NCBI GenBank assembly: GCA_029268515.1
Contig: JAQWNP010000010.1
Coordinates: forward strand, 62,001-126,000
Source: Phycisphaerales bacterium
GTDB taxonomy: Bacteria > Planctomycetota > Phycisphaerae > Phycisphaerales > SM1A02
Length of the DNA: 64,000 nucleotides
Reading direction: 5' to 3'
Shown: positions 1 to 64,000 of the stretch, in pieces
Layout: each line of letters begins with the position of its first letter
Numbering within the stretch: position 1 is the stretch's first letter
Made by a program: the position numbers and the translations under genes
The notes under the pieces: generated by a model
Told to the model about the DNA's origin: nothing
Databases searched by the model: none
What the model saw: only the letters and a program-made list of their open reading frames with translations

Positions 1-669
1 AACAGTTCAGACATTCAGGCGCCAGCAACATCGGGTGATCATGGGTTGCAAGGTCGTCTTGCTGATGCACTGGGACTGGCCTTCCAGCTTGAATCGCTGC
101 CCTACGACAACCTTTCATGGCGTTGCAGTGATCTGACCTTTGATCGATTGGCCCGTCGAGCGAAAGAGCGTGGCTTTGAGCTCGACTCTTTGGCAGACAC
201 GTTGGCAGGTTCATCACTACCGGCAAAGTTTGTGAAGACAATTTTGGCGGCCATACCAATGCTTGATGCCATGGCCGGTGGGCGCGTGACTGATGCGCTA
301 AAGGTCATGATGATTGAGGTACTTAGTGATGAGACGATGATTGAGGCCAGCATGAACTATTTGGGCGAGGGCTTTGCAGAAGTGATTATCAATGATCGCA
401 ATGAGGCAGTGATGGATGATCTGGCTGAGATCATTCGTGAAGAGCCTGATGTTAAATCGGTGGCCATTTTATATGGAGCCGGACACATGCAAGATTTTCT
501 TGTGCGACTCAAAGAGCGGTTTTGTTACCAGCCCATCAAGAAACAATGGTTGATTGCGATGGAAGTGGATCTGAATAAGAGTGCTCTATCTCGTATGGAG
601 TTGGCACAGATTCGAGTAGCGATGAAACGCATGCTTGACATGACGAAGTCGCAGATGGAGTCGCAGTAG
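1..669 (+). CDS. TraB/GumN-like protein, C-terminal part (cut by window edge)
   Basis: The reading frame is open from the first base, so the start lies outside the window and only about 222 residues are visible. The visible part has the pattern INDRNEAVMDDLAEII followed by a hydrophobic strand and YGAGHMQDF. This matches the RN-x(n)-GxGHxxG signature near the C-terminus of TraB/GumN family proteins, which are putative metal-dependent hydrolases with poorly known substrates. A TTG at position 46 would be a possible internal start, but the frame upstream is also protein-like. It converges on ispG with a 39 bp gap. The family assignment is tentative because the N-terminal GxxH motif cannot be seen. 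Confidence 0.5.
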   Translation, partial: NSSDIQAPATSGDHGLQGRLADALGLAFQLESLPYDNLSWRCSDLTFDRLARRAKERGFELDSLADTLAGSSLPAKFVKTILAAIPMLDAMAGGRVTDALKVMMIEVLSDETMIEASMNYLGEGFAEVIINDRNEAVMDDLAEIIREEPDVKSVAILYGAGHMQDFLVRLKERFCYQPIKKQWLIAMEVDLNKSALSRMELAQIRVAMKRMLDMTKSQMESQ

Positions 670-708
670 TACGGTGTGCATAAGATACAGGCGCTGTTTG
701 AGGGTCTC

Positions 709-1974
709 TTATGCGCTTGGGTTCGATTGACCGATGGTGATCTTTTCGACTTTGCCGCCGGCAATCTTCTCCAGGCCACTTCCCAGCTCGCCAATTGGAT
801 CGGGAGGCACAATTTCAACGGACTTGTCGCCAATGTGGGCTTTGCCGTCGATGACGGCCTGTTGGAATCGGACCGTTTCTTCCTTGAGACGTACCAGGAT
901 TTCCTCTTCTGGAACGTTCGCGACCCGTTCGCCTTGCACATAGATGATGCCGCGGCGATCACCAGCGAAAACAGCCACGTCCGCGCCCTCTGCTTCGCCA
1001 GGCCCATTCACGATGCAACCCATGACAGCAACTTTGATGGGTAAGTGAATTTCGTCAGCGAGCACTTTGCGTACATCTTGGACGAGTGTGAATAAATCAA
1101 CCTGGATTCGACCACAAGTCGGACATGCAATCAGCTCAGCGCCGACGCGCGTTCGCAATCCAAGGCAGTAGAGCATCTCCAGGCCATCTTCAACTTCGTA
1201 GACAGGATCATTTGCATAGCTAATGCGAATGGTGTCTCCGATTCCATTGGCCAGCAGTGAGCCCAGAGCAACGACACTACGAATGGTCCCCGTTTCTTTC
1301 GGGCCGGCATGTGTGACGCCGAGATGCAGTGGATAGTCAAAGCGTTCTGATATTTCGGTATAGGCATCAATAACCAGTTGCGGATCCATCGACTTCGCAC
1401 TGATGCATACATCGTGGAAGTCCCGTTCTTTAAAAATGTCGAGGTACTCTTCGAGTTTAGCAATCATGAGTCCAAGTAAATGTCCTTGGCGGCGGTCGGC
1501 AAAGAACTTGCCAAGCTCTTGCGCTCGCTGTTGCTTGTCCTTGCGTTCGATAATCGATCCTTCGTTGACTCCGATGCGAATCGGCAAGCCTCGCTCTTTA
1601 CAGGCATCGATGACGGCATTGACTTGATCACGATCATAAATATTGCCCGGATTGAGCCGGATCTTATGTACGCCTGCATCAATGGCTTCAAGCGCACGTT
1701 TAAAATGAAAGTGAACATCAGCAACAATTGGTACCGAGACTTGAGGCAGGATCTTTGCGAGTGCCTCGGTGTCTTTCCGTTGTGGCACCGCGACGCGGAC
1801 AATATCTGCACCTGCGGCAGCCATGCGGTTGATCTCTGCCACGCACTTATCAATTTCGTAGGTGTATCCAGCGGTCATGGTCTGGACTGAGACCGGTGCA
1901 TCACCACCGATACGAACAATCCCTGTTCGCTCATCACCAATCGATATCTGTCTCGTTACTCGTCGCGGTTTCAT
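709..1974 (-). CDS. ispG: 4-hydroxy-3-methylbut-2-enyl diphosphate synthase (IspG/GcpE)
   Basis: Cytoplasmic FeS enzyme of the MEP isoprenoid pathway that converts 2-C-methyl-erythritol 2,4-cyclodiphosphate to HMBPP using reductant. The 421-residue product has the TIM-barrel half (VSVQTMTAGYT, RVAVPQ, ADVHFHF, KIRLNPGN) and the C-terminal FeS half with cysteines in ACPTCGR and MGCIVNGPGE plus a conserved glutamate, as in bacterial IspG. The frame is open further upstream to 2058, but the family starts near MKPRRVTRQISIG, so the ATG at 1974 is chosen; the longer form would also run into topA. It lies 55 bp downstream of topA on the same strand and is probably co-transcribed with it. Confidence 0.95.
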   Translation of the reverse strand: MKPRRVTRQISIGDERTGIVRIGGDAPVSVQTMTAGYTYEIDKCVAEINRMAAAGADIVRVAVPQRKDTEALAKILPQVSVPIVADVHFHFKRALEAIDAGVHKIRLNPGNIYDRDQVNAVIDACKERGLPIRIGVNEGSIIERKDKQQRAQELGKFFADRRQGHLLGLMIAKLEEYLDIFKERDFHDVCISAKSMDPQLVIDAYTEISERFDYPLHLGVTHAGPKETGTIRSVVALGSLLANGIGDTIRISYANDPVYEVEDGLEMLYCLGLRTRVGAELIACPTCGRIQVDLFTLVQDVRKVLADEIHLPIKVAVMGCIVNGPGEAEGADVAVFAGDRRGIIYVQGERVANVPEEEILVRLKEETVRFQQAVIDGKAHIGDKSVEIVPPDPIGELGSGLEKIAGGKVEKITIGQSNPSA

Positions 1975-2029
1975 ATTTTTATTGTATGGACCCAATGATT
2001 GATGGGCCAATATGAGCCTTGATTTATGT

Positions 2030-4606
2030 TTAGACAGCCTCAGATGGTTTTGGGGCATCCGGATGAATTGCCAATTGTTGCACTTCGCTGGCCATGAGCA
2101 CCTCTTCTAATGGCGTGGCATCTCCGAGCGGTACGCCATCAAGTGTTGTCACAATTGGAGGAGGATGAGCTTTTTCATGGGCATCTAAAGCTTTGCTCAA
2201 GCGTTCTTGCACCTCAGGTTCAAGTTTGGCCCAGGCGCCCCGTCCCTTGCATTTCGGGAATGTGGAACATCCTAACCATGGACCGCGTTTGCCACTCCGC
2301 AGATAGAGGATGGAACTGCATTTGTCACAGACAAGATCGGTTTCCATGGGCGGTGGTGAGGGAAGTTTGAGATTACCCTTTCGATCGAGATTCAATACAA
2401 ACTTGATATCCGGGTAATTCATCGAAGCTAAGAACTTACCGAAGCGACCAGTTCGCAACATCATCGGCGACCCATCTTCTGGGCATGCGATGTCGACCCG
2501 CTCTGGAAGCAGTGGTAATCCTTCACGATCTGTCGGTGCGGCGTACTTACAGTCAGGATAGGCGGCGCAGGAAAGGAACCGTCCATTCTTACCAAAGCGA
2601 TAGTGTGTCTGACTCCCACATTCTGGGCATTGATAGGGTGCCGGCTGTGTTTCAGCTTTCGCATGCACCATGGTCTCATGTGCTTCTGCCAGCTTGATTG
2701 AGAAACGGTCGTAGAACTCCTGCAACATGGTGGTCCATGCCATTCGCTCTTCGGCAATTTCATCGAGCCATCCCTCCATAGTGCGCGTATAGCTCACATC
2801 CAACAGGCGGGGGAAGGCATCAATCAACTTGTCGGTGACGACTTCACCAAGATCTGTGGCAAAGAAACGTTTGTTGACCTTGTCCACATAGCGACGGTCC
2901 TGGATGACACGAATGATTGACGCATAAGTAGAAGGGCGGCCAATCCCCTCAGTCTCGAGTTTTTTGATCAGTGATGCTTCACTGTAGCGGGGCGGTGGAC
3001 TGCTGAACTGTTGATCCGGCTGCATAGAGAAAGGCATCACGGGTTGGTCGATTTTGAGTGCTGGTAGGGTTGGGTCAGCGCTACTATTTGGTATGCCAAC
3101 TGCTTTATAGAAGCCATCGAATGCGAGGACACGGCCTGTGGCTTTAAAGGTAGCGCCGGTTGGCTTGTCTGTGCGCTCCAACATGATCGATGTGGCATCC
3201 CATTGAGCAGCAGTCATCTGGCAACCCACAAATCGAGACCAAATCAGTTTATAGAGGGAGCGTAGATCTTGGTCGACCGAAGCTGGCAAGTCATCAGGAT
3301 GTCGCGCTACGTCAGTAGGGCGAATCGCTTCATGCGCTTCTTGTGCATGTTCAGCCTTTTGCTTGTAGAAGGTCGGCTTATCGGGAAGGTATGTTTCACC
3401 GAACTTGGCTCGGATGTAACCCCGTGTTTGGTCAATCGCTTCTTTTGAAATATGAGTCGAGTCAGTACGCATGTAGGTGATCAGGCCAACCTGGCCTTCC
3501 CCACGTACATTGATACCTTCATAAAGTGCCTGCGCTAATCGCATGGTGCGATCGGGACCATATCCCAATGTATTGGCCGCCGTCATTTGAAGGGTTGAAG
3601 TAATGAATGGCGGAGACGGCTTGCTCTTGGTTCGTTTCTGATCAATGTCGCTGACGCGGTAGGCCACACCATCAGCAACATCTCCGGTGAGCTTGGTGAG
3701 ATGGGCTGCGGGACCCTTGCCCCCAGGGTTCTCAGTCCGATCAATCACAATGTTGGTTAGGCCAATCGCCTCGGAGACTTGTTCAATTTTCTTGCTGAGG
3801 TCTTCGGGCTTTTCTGCCGAGCAGCCAAGTTCGAACTTTGAGTTATCAAGGCTGACAAGCTCACCATGGAGGGCGCCGTGTTCTGCCAACCAGCGGACCT
3901 GCTGGGTCATTGGCTGTACTTGGCTCTCCGACTCAGCCATGAACTTATCCCAGGCGGAGGCCAGCTTGAGCCGAGCGGCATCATCCATCGCGAAGCGACC
4001 AATAACACGCCACTTTTCATCGGGAACAAAAACATCAATCTCACGTTCACGTTCGACCACAATTCGAACAGCAACAGACTGCACACGACCGGCAGACAGA
4101 CCAACAGCCACCTTCTTCCAAAGAAGTGGTGAGACTTGGTATCCGACAATCCGATCGAGAATGCGCCTCGCTTGCTGTGCATTAACACGGGCCATGTTCA
4201 ATTCATGGGGTTCTTCAAAGGCACGCTGGATCTCTGATTTCGTAATCGCGTTGAAGACAACGCGTTTGGCCTTGGTGGGATCGACACCCAAGACTTCTGC
4301 TAAATGCCATGCAATTGCTTCACCTTCTCGATCAAGGTCAGTTGCAAACCAGACATCATCTGTTTCTTTGGCCAGCTTCTTAAGTTCGGTGATCACCGAT
4401 TTCTTTTTAGAGAGCACTTCATAGGAGGGCTTGAAATTGTTCTCTAGATCAACACCTGGAACTGGTTGTTTCTTACCTTTCGGTGAACGTGGGGGTAGAT
4501 CACGCACATGGCCAACCGAAGCAGCCACGACATAGTCATCGCCAAGATACCGGTTAACGGTCTTCGCTTTGGCGGGGGATTCAACAATAACCAGATGCTT
4601 GCCCAT
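2030..4606 (-). CDS. topA: DNA topoisomerase I (type IA)
   Basis: Relaxes negative supercoils by cutting and passing single DNA strands. The 858-residue product begins with the Toprim motif (HLVIVESPAKAKTV), has the acidic metal-binding DLDREGEAIAWHL, and carries the catalytic tyrosine in GLITYMRTDST. Three C-terminal zinc-ribbon-like units follow. The first (CPECG...CAAYPDC) and third (CDKC...CSTFPKC) keep four cysteines. The second (CPEDG...SMNYPDIKF) keeps only one, so it probably folds without zinc. The ATG at 4606 directly precedes the Toprim strand. A good promoter candidate lies about 110 bp upstream. It is followed by ispG, probably in the same transcript. Confidence 0.96.
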   Translation of the reverse strand: MGKHLVIVESPAKAKTVNRYLGDDYVVAASVGHVRDLPPRSPKGKKQPVPGVDLENNFKPSYEVLSKKKSVITELKKLAKETDDVWFATDLDREGEAIAWHLAEVLGVDPTKAKRVVFNAITKSEIQRAFEEPHELNMARVNAQQARRILDRIVGYQVSPLLWKKVAVGLSAGRVQSVAVRIVVEREREIDVFVPDEKWRVIGRFAMDDAARLKLASAWDKFMAESESQVQPMTQQVRWLAEHGALHGELVSLDNSKFELGCSAEKPEDLSKKIEQVSEAIGLTNIVIDRTENPGGKGPAAHLTKLTGDVADGVAYRVSDIDQKRTKSKPSPPFITSTLQMTAANTLGYGPDRTMRLAQALYEGINVRGEGQVGLITYMRTDSTHISKEAIDQTRGYIRAKFGETYLPDKPTFYKQKAEHAQEAHEAIRPTDVARHPDDLPASVDQDLRSLYKLIWSRFVGCQMTAAQWDATSIMLERTDKPTGATFKATGRVLAFDGFYKAVGIPNSSADPTLPALKIDQPVMPFSMQPDQQFSSPPPRYSEASLIKKLETEGIGRPSTYASIIRVIQDRRYVDKVNKRFFATDLGEVVTDKLIDAFPRLLDVSYTRTMEGWLDEIAEERMAWTTMLQEFYDRFSIKLAEAHETMVHAKAETQPAPYQCPECGSQTHYRFGKNGRFLSCAAYPDCKYAAPTDREGLPLLPERVDIACPEDGSPMMLRTGRFGKFLASMNYPDIKFVLNLDRKGNLKLPSPPPMETDLVCDKCSSILYLRSGKRGPWLGCSTFPKCKGRGAWAKLEPEVQERLSKALDAHEKAHPPPIVTTLDGVPLGDATPLEEVLMASEVQQLAIHPDAPKPSEAV

Positions 4607-4713
4607 AGGCCTCCATCACTCAAAGGTGCGTGTGGAATGAGGTATCGGTCATTGCCATCATGTGGCTCGACCGGTGGACCTTCGGGCCCACCTCAAGAAT
4701 CACGCGGGGAGGA

Positions 4714-4743
4714 TTTATAAGTCTCTCTGGCCTGTTGGATCAA
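4714..4743 (-). promoter_or_regulatory. Candidate sigma70-type promoter for topA-ispG
   Basis: On the minus strand, TTGATC (4743-4738) and TATAAA (4719-4714) are separated by 18 bp. They match the -35 and -10 consensus at 4/6 and 5/6 positions. The site points at topA, whose start is 108 bp downstream. This is a sequence match only. Confidence 0.45.
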
Positions 4744-4788
4744 GGCGCTCTCTACCAGATCGTGTTTTTAAGAGATCTGAAAACGTCC

Positions 4789-4804
4789 TTTTTGATATCA
4801 AAAA
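4789..4804. repeat. Perfect 16 bp palindrome TTTTTGATATCAAAAA
   Basis: A perfect AT-rich palindrome centred on GATATC lies just past the miaA stop codon and about 50 bp upstream of the candidate topA promoter. It could be a regulator binding site, or the T-rich arm could help end miaA transcription. It lacks the GC-rich stem of a normal terminator. Confidence 0.4.
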
Positions 4805-4815
4805 AGCCCTTGGAA

Positions 4816-5778
4816 TCAGCTAAATGAAGCTTTCTTAATTATCTTAACTGCTTGTTCTTCAACGTCTTGTGGCGAAATATCAGTGATCTTTATGGATTCA
4901 GAGCGTGGATAAGCTGAGAATCGACGAAGCCAGGTCCGCTGCTGTTTTGCAAAACGACGTGTGGCGATCTTAATTTGTTCAATGGCCTCAGCCAGGGATT
5001 CCTTTCCTTCGAGGTGATCCGCAAGCTGTTGGTAACCCAGTGCCGCCCGCGCTCTTGGCCCCAACTGATTGTTATTAAGTAAGCCAGCCACTTCTTGCAA
5101 GAAGCCCATTTCCATCATCCGTCCAACACGTTGATTGATACGGCGATTGGTTGGTTCAACATCATCTTCGAGGCGCAAGATTAGCGCATCACGGCGTGGT
5201 TCTTGGGTCCACTGTTGTTGTAGCTTAGAAATTGGTTGTCCAGTGGTTTGGTGAACTTCTAGTGCACGAATAGTGCGACGGCGATCATTGGGATGAATCT
5301 GCTCAGCGGCAGCCTTATCGACAGCAAGAAGCTTCTGACGTAGTTGATCGTTGGAGTCTTGCTCCAGTGCAACCCGGATGCTTGTATCTGGGTTAGGCAC
5401 GTCGCAAAGGCCAAAAAGAAAGGCCTGGAGGTAGAGGTTGGTGCCACCAACAATGATCGGATATCGGCCGCGCGATCGGACCTGACTGACACACGGTTCA
5501 GCAGCGTCTAGCCAGCGGTCGACTGTAAAGGTGGCATCTCTTGGATCAGCCAAATCCAGCAAATGATGCGGCGCTGCCGCAAGTTCTTGTTCGGTGGGTT
5601 TGGCGGTGCCAATATTCATATCTCGGTAGATTTGCATTGAATCAGCACAGAGGCACTCTCCTCCACCCGAGAGACGCTGAGCCAGTGCGATCGCGAGAGG
5701 GGTTTTCCCTGAGGCAGTGGCACCGGCAATGAGAATGGCTGGTGGATGGTCCATGATTTGGCCCATGCTAGGGGGCAT
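4816..5778 (-). CDS. miaA: tRNA dimethylallyltransferase (MiaA)
   Basis: Transfers the dimethylallyl group to N6 of A37 in tRNAs that read codons starting with U. The 320-residue product has the P-loop GATASGKT near the N-terminus, then DSMQIYRDMNIGTAKPT, HHLLDLADP, GGTNLYLQAFLFG, and the C-terminal ATRRFAKQQRTWLRR tRNA-binding segment, all diagnostic of MiaA. The start is uncertain among three close methionines (MPPSMGQIMDHPP); any of them leaves the P-loop complete. It is transcribed divergently from pgk across a 70 bp gap. Confidence 0.95.
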   Translation of the reverse strand: MPPSMGQIMDHPPAILIAGATASGKTPLAIALAQRLSGGGECLCADSMQIYRDMNIGTAKPTEQELAAAPHHLLDLADPRDATFTVDRWLDAAEPCVSQVRSRGRYPIIVGGTNLYLQAFLFGLCDVPNPDTSIRVALEQDSNDQLRQKLLAVDKAAAEQIHPNDRRRTIRALEVHQTTGQPISKLQQQWTQEPRRDALILRLEDDVEPTNRRINQRVGRMMEMGFLQEVAGLLNNNQLGPRARAALGYQQLADHLEGKESLAEAIEQIKIATRRFAKQQRTWLRRFSAYPRSESIKITDISPQDVEEQAVKIIKKASFS

Positions 5779-5848
5779 GGCCGTTCAGTGCAGGCAGACG
5801 TATCATTCCTGATCTGATGCAAGAGTGATAAGGGCGAAGGAACTAGAA

Positions 5849-7075
5849 ATGAGCAAGACCGGATACAAGCGTAAGAAGACGATTGAGCAAGTAGACGTGG
5901 ACAATAAGCGCGTCTTGATGCGTGTGGATTTCAATGTGCCACTCAATCGTAAACACGAGATTAGTGATGATCGACGTATCCGCTTGGCCGTGGAGTCCAT
6001 TCGAAGTGTGATTAGCCGTGGTGGTATTTGTGTTCTGATGAGTCACCTCGGACGCCCAGCAGGAACGGGGCCTGAGCCAGGGCTCAGTCTGAAGATTGTG
6101 GTTGATCACCTTAAGGAACTGATGCCTGATGCTGGTATTTCCATGGCACCTGGGGCATGCGATTCGCCAGAAGCCGCCGCTGCAGTCGCATCGGCCAAGC
6201 GGGGTAGTGTGATCGTTCTAGAGAATCTACGTTTTAATAGCGGTGAGAAAGCCGGCTCTCGTATTTTTAGTGAAAAGCTCGCAAAGCTCGGTGATATCTA
6301 TTGCAACAATGCATTCGGAACCGCTCACCGCAGCGATGCTTCGATGGTAGGCGTCCCTGAACTCATGCAGAGTCAGCCACGCGTGGCCGGTTTCCTTCTG
6401 CAGCAAGAATTGGCGTTTCTATCTGATGCACTTGAGGACGCTGCCTCACCATTCGTGGCGGTCCTGGGCGGCGCTAAAGTTTCTGACAAACTAATGGCCA
6501 TTCGGAATCTGCTAGGAAAGGTGGATGTGGTACTGATCGGTGGCGCCATGGCTTACACATTCTTGCAAGCCATTGGCCGTGGTGTTGGTGAAAGTTTGGT
6601 GGAAGAGGAGATGCTAGACCAAGCAGAGTTGCTGATTGATGCGGCGGCTGCAAGTACCACAGAGCTCATGCTTCCACGCGACCATGTGGCTGGCAAAGAA
6701 ATTGAGCCACGCACATCAGTCGAGGTCTTTGCTGATGAAATTGAAGCCGGTTGGATGGGATTAGACATTGGGCCTGAAACTGCTGGTTGGTACACCGATC
6801 GTGTGCGGCATGCCCGAACGGTGCTCTGGAATGGTCCAGTTGGCGTTTATGAGATTGAACCATTTGATGTGGGTACGAGGCAGATCGCTGAAGCATGTGC
6901 AGCCGCCACAGAGCAGGGGGCTGTCACAGTCCTTGGTGGCGGTGACACCGCCGCAGCGATTAATCATTTCGGCCTTTCTGATCAGGTTTCTCATGTTTCC
7001 ACGGGCGGAGGAGCCAGTTTGGAGTTGCTTGAAGGCAAGAAATTCCGCAGTGTTGAGCTTCTTGAGGACGAATAG
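5849..7075 (+). CDS. pgk: Phosphoglycerate kinase
   Basis: Glycolytic enzyme that transfers phosphate between 1,3-bisphosphoglycerate and ADP. All signature blocks are present in order: RVLMRVDFNVPL, SHLGRPAG, ENLRFNSGE, NNAFGTAHR, LGGAKVSDKL, IGGAMAYTFL, LWNGPVGVYE and GGGDTAAA with STGGGASLELLEG at the end. The product is 408 residues, normal for the family. I chose the ATG at 5849 because a GAAGGA ribosome-binding site lies about 7 bases upstream; a GTG at 5825 would add eight residues that the family lacks. It reads away from miaA. Confidence 0.96.
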   Translation: MSKTGYKRKKTIEQVDVDNKRVLMRVDFNVPLNRKHEISDDRRIRLAVESIRSVISRGGICVLMSHLGRPAGTGPEPGLSLKIVVDHLKELMPDAGISMAPGACDSPEAAAAVASAKRGSVIVLENLRFNSGEKAGSRIFSEKLAKLGDIYCNNAFGTAHRSDASMVGVPELMQSQPRVAGFLLQQELAFLSDALEDAASPFVAVLGGAKVSDKLMAIRNLLGKVDVVLIGGAMAYTFLQAIGRGVGESLVEEEMLDQAELLIDAAAASTTELMLPRDHVAGKEIEPRTSVEVFADEIEAGWMGLDIGPETAGWYTDRVRHARTVLWNGPVGVYEIEPFDVGTRQIAEACAAATEQGAVTVLGGGDTAAAINHFGLSDQVSHVSTGGGASLELLEGKKFRSVELLEDE

Positions 7076-7425
7076 ATGCTTCTGGTCCGCTTGGTCTCAA
7101 TCTGCAGGGACAAGCTCCAATCCCATGGTTGCCAGATCATTTTAAAGAATCTGGGAACAACTGGCCCAGCCATGAATCTGACTGACGGGACTGTGGCTTG
7201 GTTCACAGCTGTTTTTTGGCCACAGATTGGTGGCCTGTTGGGTTTTGGTCCTTTGGCAGCGTACAATTTGAATGATACATCGAGGGGCAATTCAGGTTTG
7301 ATCGGGCTCGGTCTGAAACAAGCTCAGTGAATAACTCTGTAAGCTCCAGCTAATAGCTCTGCTTCGCATCTCAGCTAAAAAGTAAAGCTGAAGTGTGAGC
7401 GAAGAAAACGAAAAGGGACACGTCT
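7076..7425. other. Intergenic stretch between pgk and the thioredoxin/TPR gene
   Basis: I see no convincing gene here. A short inverted repeat GGCCAC-N6-GTGGCC sits at 7218-7235, but it is not followed by a T-run on the plus strand. The last 65 bp can form a two-part stem-loop, listed separately. Confidence 0.5.
7362..7404 (+). promoter_or_regulatory. Candidate stem-loop in the leader of the thioredoxin/TPR gene
   Basis: Two nested inverted repeats pair in register: CTTCGC (7362-7367) with GCGAAG (7399-7404), and inside them TCAGCT (7371-7376) with AGCTGA (7386-7391). The structure ends 21 bases before the start codon and just ahead of the AAAAGGGA ribosome-binding site. Its function is unknown. 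Confidence 0.35.
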
Positions 7426-8475
7426 ATGATCCGCATTCTTCTTGCAGCAACAATGACCCTTGCAATCGCAGTTCCAGCACTGGCTCAGTCGAATACGCTT
7501 GGAGTTGGGTCTGATGCACCTGGTCTTGCAATTAATGATTGGGTCAAGGGTGATCCTGTTGCAATCGAAAATGACAAGGTTTATCTCGTTGAGTTCTGGG
7601 CAACATGGTGTGGGCCGTGCAAAGCAAGCATTCCTCATCTCACCTCACTTCAAGAAAACTATGGCGATGAAGGTCTCGTTGTTATTGGTGTGTCGATCGA
7701 TGATGAAATCGAGACGGTTGAGAAATTTGTGAAGTCCCAGGGCCGCAAGATGGATTACACAGTTGCTTTCGATAATCGTAAACGTACGCAGAGAGCATGG
7801 ATGGGGCGCGCTAAGAAAAAGGGAATCCCTTGCTCCTTCCTCGTAGATGGTCAAGGTAAGCTTCAGTTCATTGGTCACCCGCAGGATGAGGAACTTGAAG
7901 AGACCATTGAGTTGGTACTAGACGGTCGATACAACAAAACGTTGATGGATGCAGCCAAGCCTCACTTGGCTGAGATTGATCGAGCTCGCAAGGTTCAGGA
8001 TTTTCGGATGGCTGAGAAGGTTCTTGATGAAGTCATCGCTACTGAGCCAATGGTCTTTGCCCATCTCATGCTCGAGAAATTTGAGATGAAGTTGATTGAA
8101 CAGAATGATTCCCGTGGCGCCTATCAATATGCACGCGAAGTGATCAATACGCGGCAAATTGAAGATCCAATCATGTTGACTTGGTTGGCGGAAAAGATCG
8201 TGACGGATCCGAATATTCCTGATAGTGACCGTAACTTTGAGGTTGCCTTGGAAGCTGCAAATGCTTCGGTTGAGAATGGTCGACCAAATGATCCTCGTAC
8301 AATTTCAACGGTCGCAATGGTCTATGCTCACCAGGGAAATATTGATGATGCGGTCGATGCTCAGAAGCAAGCTTGGTACAACGCACCACGTAAGCATAAA
8401 GAAGAGCAGTATCGATTACTAAAGCAGTACATCGAGGAAAGCGATCGCCAGAAGTCAAAGACTTCAATCCAGTAA
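7426..8475 (+). CDS. Exported TlpA-like thioredoxin domain fused to a TPR-like helical region
   Basis: The 349-residue product starts with a signal peptide (MIRILLAATMTLAIAVPALAQ). A TlpA/ResA-type thioredoxin fold follows, with W61-CGPC-65 in VEFWATWCGPCKAS and the cis-proline loop GIPCSFLVDGQG. An extra cysteine precedes the cis-proline-type loop. From about residue 175 the protein is helical with TPR-like spacing (AEKVLDEVIATEP, VYAHQGNIDDAVDAQKQAW). This architecture suggests a periplasmic thiol-disulfide protein that binds partners through its helical part; the partner is not known. AAAAGGGA lies upstream of the ATG. It may be the first gene of the run leading into rpe 61 bp downstream. 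Confidence 0.8.
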   Translation: MIRILLAATMTLAIAVPALAQSNTLGVGSDAPGLAINDWVKGDPVAIENDKVYLVEFWATWCGPCKASIPHLTSLQENYGDEGLVVIGVSIDDEIETVEKFVKSQGRKMDYTVAFDNRKRTQRAWMGRAKKKGIPCSFLVDGQGKLQFIGHPQDEELEETIELVLDGRYNKTLMDAAKPHLAEIDRARKVQDFRMAEKVLDEVIATEPMVFAHLMLEKFEMKLIEQNDSRGAYQYAREVINTRQIEDPIMLTWLAEKIVTDPNIPDSDRNFEVALEAANASVENGRPNDPRTISTVAMVYAHQGNIDDAVDAQKQAWYNAPRKHKEEQYRLLKQYIEESDRQKSKTSIQ

Positions 8476-8536
8476 AAGAGCGTGGAACGTTTTCCTGATG
8501 AGTGAATTGCGGTGAAAGTGGGGGAGTGCGAATAAA

Positions 8537-9220
8537 GTGGCTCTCAGCACACAGCGAAATATCATCAATCAACCGATCTCTCAAGCGTTGATTGCGCCGT
8601 CAATACTCTCAGCAGATTTTGCAAATATGGGTCGCGACTGTCGCCAAGTTCTTGAACTTGGTGCAGAGGTCCTTCATATCGACGTCATGGATGGGCACTT
8701 TGTGCCCAACCTCACGATGGGGCCAGCCATGTGTCAATGGCTGCGAGCGGCATTCCCTGATGCATGCCTCGACGTCCACATGATGGTTGATGATCCTGGT
8801 CGATTTCTCGATGACTTTGTTGCCGCGGGCATTGATAACTACACCTTTCATATTGAAGCGGTCCCAGAGCCAATCGCACTCATTGAACGCATTCATGATG
8901 CCAAATTGACCTGTGGTCTTGCGATCAAGCCAGATACGCCAGCAGCGGACATCCTGCCATTTATAGAGCTGGTGGATTTGGTTCTTGTGATGAGTGTGCA
9001 TCCAGGTTTTTCAGGTCAAGCTTTCATTCCTGAGGTCCTAGAGAAAACCAGGCAGATATCACCTCTCCTGCGTGAGAACCAGCGGCTTGAGATGGATGGT
9101 GGACTCAATCCTGAGACCGCTCCGGCAAGCAAGGAAGCTGGGTGTGATCTGCTTGTTGCCGCCTCAGCTATTTTTGGCGTTCCAGATAGGGAGGCAGCTA
9201 TCGCAGCATTGCGTCGATAA
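8537..9220 (+). CDS. rpe: Ribulose-phosphate 3-epimerase
   Basis: Interconverts ribulose 5-phosphate and xylulose 5-phosphate in the pentose phosphate pathway. The 227-residue TIM barrel has APSILSADFANMG, the metal-binding HIDVMDGHFVPN, DVHMMV, LVLVMSVHPGFSGQ with its catalytic aspartate-histidine neighbourhood, and LEMDGGLNPET. The GTG at 8537 is used; a GGGGAG sequence lies about 11 bases upstream. The first 15 residues extend beyond the usual family start, so a slightly later start cannot be excluded. It precedes accD by 93 bp. Confidence 0.95.
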   Translation: MALSTQRNIINQPISQALIAPSILSADFANMGRDCRQVLELGAEVLHIDVMDGHFVPNLTMGPAMCQWLRAAFPDACLDVHMMVDDPGRFLDDFVAAGIDNYTFHIEAVPEPIALIERIHDAKLTCGLAIKPDTPAADILPFIELVDLVLVMSVHPGFSGQAFIPEVLEKTRQISPLLRENQRLEMDGGLNPETAPASKEAGCDLLVAASAIFGVPDREAAIAALRR

Positions 9221-9313
9221 TGCTGGTGTTAGCTTGCTAAGATACGCTGAGCCCTCGGTGGGCTCGTCATGCTCTGGGAGTGAGATGCTCTGGACTGACA
9301 TGGGACGCAGCAC

Positions 9314-10156
9314 ATGCCAAACCGAACTTGGGCCGATGATCTAAAAACACAAGAGGAAGGTCGCAAGTCGATCCCCGAGGGGCTATGGATTCGTTGCCCC
9401 GCATGCGCCGGTATTCTCTTTCGTCGCTCAGTAGAAAATAACTTGTGGGTGTGTCCAGAGTGCCAGCATCACTTCCGTGTTTCGGCAGAACAGCGAATTG
9501 AACAGCTCGTTGATCCAGGAAGTTTTGAGCCAATGAACGCCACCATGGCGTCAATGGATCCACTGGGTTTTGTTGATCTTAAGCCTTACACCAAACGTAT
9601 TGAAGACGCCCAACGAAAGACCGGCCAGTCAGATGGCGTGCAAACTGGTCGGGCCTTCATTAAGGGCCGAAAAGTCATTGTGGCCTGTATGGACTTTACT
9701 TTCCTTGGTGGATCGATGGGCTCAGTGATCGGTGAGAAGATCACCCGAGCGATTGAAGCTGCGACAGACCATGATTTGCCATTGGTCGTTATTAGCGCCT
9801 CTGGTGGCGCACGAATGATGGAATCGGGCTATTCGCTCATGCAAATGGCCAAGACAAGTGCTGCCTTAGCAAGATTCGACGATATGGGTGGCCTGTTCAT
9901 CTCTGTTCTAACGGATCCAACCACTGGTGGTGTCACAGCCAGCTTTGCGATGTTGGGTGATGTCATACTTGCGGAGCGCAAAGCACTGATCGGTTTTGCT
10001 GGGCCCCGTGTGATTGAGCAGACGATTCGACAGGAGCTTCCAGAAGGATTCCAGCGAGCAGAGTTCTTAGAAGAACATGGCTTTGTTGACAGGGTGGTTC
10101 ACCGTAGTGATCTGCGTAGTGAGATCGGTAGCATCATCGATTACACAGGTAAGTAG
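9314..10156 (+). CDS. accD: Acetyl-CoA carboxylase carboxyltransferase subunit beta
   Basis: Part of the carboxyltransferase that moves CO2 from biotin to acetyl-CoA, the first step of fatty acid synthesis; it works with AccA, which is not in this window. The 280-residue product has the N-terminal zinc ribbon (CPACAG at the start, CPECQHHF after it) and the crotonase-like core with FTFLGGSMGSVIGEKI, SASGGARMMESG and DPTTGGVTASFAMLGD. The length is typical. It ends 11 bp before lnt, so the two are probably one transcript. Confidence 0.96.
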   Translation: MPNRTWADDLKTQEEGRKSIPEGLWIRCPACAGILFRRSVENNLWVCPECQHHFRVSAEQRIEQLVDPGSFEPMNATMASMDPLGFVDLKPYTKRIEDAQRKTGQSDGVQTGRAFIKGRKVIVACMDFTFLGGSMGSVIGEKITRAIEAATDHDLPLVVISASGGARMMESGYSLMQMAKTSAALARFDDMGGLFISVLTDPTTGGVTASFAMLGDVILAERKALIGFAGPRVIEQTIRQELPEGFQRAEFLEEHGFVDRVVHRSDLRSEIGSIIDYTGK

Positions 10157-10167
10157 AACTGTGCAGC

Positions 10168-11991
10168 ATGGCAGCAGTGCATCACATTATTCAAAACGAT
10201 GAAAATTTGTCTTCACGGCACCGTCGCTATCAATTGGATCAGCTTCGGCCTTGGTGCGGGCAATGTTGGCCCTGGTGGCTGACCGCGGTAGCGATCTGCG
10301 TAAGTGGTATTTTTTTCCTCTTGGCAGTGCCGCCATTGAACCTATGGCCTCTGATATTTGTGGTGTTGGTGCCCATGTCAATGGCAGCCCTCAGTTCACG
10401 GCGCCGCTGGCATGCTTTGGTACTGACTTGGATCGTGTGGTTTATTGTTTGGCTGATACTCAATAGATGGATTGGTGATGTCACTGGGCCAGGCTATCCC
10501 TTGCTTTGCGCCTACCTGGCGATCTATCCATTGATTTACGTCTGGCTATTTCGCCGTGTTGCTCGGTCAAGGACTTTTGCAAAGCTCCCACTGGCGTTGA
10601 TCGCAGCCATCCTTTGGACAGGGATTGATTTTGTGCGGGGCAACATCATCTTCTCAGGTGATCCCTTTTACCTTCTTGCTCATCCAACACTTCCATGGGC
10701 CAGTTTTGGCCAGTCGGCGGATCTGTTTGGTGCGTATTTTTCAAGCTTTCTAGTCGCATTCGTATCTGGCGGTCTCATGGATCTTGGTGTTGCCTGGGGG
10801 CCGCTTAGCAGAGGCCAAGACGCTCATTTAGAGAGCCCGCCAAGACGCTCGCGTTTCATTGGATGCTGGGGGTTCGCATCAGCGATTGTGGTTGTTGTCG
10901 TGAATTGGGGATATGGAAGCTACCGGCTTGGTCAAAACGCACAGCTCGAAGCTGGCCCAGCAGCACTGGTGATTCAGACCAATCTTCCTCAGAACAACAA
11001 AATTTTTCGTAGCCCTGACCAAGAGGTCGTTGATGTTGATGACATGATTCAGCTGACGCTTGAGGCTGCGACCGATCTAAACCAGCAAGGGCAGCCCATC
11101 GATCTTGTCTTATGGCCCGAAACAATGCTGCCTGCCGGTGGCTTGGAACTTGAAACAGCGGCGTGGCTCGCAGACCAGGGCTACTACCCAGGCACGTACT
11201 ATCTGGAGCTGGCCCAAGCACTACAACAGCGACTGGACTGCCCGCTCATATTGGGGTCTTCGGCGTATCTAGGCATGCAGCTGGAGGGGGAATATCTCCG
11301 TCCGTCTGAAGAATACAACGCGGTTTACCTTGTGACAGGTGAACCACCCTATGCTCGCTACGACAAACAATTGCTCACGCCATTTGGCGAAACAATTCCC
11401 TATTTGGATCAATGGCCTTGGCTTGAGGAGCAGGTTCTTTCGCTTGGTGCGCCCGGTTTGCGTCTGACACTCGAGGCGGGGAAGAACCAAAGGCCATTGA
11501 CAGTTCCACAGCAAGATCATCTCAGGATTGCAACGCCAATCTGTTTTGAGGCAACCAATGCCCGGCTGACCCGGCAGCTCGTGAATCAAGATCCTGATCA
11601 TCCGGCCCAGTTGATTGCAAATCTGAGTAACGATGGTTGGTTTGGCGATGATGTTGGCGGTCGCCAAGCTCATGTACAGGCAGTCCGCTTTCGCGCTATT
11701 GAAAATCGAACGCCAATCATTCGCGCGGTGAACACTGGATTGAGTGTCTGGCTTGACTCCAATGGCGTCATCCGTGGTACTGTAGGAGAAGGACGCTACG
11801 GCCAGGCACAGAGAGCAGGATGGCTTTGGGCACCAGTGGAACTCGATGCTCGCAAGCCTTTTTATGCTCTGGTTGGTGATATCTGGGGTTGGTTTTGCCT
11901 GGTCGCGGTCGTTGTTGTTCTCGTCTGGCTGATGTTGGAGCGCACAAGGAGGTCGCCGACATGTACGGGCAAATTATCTCACTCATCCTGA
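10168..11991 (+). CDS. lnt: Apolipoprotein N-acyltransferase (Lnt)
   Basis: Adds the third acyl chain to the N-terminal cysteine of lipoproteins at the inner membrane. The 607-residue product has about six membrane segments in the first 260 residues, a nitrilase-like domain, and a last membrane helix at the C-terminus. The catalytic triad is visible: E318 in LWPETM, K400 in YDKQLL, and C459 in TPICFE. It is longer than the roughly 510 residues of E. coli Lnt, mostly through a charged N-terminus and loops. The neighbouring downstream gene encodes a lipoprotein. The window also encodes many other lipoproteins that would be substrates. Confidence 0.93.
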   Translation: MAAVHHIIQNDENLSSRHRRYQLDQLRPWCGQCWPWWLTAVAICVSGIFFLLAVPPLNLWPLIFVVLVPMSMAALSSRRRWHALVLTWIVWFIVWLILNRWIGDVTGPGYPLLCAYLAIYPLIYVWLFRRVARSRTFAKLPLALIAAILWTGIDFVRGNIIFSGDPFYLLAHPTLPWASFGQSADLFGAYFSSFLVAFVSGGLMDLGVAWGPLSRGQDAHLESPPRRSRFIGCWGFASAIVVVVVNWGYGSYRLGQNAQLEAGPAALVIQTNLPQNNKIFRSPDQEVVDVDDMIQLTLEAATDLNQQGQPIDLVLWPETMLPAGGLELETAAWLADQGYYPGTYYLELAQALQQRLDCPLILGSSAYLGMQLEGEYLRPSEEYNAVYLVTGEPPYARYDKQLLTPFGETIPYLDQWPWLEEQVLSLGAPGLRLTLEAGKNQRPLTVPQQDHLRIATPICFEATNARLTRQLVNQDPDHPAQLIANLSNDGWFGDDVGGRQAHVQAVRFRAIENRTPIIRAVNTGLSVWLDSNGVIRGTVGEGRYGQAQRAGWLWAPVELDARKPFYALVGDIWGWFCLVAVVVVLVWLMLERTRRSPTCTGKLSHSS

Positions 11992-13094
11992 GATCAATCG
12001 TCGTAATGGCAGTTCTTAGCTGTGGCATGTTCCATGCAGGTTGTGTGACTGGGGCAGGCGAACAAGAGTGGAGCACCAAGTCTCAGTCGGTTCTTGAAGG
12101 CGGGCCACAGGAACTTAATGTGCCACCAAAAAGGCTCGAGACCCTGGACATGCTGGAGGCCGATCAACGCGGTTATAGGGCGGTTGCTATCGACTTGCTC
12201 TATCAAGCCGCACAGTCGGAACATGCACTCTTGAGAGCTCATGCAATGGAGGCAACCCATGGAGCGCCAGCATCAGCGGAGGTCATTCTTGCTGGCGGAC
12301 TCGCAGATACCAATCGAGGGGTTCGGTTTTCTGCGGCGATGACCATAGGTGATTTAAAGCTTGTTGATTTGGCGCCCCAAGTTGAATTGCTCACGGAAGA
12401 TGCATCACTCTCGGTTCGTGCAGCGGCACTTTATGCGTTGACGCAAATTGGTCAGGAGGTTGATCTCACACTCCTAGCGGAAATGTTGTTCAGCGGCGAC
12501 CCTGAGCTCAAGGCAAATGCTGCAATGGTGCTCGGGCGTCTGGGTAATAAGACAGCAGTGCCGGTTCTCAAAGCAGCAATTGGTAAGGGGCTTCAAAGAG
12601 TTGATCCAGCTCGTGCTCGCGTTGTTGAAATGCAACTCGCAGAAGCATTGGTCCAGCTTGGCTCTCTCGCTGAGCTCGAGGCGATCCATGCCGCACTCTT
12701 TGCACCTTCAGAGCAGGGTGAGCTTAAGGCATTGGCTTGTCAGATCTGTGGGCGATTGAGAGACCGGTCAGCCTTCACGACGCTCATGGCTCTTGCTCTT
12801 CGCACAACGCAGCAACAAGAAGCTCCGGAGGTTCGCCTTTTGGCAACAGAGGCGATTGCAATGATTGAGCCACATGAGACGCCGGTTGAGGTCGCGGTGG
12901 CTTATTTGGGTGACTCAGAGCCCTCATTACGTGCATTAGCAGCCCTAAGTCTGGGCTCATCAGGTGATCTGAGCCTCTTGCCACAGCTCGCAATGCTGAT
13001 GGAAGACGAGAATCCTTCAGTCCAGGTGGCCGCTGCAACCGCCGTCCTGCGGCTACCAGTACCAGCCCAGCGGCTTGAAATTGCAGTCCCTTGA
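11961..13094 (+). CDS. HEAT-repeat lipoprotein
   Basis: The 377-residue product begins with a lipoprotein signal (MAVLSCGMFHAGC near residues 14-26, lipobox FHAGC). The rest is made of HEAT-like helical repeats of about 30 residues (for example ASAEVILAGGLADTNRGVRFSAAMTIGDL and SVRAAALYALTQIG), a scaffold for protein binding. The ATG at 11961 is preceded by a perfect AAGGAGG at 11946-11952 with 8 bases spacing, so it is preferred over the longer frame from 11889. It overlaps the end of lnt by 31 bp, which suggests translational coupling. Its partner is unknown. Confidence 0.8.
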   Translation: MYGQIISLILRSIVVMAVLSCGMFHAGCVTGAGEQEWSTKSQSVLEGGPQELNVPPKRLETLDMLEADQRGYRAVAIDLLYQAAQSEHALLRAHAMEATHGAPASAEVILAGGLADTNRGVRFSAAMTIGDLKLVDLAPQVELLTEDASLSVRAAALYALTQIGQEVDLTLLAEMLFSGDPELKANAAMVLGRLGNKTAVPVLKAAIGKGLQRVDPARARVVEMQLAEALVQLGSLAELEAIHAALFAPSEQGELKALACQICGRLRDRSAFTTLMALALRTTQQQEAPEVRLLATEAIAMIEPHETPVEVAVAYLGDSEPSLRALAALSLGSSGDLSLLPQLAMLMEDENPSVQVAAATAVLRLPVPAQRLEIAVP

Positions 13095-13429
13095 CCACTG
13101 GTAGTGTGATTCAGAAGAAGGCGAATACTCCTGCCTGATTGTGTAGGCATTGCTGCTTTGCTTGCTACAATAAATTGACAGTGTCCAGCTGGGCCTGTAG
13201 AAGCGAGTGTTACCATACTGTTTGGTATCGGCTTATCGGGCGTTCCAATGAGCTTGGGGCGTAGAAATGGGACGTGTTGGCGGTTTATAAATCGTATCCA
13301 GTTTGCTTAGTTTTCGGATACAAGAACCTCTAACATCATGCGTCCAGGAAATGGTATTGGGAAGACATCTGAGGTTGTATCGCAACCAATGACTTCTTCT
13401 CAATCCAGTTATTAGGCAAGGGTCTGACG
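13095..13429. other. Intergenic stretch upstream of the coiled-coil membrane gene
   Basis: No gene is supported. It holds a candidate promoter (listed separately) and a short inverted repeat, GTATCC and GGATAC, around 13295-13321. If the promoter is used, the downstream gene has a leader of about 220 bases. Confidence 0.5.
13175..13203 (+). promoter_or_regulatory. Candidate sigma70-type promoter
   Basis: A perfect TTGACA at 13175-13180 is followed after 17 bp by TAGAAG at 13198-13203, a 4/6 match to the -10 consensus. It points towards the coiled-coil membrane gene at 13430. Confidence 0.4.
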
Positions 13430-14320
13430 GTGCATATTCTGACCAAGATCTTTATCGTGCTTGTTACCCTGCTTGCGATTCTATTAGTGCCGCTTGTTGT
13501 CGTTAACGCGAAGAACGAGGACACGTATAGGATCCGCTTTGAGCAGGCTGATTCTGCACGAATCGTTGCTGAGGGTAGTCTGACTTCGCAAGAGGCAAGG
13601 CATTCATCCGAAGTTTCTAATTACACGCGTGAGTCAGCTGAGTACAAAGCTCAGGCACAGTCACTGCAAACGCAATTAGCAAGCGCTCAGATTGAGATGC
13701 GACAAGTTGAGTCCGACCTTGCTGTCGCTCAGGGGCTACGCTCTGAGATACTTGGCAAATTGGCGTCGCTTGATTCAACGATGCGTGCTGGCGGGCAACT
13801 GACCGAAACACTCATTTCTGAACTTCGAACCTTGCGAACGCAAGTCTTGAAGGGTGAGCAGCGCAACAGCGAGCTTCAATCAGTCGTGGAAGATCAAGAA
13901 AGCCAGCTCATGGTCGCTGAGAAGGCACGCCGTGATTTGCGAGAAGAACTCCACCGCATTCAGGAAATGCAGGCTCGCACCCAGGAGCACTTATCTGAGT
14001 ACGAAGCACGCTTTGGTGCATTAGAGGTTGCTGGTGGCGGCAGTGCTGATGGCATGGCTCCAAACCGTGATCTAGAGGCAACTGTGGTTGGCGTTCATAG
14101 GAGCTCCGATCAGACCTTAGTTGAGATTGATGCTGGCTCCCGAGATGGAATCGAAGAGGGCTGGGTCCTTTCTGTCGGCGACGAGGGCACCTTTATTGGG
14201 ACACTTCGCATCGTCACAGTCGATCTGAACCGCTCTACAGGGATGCTCTCCCTGGAAGACTCTAACCGTGGCCTTGTTCAGGCTGGACATCAGGCATATG
14301 CCATTCAGGGACGTCAATAA
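13430..14320 (+). CDS. Membrane-anchored coiled-coil protein, function unknown
   Basis: The 296-residue product starts at a GTG and has one N-terminal membrane helix (FIVLVTLLAILLVPLVVVNA). A long coiled coil follows from about residue 40 to 190, rich in Q, E, L and A. A small beta-rich C-terminal domain begins near residue 212 (TVVGVHRSSDQTLVEIDAGSRDGIEEGWVLSV) and resembles the beta-barrel part of MreC/FlgT-like proteins. The topology (anchor, coiled coil, beta domain) is similar to MreC. The gene sits just upstream of mreB. A cell-envelope role is therefore plausible, but this is inference from context. Confidence 0.65.
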   Translation: MHILTKIFIVLVTLLAILLVPLVVVNAKNEDTYRIRFEQADSARIVAEGSLTSQEARHSSEVSNYTRESAEYKAQAQSLQTQLASAQIEMRQVESDLAVAQGLRSEILGKLASLDSTMRAGGQLTETLISELRTLRTQVLKGEQRNSELQSVVEDQESQLMVAEKARRDLREELHRIQEMQARTQEHLSEYEARFGALEVAGGGSADGMAPNRDLEATVVGVHRSSDQTLVEIDAGSRDGIEEGWVLSVGDEGTFIGTLRIVTVDLNRSTGMLSLEDSNRGLVQAGHQAYAIQGRQ

Positions 14321-14328
14321 GGGCAATC

Positions 14329-14511
14329 ATGAGCGATTTCAACACCCCAACCCCGGCACGTGGCGGCATACTCGATGTTTACTTTGTGCTGCTGATTGTG
14401 GCTTTCCTGTTATTGGCTCTTGGGGCCTTCATACAGGCCACAGCCAACATGGCTCAGAGCTCGGTGGGTAATCAGGCTGGTGGCATGTTTACCATCGTTG
14501 ATCAACGCTAG
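14329..14511 (+). CDS. Small single-pass membrane protein
   Basis: A 60-residue product with one clear membrane helix (VYFVLLIVAFLLLALGAFIQ), a proline-rich polar N-terminus and a short polar tail. It starts 8 bp after the coiled-coil gene, so it is probably translated from the same message. AAGGGCA lies just before the ATG. I do not recognise a family. It may be a partner of the coiled-coil protein. Confidence 0.6.
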   Translation: MSDFNTPTPARGGILDVYFVLLIVAFLLLALGAFIQATANMAQSSVGNQAGGMFTIVDQR

Positions 14512-14785
14512 CGGCAAGCCCAACAGAAATAAGCCTGGGTACTTTTCGATCTTGTCCATGAGGGCGGTTTGAATCTCAGTGATATCGCTGGTTTCCGGTC
14601 CTTGGTCCAGATCTGCCCATAGGCGGCTTGTCCACATTACAGTCCAGTCTGGATTTCCCGCTGCATACTCTGCCCGCGTGACGTATGATTGCAGTCGCAG
14701 GCTGAGTCATCTTGGGATTATCAGCTAATTATCACAGGCTTGGCAGGAAGCCAATTGCCATAGGCGCGTAACGGAGTGTCGCCTC

Positions 14786-15838
14786 GTGTTCCTAGACTCA
14801 CTATTGGGTTGGTTTAGCGTCGACATGGGCATCGACCTAGGCACTTGTAATACGTTGGTATGTGTCCGCGGTGAAGGTATTGTTCTCAATGAACCTTCAG
14901 TTGTTGCGGTTAAGCGAGGTACCAATCGCGTATTGAATAACGGTAATGCTGTTGGTTGGTCGGCGAAGGAGATGCTTGGCAAGACTCCAGGATCAATCAG
15001 CGCTATTCGTCCCTTGAAAGATGGCGTCATCAGTGACTTTGAGATCACAGAGGCGATGCTGAGCTATTTCATCCGAAAGGTGAACGGCAAGAGTCGTATC
15101 TTTGGGCCACGCGTTGTCATAGCAGTGCCCTCAGGAATTACGGCTGTTGAAAAGCGAGCTGTTCTTGATTCAGCAGAGCGTGCCGGGGCTCGTCGGGTGT
15201 ATTTGATTGAAGAGCCGATGGCTGCGGGTATTGGCGCAGGTTTGCCAATTGCTGAACCAACGGCATCCATGATCGTTGATATTGGTGGCGGTACAACAGA
15301 GGTTGCAATTATGTCTTTGGCAGACATTGCCACTTGCGAGTCAGTCCGGGTCGCTGGTGATGACCTTGATGAAGCCATCATCAACTACATGAAAAAGAAC
15401 TACAACTTGACGATCGGCGAACAGACCGCCGAACGTATCAAGATTGAGATTGGCTCAGCCGCTGATGTCGGTGATCCGCGCACTATTGAGGTGCGTGGAA
15501 GGGACAATGTCTCTGGTTTGCCTCGGAAGGCAGATCTCACGAGTGAGGAAGTGCGCGATGCGCTACAGGAACCAGTACAAGCGATCATTGAAACGGTGAC
15601 GCGCACGCTTGAAAGAGCAGAGCCTGAACTCGCCGCAGATCTCGTTGATAATGGTATTTGCCTTGTTGGCGGCGGCGGTTTACTTCGTGGATTGGATGTG
15701 GTACTTGCGAATGCAACAGGCCTGGAGGTGCGTGTTGCTGACGACCCGCTGACCAGTGTCGCTCGTGGTACCAGCATCTATTTGGAAAATCTTGAGGAAT
15801 GGAAGGCAACCATGGAGTCAGATCTCGATGAGCGCTGA
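14786..15838 (+). CDS. mreB: Rod-shape actin homologue MreB
   Basis: Cytoplasmic actin-like filament protein that guides lateral peptidoglycan synthesis. The 350-residue product has the phosphate loops MGIDLGTCNTLVCV and IVDIGGGTTEVAIMS, the EEPMAAGIGAG connecting motif, and the adenosine motif LVGGGGLLRGLD. The GTG start at 14786 follows an ACGGAG sequence by about 9 bases. It leads the order mreB-mreC-mreD. Many planctomycetes with budding division lack a full mre set, so its presence here fits the Phycisphaerae better than the budding Pirellulales-type groups. Confidence 0.95.
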   Translation: MFLDSLLGWFSVDMGIDLGTCNTLVCVRGEGIVLNEPSVVAVKRGTNRVLNNGNAVGWSAKEMLGKTPGSISAIRPLKDGVISDFEITEAMLSYFIRKVNGKSRIFGPRVVIAVPSGITAVEKRAVLDSAERAGARRVYLIEEPMAAGIGAGLPIAEPTASMIVDIGGGTTEVAIMSLADIATCESVRVAGDDLDEAIINYMKKNYNLTIGEQTAERIKIEIGSAADVGDPRTIEVRGRDNVSGLPRKADLTSEEVRDALQEPVQAIIETVTRTLERAEPELAADLVDNGICLVGGGGLLRGLDVVLANATGLEVRVADDPLTSVARGTSIYLENLEEWKATMESDLDER

Positions 15839-15898
15839 GCTCAATGAGGTACTGGCCATTGAATGCTGTCGATACTGGCTGAAGCCTGAGGGGGCAGG

Positions 15899-16792
15899 AT
15901 GCCCATGTTCAGGATCTTAAGAAGGTCAAACGCAGTCTTTCCTCTGGTGATTGTTGCGACGATTGTGGTTGCATGTCTCTCACCAGCGGCATTGCATTGG
16001 ACCGTGGATGCTTCAGCCTTAATGCGTGTACCTATTCGACCGCTGACTGTTGCAACGAATCAGGCTGCTAGTTGGCTGCGTCACACTGGATCACAGGCAA
16101 CCTATGACTTTGCAGAAGCAGAGCTTGATTCTCAGGTCTTCGCAACGCTATCGGCGGAGCGTTCGAGATTCGAACGGCTCTATCGAGCACAGCGTCTTCA
16201 AAATGAAATCTTGCAGGATCAGCTGAGCCACCTTCAAGGGCTTGACCCAGATCAACTCGCCAGTGGTGCGACGCCAACACTTTTATCAGTACCGATGACG
16301 GGGCGTTCTCCGGGGCAGCGGGGCGAAATCTACCAAGTGCCATTGACCAATGACGCCAGGGAACGAGTGATGGTTGGATCGGTTGCGCTCTTTGGTTCGA
16401 AGTACCTACTGGGTCGGGTGACAGCACTTGCTGGTACCGACGCGCTGGTCCTGCCAATCGCAAGCAAGACAAGTGGTCCTCTCAAAGCGGCGGTGATTTC
16501 TGAGTCTTCAACAGATCAGATCGTCAGGTTCTTAGCGAAGCCTCTCGGGAATGGTTCCTTTCTTGCAAATGTTCCTCAGTCTCATGGGCTTGTGATTGGT
16601 AGTGAAGTTGTGCTGGCAGATCCTGCATGGCCAGCATCTGCACAGGGAATGGTCATTGGCCTTGTCATCGACAGTCAGCAGGATCAAAAGGCTGCACTTC
16701 GTCAGCAAATTACGATTCGTTCTAGTTATCAACTGGGTGGTGTTGGCGAAGTCGTTCTCCTCGGTGAGGCACCAGCAGGGGGTCGCCAATGA
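15899..16792 (+). CDS. mreC: Rod shape-determining protein MreC
   Basis: The 297-residue product has an N-terminal membrane helix (VFPLVIVATIVVACLSP), a coiled-coil stretch around residues 75-120, and a beta-rich periplasmic part. Conserved-type segments are VMVGSVALFGSKYLLGRVTAL and HGLVIGSEVVLADPAWPASAQGMVIGLV. MreC links MreB to the periplasmic cell-wall machinery. It lies 60 bp after mreB and its last bases overlap the mreD start (ATGA). The order and topology support the name more than sequence identity does. Confidence 0.82.
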   Translation: MPMFRILRRSNAVFPLVIVATIVVACLSPAALHWTVDASALMRVPIRPLTVATNQAASWLRHTGSQATYDFAEAELDSQVFATLSAERSRFERLYRAQRLQNEILQDQLSHLQGLDPDQLASGATPTLLSVPMTGRSPGQRGEIYQVPLTNDARERVMVGSVALFGSKYLLGRVTALAGTDALVLPIASKTSGPLKAAVISESSTDQIVRFLAKPLGNGSFLANVPQSHGLVIGSEVVLADPAWPASAQGMVIGLVIDSQQDQKAALRQQITIRSSYQLGGVGEVVLLGEAPAGGRQ

Positions 16793-17358
16793 GATGGTGG
16801 GTTTTTTTCATTGCGTTGGTGGTGAGTATTGCCTTGGACTTGGCATTCGTTCAGGTCATGCGGATTGACTCGTTGGGGGCCCTGGTGCCTTGCATTACGA
16901 TCGCGCTGGTCGTTTTCGTGGCGCTTTTTGCGCCCGTTTCAGCGGCTCTTTGGGCAGCTTGGGTTGCTGGCCTATTGCTTGATCTCTCCCTGCCTCAGAT
17001 TAGTGGGGGGCAAGTGACCTATTTTCTTATTGGGCCACATGCATTGGGATTCGTGGCCGGTGCTGCAGTGGTCTTGCAAATGCGAACGGCCGTCTTTCGC
17101 TACCGTGCCCTCACAATCGGTGTCTTGAGCTTGGTGGCAATGATGGCCGCGGGCATCGTCGTTGTAGCGGTTCATGCAGTCCGCCTTTGGCTGCCTTGGA
17201 CAGATATTTCGCCCGGCCAGGCTGGGCTCGGCCTCCAGCTTGTGAACTTTCTGGGCGTGAGTGTCTACTCTGGCCTTGTAGCCATACCAATAGGCTGGTT
17301 ATTGAAGTGCTCTTGGCAATGGTGGGGATTTACAGGAAGTGCAAGGACGGTTGTCTGA
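16789..17358 (+). CDS. mreD: Rod shape-determining protein MreD
   Basis: The 189-residue product is almost entirely hydrophobic with five or six membrane helices. It includes the LLLDLSLPQISGG-type segment that resembles the GLLxDxxxxxxxG motif of MreD. The ATG overlaps the mreC stop by four bases (ATGA), showing translational coupling. MreD is part of the elongasome in the inner membrane. The assignment rests on position, size and this weak motif. Confidence 0.75.
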   Translation: MRWWVFFIALVVSIALDLAFVQVMRIDSLGALVPCITIALVVFVALFAPVSAALWAAWVAGLLLDLSLPQISGGQVTYFLIGPHALGFVAGAAVVLQMRTAVFRYRALTIGVLSLVAMMAAGIVVVAVHAVRLWLPWTDISPGQAGLGLQLVNFLGVSVYSGLVAIPIGWLLKCSWQWWGFTGSARTVV

Positions 17359-17397
17359 TACAGGTCAGCGGACCCGAAACCGGATAGAGTTTTGATC

Positions 17398-18606
17398 ATG
17401 AGTGGTTTAATACTCTTTGATGATGGACGTGGCCAGTTTGGCCCTTTGACTGACTTGCGAGCCAGTTTCGAGCTTCGCACCGGCATGTTCACGACGGCCA
17501 CGCGGCTCGCTAATTGCTTTGGTGAGCTGCAAGGTGTCATGGTGCCCAACGCCCTGGCGGATCTTGTTGCCGAGCGAAGCTCGGTGCCTGTGAATCGAGC
17601 TATTGAAACGGGCACGTCACTTTTTATCAATGGTCGACTTCTTCTTCCTCAAGGGATTGAGAAGCCCCATGTAGGAAGCGCCATTATCGAAGCCGATAGC
17701 GGCGCCATTATTGCCGCTCACCTTGCAGGAGCTGACAGCGAGAGCATGGTCGCTACAGGAAAATTACCCGACTCGGTCACTTGCACCGAACTTCCTCTCG
17801 GCACGCTTGCTGAATTTCCTTGGCACATCCTGGATACACTTCCCACATCGCTGCTTTCAGATATTGACGAATGTCGCCACCCTGATCCCTTGATGGTTCC
17901 AGAGTCGCAGATCATGGGCACATTCCCGGTCAAGGCGCATGCAACTGCTCAGATTGGTGCGGGCGTGATTATTGATGCACGCAATGGTCCGGTGATTCTT
18001 TGGGAGCACGCCGAAGTTGGTCCCAACGCAGTGATCTGTGGGCCAGCTTCGATTGGCCCCCACAGTTCCGTTCAAGCTCAGAGTTTGATGAGAGCCAATA
18101 CTGCCATCGGACCACATTGCAAGGTTGGCGGTGAGGTTGGTGGCACGATTTTTCAGGGGTATGCGAATAAGGTTCACGATGGGTATTTGGGTGACAGTTT
18201 GGTTGGCGAGTGGGTTAATATCGGAGCGGGTTCAAACAACTCGAATCTTCTGAATACCTATGACAATGTGACGGCGGTTCTACAGCCAGGTGGCCCACGT
18301 CATCGAACCAATCGCCAGTTCTATGGAACCATTTTCGGTGACCATTCCAAAATCGCCATTGGCACACGGATCATGACGGCCGCCGTCATAGGTACGGGGG
18401 CCATGATTGCAACGTCGGCGCCGATATCGGGTGTGGTCGGCCCATTTCAGTGGATCACTGATGCAACTCAGCAGATCTACAGATCTCAGAAGTTTGTCAA
18501 AGTGGCAAAATCTGTCATGGAACGTCGTCAGGTGGTGATGACGGCCGCCTACGAGGCGGCAATTGTCCATCATCTTGAAGCTGCTCAAGCTGGCACTGCG
18601 TCCTAA
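17398..18606 (+). CDS. Alternative GlmU-type sugar nucleotidyltransferase/acyltransferase
   Basis: The 402-residue product resembles the alternative GlmU family known from Bacteroidetes, Spirochaetes and Planctomycetes. The N-terminal half starts with ILFDDGRGQFGPLTDLRASFELRTG, typical of that family. The C-terminal half is a left-handed beta-helix of hexapeptide repeats (GAGVIIDARNGPVILWEHAEVGPNAVICGPASIG). It contains the GEWVNIGAGSNNSNLLNTYDNV stretch expected in the acetyltransferase site. The likely role is making UDP-GlcNAc-type precursors for the cell envelope. The ATG at 17398 gives the family N-terminus. It follows mreD by 39 bp and precedes polA by 2 bp. Confidence 0.8.
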   Translation: MSGLILFDDGRGQFGPLTDLRASFELRTGMFTTATRLANCFGELQGVMVPNALADLVAERSSVPVNRAIETGTSLFINGRLLLPQGIEKPHVGSAIIEADSGAIIAAHLAGADSESMVATGKLPDSVTCTELPLGTLAEFPWHILDTLPTSLLSDIDECRHPDPLMVPESQIMGTFPVKAHATAQIGAGVIIDARNGPVILWEHAEVGPNAVICGPASIGPHSSVQAQSLMRANTAIGPHCKVGGEVGGTIFQGYANKVHDGYLGDSLVGEWVNIGAGSNNSNLLNTYDNVTAVLQPGGPRHRTNRQFYGTIFGDHSKIAIGTRIMTAAVIGTGAMIATSAPISGVVGPFQWITDATQQIYRSQKFVKVAKSVMERRQVVMTAAYEAAIVHHLEAAQAGTAS

Positions 18607-18608
18607 CA

Positions 18609-21395
18609 ATGGCCAAGACTTTCTTTCTTATCGATGGGCATGCTCAATTCTTTCGTGCGTACTATGCCATTCGCGCGGCAATGACATCGCCAATTACCAA
18701 AGAGCCAACCAACATGACCTATGGCTTCGTTGGCACTATGTTGAAATTGATTCGCGAATATAAGCCTGATTATCTGGCAGTTGCAATCGATGTCAGTAGC
18801 GATACAGAGTCCTTTCGTAACGAAATCTATGCCGACTACAAAGCAAATCGGGAAGCAGCGCCGGATGACTTTCATCCACAGGTAGAGCGATGTATAGAGA
18901 TCATTGAAGAAATGGCAATTCCACTCTTCGGTCAAGCGGGTGTTGAGGCAGATGATGTGATCGCCACGATCGTAAAGAAGATGCAGCGCGATCATCCAGA
19001 CATTGATGTGAAGATTGTTTCACGTGATAAGGACCTGACACAACTACTGGCACCTCGTGTTCAGCTGATCGATGTTCATAAGGACGCACCAGTAACCACA
19101 GAAGATGTATTCAAAGTTCCTGGAGTTGAACCATCACAAGTTGGTGATGTTTTGGCGTTGATGGGTGATAGCTCTGACAATATTCCAGGTGTGCCTGGCA
19201 TTGGTCCAAAAACGGCGGCCCAGCTCATCATTCAATATGGCACACTCGAAAATTTGATGGCGAATCTTGATCAGATCAAGGGAAAGCGACGCGAGAACCT
19301 AGAGGCCTACAGTGACCAGATTCCCATGAGTCGTCAGTTGGTCCAGCTGCGTGACGACTTAGAGGTGGACTTTGAACTAGACAGTGCCCAGTGGCCTCCA
19401 ACTGAATTAGACGTCAAGCACATGCAGGGCCTCTTTCGGGACTTGGGCTTCAATGCATTCCAGGATTCAATTAAGAATCTCATTGGCGGGTCAGAGGCAG
19501 ATGGTGTGAGTACCGCCGAAGGTGGACTCTTTGCTCATATGGATCAGACGCAGGCGGTTGAAGGGGACTATACAGCCATACGGAGTGTCAAAGATCTTAA
19601 GGGGCTCATTGCAAAGATCAAAACCAAAGGGTCCATGTCGATCGATACCGAGACAGATTCGTTAGCCATAAGAGATGCCAATTTGTGTGGGGTGTCAATT
19701 GCCTTAGAGGCTGGGGCCGGCTACTACATTCCAACCAGGAGTCCGGAGTCCAAGACGCATCTTGATACTGAAACAGTGCTCTCGCATCTTCGGCCAATTC
19801 TTGAAGATGAGTCAATCCAAAAAATTGGTCATAATCTCAAATACGATTTGAACATTCTCCGTTCACACGGTGTTGAGCTGGCCGGTCCATTGTTTGACAC
19901 GATGGTGGCGAGTTATGTAGTGGATGCCACTCGATCGAGTCATGGGATGGACGTTCTTGCCAAAGCGATACTTGATCGCGACTGTATTCCTCTTTCATCA
20001 TTGATCGGCAAGGGGAAATTCCAGAAGACCTTTGATGAGGTGCCGCTGGAGATAGCCATTCCCTATGCGGCCGAGGATGCCGATGTCACCTTGCAGTTAA
20101 TGAAGGCCTTCAAACCACAGATCAAGAAAATGGGTCTTGCGGATCTCTTTGAAGAAATTGAAATGCCATTGGTGTGGGTGCTTGCCGAGCTTGAATATAA
20201 CGGCATTAACGTAGATGCAAATGAGCTTGATCGTCAGCGTGATCACCTTCAAAAGATGATTGACGGACTGCGAGATGAAATTGCTCTTGCGGCGCCTTAT
20301 CCATTTAATCCTGATTCGCCCAAGCAGCTATCGGCGGCACTCTTTAACAAACCAACGGCGGAGCCACCAGGCCTTGGGCTCAAGCCAATTAAGCGAGGCA
20401 AAACTGGGCCATCAACGGATCAAGAAGTGCTTGAGCGTTTAGGAAATTCCCCAGAGGTGGATACACCTTTGCCGCAACTTGTATTGCGTTATCGTCAACT
20501 TACAAAGCTCGTGGGCACCTATTTGGTTTCTTTGAAAGAGGCTATTAGTCCTGCGACTGGAAGGGTCCACGCTTCGTTTAATCAAACAGGAACTTCGACA
20601 GGTCGGTTGAGTTCCTCTGATCCCAATTTGCAGAATATTCCGATTCGTACCGAGGTGGGCAGAGAAATTCGACGAGCCTTCAAGGCACCGAAGGGGCGAC
20701 TTTTACTGACGGCAGATTACTCACAAATTGAGTTACGAATTTTGGCACATCTTTCAAAAGATAGAGGGTTGTTGGCAGCTTTTGAGGCTGGTGAGGATAT
20801 TCACAGCGCTGTTGCAGCCGAGGTGTGGGATATCGCGCTTGAAGATGTCACACCAGAACAACGTGATAGTGCAAAGATGGTGAACTTTGGCATTGTTTAC
20901 GGTATTACACCGTGGGGCTTGGCCCGGCGTTTGGGGCCAGATTCATCTGTCGAAGAAGCTTCAAATATTATTGAAGGTTACAAAGAACGTTTCTCTGGTA
21001 TCACTGCGTTTCTTGATGACTGCATTGAGCAAGCAGAGACCAAAGGGTATGTTGAGACCATTCTTAAGAGACGACGTCTTGTTCCACAGATACATGCGCG
21101 GCATCCTCAGCAGCGGGCACTTGGCGAGCGGATCGCCATCAACACGGTGGTACAAGGATCAGCTGCGGACTTAATTAAGTTGGCGATGATTTCCCTTGAA
21201 GAGGCGTTGCCGAAAGCCTTTCCAGAGGCGCTGATGCTCCTTCAAATTCACGATGAATTAGTGTTCGAGGTACCGAAGTTGCAGGTAGAGCCACTCCGTG
21301 ATCTCGTTGTGGAGCATATGACAACAGCGCTCGAGTTGGATGTTGATCTTGTCGTTGATGCTGCTTGGTCTTCAGCTTGGATTGACGCGAAATAA
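18609..21395 (+). CDS. polA: DNA polymerase I
   Basis: Repair and Okazaki-fragment polymerase. The 928-residue product has all three domains. The 5'-3' nuclease is at about 1-290 (FLIDGHAQFFRAYYAI, GVEADDVIATI, GDSSDNIPGVPGIGPKTA). The 3'-5' exonuclease is at about 310-500, with catalytic acidic residues kept (SIDTETDSL, GHNLKYDLNIL, YAAEDADVTLQL), so proofreading is probably active. The polymerase is at about 520-928 (ADYSQIELRILAHLS, KMVNFGIVYGITPWGLARR, QIHDELVFEVP). The ATG is two bases after the upstream stop codon, suggesting coupling to the GlmU-like gene. Confidence 0.97.
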   Translation: MAKTFFLIDGHAQFFRAYYAIRAAMTSPITKEPTNMTYGFVGTMLKLIREYKPDYLAVAIDVSSDTESFRNEIYADYKANREAAPDDFHPQVERCIEIIEEMAIPLFGQAGVEADDVIATIVKKMQRDHPDIDVKIVSRDKDLTQLLAPRVQLIDVHKDAPVTTEDVFKVPGVEPSQVGDVLALMGDSSDNIPGVPGIGPKTAAQLIIQYGTLENLMANLDQIKGKRRENLEAYSDQIPMSRQLVQLRDDLEVDFELDSAQWPPTELDVKHMQGLFRDLGFNAFQDSIKNLIGGSEADGVSTAEGGLFAHMDQTQAVEGDYTAIRSVKDLKGLIAKIKTKGSMSIDTETDSLAIRDANLCGVSIALEAGAGYYIPTRSPESKTHLDTETVLSHLRPILEDESIQKIGHNLKYDLNILRSHGVELAGPLFDTMVASYVVDATRSSHGMDVLAKAILDRDCIPLSSLIGKGKFQKTFDEVPLEIAIPYAAEDADVTLQLMKAFKPQIKKMGLADLFEEIEMPLVWVLAELEYNGINVDANELDRQRDHLQKMIDGLRDEIALAAPYPFNPDSPKQLSAALFNKPTAEPPGLGLKPIKRGKTGPSTDQEVLERLGNSPEVDTPLPQLVLRYRQLTKLVGTYLVSLKEAISPATGRVHASFNQTGTSTGRLSSSDPNLQNIPIRTEVGREIRRAFKAPKGRLLLTADYSQIELRILAHLSKDRGLLAAFEAGEDIHSAVAAEVWDIALEDVTPEQRDSAKMVNFGIVYGITPWGLARRLGPDSSVEEASNIIEGYKERFSGITAFLDDCIEQAETKGYVETILKRRRLVPQIHARHPQQRALGERIAINTVVQGSAADLIKLAMISLEEALPKAFPEALMLLQIHDELVFEVPKLQVEPLRDLVVEHMTTALELDVDLVVDAAWSSAWIDAK

Positions 21396-22007
21396 TGCTC
21401 ATCATCACGCCTCTATCGTCCTATACAACTGGGCTTCTTGTCCCGAGATAGAAGCAGCCCCGTTTATCCTCGCAATTCGCTTGTTTTATCCTTGCCTCAA
21501 GTTCCTTTGGGATGAAAATTGAGGCCTGACGGCGCTGGGCTCTACTGACGAGGGAGCCTGGATGCCTTTGGGGGAAAGTGGAGTTTCACTGCATTTAAGT
21601 TTGGTGAGAATGAAGATCGTCATTTCTGTCTGGGGTTTTCTTGGGCAGTTATGGCGAGCGATAAAGCAGATGGGCTCCTGACGGGGGCTGCCAGCTCGGC
21701 CCTGCGGGTCTTTGGGGAGGGGCGGCTCGAGCTGACCCAGCCAAGGCGGCTCTCCGTCGGAGTCCTCTCCATCTATCTGGATGGAGGAAAACCGCATTGA
21801 CCGTTCGAGGTTGAGGTTTCGTTGAGCCCGTCATCGGGGAGGGCGACTGGCACATTGAACCTCAGCCCGGGCGGCCAGGTTTGATGCGGCAATTCTTCTC
21901 GGATCCCTCGCTTGCCAGCATGATCTTGACCGCCAGCCTTGACCCCTGGAGGAGTGGTGTTAGATTAAACGCTTGATCCCGAGTTAGAGGTATGATTCTA
22001 CTCGCTT
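21396..22007. other. 612 bp gene-poor region between polA and tRNA-Asp
   Basis: No convincing protein gene is seen; open frames on the minus strand here are proline-rich and lack family motifs. The middle (about 21660-21880) is GC-rich with several short inverted repeats, including CTCCATC-N6-GATGGAG near 21765-21790. A structured RNA is possible, but I found no hallmark of RNase P RNA, tmRNA, SRP RNA or a known riboswitch. Confidence 0.4.
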
Positions 22008-22081
<74 letters not shown>

Positions 22082-22088
22082 CTTAATG

Positions 22089-22118
22089 AAAGGCTCAGGG
22101 CTTGTCCCTGAGCCTTTT
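22089..22118 (+). terminator. Rho-independent terminator after tRNA-Asp
   Basis: AGGCTCAGGG (22091-22100) pairs perfectly with CCCTGAGCCT (22106-22115) around a 5-base loop, extended by A-T pairs, with TTTT at the 3' side. It begins 8 bases past the tRNA. Confidence 0.88.
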
Positions 22119-22285
22119 GCATTGCAATCAACATGTTGGTGGTTGAGGTCTTCTTTATTGGAGCCCATTTGTTTTCAGAGAATTGCTCTGAATCAAATGG
22201 CCGGCAGCACGGCCTGACGCCAAGCGTATCCAACCCTGGAGCTGTGTTCTTTCCCCTTTATTTCGCCGAGGGGTATATTGCAGCC

Positions 22286-22915
22286 ATGCTTTTGGCGAAG
22301 TTCATTGGAAAACAAGCAGCCTCCCCAAGTGGTCTGTTCGGGCAGTTCTTGATGACGCGGATTTTAAACCGAGTCAATGTCAATATGAATCGATTTGCTT
22401 TAGATCGTGCTGATCTCTCGGCGAGTGACTACCTACTCGAGTTGGGTTGTGGAGGTGGGGGCCTTGCAAAACGTGCTTTGACAAAGAGTGATTGTGGTTA
22501 TGTCATGGGTATTGATACCTCTGTCGCATCTATCAAGCACTGTAATCGTCGGTTACGTCGGTCCGTCCATGCACAGCGAGCCTGCTTCGAGCTCGCTCAG
22601 GCTGAGCAATTACCAATAGCTGATGCAAGCTATACATGTGTTATCTCTTCGAGCACCGTCTACTTCTTCACGGATCTCAAACAGGTGCTGTTGGAATGTC
22701 AGCGAGTGCTCAAGTCTGATGGCAAGATTGTGCTGTGTTTCAACGATGCCAGTTGGTTGCAGAGGCAGTCTTTTGCACGCCAGGGATTTCGCTCCTATGA
22801 GGTCGTAGCAATCGAATCGCTGCTTGAGAGCATTGGTTTTGAGAATATATCCACAGAACAACGGCAAGATGCTCTTCAGGGGCTGATTCACTGCACGATT
22901 GCATCGCGTTCTTGA
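22286..22915 (+). CDS. SAM-dependent methyltransferase, class I
   Basis: The 209-residue product has the Rossmann-fold motif I LLELGCGGGGLAKRAL, the acidic end of strand 2 in VMGIDTSVASI, AQAEQLPIADASYTCVISSSTVYFF (motifs for Methyltransf_11-type proteins) and LLECQRVLKSDGKIVLCF. The substrate cannot be told. The frame is open back to 22133, but those residues overlap the tRNA terminator region and are not family-like, so the ATG at 22286 is preferred; GAGGGG lies upstream of it. Confidence 0.75.
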   Translation: MLLAKFIGKQAASPSGLFGQFLMTRILNRVNVNMNRFALDRADLSASDYLLELGCGGGGLAKRALTKSDCGYVMGIDTSVASIKHCNRRLRRSVHAQRACFELAQAEQLPIADASYTCVISSSTVYFFTDLKQVLLECQRVLKSDGKIVLCFNDASWLQRQSFARQGFRSYEVVAIESLLESIGFENISTEQRQDALQGLIHCTIASRS

Positions 22916-23008
22916 CACCCTGAGCGATGAGTACAGATCACTTCTAGGCGTATCGAGCTATACTCCTCGACTTCTGGCTCCCTCATGTGAGATCGAAAGG
23001 ACACGCTT

Positions 23009-25309
23009 ATGTCGCAGTTTTTTATATCTATCCTGATCGTTTCGATTGTGTTGTTGCTCTTTGCAAATAGCAGGTCTGAGGGTGCTTCGGCATATCAGAA
23101 CGGTGATGCGACCTCATTGATTCCGCGCGCCGTTCTTTTTGGAAACCCACAGCGTGCTGGTGTCGAGATCAGTCCAGACGGGAAATGGATTGGCTATCTC
23201 GCACCACTGGATGGGGTACTGAATGTTTGGATCGAGCCTGTCGATGGTGGTGAGGCGCGAGCAATTACCACTTCCGCAGATCGGCCCATTCAAAATTACA
23301 CATGGGCTCGGAATGGCGATCAGATTTTGTATATGCAGGATAAGGGTGGTGATGAGAATAATCACGTTTATGCAGTGAACATTGACGACTTAAGCGAGCG
23401 AGATCTGACGCCCTTTGAAAACACAAGTGCAAGTCTTGTTGGTGGTCATCGAGATCGTCCAGATGAAGTTCTTATTCAAATGAACAATCGTAACCCTCAG
23501 TTCATGGATCTTCACCGTGTCAATACACGTAGCGGTAACAGCGAGATGATTTTCCAGAACGATGAAGGCTTTGTGGGCATGATTCCAGACGATGATTGGG
23601 TGGTCCGTGCCCGAACACGTATGACGCCTGATGGAGGCACGTTCACCGAGGTGCGCGATTCTATTGGTGGTGATTGGTATGAATTTGCAGCCGTCGGCAT
23701 GGAAGATGCAATGACGACTTCACCGGCGGGTTTTTCGAAAGATGGCTCAGTCATGTACATGATTGACTCTCGCGGTCGTAACACTGCCGCAGCATTCAAA
23801 GTTAAACCCGATGCAGCAGGCAATCACCAGAGTGATGTGATCTACTCAAATGAAAAAGCCGATGTCAGTGACTTTATGAGCAACCCAATTTCGGGTGAGC
23901 CTGAAGCAGCTGCAAGTGAGCACTTGCGGAAGAACTGGACGGTTTTGGATCCAGCTATCGATGCGGATATTACTGGGATTGGTCACCTCAATGAAGGTGA
24001 CTTTGAGGTCATTAGCCGTAGTGGTGATGATCGAACTTGGATCGTTGCTTATGAGCAGGATGCCGGCCCTGTGGCGTATTACCTTTGGGATCGTGATACA
24101 CAAGCAGGCCGATTCTTATTCACGAACCGGCCAGAGTTAGAGTCATTGCCACTTGCACATATGACGCCTGTTGAAATTGAAGCCCGCGACGGTCTTACGA
24201 TGACGGCCTATCTGACACTGCCCAAGGGCGTTGAGTCTGGACCGTTGCCAATGGTACTGCTTGTTCATGGTGGTCCATGGGCGCGAGATCATTGGGGTTA
24301 CAATTCATATCATCAGTGGCTTGCGAACCGCGGTTATGCCGTGCTTTCAGTAAACTTCCGAGGATCAACGGGTTTTGGAAAAGATTTTCTTAATGCAGGT
24401 AATCGCCAATGGGCTGGTGAGATGCAGAATGATCTAATCGATGCATGCGAATGGGCTGTTGCTGAGGGTGTCGCCGATCCCAATCGAATTGCAATCATGG
24501 GTGGAAGCTATGGAGGCTATGCCACGCTTGTTGGTATGACTGATACTCCAGAATACTTTGCTGCCGGCGTTGACATTGTTGGGCCATCACATGTTGGTAC
24601 GTTGCTTGCAACGATTCCACCATACTGGGCACCAATGGTGGCTATGTTTGAGTCCCGTGTCGCAGGTACTGATGAAACGGAATATCTTGATCAAATATCA
24701 CCACTGACACGCGTTGATCAAATTCGCCGACCGTTGCTTATTGGGCAGGGAGCAAATGATCCACGGGTAAAGCTCTCGGAAAGTGATCAGATTGTTTCTG
24801 CGATGCAATCTCGAGACCTGCCAGTGACCTATGTGGTTTTTCCAGACGAAGGTCATGGATTTAGAAAGCCTGAGAACAATCAAGCATTCAACGCCGTCAC
24901 CGAAACGTTTCTGGCGAAACATCTAGGAGGTCGCTCCCAGCCAATCTCTGAAGATGTGACCAACTCGACAGCTCAGATCCGAAGCCTCGGAAATCTTGAA
25001 ATGCCGGGCATCGTTATCTGGGAGCCATCAGAGGAACAGCAAGATGATCATGGATCGCAAGTAGCAGATTCAATCTCCGTTGAGGATCTTACTGACGACC
25101 AGCGAGCTGAGGCAACGCAACAACTAGATGCTATTTATAACCAAGTGCCGGATGAAATGTTGCCTGCCGTCTTAGCGCAACTTGAACAGCAGGAGCCTAT
25201 GGTTCCAGATGCTGATAAGACTGTCTTCCTCTACATGGTCCAGCAAATAGAAGCGCGTGTTGCTGCCCAATCAAGCGATGAAGATGAGGCGGCGACCCTC
25301 ACGGAGTAG
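23009..25309 (+). CDS. Exported S9 family (prolyl oligopeptidase-type) peptidase
   Basis: The 766-residue product has an N-terminal signal or anchor (FISILIVSIVLLLFANS), a beta-propeller of roughly residues 35-390 with WD40-like strands (SPDGKWIGYLAPLDG, WARNGDQILYM), and an alpha/beta-hydrolase domain. The catalytic triad is S500 in GGSYGGYATL, D584 in GANDPRVK and H616 in DEGHGFRKPEN. It probably cleaves oligopeptides in the periplasm. Beyond residue 645 there is an acidic, glutamine-rich tail of about 120 residues that normal family members lack. It stands alone on the plus strand. Confidence 0.9.
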   Translation: MSQFFISILIVSIVLLLFANSRSEGASAYQNGDATSLIPRAVLFGNPQRAGVEISPDGKWIGYLAPLDGVLNVWIEPVDGGEARAITTSADRPIQNYTWARNGDQILYMQDKGGDENNHVYAVNIDDLSERDLTPFENTSASLVGGHRDRPDEVLIQMNNRNPQFMDLHRVNTRSGNSEMIFQNDEGFVGMIPDDDWVVRARTRMTPDGGTFTEVRDSIGGDWYEFAAVGMEDAMTTSPAGFSKDGSVMYMIDSRGRNTAAAFKVKPDAAGNHQSDVIYSNEKADVSDFMSNPISGEPEAAASEHLRKNWTVLDPAIDADITGIGHLNEGDFEVISRSGDDRTWIVAYEQDAGPVAYYLWDRDTQAGRFLFTNRPELESLPLAHMTPVEIEARDGLTMTAYLTLPKGVESGPLPMVLLVHGGPWARDHWGYNSYHQWLANRGYAVLSVNFRGSTGFGKDFLNAGNRQWAGEMQNDLIDACEWAVAEGVADPNRIAIMGGSYGGYATLVGMTDTPEYFAAGVDIVGPSHVGTLLATIPPYWAPMVAMFESRVAGTDETEYLDQISPLTRVDQIRRPLLIGQGANDPRVKLSESDQIVSAMQSRDLPVTYVVFPDEGHGFRKPENNQAFNAVTETFLAKHLGGRSQPISEDVTNSTAQIRSLGNLEMPGIVIWEPSEEQQDDHGSQVADSISVEDLTDDQRAEATQQLDAIYNQVPDEMLPAVLAQLEQQEPMVPDADKTVFLYMVQQIEARVAAQSSDEDEAATLTE

Positions 25310-25407
25310 TTCTGATCAGGTTTTTTATGATTGGATATCTAAAGATCAGTTCAGTGCTTTCATCTGAATGAATCGCGAGTTATGCTAGAGATCGTTGGGG
25401 CACGGGC

Positions 25408-26667
25408 ATGTGCGAGGGGACTCGGGAAGACCCGAGTTTGGTAGAGGTGCTCAAGGGTCCCAGCGTTCTATTTATCGCTTGTACGGGTTCCTGGTTGGGT
25501 GCGGGAACCAACTGTAGTTCGGACCCTTGTGCTCCCACGGGGGCGTGTTGTACCGGATCAAGTTGCTCTATTACGACAGCCAGCGACTGTAACGGTAATT
25601 ATCTGGGCGACGGTACAAGTTGTGCGGCAGATCCATGCGCTCCACCTGATCCAACCGGTGCTTGCTGCACGGGCTCATCTTGTAGCGTTACAACAGAAGC
25701 ATCCTGTAGTGGCACCTATCTGGGCGATGGAAGCGATTGCGGCACCGATCCATGTGCACCGACGGGTGCATGCTGTGTTGGCACCAGCTGTTCTGTCGTC
25801 AAGGAATCGGAGTGTAGTGGAGCCTGGCAGGGTGCAAACACAGACTGTGCAAGTGACCCTTGCGCCGCGCCCACAGGGTCAACATTACTCATGGCATTCC
25901 GTGGCAACCCAACCATTAATGGCCGACGCTACAAAGACGAAGACATCATGTCTTATGACCCCACGAACGGTGAAACTTCCGTCTACTTTGATGGAAGTGA
26001 TGTTGGATTTGCTTCGGGTCGTATTCACGCCTTCTGCCTTTTGCCGGATGGAGACATTCTCATTAGCCCACACAAAGCGATGACCATTCCCGGTCTTAGT
26101 GGCGGACCGAGTGGCGAGTCTGTCGATGATTCTGACATCATCCGTTTCTCACCGACGAATCTCGGTGGTGCAACGAGTGGTTCCTGGTCATTCTATTTTG
26201 ACGGAAGTGATGTTGGCTTAACGACAAACGGTGAGGATATTGATGGGTTAAGTGTGCTCTCTGATGGCGCCTTACTCATCTCTACAGTAGGTTCCCCAGG
26301 TGTTACTGGACTCAGTTCGTTGAAGGACGAAGATATTGTTCGCTTTGATGCCAGTGCACTCGGCGCATCCACCGGTGGTAGCTGGAGTTACTACATGGAC
26401 GGCAGTGATGTGGGACTGTCAGCAGACAAGTATCACGATGTTGATGCACTGACTGTATTAACGGAAGGCATTATTTCGCTCTCAACGCTGGGTAATTACA
26501 ACGTTGGGTCCATCGCTGGTGGTGATGAGGATGTGATTGATTTTGCCGTCACTTCTTTCGGGTCTTCGACGAGCGGTTCGTTCTCATTACTGTTTGATGG
26601 TAGCGCTGATCTATCCTTGCCTTCTAACGCTGATATCCTCGGTCTTCATGAAGTTGGTGCTCCATAA
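25408..26667 (+). CDS. Cysteine-repeat protein with propeller-like repeats, apparently lacking its N-terminus
   Basis: The 419-residue frame has cysteine repeats of about 38 residues around residues 44-79, 83-117 and 119-153 (TGACCTGSSCS...C...YLGDGxxCxxDPCAP), of the kind seen in secreted Phycisphaerae proteins. A partial repeat (CTGSWLGAGTNCSSDPCAP) sits at residues 25-42. From about residue 158 there are four beta-rich repeats with FDGSDVGL and DEDIVRF motifs. No signal peptide is visible, the first repeat is incomplete, and a TGA closes the frame 13 codons upstream of the ATG. It may be a 5'-truncated gene. A terminator follows. Confidence 0.6.
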   Translation: MCEGTREDPSLVEVLKGPSVLFIACTGSWLGAGTNCSSDPCAPTGACCTGSSCSITTASDCNGNYLGDGTSCAADPCAPPDPTGACCTGSSCSVTTEASCSGTYLGDGSDCGTDPCAPTGACCVGTSCSVVKESECSGAWQGANTDCASDPCAAPTGSTLLMAFRGNPTINGRRYKDEDIMSYDPTNGETSVYFDGSDVGFASGRIHAFCLLPDGDILISPHKAMTIPGLSGGPSGESVDDSDIIRFSPTNLGGATSGSWSFYFDGSDVGLTTNGEDIDGLSVLSDGALLISTVGSPGVTGLSSLKDEDIVRFDASALGASTGGSWSYYMDGSDVGLSADKYHDVDALTVLTEGIISLSTLGNYNVGSIAGGDEDVIDFAVTSFGSSTSGSFSLLFDGSADLSLPSNADILGLHEVGAP

Positions 26668-26696
26668 TCGATCTCACGGTTGCTCCGATGAAAAAC

Positions 26697-26734
26697 AACC
26701 CCTTTCAGGCGTGGAAAGCCTGGAAGGGGTTTTT
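26697..26734. terminator. Strong, probably bidirectional terminator
   Basis: AACCCCTTTCAGGC (26697-26710) pairs with GCCTGGAAGGGGTT (26718-26731), one mismatch, with TTTT after it on the plus strand and an A-run before it that gives a T-run on the minus strand. It lies between the convergent cysteine-repeat gene and the lipoprotein gene. Confidence 0.88.
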
Positions 26735-26785
26735 AAGTCTTGCATTTTTGTGATGTAGCTTACTGAAACAAAATCTTTCACGCGA

Positions 26786-27397
26786 TTAGGAATCTTGATC
26801 AGTGGTCACCGGAAGCACAGTCTCCGAAGGTTCATCAGTCTCTTCCACTTTGAGTAGGTTGAAAGCACGGGTTTGTAGTTTGCTTAGTTTTGTAGAAAGA
26901 TTATCCAGCCACGCTGAACGTGCAGCATTGCTATCCGCCGTATGGAGGGTGAGGGCCAGGTAGCGGCTATATCTCATGGCACTGAATTGTGAAATGGACA
27001 TCAACTCGTTGAATCTCTCTTTGCCAGGCAAAAGTAAAGAGACTGTAGTTGCATTTTTAATTGAGTTTCTTGCACTGGTTTCAATAGCAGGCAAGTACTC
27101 ATTGTCCATCTGAAGCGATGGATCTTCAGCTTTATATGAATCGAGTTTCTGCACAACTTCTTTCGATAATTTTGAAATGTCCTCGAGTAACTTGGCTAAC
27201 TCAGCATCGGAGTGCTTAATCTTCAAAATTTCTGAAACCTTGGCTTCTTCTTTCATGACTTTGTAGAGCAAGGCGTATCCAGCATTAAGTTGCATTGCTC
27301 CGCTTGCATTGTCAGGTAGTGGGCGGCTGATGTTTGGAGCACAAGAAGACAAAAACAAAGGCAAAGAAATGAAGATCATTAAGCAATGGCGAGTCAT
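26786..27397 (-). CDS. Lipoprotein of unknown function
   Basis: The 203-residue product has a lipoprotein signal peptide (MTRHCLMIFISLPLFLSSC, lipobox LSSC with the cysteine at 19). The rest is mainly helical and charged, with no motif I recognise; AELAKLLEDISKLSKEVVQKL is a likely coiled coil. The gene follows cstA on the same strand after 126 bp and ends at a bidirectional terminator. No function can be inferred from the context. Confidence 0.7.
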   Translation of the reverse strand: MTRHCLMIFISLPLFLSSCAPNISRPLPDNASGAMQLNAGYALLYKVMKEEAKVSEILKIKHSDAELAKLLEDISKLSKEVVQKLDSYKAEDPSLQMDNEYLPAIETSARNSIKNATTVSLLLPGKERFNELMSISQFSAMRYSRYLALTLHTADSNAARSAWLDNLSTKLSKLQTRAFNLLKVEETDEPSETVLPVTTDQDS

Positions 27398-27523
27398 TCA
27401 TCGTTCCATATCATGAAAAAGTAGAAAAGCGAGTTGTTGCAGTCTGCGCCAGTGATCCGTCATCGGTCTTATGGCTTGGTTTGTGCCATGGTTAATTTGA
27501 GTAGACCAACGTTAATTGTAACC

Positions 27524-29416
27524 TCATTCGCTTGGTCTGGTCGGGCGAGCCTGTTTGAGAAGTATTGGTTGTGGTTGAGGTTCAAGGACACCCCGAGCGC
27601 GAGGAAACAATAGAAGCCCTTCAATGACCATCCAAATCTGTAGGACAATTGTAATTGTTGCAATTGCAACGAGCAGCCACCTTTCTGCTTCATACCAACT
27701 ATCGGATCCGTCATAACCGATGTAGGCTTGCTGAATCATAGCCCAGGTGGGTAAGACAATCATCAGTAGAAGCGGCAAGACTAGGAACCAAATAGGTTTC
27801 TTTCGTCGCCATAGATAAAAAGCAATCACAAGAAATGCGAGGCCGGCAAGCATTTGGTTGGTGGCACCAAACATCGGCCACAGTAGTAACCCTCCAGTGC
27901 CAAGTTGTGCCCATGACCAAGTATCGCCTAAGGGTACCGCTGCGAGTGAGGCTGCGACAACGACAGCAATACCGGTAGCAATATAACGATTAGCGAACCA
28001 ATATTGAGGCGATAGAGGCGTGGGCATACGTTTCTTCGTCTTAGCCTGTGCCCCTGTCATTGTTCGGCCGAGTTCATGAATGACATAACGCTGAAGCCGA
28101 GTTGCAGTGTCAAGTGTGGTCGCAGCAAATGAAGCTACAAAGACACCCATGAGTGCCAATCCGACAGTCGCTGGTATGCCAATCGCGCCAAGGAAGTTGG
28201 ATGCTCCTTCAACGAAGGCCCCGACTGTTTCTTTGAGACCCATGGAGTCCCAGCTTGTATAGCGTGCATCCCATGCAGCACTTCCAAAAAGGGTGGAGCC
28301 ATCTGCTGCGGTAACGCCTAACCCAATTCCAGCTGTGCAGGCCAGAATCACTAAAGTTGCCAAAAAGCCTTCTGTCAACATGCTGCCAAAGCCAATCAGC
28401 GGCGCGTCCGTCTCTTTGCGGAGTTGCTTGCTGGATGTTCCGCTTGCAACAAGGCAGTGAAAGCCACTGATGGCTCCACATGCAATGGTGATGAATAGAA
28501 AAGGAAAAATCATGGGGGCGCCAGTTGGATTGGGATCAAACGCTGGGGCAACAAGCTCAAGAGGGGGGCGTACATGATCTGGCCCAACGCTGGGGCCTCC
28601 AAGCAGTGCTGCTGCCACAAGGCCGACAATAATGAGAGCTAATGCGCTGAGCAGCTGTATTGAGTTAATGAAATCACGGGGTTGAAGTAGTGTCCAAACT
28701 GGAAGCACAGATGCAATAAAGCAATATCCAAGCAAGACAATGACCCAGGTCATGGTTGGCCATGAAGCAAGTGTCTGGTTAAAAGTGCCCAGCCATCCAT
28801 CGTTGCCAAAGATGACGCTGAGATACATAATCGCCAATGCAATGATTGATGGGATCAGTAGTGATGCGCCCTGCTTTCTGATGTAACGTCCTAAGGCGAT
28901 TGCGAGTGGAATCTGAATGACACAAGGAAATATAGCCTGGGGAAACTGTTTGAACACGCTTGAAATGACAAGGCCAAAGATTGCCAAAACAATCGTCAAA
29001 CCTATGGTGAGAATAAGCAGAAACAAAACGCGAACGCGTCGGTTTAGAATTCGACCAGCAACATCACCAATAGAATCGCCACGACTACGCAGGCTGATCA
29101 CAAGGCTTCCGAAGTCATGTACGGCGCCAATGAATATCGAACCCAAGAAGACCCAGAGGAGGGCCGGGACCCATCCCCAAAGTACAGCGATGGCCGGTCC
29201 AACGATTGGACCTGTGCCGGCAATTGAAGTGAAGTGATGCCCAAAGACAACCGAACGTGATGATGGGACAAAGTCAACGTCGTCTTGTTGTGCCACAGCC
29301 GGACAAGTAGCGTGAGAGTCGAGCTTAAAAATTTTACGGCTAAGCCAACGTCCGTAGGTGTGATAAGCGATGACAAAACCAACGCCAGCCAGTATTGCGA
29401 TCAGTAGAGTCGACAA
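27524..29416 (-). CDS. cstA: Carbon starvation protein CstA-type transporter
   Basis: Inner-membrane transporter of the CstA/YjiY (BtsT) family; characterised members take up pyruvate or peptides. The 630-residue product has about 15-16 membrane helices and the family blocks FGHHFTSIAGTGPIVGPAIAVLWGW, FIGAVHDFGSLVISLRSRG and CGAISGFHCLVASGTSSKQL. The substrate cannot be read from sequence. It lies 92 bp downstream of the PhoD-like gene on the same strand. Confidence 0.92.
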   Translation of the reverse strand: MSTLLIAILAGVGFVIAYHTYGRWLSRKIFKLDSHATCPAVAQQDDVDFVPSSRSVVFGHHFTSIAGTGPIVGPAIAVLWGWVPALLWVFLGSIFIGAVHDFGSLVISLRSRGDSIGDVAGRILNRRVRVLFLLILTIGLTIVLAIFGLVISSVFKQFPQAIFPCVIQIPLAIALGRYIRKQGASLLIPSIIALAIMYLSVIFGNDGWLGTFNQTLASWPTMTWVIVLLGYCFIASVLPVWTLLQPRDFINSIQLLSALALIIVGLVAAALLGGPSVGPDHVRPPLELVAPAFDPNPTGAPMIFPFLFITIACGAISGFHCLVASGTSSKQLRKETDAPLIGFGSMLTEGFLATLVILACTAGIGLGVTAADGSTLFGSAAWDARYTSWDSMGLKETVGAFVEGASNFLGAIGIPATVGLALMGVFVASFAATTLDTATRLQRYVIHELGRTMTGAQAKTKKRMPTPLSPQYWFANRYIATGIAVVVAASLAAVPLGDTWSWAQLGTGGLLLWPMFGATNQMLAGLAFLVIAFYLWRRKKPIWFLVLPLLLMIVLPTWAMIQQAYIGYDGSDSWYEAERWLLVAIATITIVLQIWMVIEGLLLFPRARGVLEPQPQPILLKQARPTRPSE

Positions 29417-29508
29417 AGGGTTGGTCTCCGTAGCAGCTCGATCAACCAGTAGATCTTTGAGGTTATTTCAATAATCAGCATGTCATCAGGTTTATCGGTT
29501 AAGACCGA

Positions 29509-32280
29509 TCACGGTTGTGACAATGGTGCTGCTTCTTGGCCTGTTTCGGAGTCGGTTTCAAAATCAATTGTGAGCGTATTTTGAGGCGTATCGATCTTAA
29601 GGCCTTCAAGCACTGTTATCTCGGCTTGTCGCCCTGTCTGATCTTCAATAAGGACGCGATAGGGCCCGGGGCCGGGGACGCGAATTGAAAGAGGATCCTC
29701 TGGCAAGCGAAGCGACGCAATGAGATCGTTACTCTGAATATCAGTGACCTGAAGACTGGGGCGTATGGCATTAACAGTACTGATTGGTGGCAATTTGTAG
29801 ACCCATGAAGAACCGTTGTTATCAAATTGACTGAAAGTAATTGGCCATCCTTCGTAAGGCTTTCGATTTGGATGGTCGGGTGTTGCCCATCTGGGCCAAG
29901 CGATCATAGAGATCTGTCTGGAAGACGGGTCAAACGTCACAACACCATAGCCAGGTACCCGGTCATGTAGTGCCACTGGTACTTCCCCAGTTTTTCGAGG
30001 GTTTGATGCTGCGAGCACAGTCATGTGGTTCCCAAATCCATCAACAAAGTCACCGGTATATCGAGGCGCGTTGGGCGCCCTGTTGTGACCGGCAGTTTGA
30101 GGCATCCACCTTCGCGGCCATGTGTTGGCAATCGCAGGTGTTGAGAAGCAATAGCCTGCATCGCGTGGTTCATCAATTCCATATTGAAGCGCTAAACCTA
30201 GATGTTGATCACCACAGATATGAAAAGGATATGCTGGACGCATGGCGCGCAAGGCACGGTTACGACCGGATGCGGGCCAACCATTTGAATCACCATCAGC
30301 ACAAGGCTGATCATTTTTTGGGTATTGACCTGGTTCGAAAATGGTGAGACCTGGTTGTGAGCCACCACCTTTTTTGGGTGGGAGTGTTTGAGCACATGCA
30401 AAGGGTGTTTGAGAAAGTGTGACCTTCATCCAAGTATCTCCTGACCAGTTGCGGGCCCATCGATCAAGGAATGCCTCCTGATCTGAGCCAAGCAGCGGGA
30501 TGGATGGATCATCGGCTTGCGTGCGAGGGTTAAAGCCCTCGGCTTGAAACCAACCATTCTTGACTTTGCCGTCGGGTACTGCAATCGCGGGTGATTCCTT
30601 GAATTGACGGTCATCCAGGATCGCCATACTGAGGCCGCCATAATTTAAGTCTGTGAAGTAGACAGAAATGTCCTGCGCTGCAGGTTCTCTTGCAACAGAT
30701 TCAGGCAGATGGCTGGTCTGGGTTCGATGAACTGCATTAACGAAACGAGCTGTTCTTCGATAACCGCCACTATCTTGGGCGGTCATGCCGGGCGTTGCTT
30801 TGGCTTGACGACCACCAGCACCCCAGAGATTTCCATGATAAACATCATGATCATCAGGAATCGTAATACATGGTCGACTGCGAGCAAGATCACCAAAAGC
30901 CCAACACCAGTGCGACCACTTATAGAGGTAGTCTAGAATGAAAGCGTCTTCTGACTTCTGGCCCGATGGGGTGAGGTCACCTTCGTAGATCTGATCACCA
31001 CTGAAATACAGTAAATCAGGATCACATGATTCTACGCCCGCCACAATGTCTTGATGCGGAAACCAAAGTCCATCTGGATTCCACTTTAATCCACCAGTGT
31101 ATGTCTTATGGCAAGTCAGGGCTGCCATCACAATTGGTTGATCAGCAGATGGTTCTGCAGCGATCGTTCCTTCATAAACATGTTGCACAGAATGTCCATC
31201 CGTATCAACTAAGTTATAGACGAGTCGATAGGGATGAGCCTGTGTCATATCGACGCCCTGGACTTCAAAAGTCGCTGTTCGAGAATCTGGATCAATCGTG
31301 GCCTGATCTACTTCCACCCAGAGGATGTCTTTGTTTTTATTGTCTTGGAATTGCAATGCAACCGTTTTGGAATCGTGCTTTCCCAGTGGTGGCATCTGTG
31401 CAGTCATCCGAAGTATTCCATGCTCAAGTGTGTACAGGCTGCACAGAACAGGACCGAAGTGTCGGTGTTGATGCGTGACAATCGCTGGTCCCTGGCCATG
31501 CAGTCCAGAAAACCAGTGTCCTTTCTTAGATCCCTTTGGCCCGTGATGGGAGACCAACGCAATAGAACCATCGATCATATGAGCAGGTACATTCTTCGCG
31601 CGACACCGACTCAGCTCTCGATTGGTATTAAGATCCGTCGCAATCAGTGTGATGTCGTATGCTGCCCCGCGAGGCTCTGCAGTGAGAATGAGTTGAAATT
31701 GGTGAGGGCCGACATCATTTGGATGTGTGTTATCTGCTTGACTGCACTCTTGATCTTCTAGCAATGGAAGGTCGTCTAGAGAGACGGGGCTTGAAATTGA
31801 CCACTGACTCTTGCTACCCAATGATTGGGTATTGTCACGTAGAGAAACTTGTCCTCGATGATCAACAACGGCTAATGTGCCCCCATCAGGCGCAGGCGCG
31901 TGATGGACCAATGCAGTCAGTCGATAGTCGATTTTGTCGTTGCCCGCGCCTATTAAAAATCCACTGAAGGCATTTTCAGCATTTGGTGCTTCGGCATCGA
32001 TTGGGCCAGTATCAACTTTGAGTTCAAAAGCATTCGGGGTCGAGTCAATCGAATGTGTCAAGATATGACATGTTCGAACCGGTAATCGATTATGAGTTTC
32101 ATGACACTCAAGCCGGCCATCTACAATTTGCCAGTCCTGTAGTCTGTTGGTGTGATACCCGGGCCCAATCCAGATGCGATTAGGTGCTGTCGACCAAGTA
32201 TCTTTCAGTTCATCAGCTGAACTTGAATACGTAAAAAAAGCGATCAAGAAAAGGAGTGCAGTCGAGCTTGGTATCTTCAT
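29509..32280 (-). CDS. Exported PhoD-like metallophosphatase with a long N-terminal extension
   Basis: The 923-residue product has a signal peptide (MKIPSSTALLFLIAFFTYSSSADE). Up to about residue 380 it is beta-rich and of unknown fold. The PhoD-type metallophosphatase domain follows, with metal-site motifs LYFSGDQIYEGD (near 428), PDDHDVYHGNLWG (near 477) and FHICGDQHLGL (near 692). PhoD enzymes cleave phosphodiesters or phosphomonoesters using Fe/Ca. The C-terminal 200 residues are again beta-rich. It is much longer than the 450-550 residues of classical PhoD. Export fits a role in phosphorus scavenging; no Pho box was identified. Confidence 0.82.
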   Translation of the reverse strand: MKIPSSTALLFLIAFFTYSSSADELKDTWSTAPNRIWIGPGYHTNRLQDWQIVDGRLECHETHNRLPVRTCHILTHSIDSTPNAFELKVDTGPIDAEAPNAENAFSGFLIGAGNDKIDYRLTALVHHAPAPDGGTLAVVDHRGQVSLRDNTQSLGSKSQWSISSPVSLDDLPLLEDQECSQADNTHPNDVGPHQFQLILTAEPRGAAYDITLIATDLNTNRELSRCRAKNVPAHMIDGSIALVSHHGPKGSKKGHWFSGLHGQGPAIVTHQHRHFGPVLCSLYTLEHGILRMTAQMPPLGKHDSKTVALQFQDNKNKDILWVEVDQATIDPDSRTATFEVQGVDMTQAHPYRLVYNLVDTDGHSVQHVYEGTIAAEPSADQPIVMAALTCHKTYTGGLKWNPDGLWFPHQDIVAGVESCDPDLLYFSGDQIYEGDLTPSGQKSEDAFILDYLYKWSHWCWAFGDLARSRPCITIPDDHDVYHGNLWGAGGRQAKATPGMTAQDSGGYRRTARFVNAVHRTQTSHLPESVAREPAAQDISVYFTDLNYGGLSMAILDDRQFKESPAIAVPDGKVKNGWFQAEGFNPRTQADDPSIPLLGSDQEAFLDRWARNWSGDTWMKVTLSQTPFACAQTLPPKKGGGSQPGLTIFEPGQYPKNDQPCADGDSNGWPASGRNRALRAMRPAYPFHICGDQHLGLALQYGIDEPRDAGYCFSTPAIANTWPRRWMPQTAGHNRAPNAPRYTGDFVDGFGNHMTVLAASNPRKTGEVPVALHDRVPGYGVVTFDPSSRQISMIAWPRWATPDHPNRKPYEGWPITFSQFDNNGSSWVYKLPPISTVNAIRPSLQVTDIQSNDLIASLRLPEDPLSIRVPGPGPYRVLIEDQTGRQAEITVLEGLKIDTPQNTLTIDFETDSETGQEAAPLSQP

Positions 32281-32355
32281 TTGTGTAAGGGTCGTTTGCT
32301 CGATCTATTTCGTCAATGGTAGATCGTGGAATTTAATTGGGAATGGCTTTGGAAT

Positions 32356-32387
32356 AGAAAAACGGCTGCCAAAATATGGCAGCCGTT
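32356..32387 (-). terminator. Rho-independent terminator of tRNA-Glu
   Basis: AACGGCTGCCA (32361-32371) and TGGCAGCCGTT (32377-32387) form a perfect 11 bp stem with a 5-base loop. On the minus strand the stem is followed by a T-run (complement of the A-run before 32361). It starts 4 bases after the tRNA. Confidence 0.9.
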
Positions 32388-32390
32388 GAG

Positions 32391-32465
32391 CGGCCCCAAC
32401 GAGATTCGAACTCGTGTTTCCAGGATGAGAACCTAGCGTCCTAGACCAGACTAGACGATGGGGCC
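32391..32465 (-). tRNA. tRNA-Glu (anticodon CTC)
   Basis: On the minus strand the acceptor GGCCCCA pairs with TGGGGCC over 7 bp. The D arm (CGTCTAG...AGGACG) matches tRNA-Glu. The anticodon stem is CTAGG/CCTGG with loop TTCTCAT and anticodon CTC (32429-32427). The T arm is ACGAG-TTCGAAT-CTCGT. The discriminator is G and CCA is not encoded. CTC reads GAG codons; a second tRNA-Glu with TTC must lie elsewhere. Confidence 0.95.
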
Positions 32466-32583
32466 ATTGAGACTGGATCAATTCCACATCATAGCAATTC
32501 TAATGGCTTTGATCCGCTGCAATAAACACATAGCCCAGGCGAGGCATTGGTGGGCACCCGAATGACATCAATTTGTCCGCATG

Positions 32584-32709
32584 TCAGATTGCTCGGCCCT
32601 GACCATCGTCTTGAGCACCACTGTTCTGGTTGAACTGTTGCTGCATCTGCTCTTGCATCTGTTGGAATTCTCGGTTGAAGTCCAACATTTGTTGCTGCAT
32701 CTGCCGCAT
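32584..32709 (-). CDS. Q/M-rich 41-residue frame, small gene or shifted C-terminal tail
   Basis: Just past the stop of the deiodinase-like gene, another frame encodes MRQMQQQMLDFNREFQQM and continues Q-rich to a TGA, 41 residues in all. It is strongly helical and protein-like. The same frame is open upstream through the glycine-rich GGC/GGT run at the end of the deiodinase-like gene. It could therefore be the original C-terminal tail, separated by a one-base slip, or a small overlapping gene. No clear ribosome-binding site is seen before its ATG. Confidence 0.4.
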   Translation of the reverse strand: MRQMQQQMLDFNREFQQMQEQMQQQFNQNSGAQDDGQGRAI

Positions 32710-32723
32710 GTGATCTGCCGGTG

Positions 32724-34331
32724 TTATCGTGGCGGCCGACCGCCGCCTCCCGATCGCTGACGCCGTCGGTCAATCATTGTTTGGAACTCAGCGGCATCGA
32801 GGTAGCCGTCACTGTTGGCATCGAACATCTCGAATCGCTGTTGCATGCGTTGGGGCGCTTCATCGAGTGCGATCTTGCCGTCACCATCACGATCCATACG
32901 GGAGATCATCTGTCCAGCATCTTGGTCGCTGCCTTGTTGACCGCGGTCCATGCCACGATCACCACGCCGTTCACCCCGTTGGCCTTGTCCACCGCCTCGA
33001 TTCCACCGTCCTTGCGCCATGCCGCCGGCTCGATCGCGTTCAAGAGTCACTCTATAGGTTTGAGAGACCGGCTTGCACCAGCCTTCCTTCGCGGAGCATG
33101 CGTAGTACATGACATCGAACTCAATAGGCGTTCCTATTGGCCAGTTGCTGACATCGAGTAAGAACTCCCGTGGATCAGAGTCCGTCGCAGGTTCGACTTT
33201 GGGGCCAGCACCATTGAGAGGCGTGATCTCAATGCCCTCCGAGGCCTTCAGTGTGAACTTGACTGGATCTACCAGGTTATTCCAGTGCACACCGTGAACA
33301 GTATCAAGATGGAAGCCAATGTACATTTTTCCGTCCTGGCCTTGGAGTACTGATGGATCGACTTCAGCACGAAGTTTCACATAGAACTCTTGCTCGCTCT
33401 TCTGAGGTTCCGTTTTCAGAGCGATCATTGTTCCTGGCACCTGTATACGTGGGACCACTGTGCCTGTGTTTCGATATGGACGGCTAAATGGTGGCACACC
33501 AATAGACTCGGGCGTTGAGATTGTCTCGGTCGGACCGACTAGATCACCAAGAGCGGCCCGTAATTTTGGCCCATCAGCCCAACCCGAGACATAATCAATC
33601 GTCCCATCACTCTGTAATACATAGGCAGCGTTCGGTGATCCGCCGAGTACGGTTGAGACACGATTGTCGATCGGATCTGCAACAAAGGGGATCTTGTTTT
33701 TGAGTTGTTTCTGAGCTGCGTTGATTTGGGAAAGGCGCTCTTGAAGTGTAAAGGGCTGTATCCAACCACCGTTCTCTGGATGCGCCAGTGATTTGTAAAG
33801 GTAGACAAACGAAACTGGATGTCCTGTACTTTTATAATCATGCGCAATCGCTTCAATATCACGATGGCTCATAAGAAACTTTGGGCAAGTTAAACACCCA
33901 GTGATCAAAACAATCCGGCCATCCTTTGGAACGAGTTTTGCAAGAGTGGTAGGGGATCCATCGGGTTGGTAGACGACCAGATCATCAAAGTCGGCAATCT
34001 TTGATCCAACACTGATCCGGCCTTTGAGCGGATCTTGCCCTTGATTTCTTCTTGATCTCTGCTCTCGTCTCGGTGGTTCAACAGTTTGATCTATCGGGGC
34101 AGCTTGGTTTGGTGGGACGACGGCAGGTGAAGCATTGCTTTCATCCTGATTGGCGAAGAATGTGTCGGTATGCCATTGTGGAGCAGATAAGGTGTCTCCA
34201 TCATTTGCTCTCGAGTCGTTTATGAGAATGCCTTGTGCATCAATCCGATCACTCTGTGCCTGCACTTGCACGGGCAAAAAAAACAGCAACACAGTGAAAG
34301 AGAACAAAACAAGTTGTTTGCAGTTATTCAT
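32724..34331 (-). CDS. Exported deiodinase/thioredoxin-like protein with C-terminal EF hands
   Basis: The 535-residue product has a signal peptide (LVLFSFTVLLFFLPVQVQAQ) and a disordered stretch to about residue 100. A thioredoxin-fold domain follows with C146-L-T-C149 in LITGCLTCPKFLMSHRDIE, resembling bacterial iodothyronine deiodinase-like proteins with cysteine in place of selenocysteine. A beta-rich domain like those of thiol-disulfide interchange proteins spans about 285-430 (MYIGFHLDTVHGVHWNN, MYYACSAKEGWCKP). After a Gly/Arg/Gln-rich linker come two EF hands, DRDGDGKIALDE and DANSDGYLDAAEF. A periplasmic redox role with calcium binding is likely; the substrate is unknown. Confidence 0.72.
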   Translation of the reverse strand: MNNCKQLVLFSFTVLLFFLPVQVQAQSDRIDAQGILINDSRANDGDTLSAPQWHTDTFFANQDESNASPAVVPPNQAAPIDQTVEPPRREQRSRRNQGQDPLKGRISVGSKIADFDDLVVYQPDGSPTTLAKLVPKDGRIVLITGCLTCPKFLMSHRDIEAIAHDYKSTGHPVSFVYLYKSLAHPENGGWIQPFTLQERLSQINAAQKQLKNKIPFVADPIDNRVSTVLGGSPNAAYVLQSDGTIDYVSGWADGPKLRAALGDLVGPTETISTPESIGVPPFSRPYRNTGTVVPRIQVPGTMIALKTEPQKSEQEFYVKLRAEVDPSVLQGQDGKMYIGFHLDTVHGVHWNNLVDPVKFTLKASEGIEITPLNGAGPKVEPATDSDPREFLLDVSNWPIGTPIEFDVMYYACSAKEGWCKPVSQTYRVTLERDRAGGMAQGRWNRGGGQGQRGERRGDRGMDRGQQGSDQDAGQMISRMDRDGDGKIALDEAPQRMQQRFEMFDANSDGYLDAAEFQTMIDRRRQRSGGGGRPPR

Positions 34332-34508
34332 TGAATGACCTTTTTATGGCACTGGTAGAAGGTATTAGGTCCACTTTAAGTTGATCCCGGACTGTAGAGA
34401 TGGGACAAAAAATGTTTTAGTAAGTTAGATTAGAATCTCGAAGACCTAAAACGTCTGTTCATCGTGGCACCACTTAGATCGAAGTATTCTGACAGAGGTA
34501 ATTCAGGC

Positions 34509-36992
34509 ATGTTGGGAATTCCCCAGATGGTCAAGTCTTGCACCGTCCTAGTGGTGTTTTTGATCAGTGATGGCTTGAGTTGGGCTGACCAGAGTCGAGG
34601 CCTGGTGGATCTCCAGCTACCGCCTGGTTTTGTGGCGGAGCATCTTGCCAGAGCTGAGCCCGAGCAAGGATCTTGGGCTTGTTTGACCTTTGACCATCAG
34701 GGACGACTGTTACTGTCGGCCCAAAATGGGCCCCTCATGCGCGGCACGCTCTCAAAAAAAAATGCGAGTGCAATCAGAATAGAGCCCCTCTCAATACCGT
34801 TCTCTGGCGCTCAAGGGCTCTTAGATATTGACGGCGTGCTTTGGCTGAATGTGGCACAGATGCCAGACAACAATGGCGGACTTTGGCGTTTAGTCGATAC
34901 AGATCAGGACGACTATTACGATGCAGCAACGAGAATGGTGCGTTGGGGTAACAACTCTGAACATGGCCCCCATGGTCTGGTTCTTGGTCCTGATGGTTGG
35001 ATCTGGGCGGTGAATGGAAATTACACCGGCGCACCTGGCAACTTGCTGGACAGTTCGGCCTATCGAAATTACCAACACGACATGCTTGATCAGATTCCAG
35101 ACCCTGGAGGCCATGCCGTAGGCATCAAGGAGCCAGCTGGTGTGGTCTATCGTGTTTCAAGCGATGGCAAGCAGATAGAGATGGTGGCCGGTGGTATGCG
35201 TAACCCTTATGACATTGCATTTAATGATAAGGGTGATCTGTTTACCTATGACGCTGACATGGAGTGGGATTCGGGTACGCCTTGGTATCGAGCGCCACGA
35301 ATTTTGCATGTTGTTTCAGGTGGCGAGTATGGATGGCGATCCGGGAGTGCGAAGTGGCCAGAGAACGTTTTGGATATGGTGCCGCCCGTTGTTGAAACAG
35401 ACGTTTCCTCTCCAACTGGAATTGCCTTTGGGTACGAAACAAACTTTCCTGAGCCATGGCGATCAGCGCTCTTTGTTGGTGATTGGGCATACGGCCGTAT
35501 CTTGGCTGTTGAGATGAACCAAGAGGGTGCTACTTACACTGGGAAGTGGCGAACCTTTATGGCGGGAAGGCCCCTTAACGTGACAGACATTGCCGTGGGG
35601 CCGGATGGAGCCTTGTATCTTGTCACTGGGGGGCGTGGCACGCGTAGTGATCTTTATCGCGTTTCTTACAGAGGTGATTCAGGTGTTGGAGAGGTTGAGC
35701 CAGTGGTTCAGACCGATCTTTCAGCCACGATGCAGCGCCGCCAGTTGGAGCAGCTCCATCGTCAGGCTGATCCTCGTCAATTGGAGTTTATATGGGCATC
35801 ACTCGATCATTCTGATCGCTCTGTTCGCTATGCAGCCCGCGTAGCGATAGAGCGACTAGACCCGACATTATGGGCGGCCAAAATAAATGATGATGTGTCT
35901 ATCGATCGTCGCCTCTCTTCGCTACTTGCACTTGTGCGCATTGGTGAACATCAGCGAGACATTGAAACCGTGCTTTCTCAATTGGCGCAGATTTCGAATG
36001 AGCAACTTACCACGCATCAGCGAATGGGACTCTTTCGCACGCTTCAGGTTTTACTTAGTCGCTGGCCAATTGAATCTGACAGTGATCGAAGATTAATTTT
36101 GTCAATGATTGATGGTTCATACGAAAGCAGCGACACACGGGTCGTGTTCTTAGCGCTCGACATTGGTGTCACACTTGAAGATGAAAAAGTTGTTGGACAG
36201 CTGCTGCGCGTACTTCGTCTGTCGGTGTCACAAGAGGACCAGATTCATGCTGCAACCATGCTACGCCGCGTACGCCATGGCTGGACGGAAGAGCAGCGTG
36301 CGCTCTATTTCAATTGGCTGGCTCAAGCTCGTTCTTTTGATGGTGGTAGGAGTTTTGGTGGTTTCTTAGATGTGATAGAAAGAGATGCTCGCAGTGGTTT
36401 GACAGAGGCGCAACGAGCCGACCTTGCGGAAGCCAGCTTAAACAAATCGATGAGGCAGATCTCAACCACGCCACCTCCACCAATGGTTCGAGCTTGGATT
36501 TATGATGAGCTGGTGGAGCACCTCGACCGTGTTTATGACACGGATCGTGATATCAGGCATGGTGAACAGCTCTTTCAGCGGGCTCAGTGCTTATCTTGTC
36601 ATCGGATGAATGGGCAAGGGGGGCGGCAGGGTCCAGATCTGACTGGTGTGGGGGGTCGGTTTTCTGCCCGAGATATCCTTCGTGCGATCATTGAGCCATC
36701 AGATATGGTGAGCGATCAATATCGTCAGGTCACACTGTGGTTGAGTGATGGAACGGGTGTCACTGGTAGGGTGGTAGGCGGTGATACGACTGTTGTCGAA
36801 ATTGACGTCGATCCATATGGAAATCAGCGAGAGCGTGTTAATCGTTCTGACATTGTCGAAAGAGAGATGGTTCCGACCTCCAGTATGCCGTCAGGCCTGG
36901 TCAATCAATTGACCCGAAAGGAGATTCTGGATCTCATGGCATTTCTTCTCAGTGCTGGTAGCTATGATGAAGTAGGGACACAAAATGACTGA
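34509..36992 (+). CDS. PVC-type dehydrogenase/HEAT/cytochrome c fusion protein
   Basis: The 827-residue product has a signal peptide (VKSCTVLVVFLISDGLSWA). A glucose/sorbosone-dehydrogenase-like beta-propeller follows at about 40-390 (HGLVLGPDGWIWAVNG, GGMRNPYDIAFNDKGDLF). A HEAT-like helical region spans about 400-660. A cytochrome c domain has heme motif C694-LSCH and the C-terminal block GPDLTGVGGRFSARDILRAIIEPS. This architecture is the PVC-type heme-binding family common in Planctomycetes and Verrucomicrobia. It is expected to oxidise sugars or similar compounds in the periplasm. The ATG at 34509 is preferred over the GTG at 34464 because AGAGG lies 10 bases upstream. It overlaps rmuC by 8 bases. 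Confidence 0.88.
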   Translation: MLGIPQMVKSCTVLVVFLISDGLSWADQSRGLVDLQLPPGFVAEHLARAEPEQGSWACLTFDHQGRLLLSAQNGPLMRGTLSKKNASAIRIEPLSIPFSGAQGLLDIDGVLWLNVAQMPDNNGGLWRLVDTDQDDYYDAATRMVRWGNNSEHGPHGLVLGPDGWIWAVNGNYTGAPGNLLDSSAYRNYQHDMLDQIPDPGGHAVGIKEPAGVVYRVSSDGKQIEMVAGGMRNPYDIAFNDKGDLFTYDADMEWDSGTPWYRAPRILHVVSGGEYGWRSGSAKWPENVLDMVPPVVETDVSSPTGIAFGYETNFPEPWRSALFVGDWAYGRILAVEMNQEGATYTGKWRTFMAGRPLNVTDIAVGPDGALYLVTGGRGTRSDLYRVSYRGDSGVGEVEPVVQTDLSATMQRRQLEQLHRQADPRQLEFIWASLDHSDRSVRYAARVAIERLDPTLWAAKINDDVSIDRRLSSLLALVRIGEHQRDIETVLSQLAQISNEQLTTHQRMGLFRTLQVLLSRWPIESDSDRRLILSMIDGSYESSDTRVVFLALDIGVTLEDEKVVGQLLRVLRLSVSQEDQIHAATMLRRVRHGWTEEQRALYFNWLAQARSFDGGRSFGGFLDVIERDARSGLTEAQRADLAEASLNKSMRQISTTPPPPMVRAWIYDELVEHLDRVYDTDRDIRHGEQLFQRAQCLSCHRMNGQGGRQGPDLTGVGGRFSARDILRAIIEPSDMVSDQYRQVTLWLSDGTGVTGRVVGGDTTVVEIDVDPYGNQRERVNRSDIVEREMVPTSSMPSGLVNQLTRKEILDLMAFLLSAGSYDEVGTQND

Positions 36993-38244
36993 CGCGATCT
37001 TGATTCTCGTGGCCATTGGATTAGGCATCAATGTGGTGCTGGTGATTCTGCTTCTTCGCCGTGTGAGCAATGATACGAAAGAGCAGTCAGCGGTTGATCT
37101 TGATGGCGCATTCGCAGATATCAAGCAAGAGGTCGAACGATCTCGTGGTGACGCTCTTAAAGTAGCGCAGGGGCTACGTGAAGAAGTTTCTGGATCGCTT
37201 GGCAAGGTTAATCAGACCCTGATTGATGCAATATTTCGACTCACTGAGAGTGTTGAAAAGAGAATGCAAGTTCTCCAAGTAGATAATCAACGGCAATTAG
37301 AACGCATACGTGTTACGGTCGATGAGAAGCTACAAGGCACGCTTGAAAAGCGACTCGGTGAAAATTTTAAAATTGTCGCTGATCGATTAGAGACCGTGCA
37401 TCGAGGGCTTGGCGAAATGCGTGAGCTCGCGACCGATGTTGGTGATCTAAAGCGGGTACTAACGAACGTAAAAGCTCGGGGTATGTGGGGTGAGCTTCAA
37501 GTGGAAAGCCTGCTTGAACAAGTCCTTACGCCAGATCAATACGAGAAGAATGTCGAGACTGTGCCAGCTTCCAATCGCCGCGTTGAATTTGCAGTTAAAT
37601 TTCCAGGAAGTGACCAAGGATCAATCCCACATGTGTGGTTACCAATCGACTCTAAATTTCCGCGTGAAGATTATGAGCGGCTCTTAGCGGCTGAAGAGCA
37701 GGCTGATCCAGAAGCAGTGGCTTCAGCGCGAGCGTCGCTCTTGCAGTCAATTTATCGCGAAGCAAAGTCAATTCGCGAGAAGTATGTGTCACCACCGTAC
37801 ACCACGGATGTTGCCATACTGTTTTTACCTACCGAAGGTTTGTTTGCAGAAGTGCTTCGTGAAGGTCAAACGATTGAGCGGCTTCAGCGTGAACAACGAG
37901 TTGTCGTGGCTGGACCAACAACTTTGTCAGCTCTATTAACGAGCCTTCGTATGGGTTTTCGTACACTTGCAATTGAAAAGAGATCGGGCGAAGTTTGGGA
38001 GCTGCTCGGTACAGTGAAGTCAGAATTTGGGAAATTCGGTGATATACTTGATCGCGTTAAACGCCAACTTGATACTGCAACGCGAAGTATTGAAGAGTCT
38101 GGCGTTCGTTCAAGGGCTATTGAACGAAAGCTTCGAGATGTGAGTGAACTGCCCGCGTCTTCTGCTGGTGATAAATCGCAAATGCCTGAAATTCAGAAAG
38201 ATCTCAAAGAATTTCTTGATGTGCCTGCTTCGGGGAACGATTAG
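36985..38244 (+). CDS. rmuC: RmuC family DNA recombination protein
   Basis: The 419-residue product has one N-terminal membrane helix (ILILVAIGLGINVVLVILLL), a coiled coil at about 40-130, and the RmuC nuclease-like domain. The domain includes KARGMWGELQVESLLEQVL, HVWLPIDSKFPREDYERL, PPYTTDVAILFLPTEGLFAEV and VVVAGPTTLSALLTSLRMGF. RmuC limits recombination at inverted repeats and is thought to be a nuclease. The start codon lies inside the end of the upstream cytochrome gene. It converges on the next minus-strand gene with a 4 bp overlap of the stop regions. Confidence 0.93.
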   Translation: MTDAILILVAIGLGINVVLVILLLRRVSNDTKEQSAVDLDGAFADIKQEVERSRGDALKVAQGLREEVSGSLGKVNQTLIDAIFRLTESVEKRMQVLQVDNQRQLERIRVTVDEKLQGTLEKRLGENFKIVADRLETVHRGLGEMRELATDVGDLKRVLTNVKARGMWGELQVESLLEQVLTPDQYEKNVETVPASNRRVEFAVKFPGSDQGSIPHVWLPIDSKFPREDYERLLAAEEQADPEAVASARASLLQSIYREAKSIREKYVSPPYTTDVAILFLPTEGLFAEVLREGQTIERLQREQRVVVAGPTTLSALLTSLRMGFRTLAIEKRSGEVWELLGTVKSEFGKFGDILDRVKRQLDTATRSIEESGVRSRAIERKLRDVSELPASSAGDKSQMPEIQKDLKEFLDVPASGND

Positions 38245-38984
38245 CCTGGCCCATTGCCATCTACTGGAGTTGGCTTTGGTAACTCTGGAATGGGTTGAAC
38301 CGCATTAGATGAGCTGCTGTTAAACGCCTTGTTCATCTCATCCTTGCTCACAGATTTTAGGGTGGTTTGTTGGTAGCGAACCATTTTGGAATTGATGTCT
38401 TGGCGCCAGATATTCCAGGTGAGATTGCCATTCTCATTAATTTTTATCGTGCGTTTCAGCAAAGTTTTTTCGCGACTGAGCGGGTTTAAGAATTTAATAA
38501 CCCATGTGAAGAGTTGTTTTTCTTCGTCCCATTCTCCAGTCCCAATAATCGGTGATGTCAGCGTGCTGAAGATCTCGTAGAAGCTGTATTTATTTAACAT
38601 CTGGTCATGACCAATGAAAATATAGCCATCCTCTGTGTCGCCATTTTCATTGATGTATTTAAAATCAAATTTTACATACCGCTTGCCTAGTTGCCACTCG
38701 CTTTCACAAATGCCGTTAAGTTTTATTGGTTGGCTTCCAGGAAATGCCCAGAAAATTTGCTCCCAGGTCCAGTATCCAGTCAACTTTTGCATTTGTTTGA
38801 GATCACCATTCGGCTTCGCATAAGCCATCTGATTATGTGTGAGCAACTGTGCAGAAGAAAAGTTTTCTGGCAATCCCGCACCATAGGTGATTTTTTTATT
38901 GCAGCCAGATGTTGCTGCAATAATCGCCAAGAAGACGACGGCAGAAACAGTCCAAAAACTACCGCGTGCATTTCGAACACTCAT
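38241..38984 (-). CDS. DUF1579-like lipoprotein
   Basis: The 247-residue product starts at the ATG at 38984, preceded by AGGAAGA, and has a lipoprotein signal (FWTVSAVVFLAIIAATSGC). The body has LTGYWTWEQIFWAFPGSQPIKLNG, YIFIGHDQMLNKYSFYEIFS and TGEWDEEKQLFTWVIKF. This order of strands is like DUF1579 (a lipocalin-like beta fold of unknown function). A proline-rich tail ends the protein. The frame is open much further upstream (to 39251), but that part is not protein-like and overlaps the mltA start region. The function is unknown. Confidence 0.7.
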   Translation of the reverse strand: MSVRNARGSFWTVSAVVFLAIIAATSGCNKKITYGAGLPENFSSAQLLTHNQMAYAKPNGDLKQMQKLTGYWTWEQIFWAFPGSQPIKLNGICESEWQLGKRYVKFDFKYINENGDTEDGYIFIGHDQMLNKYSFYEIFSTLTSPIIGTGEWDEEKQLFTWVIKFLNPLSREKTLLKRTIKINENGNLTWNIWRQDINSKMVRYQQTTLKSVSKDEMNKAFNSSSSNAVQPIPELPKPTPVDGNGPG

Positions 38985-39159
38985 GACATTCTTCCTGATT
39001 AAAAGCCAAATATTAAAAGCGGTCAGCATGAATAAAAACAACTGCTGACGGGGACTGGATCGTACTTGGTCTAACTGGGTGGCACAAGGCAGTGGTTCAT
39101 GAGGGGCCGTTATAATTGAGCGGTCATGGCTCGGAGGAATCGTAGGGAGCTTCTGTCGC

Positions 39160-40332
39160 GTGTTCATACTCAGCATCTGGTTTCTCTTTCTTCTATGTTG
39201 CCGTCGCGAAAAAAGTGGCGCAGTAGCCATGCTGCTGATACTAGGCGGCACAGTAAGCTGCCAACATCGCCAGCAGTATCCCGTTGATTTATCTGCGTGC
39301 TTGAAGCCAATTGATGATCCTATGCATTTGAAGCCACTCTTAGAGAGCGCTTTTGTTGCTGCTGGGCCACAAATATTTGTGTCTATTCAGCGCACGCTTA
39401 CATGGACGGGGTCAGATTTGGCGAGTGACCATTTGTCTCTTGATTCGTCGATGATTGGTGCGGCGGCCACCCGACAAGGACTGATGGAAATGAGGCGTGC
39501 ACTTAATGAATCGACGAGTGCATCCAGCTTTGCTGATTTCGTTCTCGAGCATTTCTCAATTTTTCAGGCCATTGGTAATGATGGTGCAGGTGAAGTTCTC
39601 TTTACCGCATATTTTGCACCCTCATATGCTGCGAGTCATAAGCAGGGCCAGCAGTATCAATGGCCCTTGTATAGCGAGCCATCAGGGAGTGTAGATGTAA
39701 CAAAATTATCTCGGCGGGAGCTACAGCATTCTGGCGTATTGGACGGATATGAAATTGCCTGGCTTGCAAATGAATTAGATGCTTATCTTGTTCATGTCAA
39801 TGGTTCAGCTGAACTTACTATGACTGATGGATCGGTCATGTGTGTGGGACATGTCCGCACCAATGAGTTTCCATATATGAGTATCGGTAAGAGACTCATT
39901 GCAGAGGGTTATGTATCGGCTGATAAAATGAGCATGCAGGCAATAAGACGCCTACATAACAAAAACCCCAAGGCTGTTTCAGATATGATGGTGCAGAATG
40001 ATCGGTTTGTTTTCTTTGAAAGTATTCCATCCGCAGATTTCCCTCGCTCTGCTCTGGGGATCGCATTGACTCCGGAGGCCTCGTTTGCAACGGATCGCTC
40101 GTGCTTCCCTCCTGGCGGTTTGGGGCTGATTTCCACGACCATGCCCTCGTCTGAGGGGTGTCTGGAGTCATTTATTCGCATTATGGTTGACCAAGACACT
40201 GGTGGTGCGATTCAAGGGCCTGGTCGAGCGGATATCTATCTTGGGATTGGGGCAGAAGCTGGAGCTCGAGCTGGTCTTCAAAAATCGAATGGGACTCTTT
40301 ACTACCTCCTGCCTAAATCGGTGAGTCAATGA
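39160..40332 (+). CDS. mltA: MltA-type membrane-bound lytic murein transglycosylase
   Basis: Cleaves peptidoglycan glycan strands with formation of 1,6-anhydromuramic acid ends. The 390-residue product has the MltA core (GEVLFTAYFAPSYAAS, YEIAWLANELDAYLVHVNGSAEL, YMSIGKRLIAEGYV) and the C-terminal 3D domain DQDTGGAIQGPGRADIYLG with the catalytic-type aspartates. A lipobox-like LGGTVSC lies at residues 28-34 behind an unusual leader, so the true start is uncertain; the GTG at 39160 is used. It points away from the DUF1579-like gene. Confidence 0.85.
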   Translation: MFILSIWFLFLLCCRREKSGAVAMLLILGGTVSCQHRQQYPVDLSACLKPIDDPMHLKPLLESAFVAAGPQIFVSIQRTLTWTGSDLASDHLSLDSSMIGAAATRQGLMEMRRALNESTSASSFADFVLEHFSIFQAIGNDGAGEVLFTAYFAPSYAASHKQGQQYQWPLYSEPSGSVDVTKLSRRELQHSGVLDGYEIAWLANELDAYLVHVNGSAELTMTDGSVMCVGHVRTNEFPYMSIGKRLIAEGYVSADKMSMQAIRRLHNKNPKAVSDMMVQNDRFVFFESIPSADFPRSALGIALTPEASFATDRSCFPPGGLGLISTTMPSSEGCLESFIRIMVDQDTGGAIQGPGRADIYLGIGAEAGARAGLQKSNGTLYYLLPKSVSQ

Positions 40333-40462
40333 CTGTTACTCAGTTGCTTGGAGTATCCTATTGTCTCTCCATCGAAACGAAATCATGTACCTCATAGGCT
40401 GTCCGTAGCGTCCAAATTTAAGACAAATGGTCCTGATAGAAATTTGGTTAAGGAGTTCTAGG

Positions 40463-41662
40463 ATGCATCGTTTTCTATTCCGAGTGACGATCTGGTTTGC
40501 ATGTACTGGCTTGCTCACAGTGCCCGTTAATGGTTTTTTTCAGGATTCAGCTGAGCCAGCTGAGCCAGCTACTGATCCACTGGTGGTGCCACCCGCTCCA
40601 GCTGCTGAAGAGGAATTGGCTTCTGAGCAAGTTTCAAAAACAGAAGCCACAGGGGAGACCTCAAAATCTGATGACCCGAATTCTATGTCCATACAAACAG
40701 AAGAGGTGCCAATAGGATTTGACTCTCTATTTAATGGCAAGAATCTAGACGGATGGTTTATGAGCTTCGATGGGTTCCATCGTGCGAATAATTTAAAGCA
40801 CGTAAGTTACGAAGAAGCGCGGGCAAAAGCTCTGGATGAAATGAGTTCTGTTTGGAAAGTAAGTGACGGGACTATTGAAAATCTAAAAATGGGCGGCAAT
40901 TTGGTTAGCGAGAGAGATTTTGAAAATTTCGAGTGCTACATCGATTGGAAGATGACTGGTGATGGTAATAGTGGTGTCTACCTGAGAGGCATGCCACAGG
41001 TTCAAATTTGGAATGACCCCATCGGATCTGGTGGCTTATCCAATAATAAGGACTTGTTTCGTAATCCAATGGTCAATCGTGACAAGCCACCTGGTCAGTG
41101 GAATCGTTTGCACATTCTGATGTACGGTAACGTTGTGACAGTTGTTAATAATGGCGGTTTGGTTGTCAACCAGGGCGCCATGGAGAATTACTGGAACCGC
41201 AGCGCCCAGCCTGCGAATCAAGGGCCCATTGAGTTACAGAACTCTGAGGGCAACATTGCGTTCAGAAACATCTTCATTCGAAGTGTTACAGACGAGAATG
41301 TAATTGATAGAGAGGTTGTATTACAGACCGGTCGGAAAGTCACAGTTGAGGAGGGTGGTTTCTCATTAAATAAGGTTCTAATTCCAGTTAAGAATCTGAA
41401 GGCTGGAAAGCTGGTTCTTGAGGGCATCTACAATGAGCCGATCACAGCTTACATTGAAGCAAGCGAAGGAAAATCGTCGGGTGAGACGGCTGCTGAAAAA
41501 CCGGTCGTTTTATTAGAAGTGGTTTCTGTCGGTAACAAGATTATTATTAGCATTCCAGAGTCAATGCAAAAGCGAGAAGATTTGGTCGTTAATCTACAGA
41601 TTTTGGGGATATTAGCTCAGTTGCCGGCAGAGAAATTAACAAATGATTCAGCCGAAAAATGA
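40463..41662 (+). CDS. Exported 3-keto-disaccharide hydrolase (DUF1080) domain protein
   Basis: The 399-residue product starts at the ATG at 40463 with AAGGAG 7 bases upstream and has a signal peptide (FLFRVTIWFACTGLLTVPVNG). A low-complexity E/P/A/T linker follows, then a DUF1080 concanavalin-like domain at about 82-270. Its segments include GFDSLFNGKNLDGWFMSF, WKVSDGTIENL, FECYIDWKMTGDGNSGVYLRG and GPIELQNSEGNIAFRNIFIR. The domain is common in planctomycetes, and some members hydrolyse 3-keto-glycosides. The C-terminal 110 residues are beta-rich and unrecognised. Confidence 0.83.
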   Translation: MHRFLFRVTIWFACTGLLTVPVNGFFQDSAEPAEPATDPLVVPPAPAAEEELASEQVSKTEATGETSKSDDPNSMSIQTEEVPIGFDSLFNGKNLDGWFMSFDGFHRANNLKHVSYEEARAKALDEMSSVWKVSDGTIENLKMGGNLVSERDFENFECYIDWKMTGDGNSGVYLRGMPQVQIWNDPIGSGGLSNNKDLFRNPMVNRDKPPGQWNRLHILMYGNVVTVVNNGGLVVNQGAMENYWNRSAQPANQGPIELQNSEGNIAFRNIFIRSVTDENVIDREVVLQTGRKVTVEEGGFSLNKVLIPVKNLKAGKLVLEGIYNEPITAYIEASEGKSSGETAAEKPVVLLEVVSVGNKIIISIPESMQKREDLVVNLQILGILAQLPAEKLTNDSAEK

Positions 41663-41734
41663 GCGGCTATATTAAGTTATTAAACGAATAAGATGTGTCC
41701 CATCAAGTACTGAGAGCAAGGTAAAATACGCAGG

Positions 41735-43204
41735 ATGCAATACGGCTTCGTAATCGATCAAGATGCATGCATTGGCTGTCACGCCTGTACGGTTGCATGT
41801 AAATCTGAGAACGAGGTTCCGGTTGGCAAGTTTCGTACATCGGTAAAGTACGTTGAATCGGGCGTGTTTCCTGATGTGAAGCGGAACTTTCTAGTACAGC
41901 GATGTAATCACTGTTCAGATGCGCCGTGTGTCACCATTTGTCCTGTCAATGCATTGGAAAAAAGGCCAGATGGAATTGTTGATGTTGATCGAGATGCATG
42001 CATTGGCTGCCGAGCTTGTATGCAGGCTTGTCCCTACGACGCTATTTACCTAAATGAAGATAAGGGCGCGGTTGAGAAGTGTCACTTCTGTGCACATCGC
42101 GTTGAAGTTGGCCTTGAGCCAGCATGTGCCGTTGTGTGCCCTGTCAATGCAATCATTGCTGGAGATATGAGCGATCCAAATTCGGCGCCCGGTCAAGTGC
42201 TCAGTCAGCATGAGACAGTGGTTCGCCGTCCGGAGCAAGAGACGGGTCCGAACGTGCATTACAAGGGCGCCGATCCCCTGGCGCTCTATCCTGGCCGTGT
42301 TGAGCGACCGCCAATGTATATGTGGAGTGATCGGCCGCCTGCGAAGGCTGATCAGTGGCCTTCGTCTGTACCCTTAGAACCAGATGCCCGCGTTGTACTT
42401 GATGTTGGGCATGAGGTGACATGGGGTTGGCCAGTCGCGGCCTATCTTGTGACAAAAGGGCTTGGTGCCGGTGCTGGAATGGTCGCACCGTTTCTTGGAA
42501 TGATGGGTGTTGTCGGTTTTACTCAGCAGTGGCTGCCTGAGATTGTTGGGCTTGTGTTTACCATTTTGACGCTCGGGCTACTTGTTGAGGATCTCGCCAG
42601 GCCGTGGCGGGTTTATCGCATGCTGACGCGTCCCAATTGGTCGAGTTGGTTGGTCAAGGGTGGTGTAGTCTTATCCGCCTATGTTGCACTGTTGGTCGCA
42701 AGTTTGGTACTGCGGTTGGTGGACATGGAACAGGCAGCTGATGTGATTCGCTGGCTCAACCTCCCAGTAGCGTTCTGCGCTGCTGGCTATACGGCACTTC
42801 TTTTTCGTCAATGCAAAGGCCGAGATCTCTGGGAAGGTCGTTGGCTACTTCCTCATTTACTGTTTCAGGCTGGACTCTGCGGCGCTGTCATTTTGCTAGC
42901 GTTTTCGGACAATAGTTGGCTTGTTGTCATTACGATTGTGTGTGCCATAGGACATCTATTCTTTGCCTTAATAGAAGGGTTCGGGTCACATCCCACCGAG
43001 AATGCTAAGCAAGCGGCTGGTTTTTTAGTTTCCTTATCAATCGGACCGTTCAAACTTTTCCGCGATGGACTCCTGCTCTGTGTCATTGGTGGTGTGCTTC
43101 TTTCAATATTTCTTCCTGTGGTGGCATGGATCCCCGTGCTACTCGGCCTATTGATGTATGAGCACACCTATATTCGTGCAGGCCAGATGCCGCCGCTCTC
43201 TTAA
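41735..43204 (+). CDS. Fused 4Fe-4S ferredoxin / NrfD-type membrane subunit of a molybdenum oxidoreductase
   Basis: The 489-residue product joins two subunits that are usually separate. Residues 1-150 are an FeS electron-transfer subunit with sixteen cysteines for four clusters (CIGCHACTVAC, CNHCSDAPCVTICP, CIGCRACMQACP, CHFC...CAVVCP). From about 225 it is an NrfD/PsrC-type quinone-interacting membrane protein with about eight helices. There is no signal peptide, so the FeS part stays in the cytoplasm. The catalytic subunit follows after 26 bp. Together they form a complex iron-sulfur molybdoenzyme exchanging electrons with the quinone pool. Confidence 0.88.
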   Translation: MQYGFVIDQDACIGCHACTVACKSENEVPVGKFRTSVKYVESGVFPDVKRNFLVQRCNHCSDAPCVTICPVNALEKRPDGIVDVDRDACIGCRACMQACPYDAIYLNEDKGAVEKCHFCAHRVEVGLEPACAVVCPVNAIIAGDMSDPNSAPGQVLSQHETVVRRPEQETGPNVHYKGADPLALYPGRVERPPMYMWSDRPPAKADQWPSSVPLEPDARVVLDVGHEVTWGWPVAAYLVTKGLGAGAGMVAPFLGMMGVVGFTQQWLPEIVGLVFTILTLGLLVEDLARPWRVYRMLTRPNWSSWLVKGGVVLSAYVALLVASLVLRLVDMEQAADVIRWLNLPVAFCAAGYTALLFRQCKGRDLWEGRWLLPHLLFQAGLCGAVILLAFSDNSWLVVITIVCAIGHLFFALIEGFGSHPTENAKQAAGFLVSLSIGPFKLFRDGLLLCVIGGVLLSIFLPVVAWIPVLLGLLMYEHTYIRAGQMPPLS

Positions 43205-43230
43205 TACCGACTCATATTTCTGCATTTCTT

Positions 43231-46011
43231 ATGACACAAAAGCCTTCAAAGACAATCACTGTCACGCCGCTGGAGAACTTTCCGCCTCCTAAACAGTGGG
43301 ATAATTGGGTCGAACACGATCCAGTAGCTTGGCCTAAAAAAGTCGAACGTCGATATATGTTGGTGCCAACAACCTGCTTCAATTGCGAGGCAGCATGCGG
43401 TCTGGTTGCCTACATCGATAAGAATACAAAGCAGATCAAGAAGCTTGAAGGCAATCCGCATCATCCTGGATCGCGTGGGCGAAACTGCGCCAAGGGGCCA
43501 GCAACACTTAATCAGATTGAGAACCCTGATCGAATTCTCTATCCACTCAAACGAGTTGGGCCGCGCGGCTCTGGGCAATTCGAGCGTACCAGCTGGGACG
43601 AAGCTCTTGATTCAATGGCAGCGAAGATTCGTGCTGCATTGCTCGAAGATCGTCGTAACGAAATTATGTATCACGTGGGGCGACCTGGGGCAGATGGATA
43701 TATGGATCGTGTACTCAAGTCTTGGGGTATTGATGGACATAATTCGCACACCAATGTCTGCTCATCGTCGGCGCGCGTCGGTTATGCGCTCTGGTCTGGT
43801 GCTGATCGGCCGTCGCCTGACCATGCCAATGCGAAGTTCATTCTCTTGTTATCAGCACATTTGGAAACAGGGCACTACTTCAATCCGCATGCGCAACGGA
43901 TTATTGAGGGCATGCGTGATGGGGCGAAGCTCTGTGTCGTTGACGTAAGGCTGTCAAACACGGCATCCAAAGCCGACCACTGGCTGGCGCCATGGCCAGG
44001 CACAGAGACCACACTTTTGTTAGCCATGGTCACTGTTCTTCTACAAGAGGAGCTCTACGATCGATCATTTGTAGAGAATTGGGTGAATTGGCGAGAGACA
44101 CTTGAGGCGCTATCGCCGGATGGTGAGGTGTGCTTCGATCGATTTATTGAGGTGCTAAAAGCGTACTATCAAAAGTACACACCAGAACATGCAGCGGAGG
44201 AATGTGGTGTTGACGCTGAAGTTGTTCGATCTGTTGCACGAGAAATAGGTGCTGCAGGTAGCGCCTTTGCCAGTCATGTCTGGCGGAATGCGGCATCAGG
44301 AAATCTTGGTGGATGGCAAGTCTCGCGTTGCCTTCAATTCATAGCCGTTCTGGTGGGAGCGGTGGGTGCTGAGGGTGGTAGTCATCTGAATTCTGATAAT
44401 AAATTTGTGCCAGCGCCTTTCCTTACCCCGCCTCCACAGAAAATCTGGAACGAACTTCTCTATCCACTTGAATTCCCGCTTGCTTATCACGAGTTGAGCT
44501 ACTTATTGCCGCACTTCCTAGAAGAAGGACGCGGCAAGATTGCGGCCTATTTCACTCGCGTCTATAACCCAGTGTGGACAAATCCGGATGGCTTGATGTG
44601 GGAGCGCATGCTTAAGGATGAATCAAAAGTTGAATTACATGCCGCGTTGACGCCTGTTTGGAGTGAAACCGCGCAGTATGCAGATTATGTCTTACCAATG
44701 GGACTTGGAGCCGAGAGACATGATCTTATGAGCCAAGAGACACATGCTGCGAAATGGATTAGTTTTCGGCAGCCTGTTCAACGCGTCTTTGGGGAGCGCA
44801 TGGGTGAACGTTATGACACGACCTATGAAGCAAATCCTGGCGAGGTATGGGAAGAAGATGAATTTTGGATCGAGCTCTCTTGGCGTATTGATCCTGATGG
44901 AACGCTTGGTATTCGTAAGTATTACGAGTCGCCGACTCAACCCGGGCAGAAGATTACACTCGACGAGTACTACGGTTGGATTTTTGAAAATTCGGTACCC
45001 GGCTTGCCAGAGGCCGCCAAAGAACATGGCATGACGCCGCTTGAGTACATGCGTCACCATGGTGCATTTTTGGTTGAAGATCATGTCTATCGCACACATA
45101 TGACGGAACTTTCTGAGGCTGAAAAGGAAGGCACAGCTTTAGCGGTAGATGGAACGGTCGAGCGTGAAGGTCAGCCGGTCGGTATTCATGTAGATGGAGC
45201 GCCGCGTCGTGGTTTTAAAACACCAAGCAAGCGTTTAGAGCTGTATAGCGATACGCTGGTGCAGTGGGGTTGGCCTGAGCACTCAATGCCCGGTGTCATA
45301 GAAAGTCATATTCATCACAGGCATCTCAATAAAGATGCGGGTGAGTTTGCACTTATCTCAACATTCCGATTGCCGACGCTCATCCACACTCGTTCAGATA
45401 ATGCAAAGTGGCTGTACGAGCTCTCTAACGCAAATCCAGTTTGGATTCATCCTACCGATGCCGAACGTCTTGGAATTGAGCTTGGGGCATTGGTACGCGT
45501 ATCTTCTCAAATCGGACATTACGTCAATCGAGCTTGGGTGACAGAAGCAATGAGACCAGGCGTTATTGCTTGTTCTCATCACTTGGGCCGATGGAGACTA
45601 TTTGATTCTGCCACTACCGATCGTTGGAACAGTGCGCCGGTAATGCGGGAAGATATGGCCTCAGGTGCGGTTCGGTTCCGTCGTCTTGAGGCAATTGGCC
45701 CTTATAAAAGTGCTGATTCAGACACCAGAAAAATTTGGTGGACTGATGGTGGTGTACACCAAAACATGATCTTCCCAGTCCAACCTGATCCTATTTCTGG
45801 CATGCACTGCTGGCATCAACGCGTCACGCTCGCTATTGCCGAACCCGATGATTGTTATGGGGATGTTGTTGTTGATCTGAATCGATCGATGGAGATCTAC
45901 CGAAAGTGGATGGCGCACACGAGGCCAGCGCCGGGGCCTGGTGGGTTGCGTAGGCCTCTGTGGTTTGCAAGAGCCGTCAAGCCTGCAGCAGAGACATATG
46001 AATGTCCTTGA
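43231..46011 (+). CDS. Molybdopterin oxidoreductase, catalytic subunit (CISM family)
   Basis: The 926-residue product has the N-terminal 4Fe-4S motif C49-x2-C52-x3-C56...C86 (TTCFNCEAACG, GRNCAKGP) and the bis-MGD domains. A likely molybdenum ligand is C177 in HTNVCSSSARVGY. The C-terminal cofactor-binding domain contains IHPTDAERLGIELGALVRV. No twin-arginine signal is present, so the enzyme appears cytoplasmic, as in SoeABC-type sulfite dehydrogenases and unlike periplasmic PsrA or DmsA. Substrates could be a sulfur oxyanion or another oxo-compound; sequence reading alone cannot decide. It forms an operon with the fused FeS-NrfD subunit. Confidence 0.88.
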   Translation: MTQKPSKTITVTPLENFPPPKQWDNWVEHDPVAWPKKVERRYMLVPTTCFNCEAACGLVAYIDKNTKQIKKLEGNPHHPGSRGRNCAKGPATLNQIENPDRILYPLKRVGPRGSGQFERTSWDEALDSMAAKIRAALLEDRRNEIMYHVGRPGADGYMDRVLKSWGIDGHNSHTNVCSSSARVGYALWSGADRPSPDHANAKFILLLSAHLETGHYFNPHAQRIIEGMRDGAKLCVVDVRLSNTASKADHWLAPWPGTETTLLLAMVTVLLQEELYDRSFVENWVNWRETLEALSPDGEVCFDRFIEVLKAYYQKYTPEHAAEECGVDAEVVRSVAREIGAAGSAFASHVWRNAASGNLGGWQVSRCLQFIAVLVGAVGAEGGSHLNSDNKFVPAPFLTPPPQKIWNELLYPLEFPLAYHELSYLLPHFLEEGRGKIAAYFTRVYNPVWTNPDGLMWERMLKDESKVELHAALTPVWSETAQYADYVLPMGLGAERHDLMSQETHAAKWISFRQPVQRVFGERMGERYDTTYEANPGEVWEEDEFWIELSWRIDPDGTLGIRKYYESPTQPGQKITLDEYYGWIFENSVPGLPEAAKEHGMTPLEYMRHHGAFLVEDHVYRTHMTELSEAEKEGTALAVDGTVEREGQPVGIHVDGAPRRGFKTPSKRLELYSDTLVQWGWPEHSMPGVIESHIHHRHLNKDAGEFALISTFRLPTLIHTRSDNAKWLYELSNANPVWIHPTDAERLGIELGALVRVSSQIGHYVNRAWVTEAMRPGVIACSHHLGRWRLFDSATTDRWNSAPVMREDMASGAVRFRRLEAIGPYKSADSDTRKIWWTDGGVHQNMIFPVQPDPISGMHCWHQRVTLAIAEPDDCYGDVVVDLNRSMEIYRKWMAHTRPAPGPGGLRRPLWFARAVKPAAETYECP

Positions 46012-46019
46012 TCGCTTGA

Positions 46020-46469
46020 CTAGAACTGAACCGCAGCGAGTTCTCGAAACGATATTTGATGTCCCTGCTCATCGATCACAAATGATGAAGGGAGCGTTTC
46101 CATTGCTTCAAGATCTTTGCCAGCACCTGAGGTATTGCCTTGTCCTAATCGAGCGTGTACTCGGCCGAGATAAGCCTTTGCGATGATCAAACCACTCTCT
46201 TCGTGCGGAATTGTCTGATGTAGCTTCGATTTCGGATAACACTTGATGACTTTGGACAAGGCCCGTTCAGCGTCTTTATAGAGTCTCATTTTTAGATACG
46301 TCAAGCCAATATTGCACCAGGCTGCTCCAGCTAGTGATTCTTCAGAATCCGCCACTGTACGAAAAACTTTGATTGCATCTAAAAAGTACCGATCCCAAAC
46401 CAATGCAATTCCAAACGCCATCTGATTGGTGGCCTCATCTCTTGAATGCGTTTTGCTTTTGAGGGCCAT
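46020..46469 (-). CDS. TPR-repeat protein
   Basis: The 149-residue cytoplasmic protein has TPR-like helical pairs (AFGIALVWDRYFLDAIKVFRTVA, AWCNIGLTYLKMRLYKDAERALSKVIKCYPKS, AKAYLGRVHARLGQ). It lies 9 bp downstream of the SPFH-SHOCT gene on the same strand and almost touches the molybdoenzyme gene, with which it converges. TPR proteins mediate protein contacts; the partner may be the SPFH protein. Confidence 0.7.
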   Translation of the reverse strand: MALKSKTHSRDEATNQMAFGIALVWDRYFLDAIKVFRTVADSEESLAGAAWCNIGLTYLKMRLYKDAERALSKVIKCYPKSKLHQTIPHEESGLIIAKAYLGRVHARLGQGNTSGAGKDLEAMETLPSSFVIDEQGHQISFRELAAVQF

Positions 46470-46478
46470 TGGGACTTC

Positions 46479-47447
46479 CTATTTAACTCGAAGTAGACCG
46501 TATTTATGATCATCAAAATCAGACTGGCTCAATAAGCCACGATCTCGCAAATGGGCGAGTCTCTCTAGGTACTGCACCGGATCTGAGATTGCCTGTTTCA
46601 TTAAGGCACCATCAGGTAGTTCCCCCGGTGTTGTTGGCAGTAATCGAGTGACACTGCGAGGAATCACCATTTCAAGTCCGAGTGATGCGGGTATTCCATA
46701 GAGTCCTTGTTTGAATGATTCCTTTGCCGTACCCCGATCTTTTCCCACACTCGTTGAGGATTTTATGACTGAGGCTGGAATCCTTATTTTTTCAATACGC
46801 AAATCTCTTATCTTAAGTCCCATTGCAAGTGCACTAACACTTGCGTTAAAGAGAACAGAAGTAGTCAGCTCATCTTGATAGCTATCTAATAAATGAACTG
46901 GACGATTCAGTTGTTTGACCGCTTTCATAAACGCAGATCGAAGAAGCTGGTCCTGACAAAAACGGCCGAGATCTTGGCATGAATACTGTCTTTGTTCAGC
47001 CATTACGTTTTGGCTAAATAAACAAATATCGTCAATGGCAACCATGAACCGAGCTTCGACATGAATTGGAATTTGGCCAAGTACAGGATCGGCAATATAA
47101 AGTGGAACTTTGTCTCGCCATTTCAAATCGTCTATGGGATCGGTTGTAACAAATGTAAGCGATGCATTGATTGGGCCTTGCCGAGCAGCTGTCTGGGTGG
47201 CATACCATTCAAGTTGGCTCATCGAAACCGTATCGAGGCAGTAGCGTCCATATGAAAATATGATGAGTGGGAAATCAAGTATGGTTTGGCCATTCACGGG
47301 GCCCAATAGAACTTGCTGGCGCTTATTCACGCGCAGTTTTGTGCCCCATCTAATAGAATCCGTGGTGGAGGATGGCAGCCGCCTTGCAACGCATTCACCA
47401 TCGGTGTCAGCGGTTAGGGTAATCGGATTGGAGCCACTTGATCTCAT
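46479..47447 (-). CDS. SPFH-like (virion core protein YdjI-type) protein with C-terminal SHOCT motif
   Basis: The 322-residue product has an N-terminal beta-rich and helical SPFH/Band 7-like core (LRVNKRQQVLLGPVNGQTILDF, IPIHVEARFMVAIDD, GLKIRDLRIEKIRIP), as in the YdjI 'virion core protein' type. The last 30 residues, YLERLAHLRDRGLLSQSDFDDHKYGLL, fit the SHOCT oligomerisation motif. There is no obvious membrane segment. YdjI-type proteins act with membrane-stress factors; here the immediate partner is a TPR protein. The function is otherwise unknown. Confidence 0.65.
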   Translation of the reverse strand: MRSSGSNPITLTADTDGECVARRLPSSTTDSIRWGTKLRVNKRQQVLLGPVNGQTILDFPLIIFSYGRYCLDTVSMSQLEWYATQTAARQGPINASLTFVTTDPIDDLKWRDKVPLYIADPVLGQIPIHVEARFMVAIDDICLFSQNVMAEQRQYSCQDLGRFCQDQLLRSAFMKAVKQLNRPVHLLDSYQDELTTSVLFNASVSALAMGLKIRDLRIEKIRIPASVIKSSTSVGKDRGTAKESFKQGLYGIPASLGLEMVIPRSVTRLLPTTPGELPDGALMKQAISDPVQYLERLAHLRDRGLLSQSDFDDHKYGLLRVK

Positions 47448-47564
47448 AAACGACGGTCATTTAAGGTGTTGTGGGGCCATGGAACAAGCTGTACTTTATC
47501 ACACTTCACATAAACCTCATTATTGATGAGAGGCAGACTTTTCGAGACCAGCTAAGGTACACGC

Positions 47565-49640
47565 GTGGACCACTCATCAGATGACAATTTGAAGGACGTC
47601 GGCAAGGTTAAAGGAGGCTCTACGCAGGGTTCTTCGAATCCTTCAAAGGGCAAAAAAACAGCGATACCGGGCTCAGGTCATGCGGAGCGGGTGCCACCAT
47701 CCCTTATCGCTGAGGAAGCTGATAGGGACAAACTGAAGAAGCCTGTCATGTTGCTGGGGCTAGGGGCATTGGGCATTGTCTTCGGTGATATTGGTACCAG
47801 CCCACTGTATGCACTTCATGCCTGTTTCCATTCCAGTATTGGAGTGAGACCCACGGAAGAGAATATCTTCGGGGTACTCTCAATGGTCTTTTGGGCATTG
47901 GCTCTTGTCGTTGCGTTTAAATACCTCGTCCTGATTATGCGCGCAGATCATCGTGGTGAAGGAGGTATCTTTGCCCTGCTTGCAAAGGTGCGATCGAATC
48001 CTAGTTATCGCGGTAATTCAAAGAAGGCCTTAGTGGTGACGGTGATGGCAATCTGTGGTGCTGCGCTTATGTATGGAGACGGTGTTATTACGCCTTCGAT
48101 CTCTGTGCTTTCAGCAGTAGAAGGTCTTGAAGTTGCATCTTCTGATTTAAAGTCTTTCGTTATTCCTATTGCCTTGATTATTCTGATCATGCTTTTTGTG
48201 GGTCAGAGATTTGGAGTGGAAAGACTAAGCTTTATCTTTGGCCCAATCATGCTGGTCTGGTTTGTGTCAATTGCATTTTTTGGTTTGATGAGCATTATCA
48301 AATTCCCCATGATTCTTGAGGCAGCAAACCCCTGGCATGCCGTTTCATTCTGGGTGAATTTCCCTTGGCGGGCTTTCATTATTCTCGGTGCCGTTGTACT
48401 AGCTATCACAGGTGGCGAAGCGCTCTTTGCCGACATGGGGCAGTTCACTAGGAAGTCAATCTCACTGGCGTGGTATGTTGTGGTCTGGCCGTCGCTGATC
48501 ATCAACTACTTTGGGCAAGGCGCACATCTATTGGGCCATGAATCTGCTGCGGTGAATCCATTTTTTGCGATCGTGCCCCCATACCTGGTGTATTCGATGG
48601 TTGTCGTCGCAACACTGGCTGCAATCATTGCTTCACAGGCGCTTATTAGTGGCGCATTTACGCTGACAAGGCAAGCGATGCAGCTCGGGTTTTTACCAGC
48701 ATGCCGTATTGTGCATACATCAAAGAAGAGTGAGAATCAGGTCTTTATCCCTGGCGTGAATCGTGCCTTGTTGTTGTTGTGCGTTTGTACAATCATTGGT
48801 TTCCAAACGGCAAATAATCTTTCTGCTGCCTATGGTGTCGCTGTGACTGCTCTGATGGTGACGACGTCATTGATATTTTGTGTTGTGTTATACAAAGTAT
48901 GGGGTTGGAGCCTCTGGATTGTTGTGCCAGTCATGACGGTGTTCTTAATCGTCGATACTGCTTTCTTTGCCTCAAACTTGTTCAAGGTTCCCAGTGGTGG
49001 TTGGTTCCCTCTCGTCTTGGCGGCAATTCTCATCTTGCAAATGACAATTTGGCGTCGTGGACGAATTCTCGTTGAGGAAAGTGAAAACAAAAATCATATT
49101 CTGCTCAAAGATTTTATAGCGAAGGTACAAGAAGAAAAACCACACCGCATGCCAGGTGCGGGCGTTTATCTTATGGCTCAGCGCTCATCGTTTGATATCG
49201 ACGACGAAGAAATTGATGAGACGGGTGTGACACCGCCAACGCTTGCAGCGCTCTACAGTCGTCTGTCGGTGCTTCATGAGCAAGTTGTGGTGCTGTTTGT
49301 TGAGCCGCGCCCAGTGCCCATGGTTGCGAAGAAGAGCCGAATTCATGTCAAGCAAATGAGCGATGGTTTTTGGGTGGTCAAAGGCCGATATGGTTTTGGT
49401 GAGACCCACAATGTTCCAAGGCTCCTCAAGATTGCTCGCCCTAGGGGTTTGGCAGTTGATTTAAACACAGCGACTTATTTCACGCTCCGTAATACCATTG
49501 TGCCGGTAAAAGGTGGTGCGATGAGCTACTGGCGAGCATCTATATTTGCCATGATGTCTCGAAACGCGGTTAGTCGAGCATCCTATTTTGAGCTGCCTGC
49601 CGATCGAATATTTGAAGTTGGAATGCTCTCAGAGCTCTAA
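47565..49640 (+). CDS. kup: Kup-type potassium uptake protein
   Basis: The 691-residue product is a KUP/HAK/KT potassium transporter with about 12 membrane helices. It has LGALGIVFGDIGTSPLYAL, MRADHRGEGGIFALLA, GDGVITPSISVLSAVEG, GGEALFADMGQF and YFGQGAHLL, and a cytoplasmic C-terminal domain from about 505. It couples K+ entry to protons. A GTG start at 47565 follows TAAGG. The first 58 residues are polar and longer than usual, so a later start is possible. It diverges from the SPFH-SHOCT gene. Confidence 0.95.
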   Translation: MDHSSDDNLKDVGKVKGGSTQGSSNPSKGKKTAIPGSGHAERVPPSLIAEEADRDKLKKPVMLLGLGALGIVFGDIGTSPLYALHACFHSSIGVRPTEENIFGVLSMVFWALALVVAFKYLVLIMRADHRGEGGIFALLAKVRSNPSYRGNSKKALVVTVMAICGAALMYGDGVITPSISVLSAVEGLEVASSDLKSFVIPIALIILIMLFVGQRFGVERLSFIFGPIMLVWFVSIAFFGLMSIIKFPMILEAANPWHAVSFWVNFPWRAFIILGAVVLAITGGEALFADMGQFTRKSISLAWYVVVWPSLIINYFGQGAHLLGHESAAVNPFFAIVPPYLVYSMVVVATLAAIIASQALISGAFTLTRQAMQLGFLPACRIVHTSKKSENQVFIPGVNRALLLLCVCTIIGFQTANNLSAAYGVAVTALMVTTSLIFCVVLYKVWGWSLWIVVPVMTVFLIVDTAFFASNLFKVPSGGWFPLVLAAILILQMTIWRRGRILVEESENKNHILLKDFIAKVQEEKPHRMPGAGVYLMAQRSSFDIDDEEIDETGVTPPTLAALYSRLSVLHEQVVVLFVEPRPVPMVAKKSRIHVKQMSDGFWVVKGRYGFGETHNVPRLLKIARPRGLAVDLNTATYFTLRNTIVPVKGGAMSYWRASIFAMMSRNAVSRASYFELPADRIFEVGMLSEL

Positions 49641-49703
49641 ATCAGGTTATTGAGATGAGTATTGCGGTTTTGCAAGAACTCTGCCTCTGATCATTGGCAT
49701 TCA

Positions 49704-49796
49704 CGCGTTCTTAGAAGAGCACACAAACGATTTAGACCATGACGATGCCGATTGGCGAAAACATGGCTGTGCTCTTTTGGGTCTTTGAAGAACGCG
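49704..49796. repeat. Nested inverted repeat (about 93 bp hairpin) ahead of a dockerin-protein gene
   Basis: Three inverted repeats nest in register: CGCGTTCTT (49704-49712) with AAGAACGCG (49788-49796); AAGAGCACA (49715-49723) with TGTGCTCTT (49768-49776); and CCATG (49737-49741) with CATGG (49762-49766). All are exact. It lies 63 bp past kup and 35 bp before the next start codon. It could be an RNA leader, a terminator or a non-coding RNA. Confidence 0.6.
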
Positions 49797-49831
49797 AGTA
49801 AATGTAAAAACAAATACGAATAGGTGCAAAA

Positions 49832-51025
49832 ATGAAATGTGTCACGAACTTATTAGCCGTTGTTTCTGGATCTTTTCTAATGACGTCTGGTATCGCTTGG
49901 GCAGACTTTCCAGCCTTTGAAGATCGTGTCTTAGGTGAGGGATTTGTGGTGGGGGATACCTTTGTAACCGAGGGTGTGACATGTAAGGTGAGTGAGTTCT
50001 ATCTCCCTTTCGGTCCGCCTGTCATGGATGGAGCTGCTTCCATTGGAAATATGCTTAAGGCTGCCGGTGCCGGTTATGAGATTCATACAAACAATATCAA
50101 TATTACTTACGATTTTGCAGGTTCAATCGGATCTCAAACAGATCTCACCTTTAATTTCGGGGAGTATGGCGGAGGTATTAATGTAGCGGTTAATGGTGAT
50201 CTCAGATTGGCATCCAACTACGCTGATCTAGATGGAATGATTATTGGTGGCGTGGTTTTTGATGTGCTCTATGGTGGACTCGGTGGCGATGCTGGTTCAG
50301 TACGTCTTATTGGCTTAACTGACTCACTTGTCATTGGAGGACAGGAAAACTGGAATGACCAGCCTACATGTCAGCCTACGTTTGATGATCGCCCACTTGG
50401 TGAGAGCATGCATGCCGGCGACGTTTTTGTTACTGATGGTATTGATGTCTTTATGAAAAACTTCATTCACCTAGACGGCACATCGGCAAGTGGTGGCCAT
50501 AGTCAGATTATGAATCTGGGGCAGGCATGTGGCACGGATCTCGAACTCTGGACGAATGTCATAAATGCAAATTTTGACTTTCTAAATTCAGTTGGAACTG
50601 TTGAAGATTTGCGTTTTCGTTACGGACAGTATGGAGGAAGCATCAACGTTGAGATAAATGGAGCCTTCGCAAATGTGCCTGACTTCTCGTACTTGGATGG
50701 TGTTGTGCTTGGCGGCGTTCAAATTGAAGTGCTCTCCGGAGGTGCTATTGGTTGTGGGCAGATTCAACTTCATGGACCAGTTGACTATCTTCTGGTTGGT
50801 GGAGAAGAATTTGTGGTTGACTGCTTCGAATATGAAGCCGTTTTAGTTGAGCCAGTTACTGGAGATGCGAATGGTGACGGTTGTGTCGATCTCTCAGACT
50901 TTTCAGCGCTGCTGATAGAATGGGGTTCAGCCTGTCGTGGATGCAGCACCGATTTTGATAGAGACGGGCAAGTCGGTTTAGGAGACTTATCTCTATTGCT
51001 CATCCATTATGGTGACGGTTGTTAA
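49832..51025 (+). CDS. Secreted protein with internal duplication and C-terminal dockerin-like domain
   Basis: The 397-residue product has a signal peptide (LLAVVSGSFLMTSGIAWA). Two homologous halves of about 150 residues follow, at about 28-172 and 183-330. Each starts FxDRxLGE...GDxFVTxG and contains FNFGEYGGGINVAVNG or FRYGQYGGSINVEING, then a LDGxxxGGVxxxVL motif and LVIGGQE or LVGGEE. The last 55 residues carry two EF-hand-like dockerin repeats, DANGDGCVDLSDFSALL and DFDRDGQVGLGDLSLLL. The duplicated domain is not one I recognise. Dockerin-like tails are common on secreted Phycisphaerae proteins and may serve surface attachment. Confidence 0.8.
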   Translation: MKCVTNLLAVVSGSFLMTSGIAWADFPAFEDRVLGEGFVVGDTFVTEGVTCKVSEFYLPFGPPVMDGAASIGNMLKAAGAGYEIHTNNINITYDFAGSIGSQTDLTFNFGEYGGGINVAVNGDLRLASNYADLDGMIIGGVVFDVLYGGLGGDAGSVRLIGLTDSLVIGGQENWNDQPTCQPTFDDRPLGESMHAGDVFVTDGIDVFMKNFIHLDGTSASGGHSQIMNLGQACGTDLELWTNVINANFDFLNSVGTVEDLRFRYGQYGGSINVEINGAFANVPDFSYLDGVVLGGVQIEVLSGGAIGCGQIQLHGPVDYLLVGGEEFVVDCFEYEAVLVEPVTGDANGDGCVDLSDFSALLIEWGSACRGCSTDFDRDGQVGLGDLSLLLIHYGDGC

Positions 51026-51060
51026 TTTGTATTGATTGATGAACGCTGTGATAAATATGC

Positions 51061-51094
51061 AACAAGGCTGCACTCTTTGGAGTGCAGCCTTGTT
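51061..51094. terminator. Perfect 15 bp hairpin between convergent genes
   Basis: AACAAGGCTGCACTC (51061-51075) pairs perfectly with GAGTGCAGCCTTGTT (51080-51094) around TTTG. It lies between the dockerin-protein gene and the small lipoprotein gene, which converge. TTGTT follows the GC stem on both strands, so it may end transcription both ways. Confidence 0.75.
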
Positions 51095-51151
51095 CAAAGA
51101 TAACGTTCAAAGATGACCTGTGAGGCCTTATTGCCTTCTCTGGGCCAAAGG

Positions 51152-51352
51152 CTATTCACTATCAGAACTTTCACCACCGATCCCTTCGCTACCGAGATCT
51201 GTATTGTCTGATTCAGTCGACTGTGGTGCCTCAACAGTGCTGGCAGGCGCTGTCGTAGGTAATTTCTTGACTTCTGAGGTCTCAGAAGTCTTTGCGCTGC
51301 AGCCAACTAGGCTCCATACCAGACAGCAAGAGAGGGCCATGTAAAACTTCAC
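51152..51352 (-). CDS. Small lipoprotein
   Basis: A 66-residue product with a lipoprotein signal (MKFYMALSCCLVWSLVGC, lipobox SLVGC, cysteine at 18). The mature part is a short disordered S/T/E/P-rich tail. Small lipoproteins like this are easily missed and have no known function. A 14 bp palindrome lies 19 bp upstream of its start codon. Confidence 0.65.
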   Translation of the reverse strand: MKFYMALSCCLVWSLVGCSAKTSETSEVKKLPTTAPASTVEAPQSTESDNTDLGSEGIGGESSDSE

Positions 51353-51758
51353 GATCGGATTCCTTGTACTAGCACATTAATGTGCGATTTGTTGGTTCGT
51401 ACTGTTTTGCAGATTCGATGATTAAATACGTTAAAAGCAGTTTCCAATGTTAGCTTACCTAACGGTATGCAAGCTTTGTGTATGAGACGAATGAGAGATT
51501 ATCTAAAAATGGTCAAGGATCAAAGAAGTGCTTTTGTGAGTGATTAGGAGGGTTTTAGAGAAATTAATAGGGATCGGGGCGAACCGCCTGGGCTCAATTG
51601 CGTTAATCCAAGCGGTGGGTGGAAGTATCGATTTGGGCAGAGCTGCAGTATCGATCAGATATTCTGCTTCAAAGCTGGATCAACCGCATCACGCCACCGT
51701 GGTCGTGATCGTTGGATTCTCGCTCGTCTTTGCCCCCAAGGACGGAAGGAACGTGATC
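51353..51758. other. Divergent intergenic region between small lipoprotein and LPMO gene
   Basis: A frame in phase with the LPMO gene is open from 51540, but its residues precede a good signal peptide and are not protein-like, so I treat it as leader. The region holds the palindrome GCACATTAATGTGC and a direct repeat GTATCGAT (near 51627 and 51648). No gene is seen. Confidence 0.5.
51372..51385. promoter_or_regulatory. Palindromic candidate operator GCACATTAATGTGC
   Basis: A perfect 14 bp palindrome in a divergent promoter region, 19 bp upstream of the small lipoprotein start. Its size and symmetry fit a dimeric regulator such as a LacI, TetR or CRP-like protein. No regulator gene is nearby. 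Confidence 0.4.
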
Positions 51759-52970
51759 GTGAGAAGATTATTATTTGGGCTTTCAGCAACCAGTATTTTA
51801 GTGCCCGCAGTCGTTGCGATGGGGCATGGATCGATGTCTCAGCCGATTAGTCGTGTTTATAGCATCTATCAAGAAGGACCTAAGAGTCCAAGCTCAGATG
51901 CAGCTCGATGGGCGACCAATAATTGTGATACACAGGCTTTTTATGACTGGCATGAGCTCTCTCGCAACATCGCTGACTATGAAAATCCAGATAGCTACAA
52001 AGATGCCATTGCTGATGGTGAGATTGTTGGCGCTGGTCGTGAAAAGTATTCATGTCTCAATGAACCACGTGATGACTGGCCCGCCACCAATGTGGCTTCA
52101 GGTGACTACTTACTGACATTTTTTGCCCATGTGCCCCACGATCCGAGTTATTTCCGGGTCTGGGTGACGAAAGATGGCTACGACCCATTGCAGCCATTGA
52201 CATGGGACGGTGCAAATGGTCTTGAGGAGCTTGCGGTTGGTGATGTCTACCGGAATCTTCCGGATTACCATTTTCAAGTCAATCTACCCGAGCGGACTGG
52301 TCGCCATATCATCTATGTTGCTTGGCAACGCATCGATCCAGTTGGTGAATGCTTCTTCGCAGCTTGTGATGTCATATTTGACGAATCAGTCATAAATCCA
52401 ACAATTGATGACCTTGATATAGATTCCGGAATCGTCGAAGCCTTGGACATTGATTTCAAACTTGACTCTGCTTGGTCAGGGACCTTCAACGGTAGCGTCG
52501 TGATCACAAATCCAAATGCGAATGCAGAAGTTCATGGGTGGGAACTCTCATGGCAAGGTGATCCAAATTTAGAGACCGTTTGGAATGGTGTGTTAGAAAA
52601 AGATGGTGACACATCAACCGTTGCATGGGAAGCTTGGAATCAAGACATCAGTCCTGGTGAAAGTGTGACGTTTGGCTTTAGTGGCACCGGTGATTGGCCT
52701 CCAGCACCAGAGCATGTCATGCTGAACAACCAATCGGCGAATGTGTTTATCGACGGAGTTCTTTATTCTGAGGCAGATGACGGACATGAACATCCTGATT
52801 GTGTCGGTGACTTTAACGGGGACATGATGGTCAATGTGGATGACTTCTCTGTGTTTCTACAGAATTTCGGATCTACGAATACAGAGACTGATCTTAATTT
52901 AGATGGCACCACGGATATACAGGACTTCAGCCTCTTTCTCGTTGAGTTTGGGAACCACTGCATGCACTGA
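51759..52970 (+). CDS. AA10 lytic polysaccharide monooxygenase with CBM2-like and dockerin-like modules
   Basis: Copper enzyme that oxidatively cleaves crystalline chitin or cellulose. The 403-residue product starts at the GTG at 51759, with GGAAGGA ending 8 bases upstream. Its 22-residue signal peptide ends AVVAMG, leaving H23 (HGSMSQP) as the mature N-terminal histidine of the copper brace. The second copper histidine is in FAHVPHDPSYFRVWVT (H124 or H127). The HIIYVAWQRIDPVGECFFAACDV block is typical of AA10. A CBM2-like domain at about 225-330 (WSGTFNGSVVITNP, GWELSWQG, WNQDISPGESVTFGF) follows, then a GHEHPDC linker and a dockerin-like pair at 348-400 (DFNGDMMVNVDDF, DLNLDGTTDIQDF). Confidence 0.88.
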   Translation: MRRLLFGLSATSILVPAVVAMGHGSMSQPISRVYSIYQEGPKSPSSDAARWATNNCDTQAFYDWHELSRNIADYENPDSYKDAIADGEIVGAGREKYSCLNEPRDDWPATNVASGDYLLTFFAHVPHDPSYFRVWVTKDGYDPLQPLTWDGANGLEELAVGDVYRNLPDYHFQVNLPERTGRHIIYVAWQRIDPVGECFFAACDVIFDESVINPTIDDLDIDSGIVEALDIDFKLDSAWSGTFNGSVVITNPNANAEVHGWELSWQGDPNLETVWNGVLEKDGDTSTVAWEAWNQDISPGESVTFGFSGTGDWPPAPEHVMLNNQSANVFIDGVLYSEADDGHEHPDCVGDFNGDMMVNVDDFSVFLQNFGSTNTETDLNLDGTTDIQDFSLFLVEFGNHCMH

Positions 52971-53088
52971 GAATAGGCATCAAAAGAGACTCGCATCAGC
53001 CGGGTCTGATCCGATACCATCATTGCTATAGTGACGGTAAGGATTGGACCCGGTTTTTTGCTGGCTGATTTAAAGGAGGAGTTGTGGC

Positions 53089-53502
53089 ATGAGTCAGAAA
53101 GATCAACAGGCAGGAGATGCCTGGAACGAGAAACTTACGCCAGAGCAATATCGAGTTGCACGTAATGGTGGAACCGAGAGGGCATTTACAGGTGCGTACT
53201 GGGATACGAAGAAGCCAGGGACCTACAAGTGTGTTTGCTGTAATTGTGAGCTCTTTCACTCTGCGGAAAAATATGACTCTGGTACTGGTTGGCCCAGCTT
53301 TTCGGATGTTATGAATAGTGATGCCATTGAGCAACGCGAGGATCTCTCTCATGGACAATTACGAGTAGAGGTGCTTTGCCGTGGTTGTGGGGCGCACCTA
53401 GGCCATGTATTTGAGGATGGTCCAACATCTACAGGGAAGCGCTATTGTATTAATTCGGCATCGCTAGATCTTCACGAACACGATGAAGACACTTCGTCAT
53501 AG
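53089..53502 (+). CDS. msrB: Peptide methionine-R-sulfoxide reductase
   Basis: Reduces the R epimer of methionine sulfoxide. The 137-residue product has the zinc cysteines C48/C51 and C97/C100, the YDSGTGWPSF motif, the GAHLGHVFEDGP loop and catalytic C120 in KRYCINSASL. There is no signal peptide, so it is cytoplasmic. AAGGAGG lies 10-15 bases before the ATG. A strong hairpin follows the gene. Confidence 0.95.
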   Translation: MSQKDQQAGDAWNEKLTPEQYRVARNGGTERAFTGAYWDTKKPGTYKCVCCNCELFHSAEKYDSGTGWPSFSDVMNSDAIEQREDLSHGQLRVEVLCRGCGAHLGHVFEDGPTSTGKRYCINSASLDLHEHDEDTSS

Positions 53503-53522
53503 AGATCGTTCCAAAATAACAG

Positions 53523-53555
53523 GCTCGCTTCTCTGAACGAGAAGCGAGCCATTTG
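53523..53555 (+). terminator. Terminator after msrB
   Basis: GGCTCGCTTCTC (53523-53534) pairs perfectly with GAGAAGCGAGCC (53540-53551) around TGAAC, followed by ATTTG. It separates msrB from the convergent heat shock gene. Confidence 0.75.
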
Positions 53556-53628
53556 TGAGTCTTTATGACTCATGTCCTAGGTATTTCAGGACCCTGCGCC
53601 GATCCCTGATCTATTCCTAGGCTTTTCC

Positions 53629-54234
53629 TTACGCAACGGTGACGCTCGTCGCTTTTGTTGTCGAGCAGTCTTGCTTAGGCAGATTGATCATCAACAGGCC
53701 ATTGCGAAAGTCTGCCTTGATGTCACTTGTTGCGATCTTGTGGCTAAAGTTTAACTCTCGGTAGTAGTCTGCAACGCGGTACTCTGTAAGTATTTGGCGG
53801 GCAGATTCTGGGTATTCCAGTGTGTTTACTGTTCCTTTGAGTATGAGTTGGCCGTTCTCGTAGACTAACTCGATCGAGGTTGCTGAGCATCCAGGTAGTT
53901 CGACAGTCACCTGATAATGGGCCTCGGTTTCGAAGACATTGACTGGAGCCTGAAATCTCATTGGCGATTTTTCGGGAGCTGTCACACGGTTGCTGAGTGT
54001 ATTTGAGACACTACTCAGGCCTGCGCTCAGTGGTAGATGGCTCCAGCGTTGTGTGGCGTTCATCATTTGGGGACGGACTCTGCTTCGGTTTTGATTTGCA
54101 TCCCAATGAGTTGTTACAGGCGTGTTCCAGTTATTGCGAGTACGGGCTGATCTATTCCAGTCAACATATGGGGTATTCCAACCTAGCCAAGTGCTTAATG
54201 GATTACGTACGGTGTTAAAATTTTGGATGGTCAT
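53629..54234 (-). CDS. Small heat shock protein (Hsp20), copy 1
   Basis: Holdase chaperone that binds unfolding proteins. The 201-residue product has a long N-terminal arm rich in N, T, W and R. An alpha-crystallin domain follows from about 98 (PVNVFETEAHYQVTVELPGCSATSIELVYENGQLILKG), ending in the ADFRNGLLMINLPK motif. The ATG at 54234 is chosen because AAAGGA lies 9 bases upstream. It is downstream of copy 2 on the same strand, with 73 bp between them. The leader can pair with the ribosome-binding site (see findings). Confidence 0.88.
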   Translation of the reverse strand: MTIQNFNTVRNPLSTWLGWNTPYVDWNRSARTRNNWNTPVTTHWDANQNRSRVRPQMMNATQRWSHLPLSAGLSSVSNTLSNRVTAPEKSPMRFQAPVNVFETEAHYQVTVELPGCSATSIELVYENGQLILKGTVNTLEYPESARQILTEYRVADYYRELNFSHKIATSDIKADFRNGLLMINLPKQDCSTTKATSVTVA

Positions 54235-54307
54235 TGTTCTAGTCCTTTGTTTATCCGGCAACTAGGATCTTCTGCCGTTGGTGATTCAAGTCAGACGTGT
54301 CGTTTGA

Positions 54308-54766
54308 TTAAGCAGTGGAAACAACGTCGACATTAATAGTGTCAGGCACATTTCGTTTATAAGCGGTTATGTAAAGGATGCCATTTAGTAATATTGCTCG
54401 CATATTGTCTGGATCAACAAGATGGTTTAAATGAATGCATCGTTGGTACCGGTTGGGTAAGAGCTCTGACTGCAGACAAATTGCATCTGGGGCATCGACC
54501 TGCATGCGTGTTGCTCTTACATAGAGGTCTGTTCCAATGAGTGTGACTTCTACATTGTCAGCACAGGCGCCTGGCATCCTGACTTCACATTGAAACATTT
54601 CTTCGTTTTCATGTAAGCGTACAGGTGGATGTATGATTGAGTCAGTAGATGTGGAGCTCATGTTTGAGTGTCCTGTTTCTTGTCCTGCATCAAGCCAGGG
54701 GAGGCGTTCAAGCATTGCGGCAGTTGACGAACCTTGGCGAGCTTTTTCTTCTTTAGTCCATTCCAT
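54308..54766 (-). CDS. Small heat shock protein (Hsp20), copy 2
   Basis: The 152-residue product has a divergent alpha-crystallin domain (VRLHENEEMFQCEVRMPGACADNVEVTLIGTDLYVRA) and the AILLNGILYITAYK motif near the end. This last motif departs from the usual GVLxVxxPK. It is the most divergent of the four copies. The ATG at 54766 with AAGGAG upstream is preferred; the frame is open to 54895 but those residues are not family-like. A GGCCCCA/TGGGGCC hairpin lies 23-45 bases upstream. Confidence 0.78.
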   Translation of the reverse strand: MEWTKEEKARQGSSTAAMLERLPWLDAGQETGHSNMSSTSTDSIIHPPVRLHENEEMFQCEVRMPGACADNVEVTLIGTDLYVRATRMQVDAPDAICLQSELLPNRYQRCIHLNHLVDPDNMRAILLNGILYITAYKRNVPDTINVDVVSTA

Positions 54767-54788
54767 TGGTCTACTCCTTATAGCTGTG

Positions 54789-54811
54789 GGCCCCACTGGA
54801 ATTCTGGGGCC
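54789..54811 (-). promoter_or_regulatory. Leader hairpin upstream of Hsp20 copy 2
   Basis: GGCCCCA (54789-54795) and TGGGGCC (54805-54811) form an exact 7 bp stem with a 9-base loop, just ahead of the ribosome-binding site of Hsp20 copy 2. There is no T-run, so it is more likely a regulatory or mRNA-stabilising hairpin than a terminator. Confidence 0.35.
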
Positions 54812-54814
54812 GTT

Positions 54815-54912
54815 CTGCCATAGGCAGTCGCAACGGGTGTGCCTGGCAATAGAGGCCTCAAAAACGGTTTTATTGATGATTGCTCTGCCACTCATGCAGG
54901 GCCTATGGCAGG
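54815..54912. repeat. 11 bp inverted repeat in the divergent Hsp20/ABC promoter region
   Basis: CTGCCATAGGC (54815-54825) recurs as its exact reverse complement GCCTATGGCAG (54902-54912), 76 bp apart. Both lie between the divergent Hsp20 copy 2 and the ABC permease gene. A pair of binding sites for one regulator would look like this. Confidence 0.4.
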
Positions 54913-55143
54913 GGTGGTGTCAAATTGGCTGTCGACGGGCCTCTGGTGGCGGGGAGGCTCTATAAGCTCACGCTGAGTGCCCTGTATGGGACGAATAATG
55001 AGGGTTGCTCAAGGTCGGTGGATGGATCGCCGACATACCATTCAGTTGGGCAGAAGTGGCCTTCAGCTCATTTTGAGCCCGATTTATGGTTCATGAGGGA
55101 TCTAAAGGAGGACATCCCAGAGGGATGTGAACATGGAATAGGT

Positions 55144-56007
55144 ATGAGACAGCATTCTCAGGGCGAAGATGCGAGCCCAGCCATACCACTGCAAGAAATA
55201 GTGATCAAGCCCCAGAAAGGCTGGATCGGTATCAACTGGGGTGAGATGTTTCGGCAGCATGAGCTGCTTTTTTTCCTGGTAGGAAGAGATATCAAAGTTC
55301 GGTACAAGCAGACCATTTTTGGTGTGCTTTGGGCTGTCATCCAGCCACTCCTGACAATGTTGATCTTCACGGTCATCTTTAACAAGGTCGCTGGAATCAA
55401 TTCAGATAGTGAGATTCCTTATCCGGTTTTCGTCTACGCAGGCTTGTTGCCGTGGCAATTTTTTAGTGCTGCTCTTACTTCAGGTTCGACAAGTTTGATT
55501 GGCCAGCAGAATCTACTGACAAAAGTCTATCTTCCACGTATGTTTCTGCCTGCGGCATCACTTGGTAGTGCCTTTGTCGATTTCTGTATCGCATTCATTA
55601 TTCTTATAATTCTGATGCTCATATATGACGTGCATCCAAGTTGGTCTACTTTTGCTATTCCACTTTTGGTTCTACTGGTAATTTTGACATCTCTCGGTAT
55701 CACACTGATATTCTCAGCTTTATGTGTTAGTTACCGTGATGTGCGTTACGTTGTGCCATTTGCCGTCCAGATTCTTATGTATCTCAGTCCAGTGATTTAT
55801 CCAGTCAGTATTGTTCCTAAGCAGTATCAGTGGATTCTGGCATTGAATCCTATGACAGGTATCATTGATGGATTCAGGAGTAGTCTTCTGGGGGCACCCT
55901 GGAATTTTATGGCCATAGGTGTTTCGACTCTTATCGCGATTTTGCTCTTGTTATTTGGATTGTTCTTCTTCCGGCGAACAGAAAGACGATTCGCAGACAT
56001 TGCTTGA
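55144..56007 (+). CDS. ABC-2 type polysaccharide export permease (Wzm-like)
   Basis: The 287-residue product has six membrane helices and the family signature at the N-terminus (HELLFFLVGRDIKVRYKQTIFGVLWAVIQPLLTMLIFTVIF), then FVYAGLLPWQFFSAAL, VYLPRMFLPAAS and LSPVIYPVSIVPKQYQWILALNPMTGIIDGFR. It exports polysaccharide or lipid-linked glycans with the ATPase encoded next. Start choice is uncertain: ATG at 55144 or at 55093. A strong AAAGGAGG at 55104-55111 is followed by two tiny frames (ATG TGA and ATG GAA TAG) before 55144, an odd arrangement. Confidence 0.87.
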   Translation: MRQHSQGEDASPAIPLQEIVIKPQKGWIGINWGEMFRQHELLFFLVGRDIKVRYKQTIFGVLWAVIQPLLTMLIFTVIFNKVAGINSDSEIPYPVFVYAGLLPWQFFSAALTSGSTSLIGQQNLLTKVYLPRMFLPAASLGSAFVDFCIAFIILIILMLIYDVHPSWSTFAIPLLVLLVILTSLGITLIFSALCVSYRDVRYVVPFAVQILMYLSPVIYPVSIVPKQYQWILALNPMTGIIDGFRSSLLGAPWNFMAIGVSTLIAILLLLFGLFFFRRTERRFADIA

Positions 56008-56037
56008 TTCCTGCCGCAAGGACTTGGTTGCCAGAAA

Positions 56038-57291
56038 ATGAACAATCAGATCATCAACGTTGAAAACCTCGGCAAGATGTACCGTATTGGCGGTGAATCT
56101 GGACACCCTAGGCAGTTTCGAGAACTCATCGTCGGCATGCTGAGCGCACCTTTGCGTCGTTTACGCCGACTCAGTGAGCATGGTGGCGACCAGAGAGAGT
56201 TCTGGGCGCTTCGGAACGTGAGTTTTAAGGTCAATCAGGGCGAAGTCGTGGGCGTTGTTGGTAGCAATGGTGCTGGCAAATCCACGCTCTTAAAACTGCT
56301 CAGTCGTATCACCATGCCAACAGAAGGCGAGATTACTTATCGGGGCCGTGTTGCTTCTCTACTCGAGGTGGGCACGGGATTTCATCCTGAGCTTACGGGG
56401 CGAGAAAATATTTTCCTAAACGGCTCAATTCTTGGAATGCGCCGCGCAGAGATCAAAGATAGATTTGATGAGATTGTTAGTTTTTCAGGTGTTGAGCAAT
56501 TTCTAGATACACCTGTGAAACGCTACTCATCAGGAATGTATGTGAGGTTAGCTTTCTCAGTCGCTGCCCATCTGGAGCCGGAAATTCTACTTATTGATGA
56601 GGTGCTCGCGGTTGGCGACATTGCTTTTCAGCAGCGTTGTTTGAAAAAGATGAACCAAGTATCAACAGAGGATGGGCGTACAGTCTTTTTTGTTAGTCAT
56701 AATCTTGCAGCAGTTAAACAATTGTGTAGCCGCGCGATCCTACTAGAGGGTGGGAAGGTGACAATGGATGGCTCTACGCAGGATGTACTGAAAAAGTACC
56801 TGACAAGCTTAGCGGAGGGCTCCAACTCCGCATTCACCGATAATCCTAATCGTTCTGGTGCAGGTGATATTCGACTTGTTGGCGGGCGGTTACTGAATAG
56901 TGATGGAGAATCAAAGAGTCAGTTCTTAGGTGGCGATAAATTGACTATTGAATGCGATTTTCAAAATGATAATCTGCATGGTGATATGCATGTCAGTATG
57001 GAGATTTCTGACCAAACTGGTGGTGTTATCACTGAAGTATCGACGGTCTACACAGGTACGCCACTTATCAATCTAAGCAAGTCAGGCTCATTTCGTTGCA
57101 TAATAGCCAAGCTTCCATTGGTTCCAGGTCAATATAGAGTCGCTATTAATGTCTGGGGTAATCAGAGGTGTCAGGACCTGGTGCCTAATGCATTCCTCTT
57201 TGATGTCATTGGTTCTCATTTTTATTCATCTTCTCGCTCACCAGATGCGGGTGTTTGCATGGTAGATCATGAGTGGATTGCGTCTAAATAA
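56038..57291 (+). CDS. ABC transporter ATP-binding protein with Wzt-type C-terminal domain
   Basis: The 417-residue product has the nucleotide-binding domain at 1-260: Walker A GSNGAGKST, signature YSSGMYVRLAFSVA, Walker B ILLIDEVLAVGD and H-loop FFVSHN. A beta-sandwich Wzt-like domain follows at about 270-415 (GDIRLVGGRLLNSDGES, GDKLTIECDF, GQYRVAINVWGN). In Wzt proteins the C-terminal domain recognises the modified end of the exported glycan. It follows the permease by 30 bp and ends before a strong terminator. No glycosyltransferase genes lie next to it. Confidence 0.9.
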   Translation: MNNQIINVENLGKMYRIGGESGHPRQFRELIVGMLSAPLRRLRRLSEHGGDQREFWALRNVSFKVNQGEVVGVVGSNGAGKSTLLKLLSRITMPTEGEITYRGRVASLLEVGTGFHPELTGRENIFLNGSILGMRRAEIKDRFDEIVSFSGVEQFLDTPVKRYSSGMYVRLAFSVAAHLEPEILLIDEVLAVGDIAFQQRCLKKMNQVSTEDGRTVFFVSHNLAAVKQLCSRAILLEGGKVTMDGSTQDVLKKYLTSLAEGSNSAFTDNPNRSGAGDIRLVGGRLLNSDGESKSQFLGGDKLTIECDFQNDNLHGDMHVSMEISDQTGGVITEVSTVYTGTPLINLSKSGSFRCIIAKLPLVPGQYRVAINVWGNQRCQDLVPNAFLFDVIGSHFYSSSRSPDAGVCMVDHEWIASK

Positions 57292-57376
57292 AGCGGCAGT
57301 CGTGCAGCATAAACTGAAGGAACAAGCCGCTCATTTTTATGACAGAGAACATAAATGTTGAAGATACAAAACGCAC

Positions 57377-57416
57377 AAAGGCCTGGGTCGGACGATACCC
57401 AGGCCTTTGTATTTTT
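57377..57416 (+). terminator. Terminator of the ABC export operon
   Basis: AAAGGCCTGGGT (57377-57388) pairs perfectly with ACCCAGGCCTTT (57397-57408) around an 8-base loop, followed by GTATTTTT. Confidence 0.88.
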
Positions 57417-57560
57417 GAGTCCCCAGAAGAGTCTTGGGGACAGATGGAGGAACGCATAAGGAGAGAGAGGCTTGCGTTTTGTATTCCGTCCAGGTGAGGA
57501 AGCAGAGAAGTAAGAAGAGCTAACTCCACCAGGCCCACTTAAGGGCCTAGCAGTTTGAGG

Positions 57561-58055
57561 TCAAGCAACCTCTACCGTAACGTTCTTGCGGCTGAACGTT
57601 TTAAGTTTTGGTAGATGTATTGTCATGATGCCTTGGCTTGTATGAGCTTCGATTTGTTCAATCTCAATTTCCCCGCCAAGCCTAATTCGGCGACAGAATT
57701 CACCATCTTCAAACTCCTGTACTCGTGATTTCATTCCCGCGACTTTGCTTGCTGAAGAATGTTTGATTTGTCCGTGTACATGGAGCGTGTCGCCTTCGAC
57801 AGTCACTTGAATGTCTTCGTCGTGAGCACCAGCAACGTCTACGAGGACGATAAAGGATGTTGCTTCTTCAAAAACATCGACTGGTGTGGCTAAGTTTATG
57901 TGCCGCTTCTGATGACGAGGATGTAGTGAGTCGGAGAGCTTATGGCAAGCATCCTTGATAACTGCAAATGTTCCATGTCGCGTGCTTTTGTGCTCGCCGC
58001 TATTGTTTTGGACGCCCTTGCATAATTCACTTTGTTTTCGCATTTCAGTAGTCAT
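57561..58055 (-). CDS. Small heat shock protein (Hsp20), copy 3
   Basis: The 164-residue product starts at the ATG at 58055 with AAGGAGG upstream. The alpha-crystallin domain runs from about 56 (TPVDVFEEATSFIVLVDVAGAHDEDIQVTVEGDTLHVHG) and ends in HTSQGIMTIHLPK. The frame is open upstream to 58124, overlapping copy 4, but the later start has the better ribosome-binding site. It lies 49 bp downstream of copy 4 and is probably in the same transcript. Confidence 0.87.
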   Translation of the reverse strand: MTTEMRKQSELCKGVQNNSGEHKSTRHGTFAVIKDACHKLSDSLHPRHQKRHINLATPVDVFEEATSFIVLVDVAGAHDEDIQVTVEGDTLHVHGQIKHSSASKVAGMKSRVQEFEDGEFCRRIRLGGEIEIEQIEAHTSQGIMTIHLPKLKTFSRKNVTVEVA

Positions 58056-58104
58056 GGCGCACCTCCTTAGGCAATTTGTAGATGGTGTGCTCTTTTGTAT
58101 TTGT

Positions 58105-58572
58105 TTAGTTAGAGCAGACTTCAATCATGTTGGAACGAGCGTTCATTTTTGGAAGCGTAATATCTAATCGCCCATTGCTCATTCGAGCAGTAACACGTTT
58201 TCGGCTGATGCAATCAGGGATTAGGATGGCACGTTCAAATGAGATATTTGCTCGTGTGTATTTTGGAGTACGAGTTTCTTCTGTATTGTCACAAGTGATC
58301 TCAATATCTAGGTTTCCTGTGATAATCAGTTCACTTTGGGTCACTTCTACACTGAGGTTTGGGTTGGCGGTGTTAGGTAGAAGAGCTTCTACATAGTAGT
58401 TTTGGGCGTCCTCGGAAACTTCAAGCACTGGAGGAGCAGCGAGTTCGCTTAGGCACCTGTCGTCTGAGGTAACGACCCGATAGCCTGGAGCCATTGCTTT
58501 GATCATTTCATCAAGATTGTGTTGGATGGTTCGGCAGCAGTTTGTTTGTTCTGTAGTCATTGTGTTTTTCAT
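58105..58572 (-). CDS. Small heat shock protein (Hsp20), copy 4
   Basis: The 155-residue product has an alpha-crystallin domain from about 48 (PPVLEVSEDAQNYYVEALLPNTANPNLSVEVTQSELIITG), the FERAILIPDCI segment and ends with ARMSNGRLDITLPK, the conserved GxLxxxLPK-type motif. AAGGA precedes the ATG. It is the first gene of the copy 4-copy 3 pair. Confidence 0.87.
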   Translation of the reverse strand: MKNTMTTEQTNCCRTIQHNLDEMIKAMAPGYRVVTSDDRCLSELAAPPVLEVSEDAQNYYVEALLPNTANPNLSVEVTQSELIITGNLDIEITCDNTEETRTPKYTRANISFERAILIPDCISRKRVTARMSNGRLDITLPKMNARSNMIEVCSN

Positions 58573-58873
58573 GGCAGTCGTCCTTACTTATGTTTTTCTA
58601 AAATGCCGTCTTTAGCGTTCCTGCCAGGCACTCGGTGCTTGGCTCTAGATATCCCATCCGCAAGCGGTGTGCCGTTGTGTCTGCATGATTGAGATGAAGC
58701 CAAATCGCCAGCAAAAGCCCCTAAAACGAGCTGTGTACTTGGTGGATCTGCCACTGTGGTGGTTTGGGGGATGCGGAGCCTGCCATTGTGGCTCCTGCAG
58801 CGGACGATTGGTCTAAACGCCATTTAGGCGTCTCTAAGAGCCATATATTGTGAAGTGGGGGCTCGGAAGCTGT
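58573..58873. other. Leader region between the protease gene and Hsp20 copy 4
   Basis: No gene is seen. Short inverted repeats are present (GGAGCC-N9-GGCTCC near 58780, and ACGCC-N5-GGCGT near 58820). No heat-shock sigma32 or CIRCE consensus (TTAGCACTC-N9-GAGTGCTAA) could be recognised. Confidence 0.45.
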
Positions 58874-61843
58874 TTAGGGCTCGGTTGTGGCGGTCGGGAT
58901 TTGCCCGAGATCGCTCAGGATGGCATCCATGCTGATTGCTCCATTGATGCTCTCAAGCTGATTGGATGGGTCATCTGGATCGAAAGCACGGACTGACATG
59001 ACACCAATGACTTCACCGGCTTGATTCACCATTGGGCCACCACTATTGCCGGGATACACAGTGGCATTGCATTGGATCAAACGCCCAAATGGTCCATGGG
59101 TGTCATGGATGGCACTGATGTTTCCACTGGTCACATTGAGCACCCGATGGTGCCTGGACATTTCGGAAGATGGGGCAGTGGAATCTGTCAGATCTACAGC
59201 TGCAGCCCAATACCCAGCGGCGGATGGGAATCCATACACGAATATTGGCTCACCAGGATTAACTTGGGTTGAGGTAGATAGTGGTTCGATGCCATCAAGT
59301 CCAACATCTAGAATTGCATAGTCAAGATCTTCGCTGATATGGGTGACTGTAGCTTGGGCGCTGATTCCACCGTCAAACAGGACGTCGTAGCGATAGTCGG
59401 TTGATCCATCGTTCGTGACCACGTGGCGGCTGGTGATCATTTGGCCGTTATCAAGAACCATAAACGCTGTGCCGAGACTCAAAATATCATCGGTGGCAAT
59501 AACTGACGGTGAATCTGCAGGGCGTACGACGACCATCCCAACTGCATTTTGCATACGGCCATAATCCGGGACCGCCAGAAAATTAGACTGTGGCGTTGCA
59601 AAATCCGGAATTGTTGTGTTGTTGTTATTGACAATAAGTCCGTTTGAAGAATCTGCTTCTCGGATGGAAAAGACAAGCCTGCCGGGAGCCGCCGCCAGAA
59701 CATTGATCTCATCGCCGGTTTCATTTTCTAGTGCACGGAGGATGGCATCTCTGACAGTCGCAAGGCTTCCAGTACAAGAGAGTGTAAGTTCTAAGCGATC
59801 TCCAGCATCAAAGGTATCTTCTCGAAAAACCTGAACAGAATCAGGTTCTACGCCTGGGCATAATGCAATTGCTTGTGTCAGTGCTTGAGCAGCTCCAGCG
59901 ATGGACTGACCCAAAATTTGCACTCGCAAATAGTCTCCATCTGGAATCTGGTCAACTAAGAGGGTGAGTAGTTCCCGGTCTGAACTGACGACAATAGTGG
60001 GCTGATCTGTAAAACGGCTCACGGCAGCGAGCATCTTATCTCGGACTTGGATCAGATCTGATTCGTACGCAAGCTCAATAACCAAGACTGGTTGGCCCTC
60101 AGTCATACGCTCTTCGAGCATCCGCACAGACGCTGGTTGCACGCCTTGGATATGTGTGACATCGTCACGCAAAGTCCCAAGTGGTTTTGAGCCAAGAGGG
60201 CCTTGCAGAAGCACAACTAATCTTTCTAAAGCAGGCGCAGAGCTGATGCCCAGTACCATTCCTTCGGGGTTGACGGAGTAAACCACAATTGGTTCATTTG
60301 TTTCGTCCTGTACAAGTTGATTGATCGATTCGCGCAGATCAATTAACGTGCCAAAATATTGAAAGGTGATCGTGCGAGATGGAGGCATTCCGCTCGTTAC
60401 GACTTCGTCTGTGAGTTTTACAGAAGCCTTCTCGATGCCATTCAGTTGGCTAATCTTATTGACAAGTCTAGCCAGCCCCCCCTCTGCCAAGGCGCCATGA
60501 ATTGTTAGAGAAAAAGGCTCGAGTAGTGGTGCTTTCAAAAACCGAACATGTAACCGACTGTTCGTTGCTGATATCACAGTGACGCTGTCTTCAGTCAGTC
60601 GATTAAGAATCTCAACAATTTCATTCCTTAGTGTTAAAAGACTTCCACGGAATACAAAATTCATGATGTACTGAGACTGATCTTGATTTTGAGACTCTTG
60701 GGCGAGGTCAATTGAGTTGGCATCGGTTCCGGAAATCTGTCTCAATTGGTCTTTTAAATCTTGTAGTTGTTCAACGCTGAGTGATCCATCAATAACGAGT
60801 TCTATAGGTTCTGGTGATGAAGGAGGCTTGAGCGTAAGTTCAAGCCGACCATTGTGGGCAGCTCGAATCTCGGATGTCCCAAAGCCTAGTATGGCAAGTT
60901 GTGCATCAAGATCTTGATGAAGTTGTGTGACATCACCGGTGAAATCAAAGGCCATAGACACCTTCGATACATCTTCGCTGATCGGAGTGACACCTAAATT
61001 AATTGAGTGAGGCGCGACGCCAGGCACTTGGCTCAGTGCATCGCGTAGTTTTGCTGGTTGAACTTGATTTGAAGGGAGTTCTAGAACTAAACGACAGCCA
61101 CGACCACTATTCGTATCAATCGCAGAGAAGTCTCGCATGATGCGATGAGCCAGTGCATTGGCATGCACGGTTGTCCAGGGAGCATTCCTTGAATTTGCAC
61201 GTACTTCCCAAGCGTGTGAGCCGATGACGCGATTTCGTAAAAGATCGACCATGGTATAAGTTGCTTGAACAGGCGCGCCACGTCTTTGTGGTGTATCAAG
61301 CAAGCGAATCAAGACGACAATCTCTGCCTCTTCAGCAACCCCAATCGCTTTGGCAGCGATGATGGGGCTATCGAGTGGCAGCGATTCCAGTACTTTGAGT
61401 TCAGAGCGATCTTGCGGTGAAATAGAAATCAATGTTGACTGGCCGTGTTCACGAAAACGACCCCACCACGCTGTCCACTGGGCTTGATCAACTCTGACTT
61501 CGCCAGGCAAAATGGGTGGTGTACCGTGTAGCGTGTACATGGCTGGACCAGTTGGAATCAAATCAACGTGGCCTTGGCTTAAGAGACTTCCTTTCAGGCG
61601 GCTATCAAGATCTGCTGCTTGATCAAGTCTGTATTGATTGACCTGTGCGTCACCTGGAGGGCCAGCGACAATTGTCTGAATAAGGAATCGTGGGTGTCCC
61701 ATTGCTCGGTAAGCCGCGACAAAGGTTTCATCCTTTTCATTGATGTTGGGATCCAAGAGGGGGGGTTCTGGAAGTCGCTGCCCGAGGGCTGATCCTGCCA
61801 CTAAGAGTAAGCAGCAACTCGCCAAAATATTTTGCACATACAT
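58874..61843 (-). CDS. LpoB/CsgG-like region, five tandem modules and trypsin-like protease
   Basis: The 989-residue product has a signal peptide (LASCCLLLVAGSALGQ). Residues 25-255 resemble LpoB/CsgG-type proteins (LDSRLKGSLLSQGHVDLI; AEIVVLIRLLDT then TYTMVDLLRNRVIGSHAWEVR). About 260-745 holds five modules of about 95 residues. Each has a beta strand, a helix with LRDALSQVPGV or a variant, VxPxSVxL, a strand ending F/YxGxLxxLRDxI, and a closing strand (GRLELTLK). Residues 770-989 are an S1-type protease with triad H807 (SRHVV), D841 (DLDYAIL) and S934 (PGNSGGP). It probably acts in the periplasm. It is the last gene of the operon with the YcfL-like and COG3014-like genes. Confidence 0.8.
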   Translation of the reverse strand: MYVQNILASCCLLLVAGSALGQRLPEPPLLDPNINEKDETFVAAYRAMGHPRFLIQTIVAGPPGDAQVNQYRLDQAADLDSRLKGSLLSQGHVDLIPTGPAMYTLHGTPPILPGEVRVDQAQWTAWWGRFREHGQSTLISISPQDRSELKVLESLPLDSPIIAAKAIGVAEEAEIVVLIRLLDTPQRRGAPVQATYTMVDLLRNRVIGSHAWEVRANSRNAPWTTVHANALAHRIMRDFSAIDTNSGRGCRLVLELPSNQVQPAKLRDALSQVPGVAPHSINLGVTPISEDVSKVSMAFDFTGDVTQLHQDLDAQLAILGFGTSEIRAAHNGRLELTLKPPSSPEPIELVIDGSLSVEQLQDLKDQLRQISGTDANSIDLAQESQNQDQSQYIMNFVFRGSLLTLRNEIVEILNRLTEDSVTVISATNSRLHVRFLKAPLLEPFSLTIHGALAEGGLARLVNKISQLNGIEKASVKLTDEVVTSGMPPSRTITFQYFGTLIDLRESINQLVQDETNEPIVVYSVNPEGMVLGISSAPALERLVVLLQGPLGSKPLGTLRDDVTHIQGVQPASVRMLEERMTEGQPVLVIELAYESDLIQVRDKMLAAVSRFTDQPTIVVSSDRELLTLLVDQIPDGDYLRVQILGQSIAGAAQALTQAIALCPGVEPDSVQVFREDTFDAGDRLELTLSCTGSLATVRDAILRALENETGDEINVLAAAPGRLVFSIREADSSNGLIVNNNNTTIPDFATPQSNFLAVPDYGRMQNAVGMVVVRPADSPSVIATDDILSLGTAFMVLDNGQMITSRHVVTNDGSTDYRYDVLFDGGISAQATVTHISEDLDYAILDVGLDGIEPLSTSTQVNPGEPIFVYGFPSAAGYWAAAVDLTDSTAPSSEMSRHHRVLNVTSGNISAIHDTHGPFGRLIQCNATVYPGNSGGPMVNQAGEVIGVMSVRAFDPDDPSNQLESINGAISMDAILSDLGQIPTATTEP

Positions 61844-61879
61844 AATTGGGCTCCCTCTTAATGCTCGCGCTGATCGTCG

Positions 61880-62299
61880 CTATCTCGCAGGTCGGACTTC
61901 AAGACTCCAATCCTTGGCATCATTTCCGAGCGAAGTGCCTTCCATGAACATTCGCGTCAGTGCGGGTAGCTCCATGTACCTCCAGTCCCTATTGGGATTC
62001 AGTATCCGTCCTGCCGAATCAAAGAATAAAAAACGATACTGAACACTTAAATCACCTTGGTCTACCAGTACACGTATTGGCACAGCAACGGTCATCGGTG
62101 GACCTTCATCAATGTTTGCTGGGCCAAAGCCAACAAAGTCATCAAGTTTCTCTGCAACAGTGATCTGTGGGTAGTTTCGTGCAGGGAATGGATCAGTTTG
62201 TCCCGCCGGTGGGGGCATTGGTGTTGGTTGGCATCCAACAAGGCAAGCCGCTGCAATCAGTAAGAGGTACCCGGTCTGTCTTAGAGTCTTAGGGTTCAT
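61880..62299 (-). CDS. YcfL-like (DUF1425) lipoprotein
   Basis: The 139-residue product has a lipoprotein signal (TGYLLLIAAACLVGC, lipobox LVGC). The C-terminal part VQYRFLFFDSAGRILNPNRDWRYMELPAL...AKDWSLEVRPAR matches the pattern of the YcfL/DUF1425 family. In Gammaproteobacteria ycfL neighbours lpoB, the activator of penicillin-binding protein 1B. Here it sits between a COG3014-like gene and a gene with an LpoB-like region, a similar grouping. It precedes the protease gene by 36 bp. Confidence 0.78.
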   Translation of the reverse strand: MNPKTLRQTGYLLLIAAACLVGCQPTPMPPPAGQTDPFPARNYPQITVAEKLDDFVGFGPANIDEGPPMTVAVPIRVLVDQGDLSVQYRFLFFDSAGRILNPNRDWRYMELPALTRMFMEGTSLGNDAKDWSLEVRPAR

Positions 62300-62361
62300 A
62301 TTTGATTTGCCTTCCTCTGAGATAATGAGCGGGTGTCATTGCGCACCTACCCAAAGACTGT

Positions 62362-64000
62362 TTAGCCAGTCTTTTCTTCTTGGTTAGACGCCTCACGGGC
62401 GTCTTCTTTGCGGATTTGTTTGCGAAGTTCTCGCACTATTTCACTTTTGGCCTGATAAGGGGGATGCTCTTGGGCAAATATCCGAGAATAAGCAGCGGAA
62501 CTCATCTCTGGTGGCACCAGAGAGCGGCCTCCTTCAAGGATATGGCGTTGGTACTCAATACCACCGCCCGCTTGCTGGAACTGAATGCGCTCCGACGTAT
62601 CGAGGGCAATGCCTTCAGCGCGATAAAGCTCTTCTAGATCACCAAGCGTTAGATCAGTCAGATTGCCTGCAGCTTGGTACTCCATTAAGACCTCATTGGT
62701 CGGGCGACGAACATCCTTGCCGCCCAGGATAAAGGGAAGATCGCTGCCAGTGATTGGATCACTATATGTATCGTTCGTATAGATGAGTTGATCAGCAGTC
62801 GCCCATTCGGGTGCGACATTCTGAGAATTGAGTCGCACATAGTGCATCGTGGCGCGTTCATGTGGTGCAGGGGGGTTGATACCAAAAAGATGAAGTTTAG
62901 AGCCAGATTGCCCCGCGACTTTGAGTGATACCAACGTATCAGGATGGGTGATTTTAATTGGTGCTAAATATACGCGTTGTGGCATGATCTCACAATATCT
63001 TGTGTCAGCATGAGCTCCAGCCTTACTGACCGCGCCGGCGAGTAACAAACCGAGTCCAACATACTTTGAAGTGTCATCATCCTGAGCAAGTAGGACGCCG
63101 CCGGCAACCATCATGCCTGTGCCAACCACAGACTTCGCCACCCGAACATCTTCGAGGTTGTTCCACATATGATCTGCCGACATCTCATCTAGATTGCAGA
63201 CAATTGGATAGTTTGAGTTTACGTCATCAAACTTAACTTGTAGTGGTGCCTTGTAGCCAAATTTATTCCAGGGCCTGAAGCTCGCAATTGCGTTGTCTGG
63301 TCCAGAGGCTACTTTCTGAGGGCCGAGGCCATAGTCAACAACAAGTAGTGTGTTCCATTGATCTGATTCCAATTTGCTGACCAGTTTTTTGAGTTTGGGT
63401 TTGATCTTGAGCGCTTGGCGGAATTGATCACGCGCTTCATCTTTGCGGCCGAGAACCCAGCTCGCCGCACCACTGAGCAGGTGTCCATAGACAAAGTTTG
63501 TTTTTGCTACCACGTAACCACTGTCGAGGTAGTCCTTTCCTCGGCTCCGGCCACGGCGATTTGACTCGACAGCAATATCCTCGCCACTCTTGCGGCCGCC
63601 ATACTCACTTTGACCAAAATCCTTCAACATGAATAGTGATTGATTTGCCGCAGCTCTTGTATTGTCCCACTCGCCCTTTTGACCTTTTTGTACGGCTACG
63701 TAGGCATAGCTCATGGCTTGTTCAAATGGCTCACCCTTCCAGAATTTGAGGTCTTCGTTGAGGACAACAGAGCTAATGGTTTTATCTCTATTGATACCTT
63801 GTGTTCGCAGAATTTCATAGACCTCATTCGCAGTGTCTTCAGAGTCTTCACCTTTTCCGTCAGCGAGATCAATCATGACCTCACGCATGCGAGTTAGCAT
63901 GTAATTTCGATCGTCTTTTTTGTCTCGACTCTTTCCATACTCTGCATCAATAGCCTCTCGGGCATCAGAATAATTGCCAGCCTTGACACTGCTCATGAGT
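62362..64000 (-). CDS. COG3014-like protein, N-terminus beyond the window
   Basis: The frame is open through the window edge. The visible 545 residues begin inside TPR-like helices (VKAGNYSDAREAIDAEYGK), so a signal peptide probably lies outside. Segments fit the uncharacterised COG3014 family: AMSYAYVAVQKGQKGEWDNTRAAANQSL, LSGAASWVLGRKDEARDQFRQAL, VDYGLGPQKVA, and a glycine-rich hydrophobic stretch (VVGTGMMVAGGVLLA...LGLLLAGAVSKAG). COG3014 genes are often found beside lpoB and ycfL homologues. It is upstream of the YcfL-like gene by 62 bp and appears to lead the operon. Confidence 0.75.
   Translation of the reverse strand, partial: LMSSVKAGNYSDAREAIDAEYGKSRDKKDDRNYMLTRMREVMIDLADGKGEDSEDTANEVYEILRTQGINRDKTISSVVLNEDLKFWKGEPFEQAMSYAYVAVQKGQKGEWDNTRAAANQSLFMLKDFGQSEYGGRKSGEDIAVESNRRGRSRGKDYLDSGYVVAKTNFVYGHLLSGAASWVLGRKDEARDQFRQALKIKPKLKKLVSKLESDQWNTLLVVDYGLGPQKVASGPDNAIASFRPWNKFGYKAPLQVKFDDVNSNYPIVCNLDEMSADHMWNNLEDVRVAKSVVGTGMMVAGGVLLAQDDDTSKYVGLGLLLAGAVSKAGAHADTRYCEIMPQRVYLAPIKITHPDTLVSLKVAGQSGSKLHLFGINPPAPHERATMHYVRLNSQNVAPEWATADQLIYTNDTYSDPITGSDLPFILGGKDVRRPTNEVLMEYQAAGNLTDLTLGDLEELYRAEGIALDTSERIQFQQAGGGIEYQRHILEGGRSLVPPEMSSAAYSRIFAQEHPPYQAKSEIVRELRKQIRKEDAREASNQEEKTG

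Follow-up and report, generated by a model that had tools for sequence, protein, structure and literature searches.

LpoB is understood as an activator of the penicillin-binding protein (PBP) PBP1B, and it works through UB2H of that enzyme (PMC3060616). The same 2010 study presents LpoB and UB2H as strongly conserved in enterobacteria only (PMC3060616). In E. coli the gene occurs in the row hinT-ycfL-lpoB, where an LpoB-family gene and a YcfL-family gene stand together. Class A PBPs are missing in part of the PVC group, with a Planctomyces sp. named (PMC8406291). Here we describe a planctomycete locus at one end of a 64,000-nucleotide stretch of DNA (hereafter the window) in which LpoB-family and YcfL-family genes are again found together. 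It differs from the E. coli row in that there are two LpoB-like genes, a COG3014-like gene lies between these and ycfL, a gene that we call X lies behind ycfL, and no PBP1B was found in the genome. In the genus to which this genome belongs, X encodes a predicted protease. All features given below are on the (-) strand and are numbered as in the window.

A conserved row of envelope genes

Five genes follow one another on one strand in the order LpoB-like 1, LpoB-like 2, COG3014-like, YcfL-like and X, with gaps of 18, 29, 62 and 36 bases. The row is flanked by a divergent gene at a distance of 203 bases on the upstream side and, downstream, by a gene 301 bases away. The shared strand, short gaps and wider flanks suggest that the five genes constitute a single operon, for which we infer one transcript; a promoter scan gave no support for a transcript start, with promoter and terminator sites being fewer than in shuffled sequences. 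Genes for HSP20 proteins are located on both sides of the operon.

Both LpoB-like genes lie past the window edge. The product of the first to be considered (190 aa, 64161-64733) matches the LpoB family PF13036 at 22.5 bits against a cut-off of 22.3, and that of the other (216 aa, 64752-65402) has no such match itself and is grouped with the 190-aa protein by iterated profiles. The resulting LpoB-like family contains 62 proteins from the loci covered, including both upstream genes, and PF13036 is matched at E <= 1 by 26 of the 28 aligned members (best 3e-9). When compared by hhalign with E. coli LpoB, the family profile gives a probability of 91 and E 1e-6. Plain BLASTP of the two proteins against E. 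coli LpoB found nothing, and a sequence search of the PDB with the family profile returned LpoB chains at E 0.2-0.5, below an unrelated chain at 0.17. As judged from the profile comparisons, the two upstream genes are members of the LpoB family.

The YcfL-like gene (139 aa, 61880..62299) encodes a DUF1425 protein (PF07233, E 1.6e-7, 31.6 bits versus a cut-off of 28.3) that also aligns with E. coli YcfL in a single BLASTP comparison (E 3e-5). The COG3014-like gene (62362..64000) is cut by the window end; in the assembly it encodes 589 aa and starts 131 bases past that end. Its best Pfam match is a weak, sub-threshold one to TPR, and NCBIfam yields only weak matches in 2 of 15 family members (best MamA, E 0.0013). 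The protein has no match in plasmid records, and a PDB sequence search with its profile gave nothing significant. A sequence-only reading of the window had placed X behind YcfL-like and COG3014-like genes. The YcfL-like assignment and the presence of the second gene both hold; the name COG3014-like is provisional.

Cys32 is invariant in the LpoB-like alignment and Cys37 in that of the 15 COG3014-like members, as expected of lipoproteins. A pattern resembling a lipobox occurs in 29/33 YcfL-like, 36/49 COG3014-like and 47/62 LpoB-like proteins and in 2/12 X proteins, with the COG3014-like protein and X of this genome both outside the positives. Four operon products (the two LpoB-like, the COG3014-like and the YcfL-like proteins) are predicted lipoproteins.

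The row is not unique to this genome. We covered 55 of the 63 neighborhoods of COG3014-like genes, our own locus included, counting same-strand neighbors up to 4 kb away with profiles built from the same 55 loci. Some of the misses occur at contig ends. An LpoB-like gene was found in 52 loci, two of them in 51, YcfL in 50, LpoB together with YcfL in 47, and X, as detected by a profile of its N-terminal domain, in 12. Since X was not found in 43/55 loci, it is not an obligate neighbor of the COG3014-like gene. A survey of the phylum with the COG3014-like profile matched 50 of 294 genomes, 42 of them outside the class and mostly with shorter frames. Among eight loci taken from those 42, an LpoB-like neighbor was present in 7/8 and a YcfL-like neighbor in 3/8. 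These neighbors outside the class suggest that the gene set is older than the class.

Domain anatomy of the 989-residue protein

The X gene (58874..61843) encodes 989 aa, comprising a signal peptide, an N-terminal domain (N-domain), five repeat modules, a linker and a trypsin domain. A putative Sec signal peptide (residues 1-21, 61781..61843) was read by eye from the translation, as was the lack of a lipobox Cys where cleavage is presumed. X seems to be a soluble protein of the periplasm. A second species of the genus has an X homologue that is 70% identical and lies in the same gene order. A comparison of these two species gives pN/pS values of 0.20 in the N-domain, 0.21 in the protease, 0.23-0.36 across the modules and 0.52 in the linker, so that each domain is constrained by purifying selection. 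A sequence search of the PDB with the X profile gave nothing significant.

The N-domain (residues 22-251, 61091..61780) was assessed with an AF2 model of residues 22-349 built from 12 sequences, whose pLDDT of 62.7 denotes modest confidence. Foldseek returned seven matches at E <= 0.001, all with low TM-scores, to FlgT (E 7.8e-5), the LPHT ring, a CinA-type protein, XCC0632 (DUF330), PelBC, GNA1162 and LpoB. The last of these (4q6z_A) aligned with E 9.4e-4, probability 0.99 and TM 0.19/0.39, and the unrelated CinA-type protein 5kvk scores similarly (Foldseek E 4.2e-4, VIA Z 8.2). VIA-align placed XCC0632 at the top (Z 10.6), followed by FlgT, PelC and TolB N-domains (8.9) and, lower, by CinA-type proteins (8.2) and CsgG (7.8). 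LpoB and GNA1162 were not among the 50 VIA rows listed, which excludes neither. Because unrelated models can come close to the majority of these Z values, we claim a superfamily and not a family. With modest confidence, the modeled domain resembles the CsgG/LpoB/FlgT/TolB-N superfamily fold, and at that level the CsgG/LpoB-like character ascribed to this region from the sequence is supported, the fold being not unlike either protein. The model resembles in fold the FlgT middle domain, PelC, GNA1162, CsgG and the TolB N-domain, but X differs from these in having no Pfam match at cut-off and in its gene context. A Pfam search with the 989-aa protein gave no match to LpoB (PF13036) or CsgG (PF03783). 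Similarity between the N-domain profile and the LpoB-like family profile is marginal (probability 35, E 4e-4), and hhalign of the X profile with E. coli LpoB detected none (E 0.22, probability 0.3).

Residues 252-737 form an array of five modules of 96-98 residues each: module 1 (residues 252-348, 60800..61090), which in most other X proteins examined is present as a single copy after the N-domain, and modules 2 (349-445, 60509..60799), 3 (446-543, 60215..60508), 4 (544-640, 59924..60214) and 5 (641-737, 59633..59923). When one module was left out, a profile built from the remaining four of both species recovered it in every case (E 7e-11 to 7e-21), confirming the tandem repeats that had been noted. 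In pairwise comparisons of the protein's own modules, each of the 10 pairs exceeds the mean of 300 shuffles (z 2.2 to 16.4), with pairs 1-3 and 1-5 at or below the best of those shuffles. An AF2 model of module 4 from 19 sequences, with the first residue read as M, reached pLDDT 89.7 and predicts the order beta-alpha-beta-beta-alpha-beta-beta, from which we apply our own label, ferredoxin-like. A fold search with this module gave no Foldseek match at E <= 0.001, and the VIA matches (Z up to 6.7) are to a common alpha-beta arrangement that points to no particular family.

The C-terminal region contains a Trypsin_2 domain (residues 791-948, 59000..59473, E 5.4e-23) that is HtrA-like. In an alignment with HTRA1, the catalytic residues correspond to His807 (59423..59425, motif RHVVT), Asp841 (59321..59323, motif LDYAI) and Ser934 (59042..59044, motif GNSGG), and all three are identical in the second species. 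The trypsin-like H-D-S triad is intact, as the sequence-only reading had stated, and X is a predicted protease. The closest NCBIfam families and solved structures are HtrA proteases; the best HtrA equivalog score is 57.4 bits, where the cut-off stands at 470. X thus resembles HtrA/DegP-type S1C proteases in its Trypsin_2 domain, its intact triad and an export that was judged by eye. It differs from them in that no PDZ match was found in the 989-aa protein, where 41 residues remain after the Trypsin_2 domain, and in that the protease is preceded by five modules and, ahead of these, a domain that resembles the CsgG/LpoB fold.

These features bear on the possibility that, in this genus, a common type of HtrA-like quality-control protease, secreted or periplasmic, was fused by chance to an operon gene to give X, with the N-domain and modules serving only to bind substrate. 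The affinity of the protease domain to HtrA proteases and the HSP20 genes that flank the operon favor such an origin. However, the protein has no PDZ match, the N-domain is as constrained as the protease (pN/pS 0.20 vs 0.21) and X stays behind YcfL in both species. We regard a chance fusion of this kind as improbable.

Distribution of X and its protease

When 397 genomes of the class were searched with a profile of the N-domain and first module, its seeds chosen by eye, 56 gave a match, including partial or weak ones. Thirty loci from these 56 genomes were covered (7/30 repeat earlier loci), and YcfL lies within 1.5 kb of X in 27 of them. The other X proteins of the class have open frames of about 330-840 aa and share with our X the N-domain, mostly one module, and mostly a position beside YcfL. 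For example, X frames in family f9 are 333-474 aa long, and a module match follows the N-domain in 12/18 loci. Within the order to which our genome belongs, the other complete X frames are longer (576-833 aa) and include a further second half. One of these proteins has a FlgO match below cut-off (E 0.02), and in some the N-domain profile matches again in the second half (best E 1.4e-9 in G077, others weak). Because of these renewed matches, a second copy of the N-domain is likely there. X of our genus is without this further half and instead has five modules and a protease.

Of the X-bearing genomes, 35 were examined: X has the protease in the two of our genus, and none was found on it in the 33 others; in two of those 33 (G185 and G350) the X frame is cut short at the end of the DNA, so a protease is possible there. 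Across 400 genomes of the order, the full five-module array was found in the two of our genus alone, and four others gave short, weak matches. Among the matches listed from a whole-protein search of 121 genomes, only those in both members of the genus are full-length, and the remaining ones cover the protease part alone. A scan of named genomes produced three relatives of the protease part only, with near records possibly left out. On this distribution, the operon is conserved and its form with a protease-fused X is specific to the genus. The earlier suggestion of a proteolytic module in planctomycetes is too wide, as the fusion was seen in two species of one genus only. In literature on COG3014/YcfL, LpoB, DUF1425, HtrA and class A PBPs in Planctomycetes, taken largely from papers outside subscription, we met no description of the fusion.

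Class A PBPs and the proposed role of the operon

The Transgly domain of class A PBPs (PF00912) was not found in our genome, in a search whose control gave matches in 10/14 genomes; the assembly is 99.49% complete with 4.18% contamination and could have missed such a gene. The genome does encode two class B PBPs that carry PBP_dimer domains. No PBP-borne UB2H was found in the genome either. A UB2H-bearing PBP had been considered as a candidate and was rejected, since the sole UB2H match over cut-off lies in Mfd, where the same residues fit UvrB_inter better (67.1 vs 23.7 bits); a second match (E 0.59) is under cut-off. Across relatives, PF00912 is present in 15 of 201 genomes, and it was not found in 59 of the 63 genomes with a COG3014-like gene, ours included (56/60 when three weak COG3014-like matches with E 3e-4, 5e-5 and 6e-4 are left out). 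Taking both searches to span the same 201 genomes, class A PBPs occur in 4/63 genomes with the COG3014-like gene and in 11/138 without it, indicating no association (Fisher p 0.78). UB2H was not detected at E <= 0.001 in four class A PBPs from these 15 genomes, two of which come from genomes bearing the COG3014-like gene. PBP1B is an unlikely target of the operon, given that the search detected class A PBPs neither in our genome nor in 59/63 with the COG3014-like gene, and for the same reason the operon probably does not belong to the E. coli LpoB-PBP1B pathway.

Our preferred reading, to which we assign a probability of roughly 0.45, is that the operon specifies an outer-membrane lipoprotein complex that acts without class A PBPs and whose soluble subunit, X, has in one genus turned into a protease tethered to it. 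The five gene products would assemble into this complex at the outer membrane, on the side that faces the periplasm. Outside the genus, X with its N-domain and mostly one module would be a subunit or adaptor of this lipoprotein complex. In the genus itself the N-domain would dock on the complex, and the five modules may act as a spacer and binding arm that holds the protease near the outer membrane and the peptidoglycan. So tethered, the protease may cleave or clear envelope proteins, perhaps including its partner lipoproteins, and proteolysis would thus be brought to a fixed envelope site for clearance or for processing of partners. Its substrates could instead be unrelated secreted proteins. 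The sequences themselves show the genes and their order, the domains, their conservation, the intact triad and the conserved lipoprotein cysteines; everything in this model beyond an exported protease whose gene stands with those of envelope lipoproteins is inferred. In evolutionary terms, we tentatively propose, as a serious possibility that is still short of an even chance, that the LpoB-YcfL-COG3014 set is an envelope system that operates without class A PBPs, that PBP1B activation in enterobacteria is a later use of it, and that in this genus its soluble subunit has become a protease, tethered and armed with modules, for processing the complex or the proteins it targets.

An alternative that retains a link to the cell wall is that the operon regulates peptidoglycan synthesis through a class B PBP/SEDS system and not through PBP1B, with the protease-fused X trimming or removing a regulator of the synthase. 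The operon does contain LpoB family members, and the two class B PBPs with PBP_dimer domains mean that wall-synthesis enzymes are available to regulate. Nevertheless, the known route of LpoB action is UB2H of PBP1B (PMC3060616), which was not found here, and the COG3014-like gene shows the lack of association with class A PBPs given above. We consider regulation of this kind unlikely, and somewhat less remote than the chance fusion discussed with the protease domain.

CsgG forms a ring or pore, and the operon might likewise build a ring or an apparatus for export in the outer membrane, akin to those of CsgG, PelC and FlgT, with X as a ring subunit and its protease maturing an exported product. 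Fold matches of the N-domain to the ring or pore formers FlgT, PelC and CsgG are consistent with such an apparatus (the ring states of the PelC dodecamer and the LPHT ring are taken from the titles of structure entries). On the other hand, the operon proteins match no curli, Pel or flagellar family, CsgG PF03783 has 0 matches in our genome in a search whose control matched in 4/14 genomes, and the fold is common to proteins that do not form rings, such as TolB. An apparatus of this type is as improbable as the chance fusion.

The sequence-only reading, in which an LpoB-like activator of PBP1B has been replaced or extended by a protease, is very improbable. In its favor, the fold search with the N-domain did return LpoB (4q6z, Foldseek E 9.4e-4), and the YcfL neighborhood resembles that of E. 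coli. Against it, LpoB-family genes are already in the operon, directly upstream and past the window edge, the X profile has no match to E. coli LpoB, and neither PF00912 nor a PBP-borne UB2H was found in an assembly that is 99.5% complete. Replacement of LpoB by X was rejected on account of the two LpoB-like genes in the same row. What had been observed in the window is real, and its interpretation is partly supported.

More generally, operons of the LpoB family persist in bacteria in which class A PBPs are mostly not found, and the role of the LpoB-YcfL-COG3014 set without PBP1B thereby becomes testable. The protease fusion offers a handle for this, as the substrates of X should name the targets of the system.

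Heat-shock and putative exporter genes around the operon

The operon is bordered on either side by HSP20-type small heat-shock genes, all of which lie on its own strand. Two of these genes occupy one flank (57561-58124 and 58105-58572 in the window), while the third is located on the other flank, outside the window (10131-10574 in the numbering of L001, the extended home locus). A Pfam match identifies two as HSP20 and all three are placed in one family, with no HSP20 family label present among the genes listed for the other loci. A 228-aa gene that adjoins the outer one (L001:10631-11317) may be a further HSP20 member. The window also contains, at 54880-57291 on the plus strand, two genes that by eye look like a Wzm/Wzt-like permease and ATPase, a putative ABC polysaccharide exporter pair.

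Variation at other loci

At L095, the locus from genome G103, the COG3014-like gene is contained within a 1475-residue open frame and its first match crosses one TGA, with a frameshift, fusion or assembly error being possible. In the family f5 loci L077, L079, L082, L083, L084 and L093, a second LpoB-like gene is located behind the COG3014-like gene and not before it, mostly placed after YcfL.
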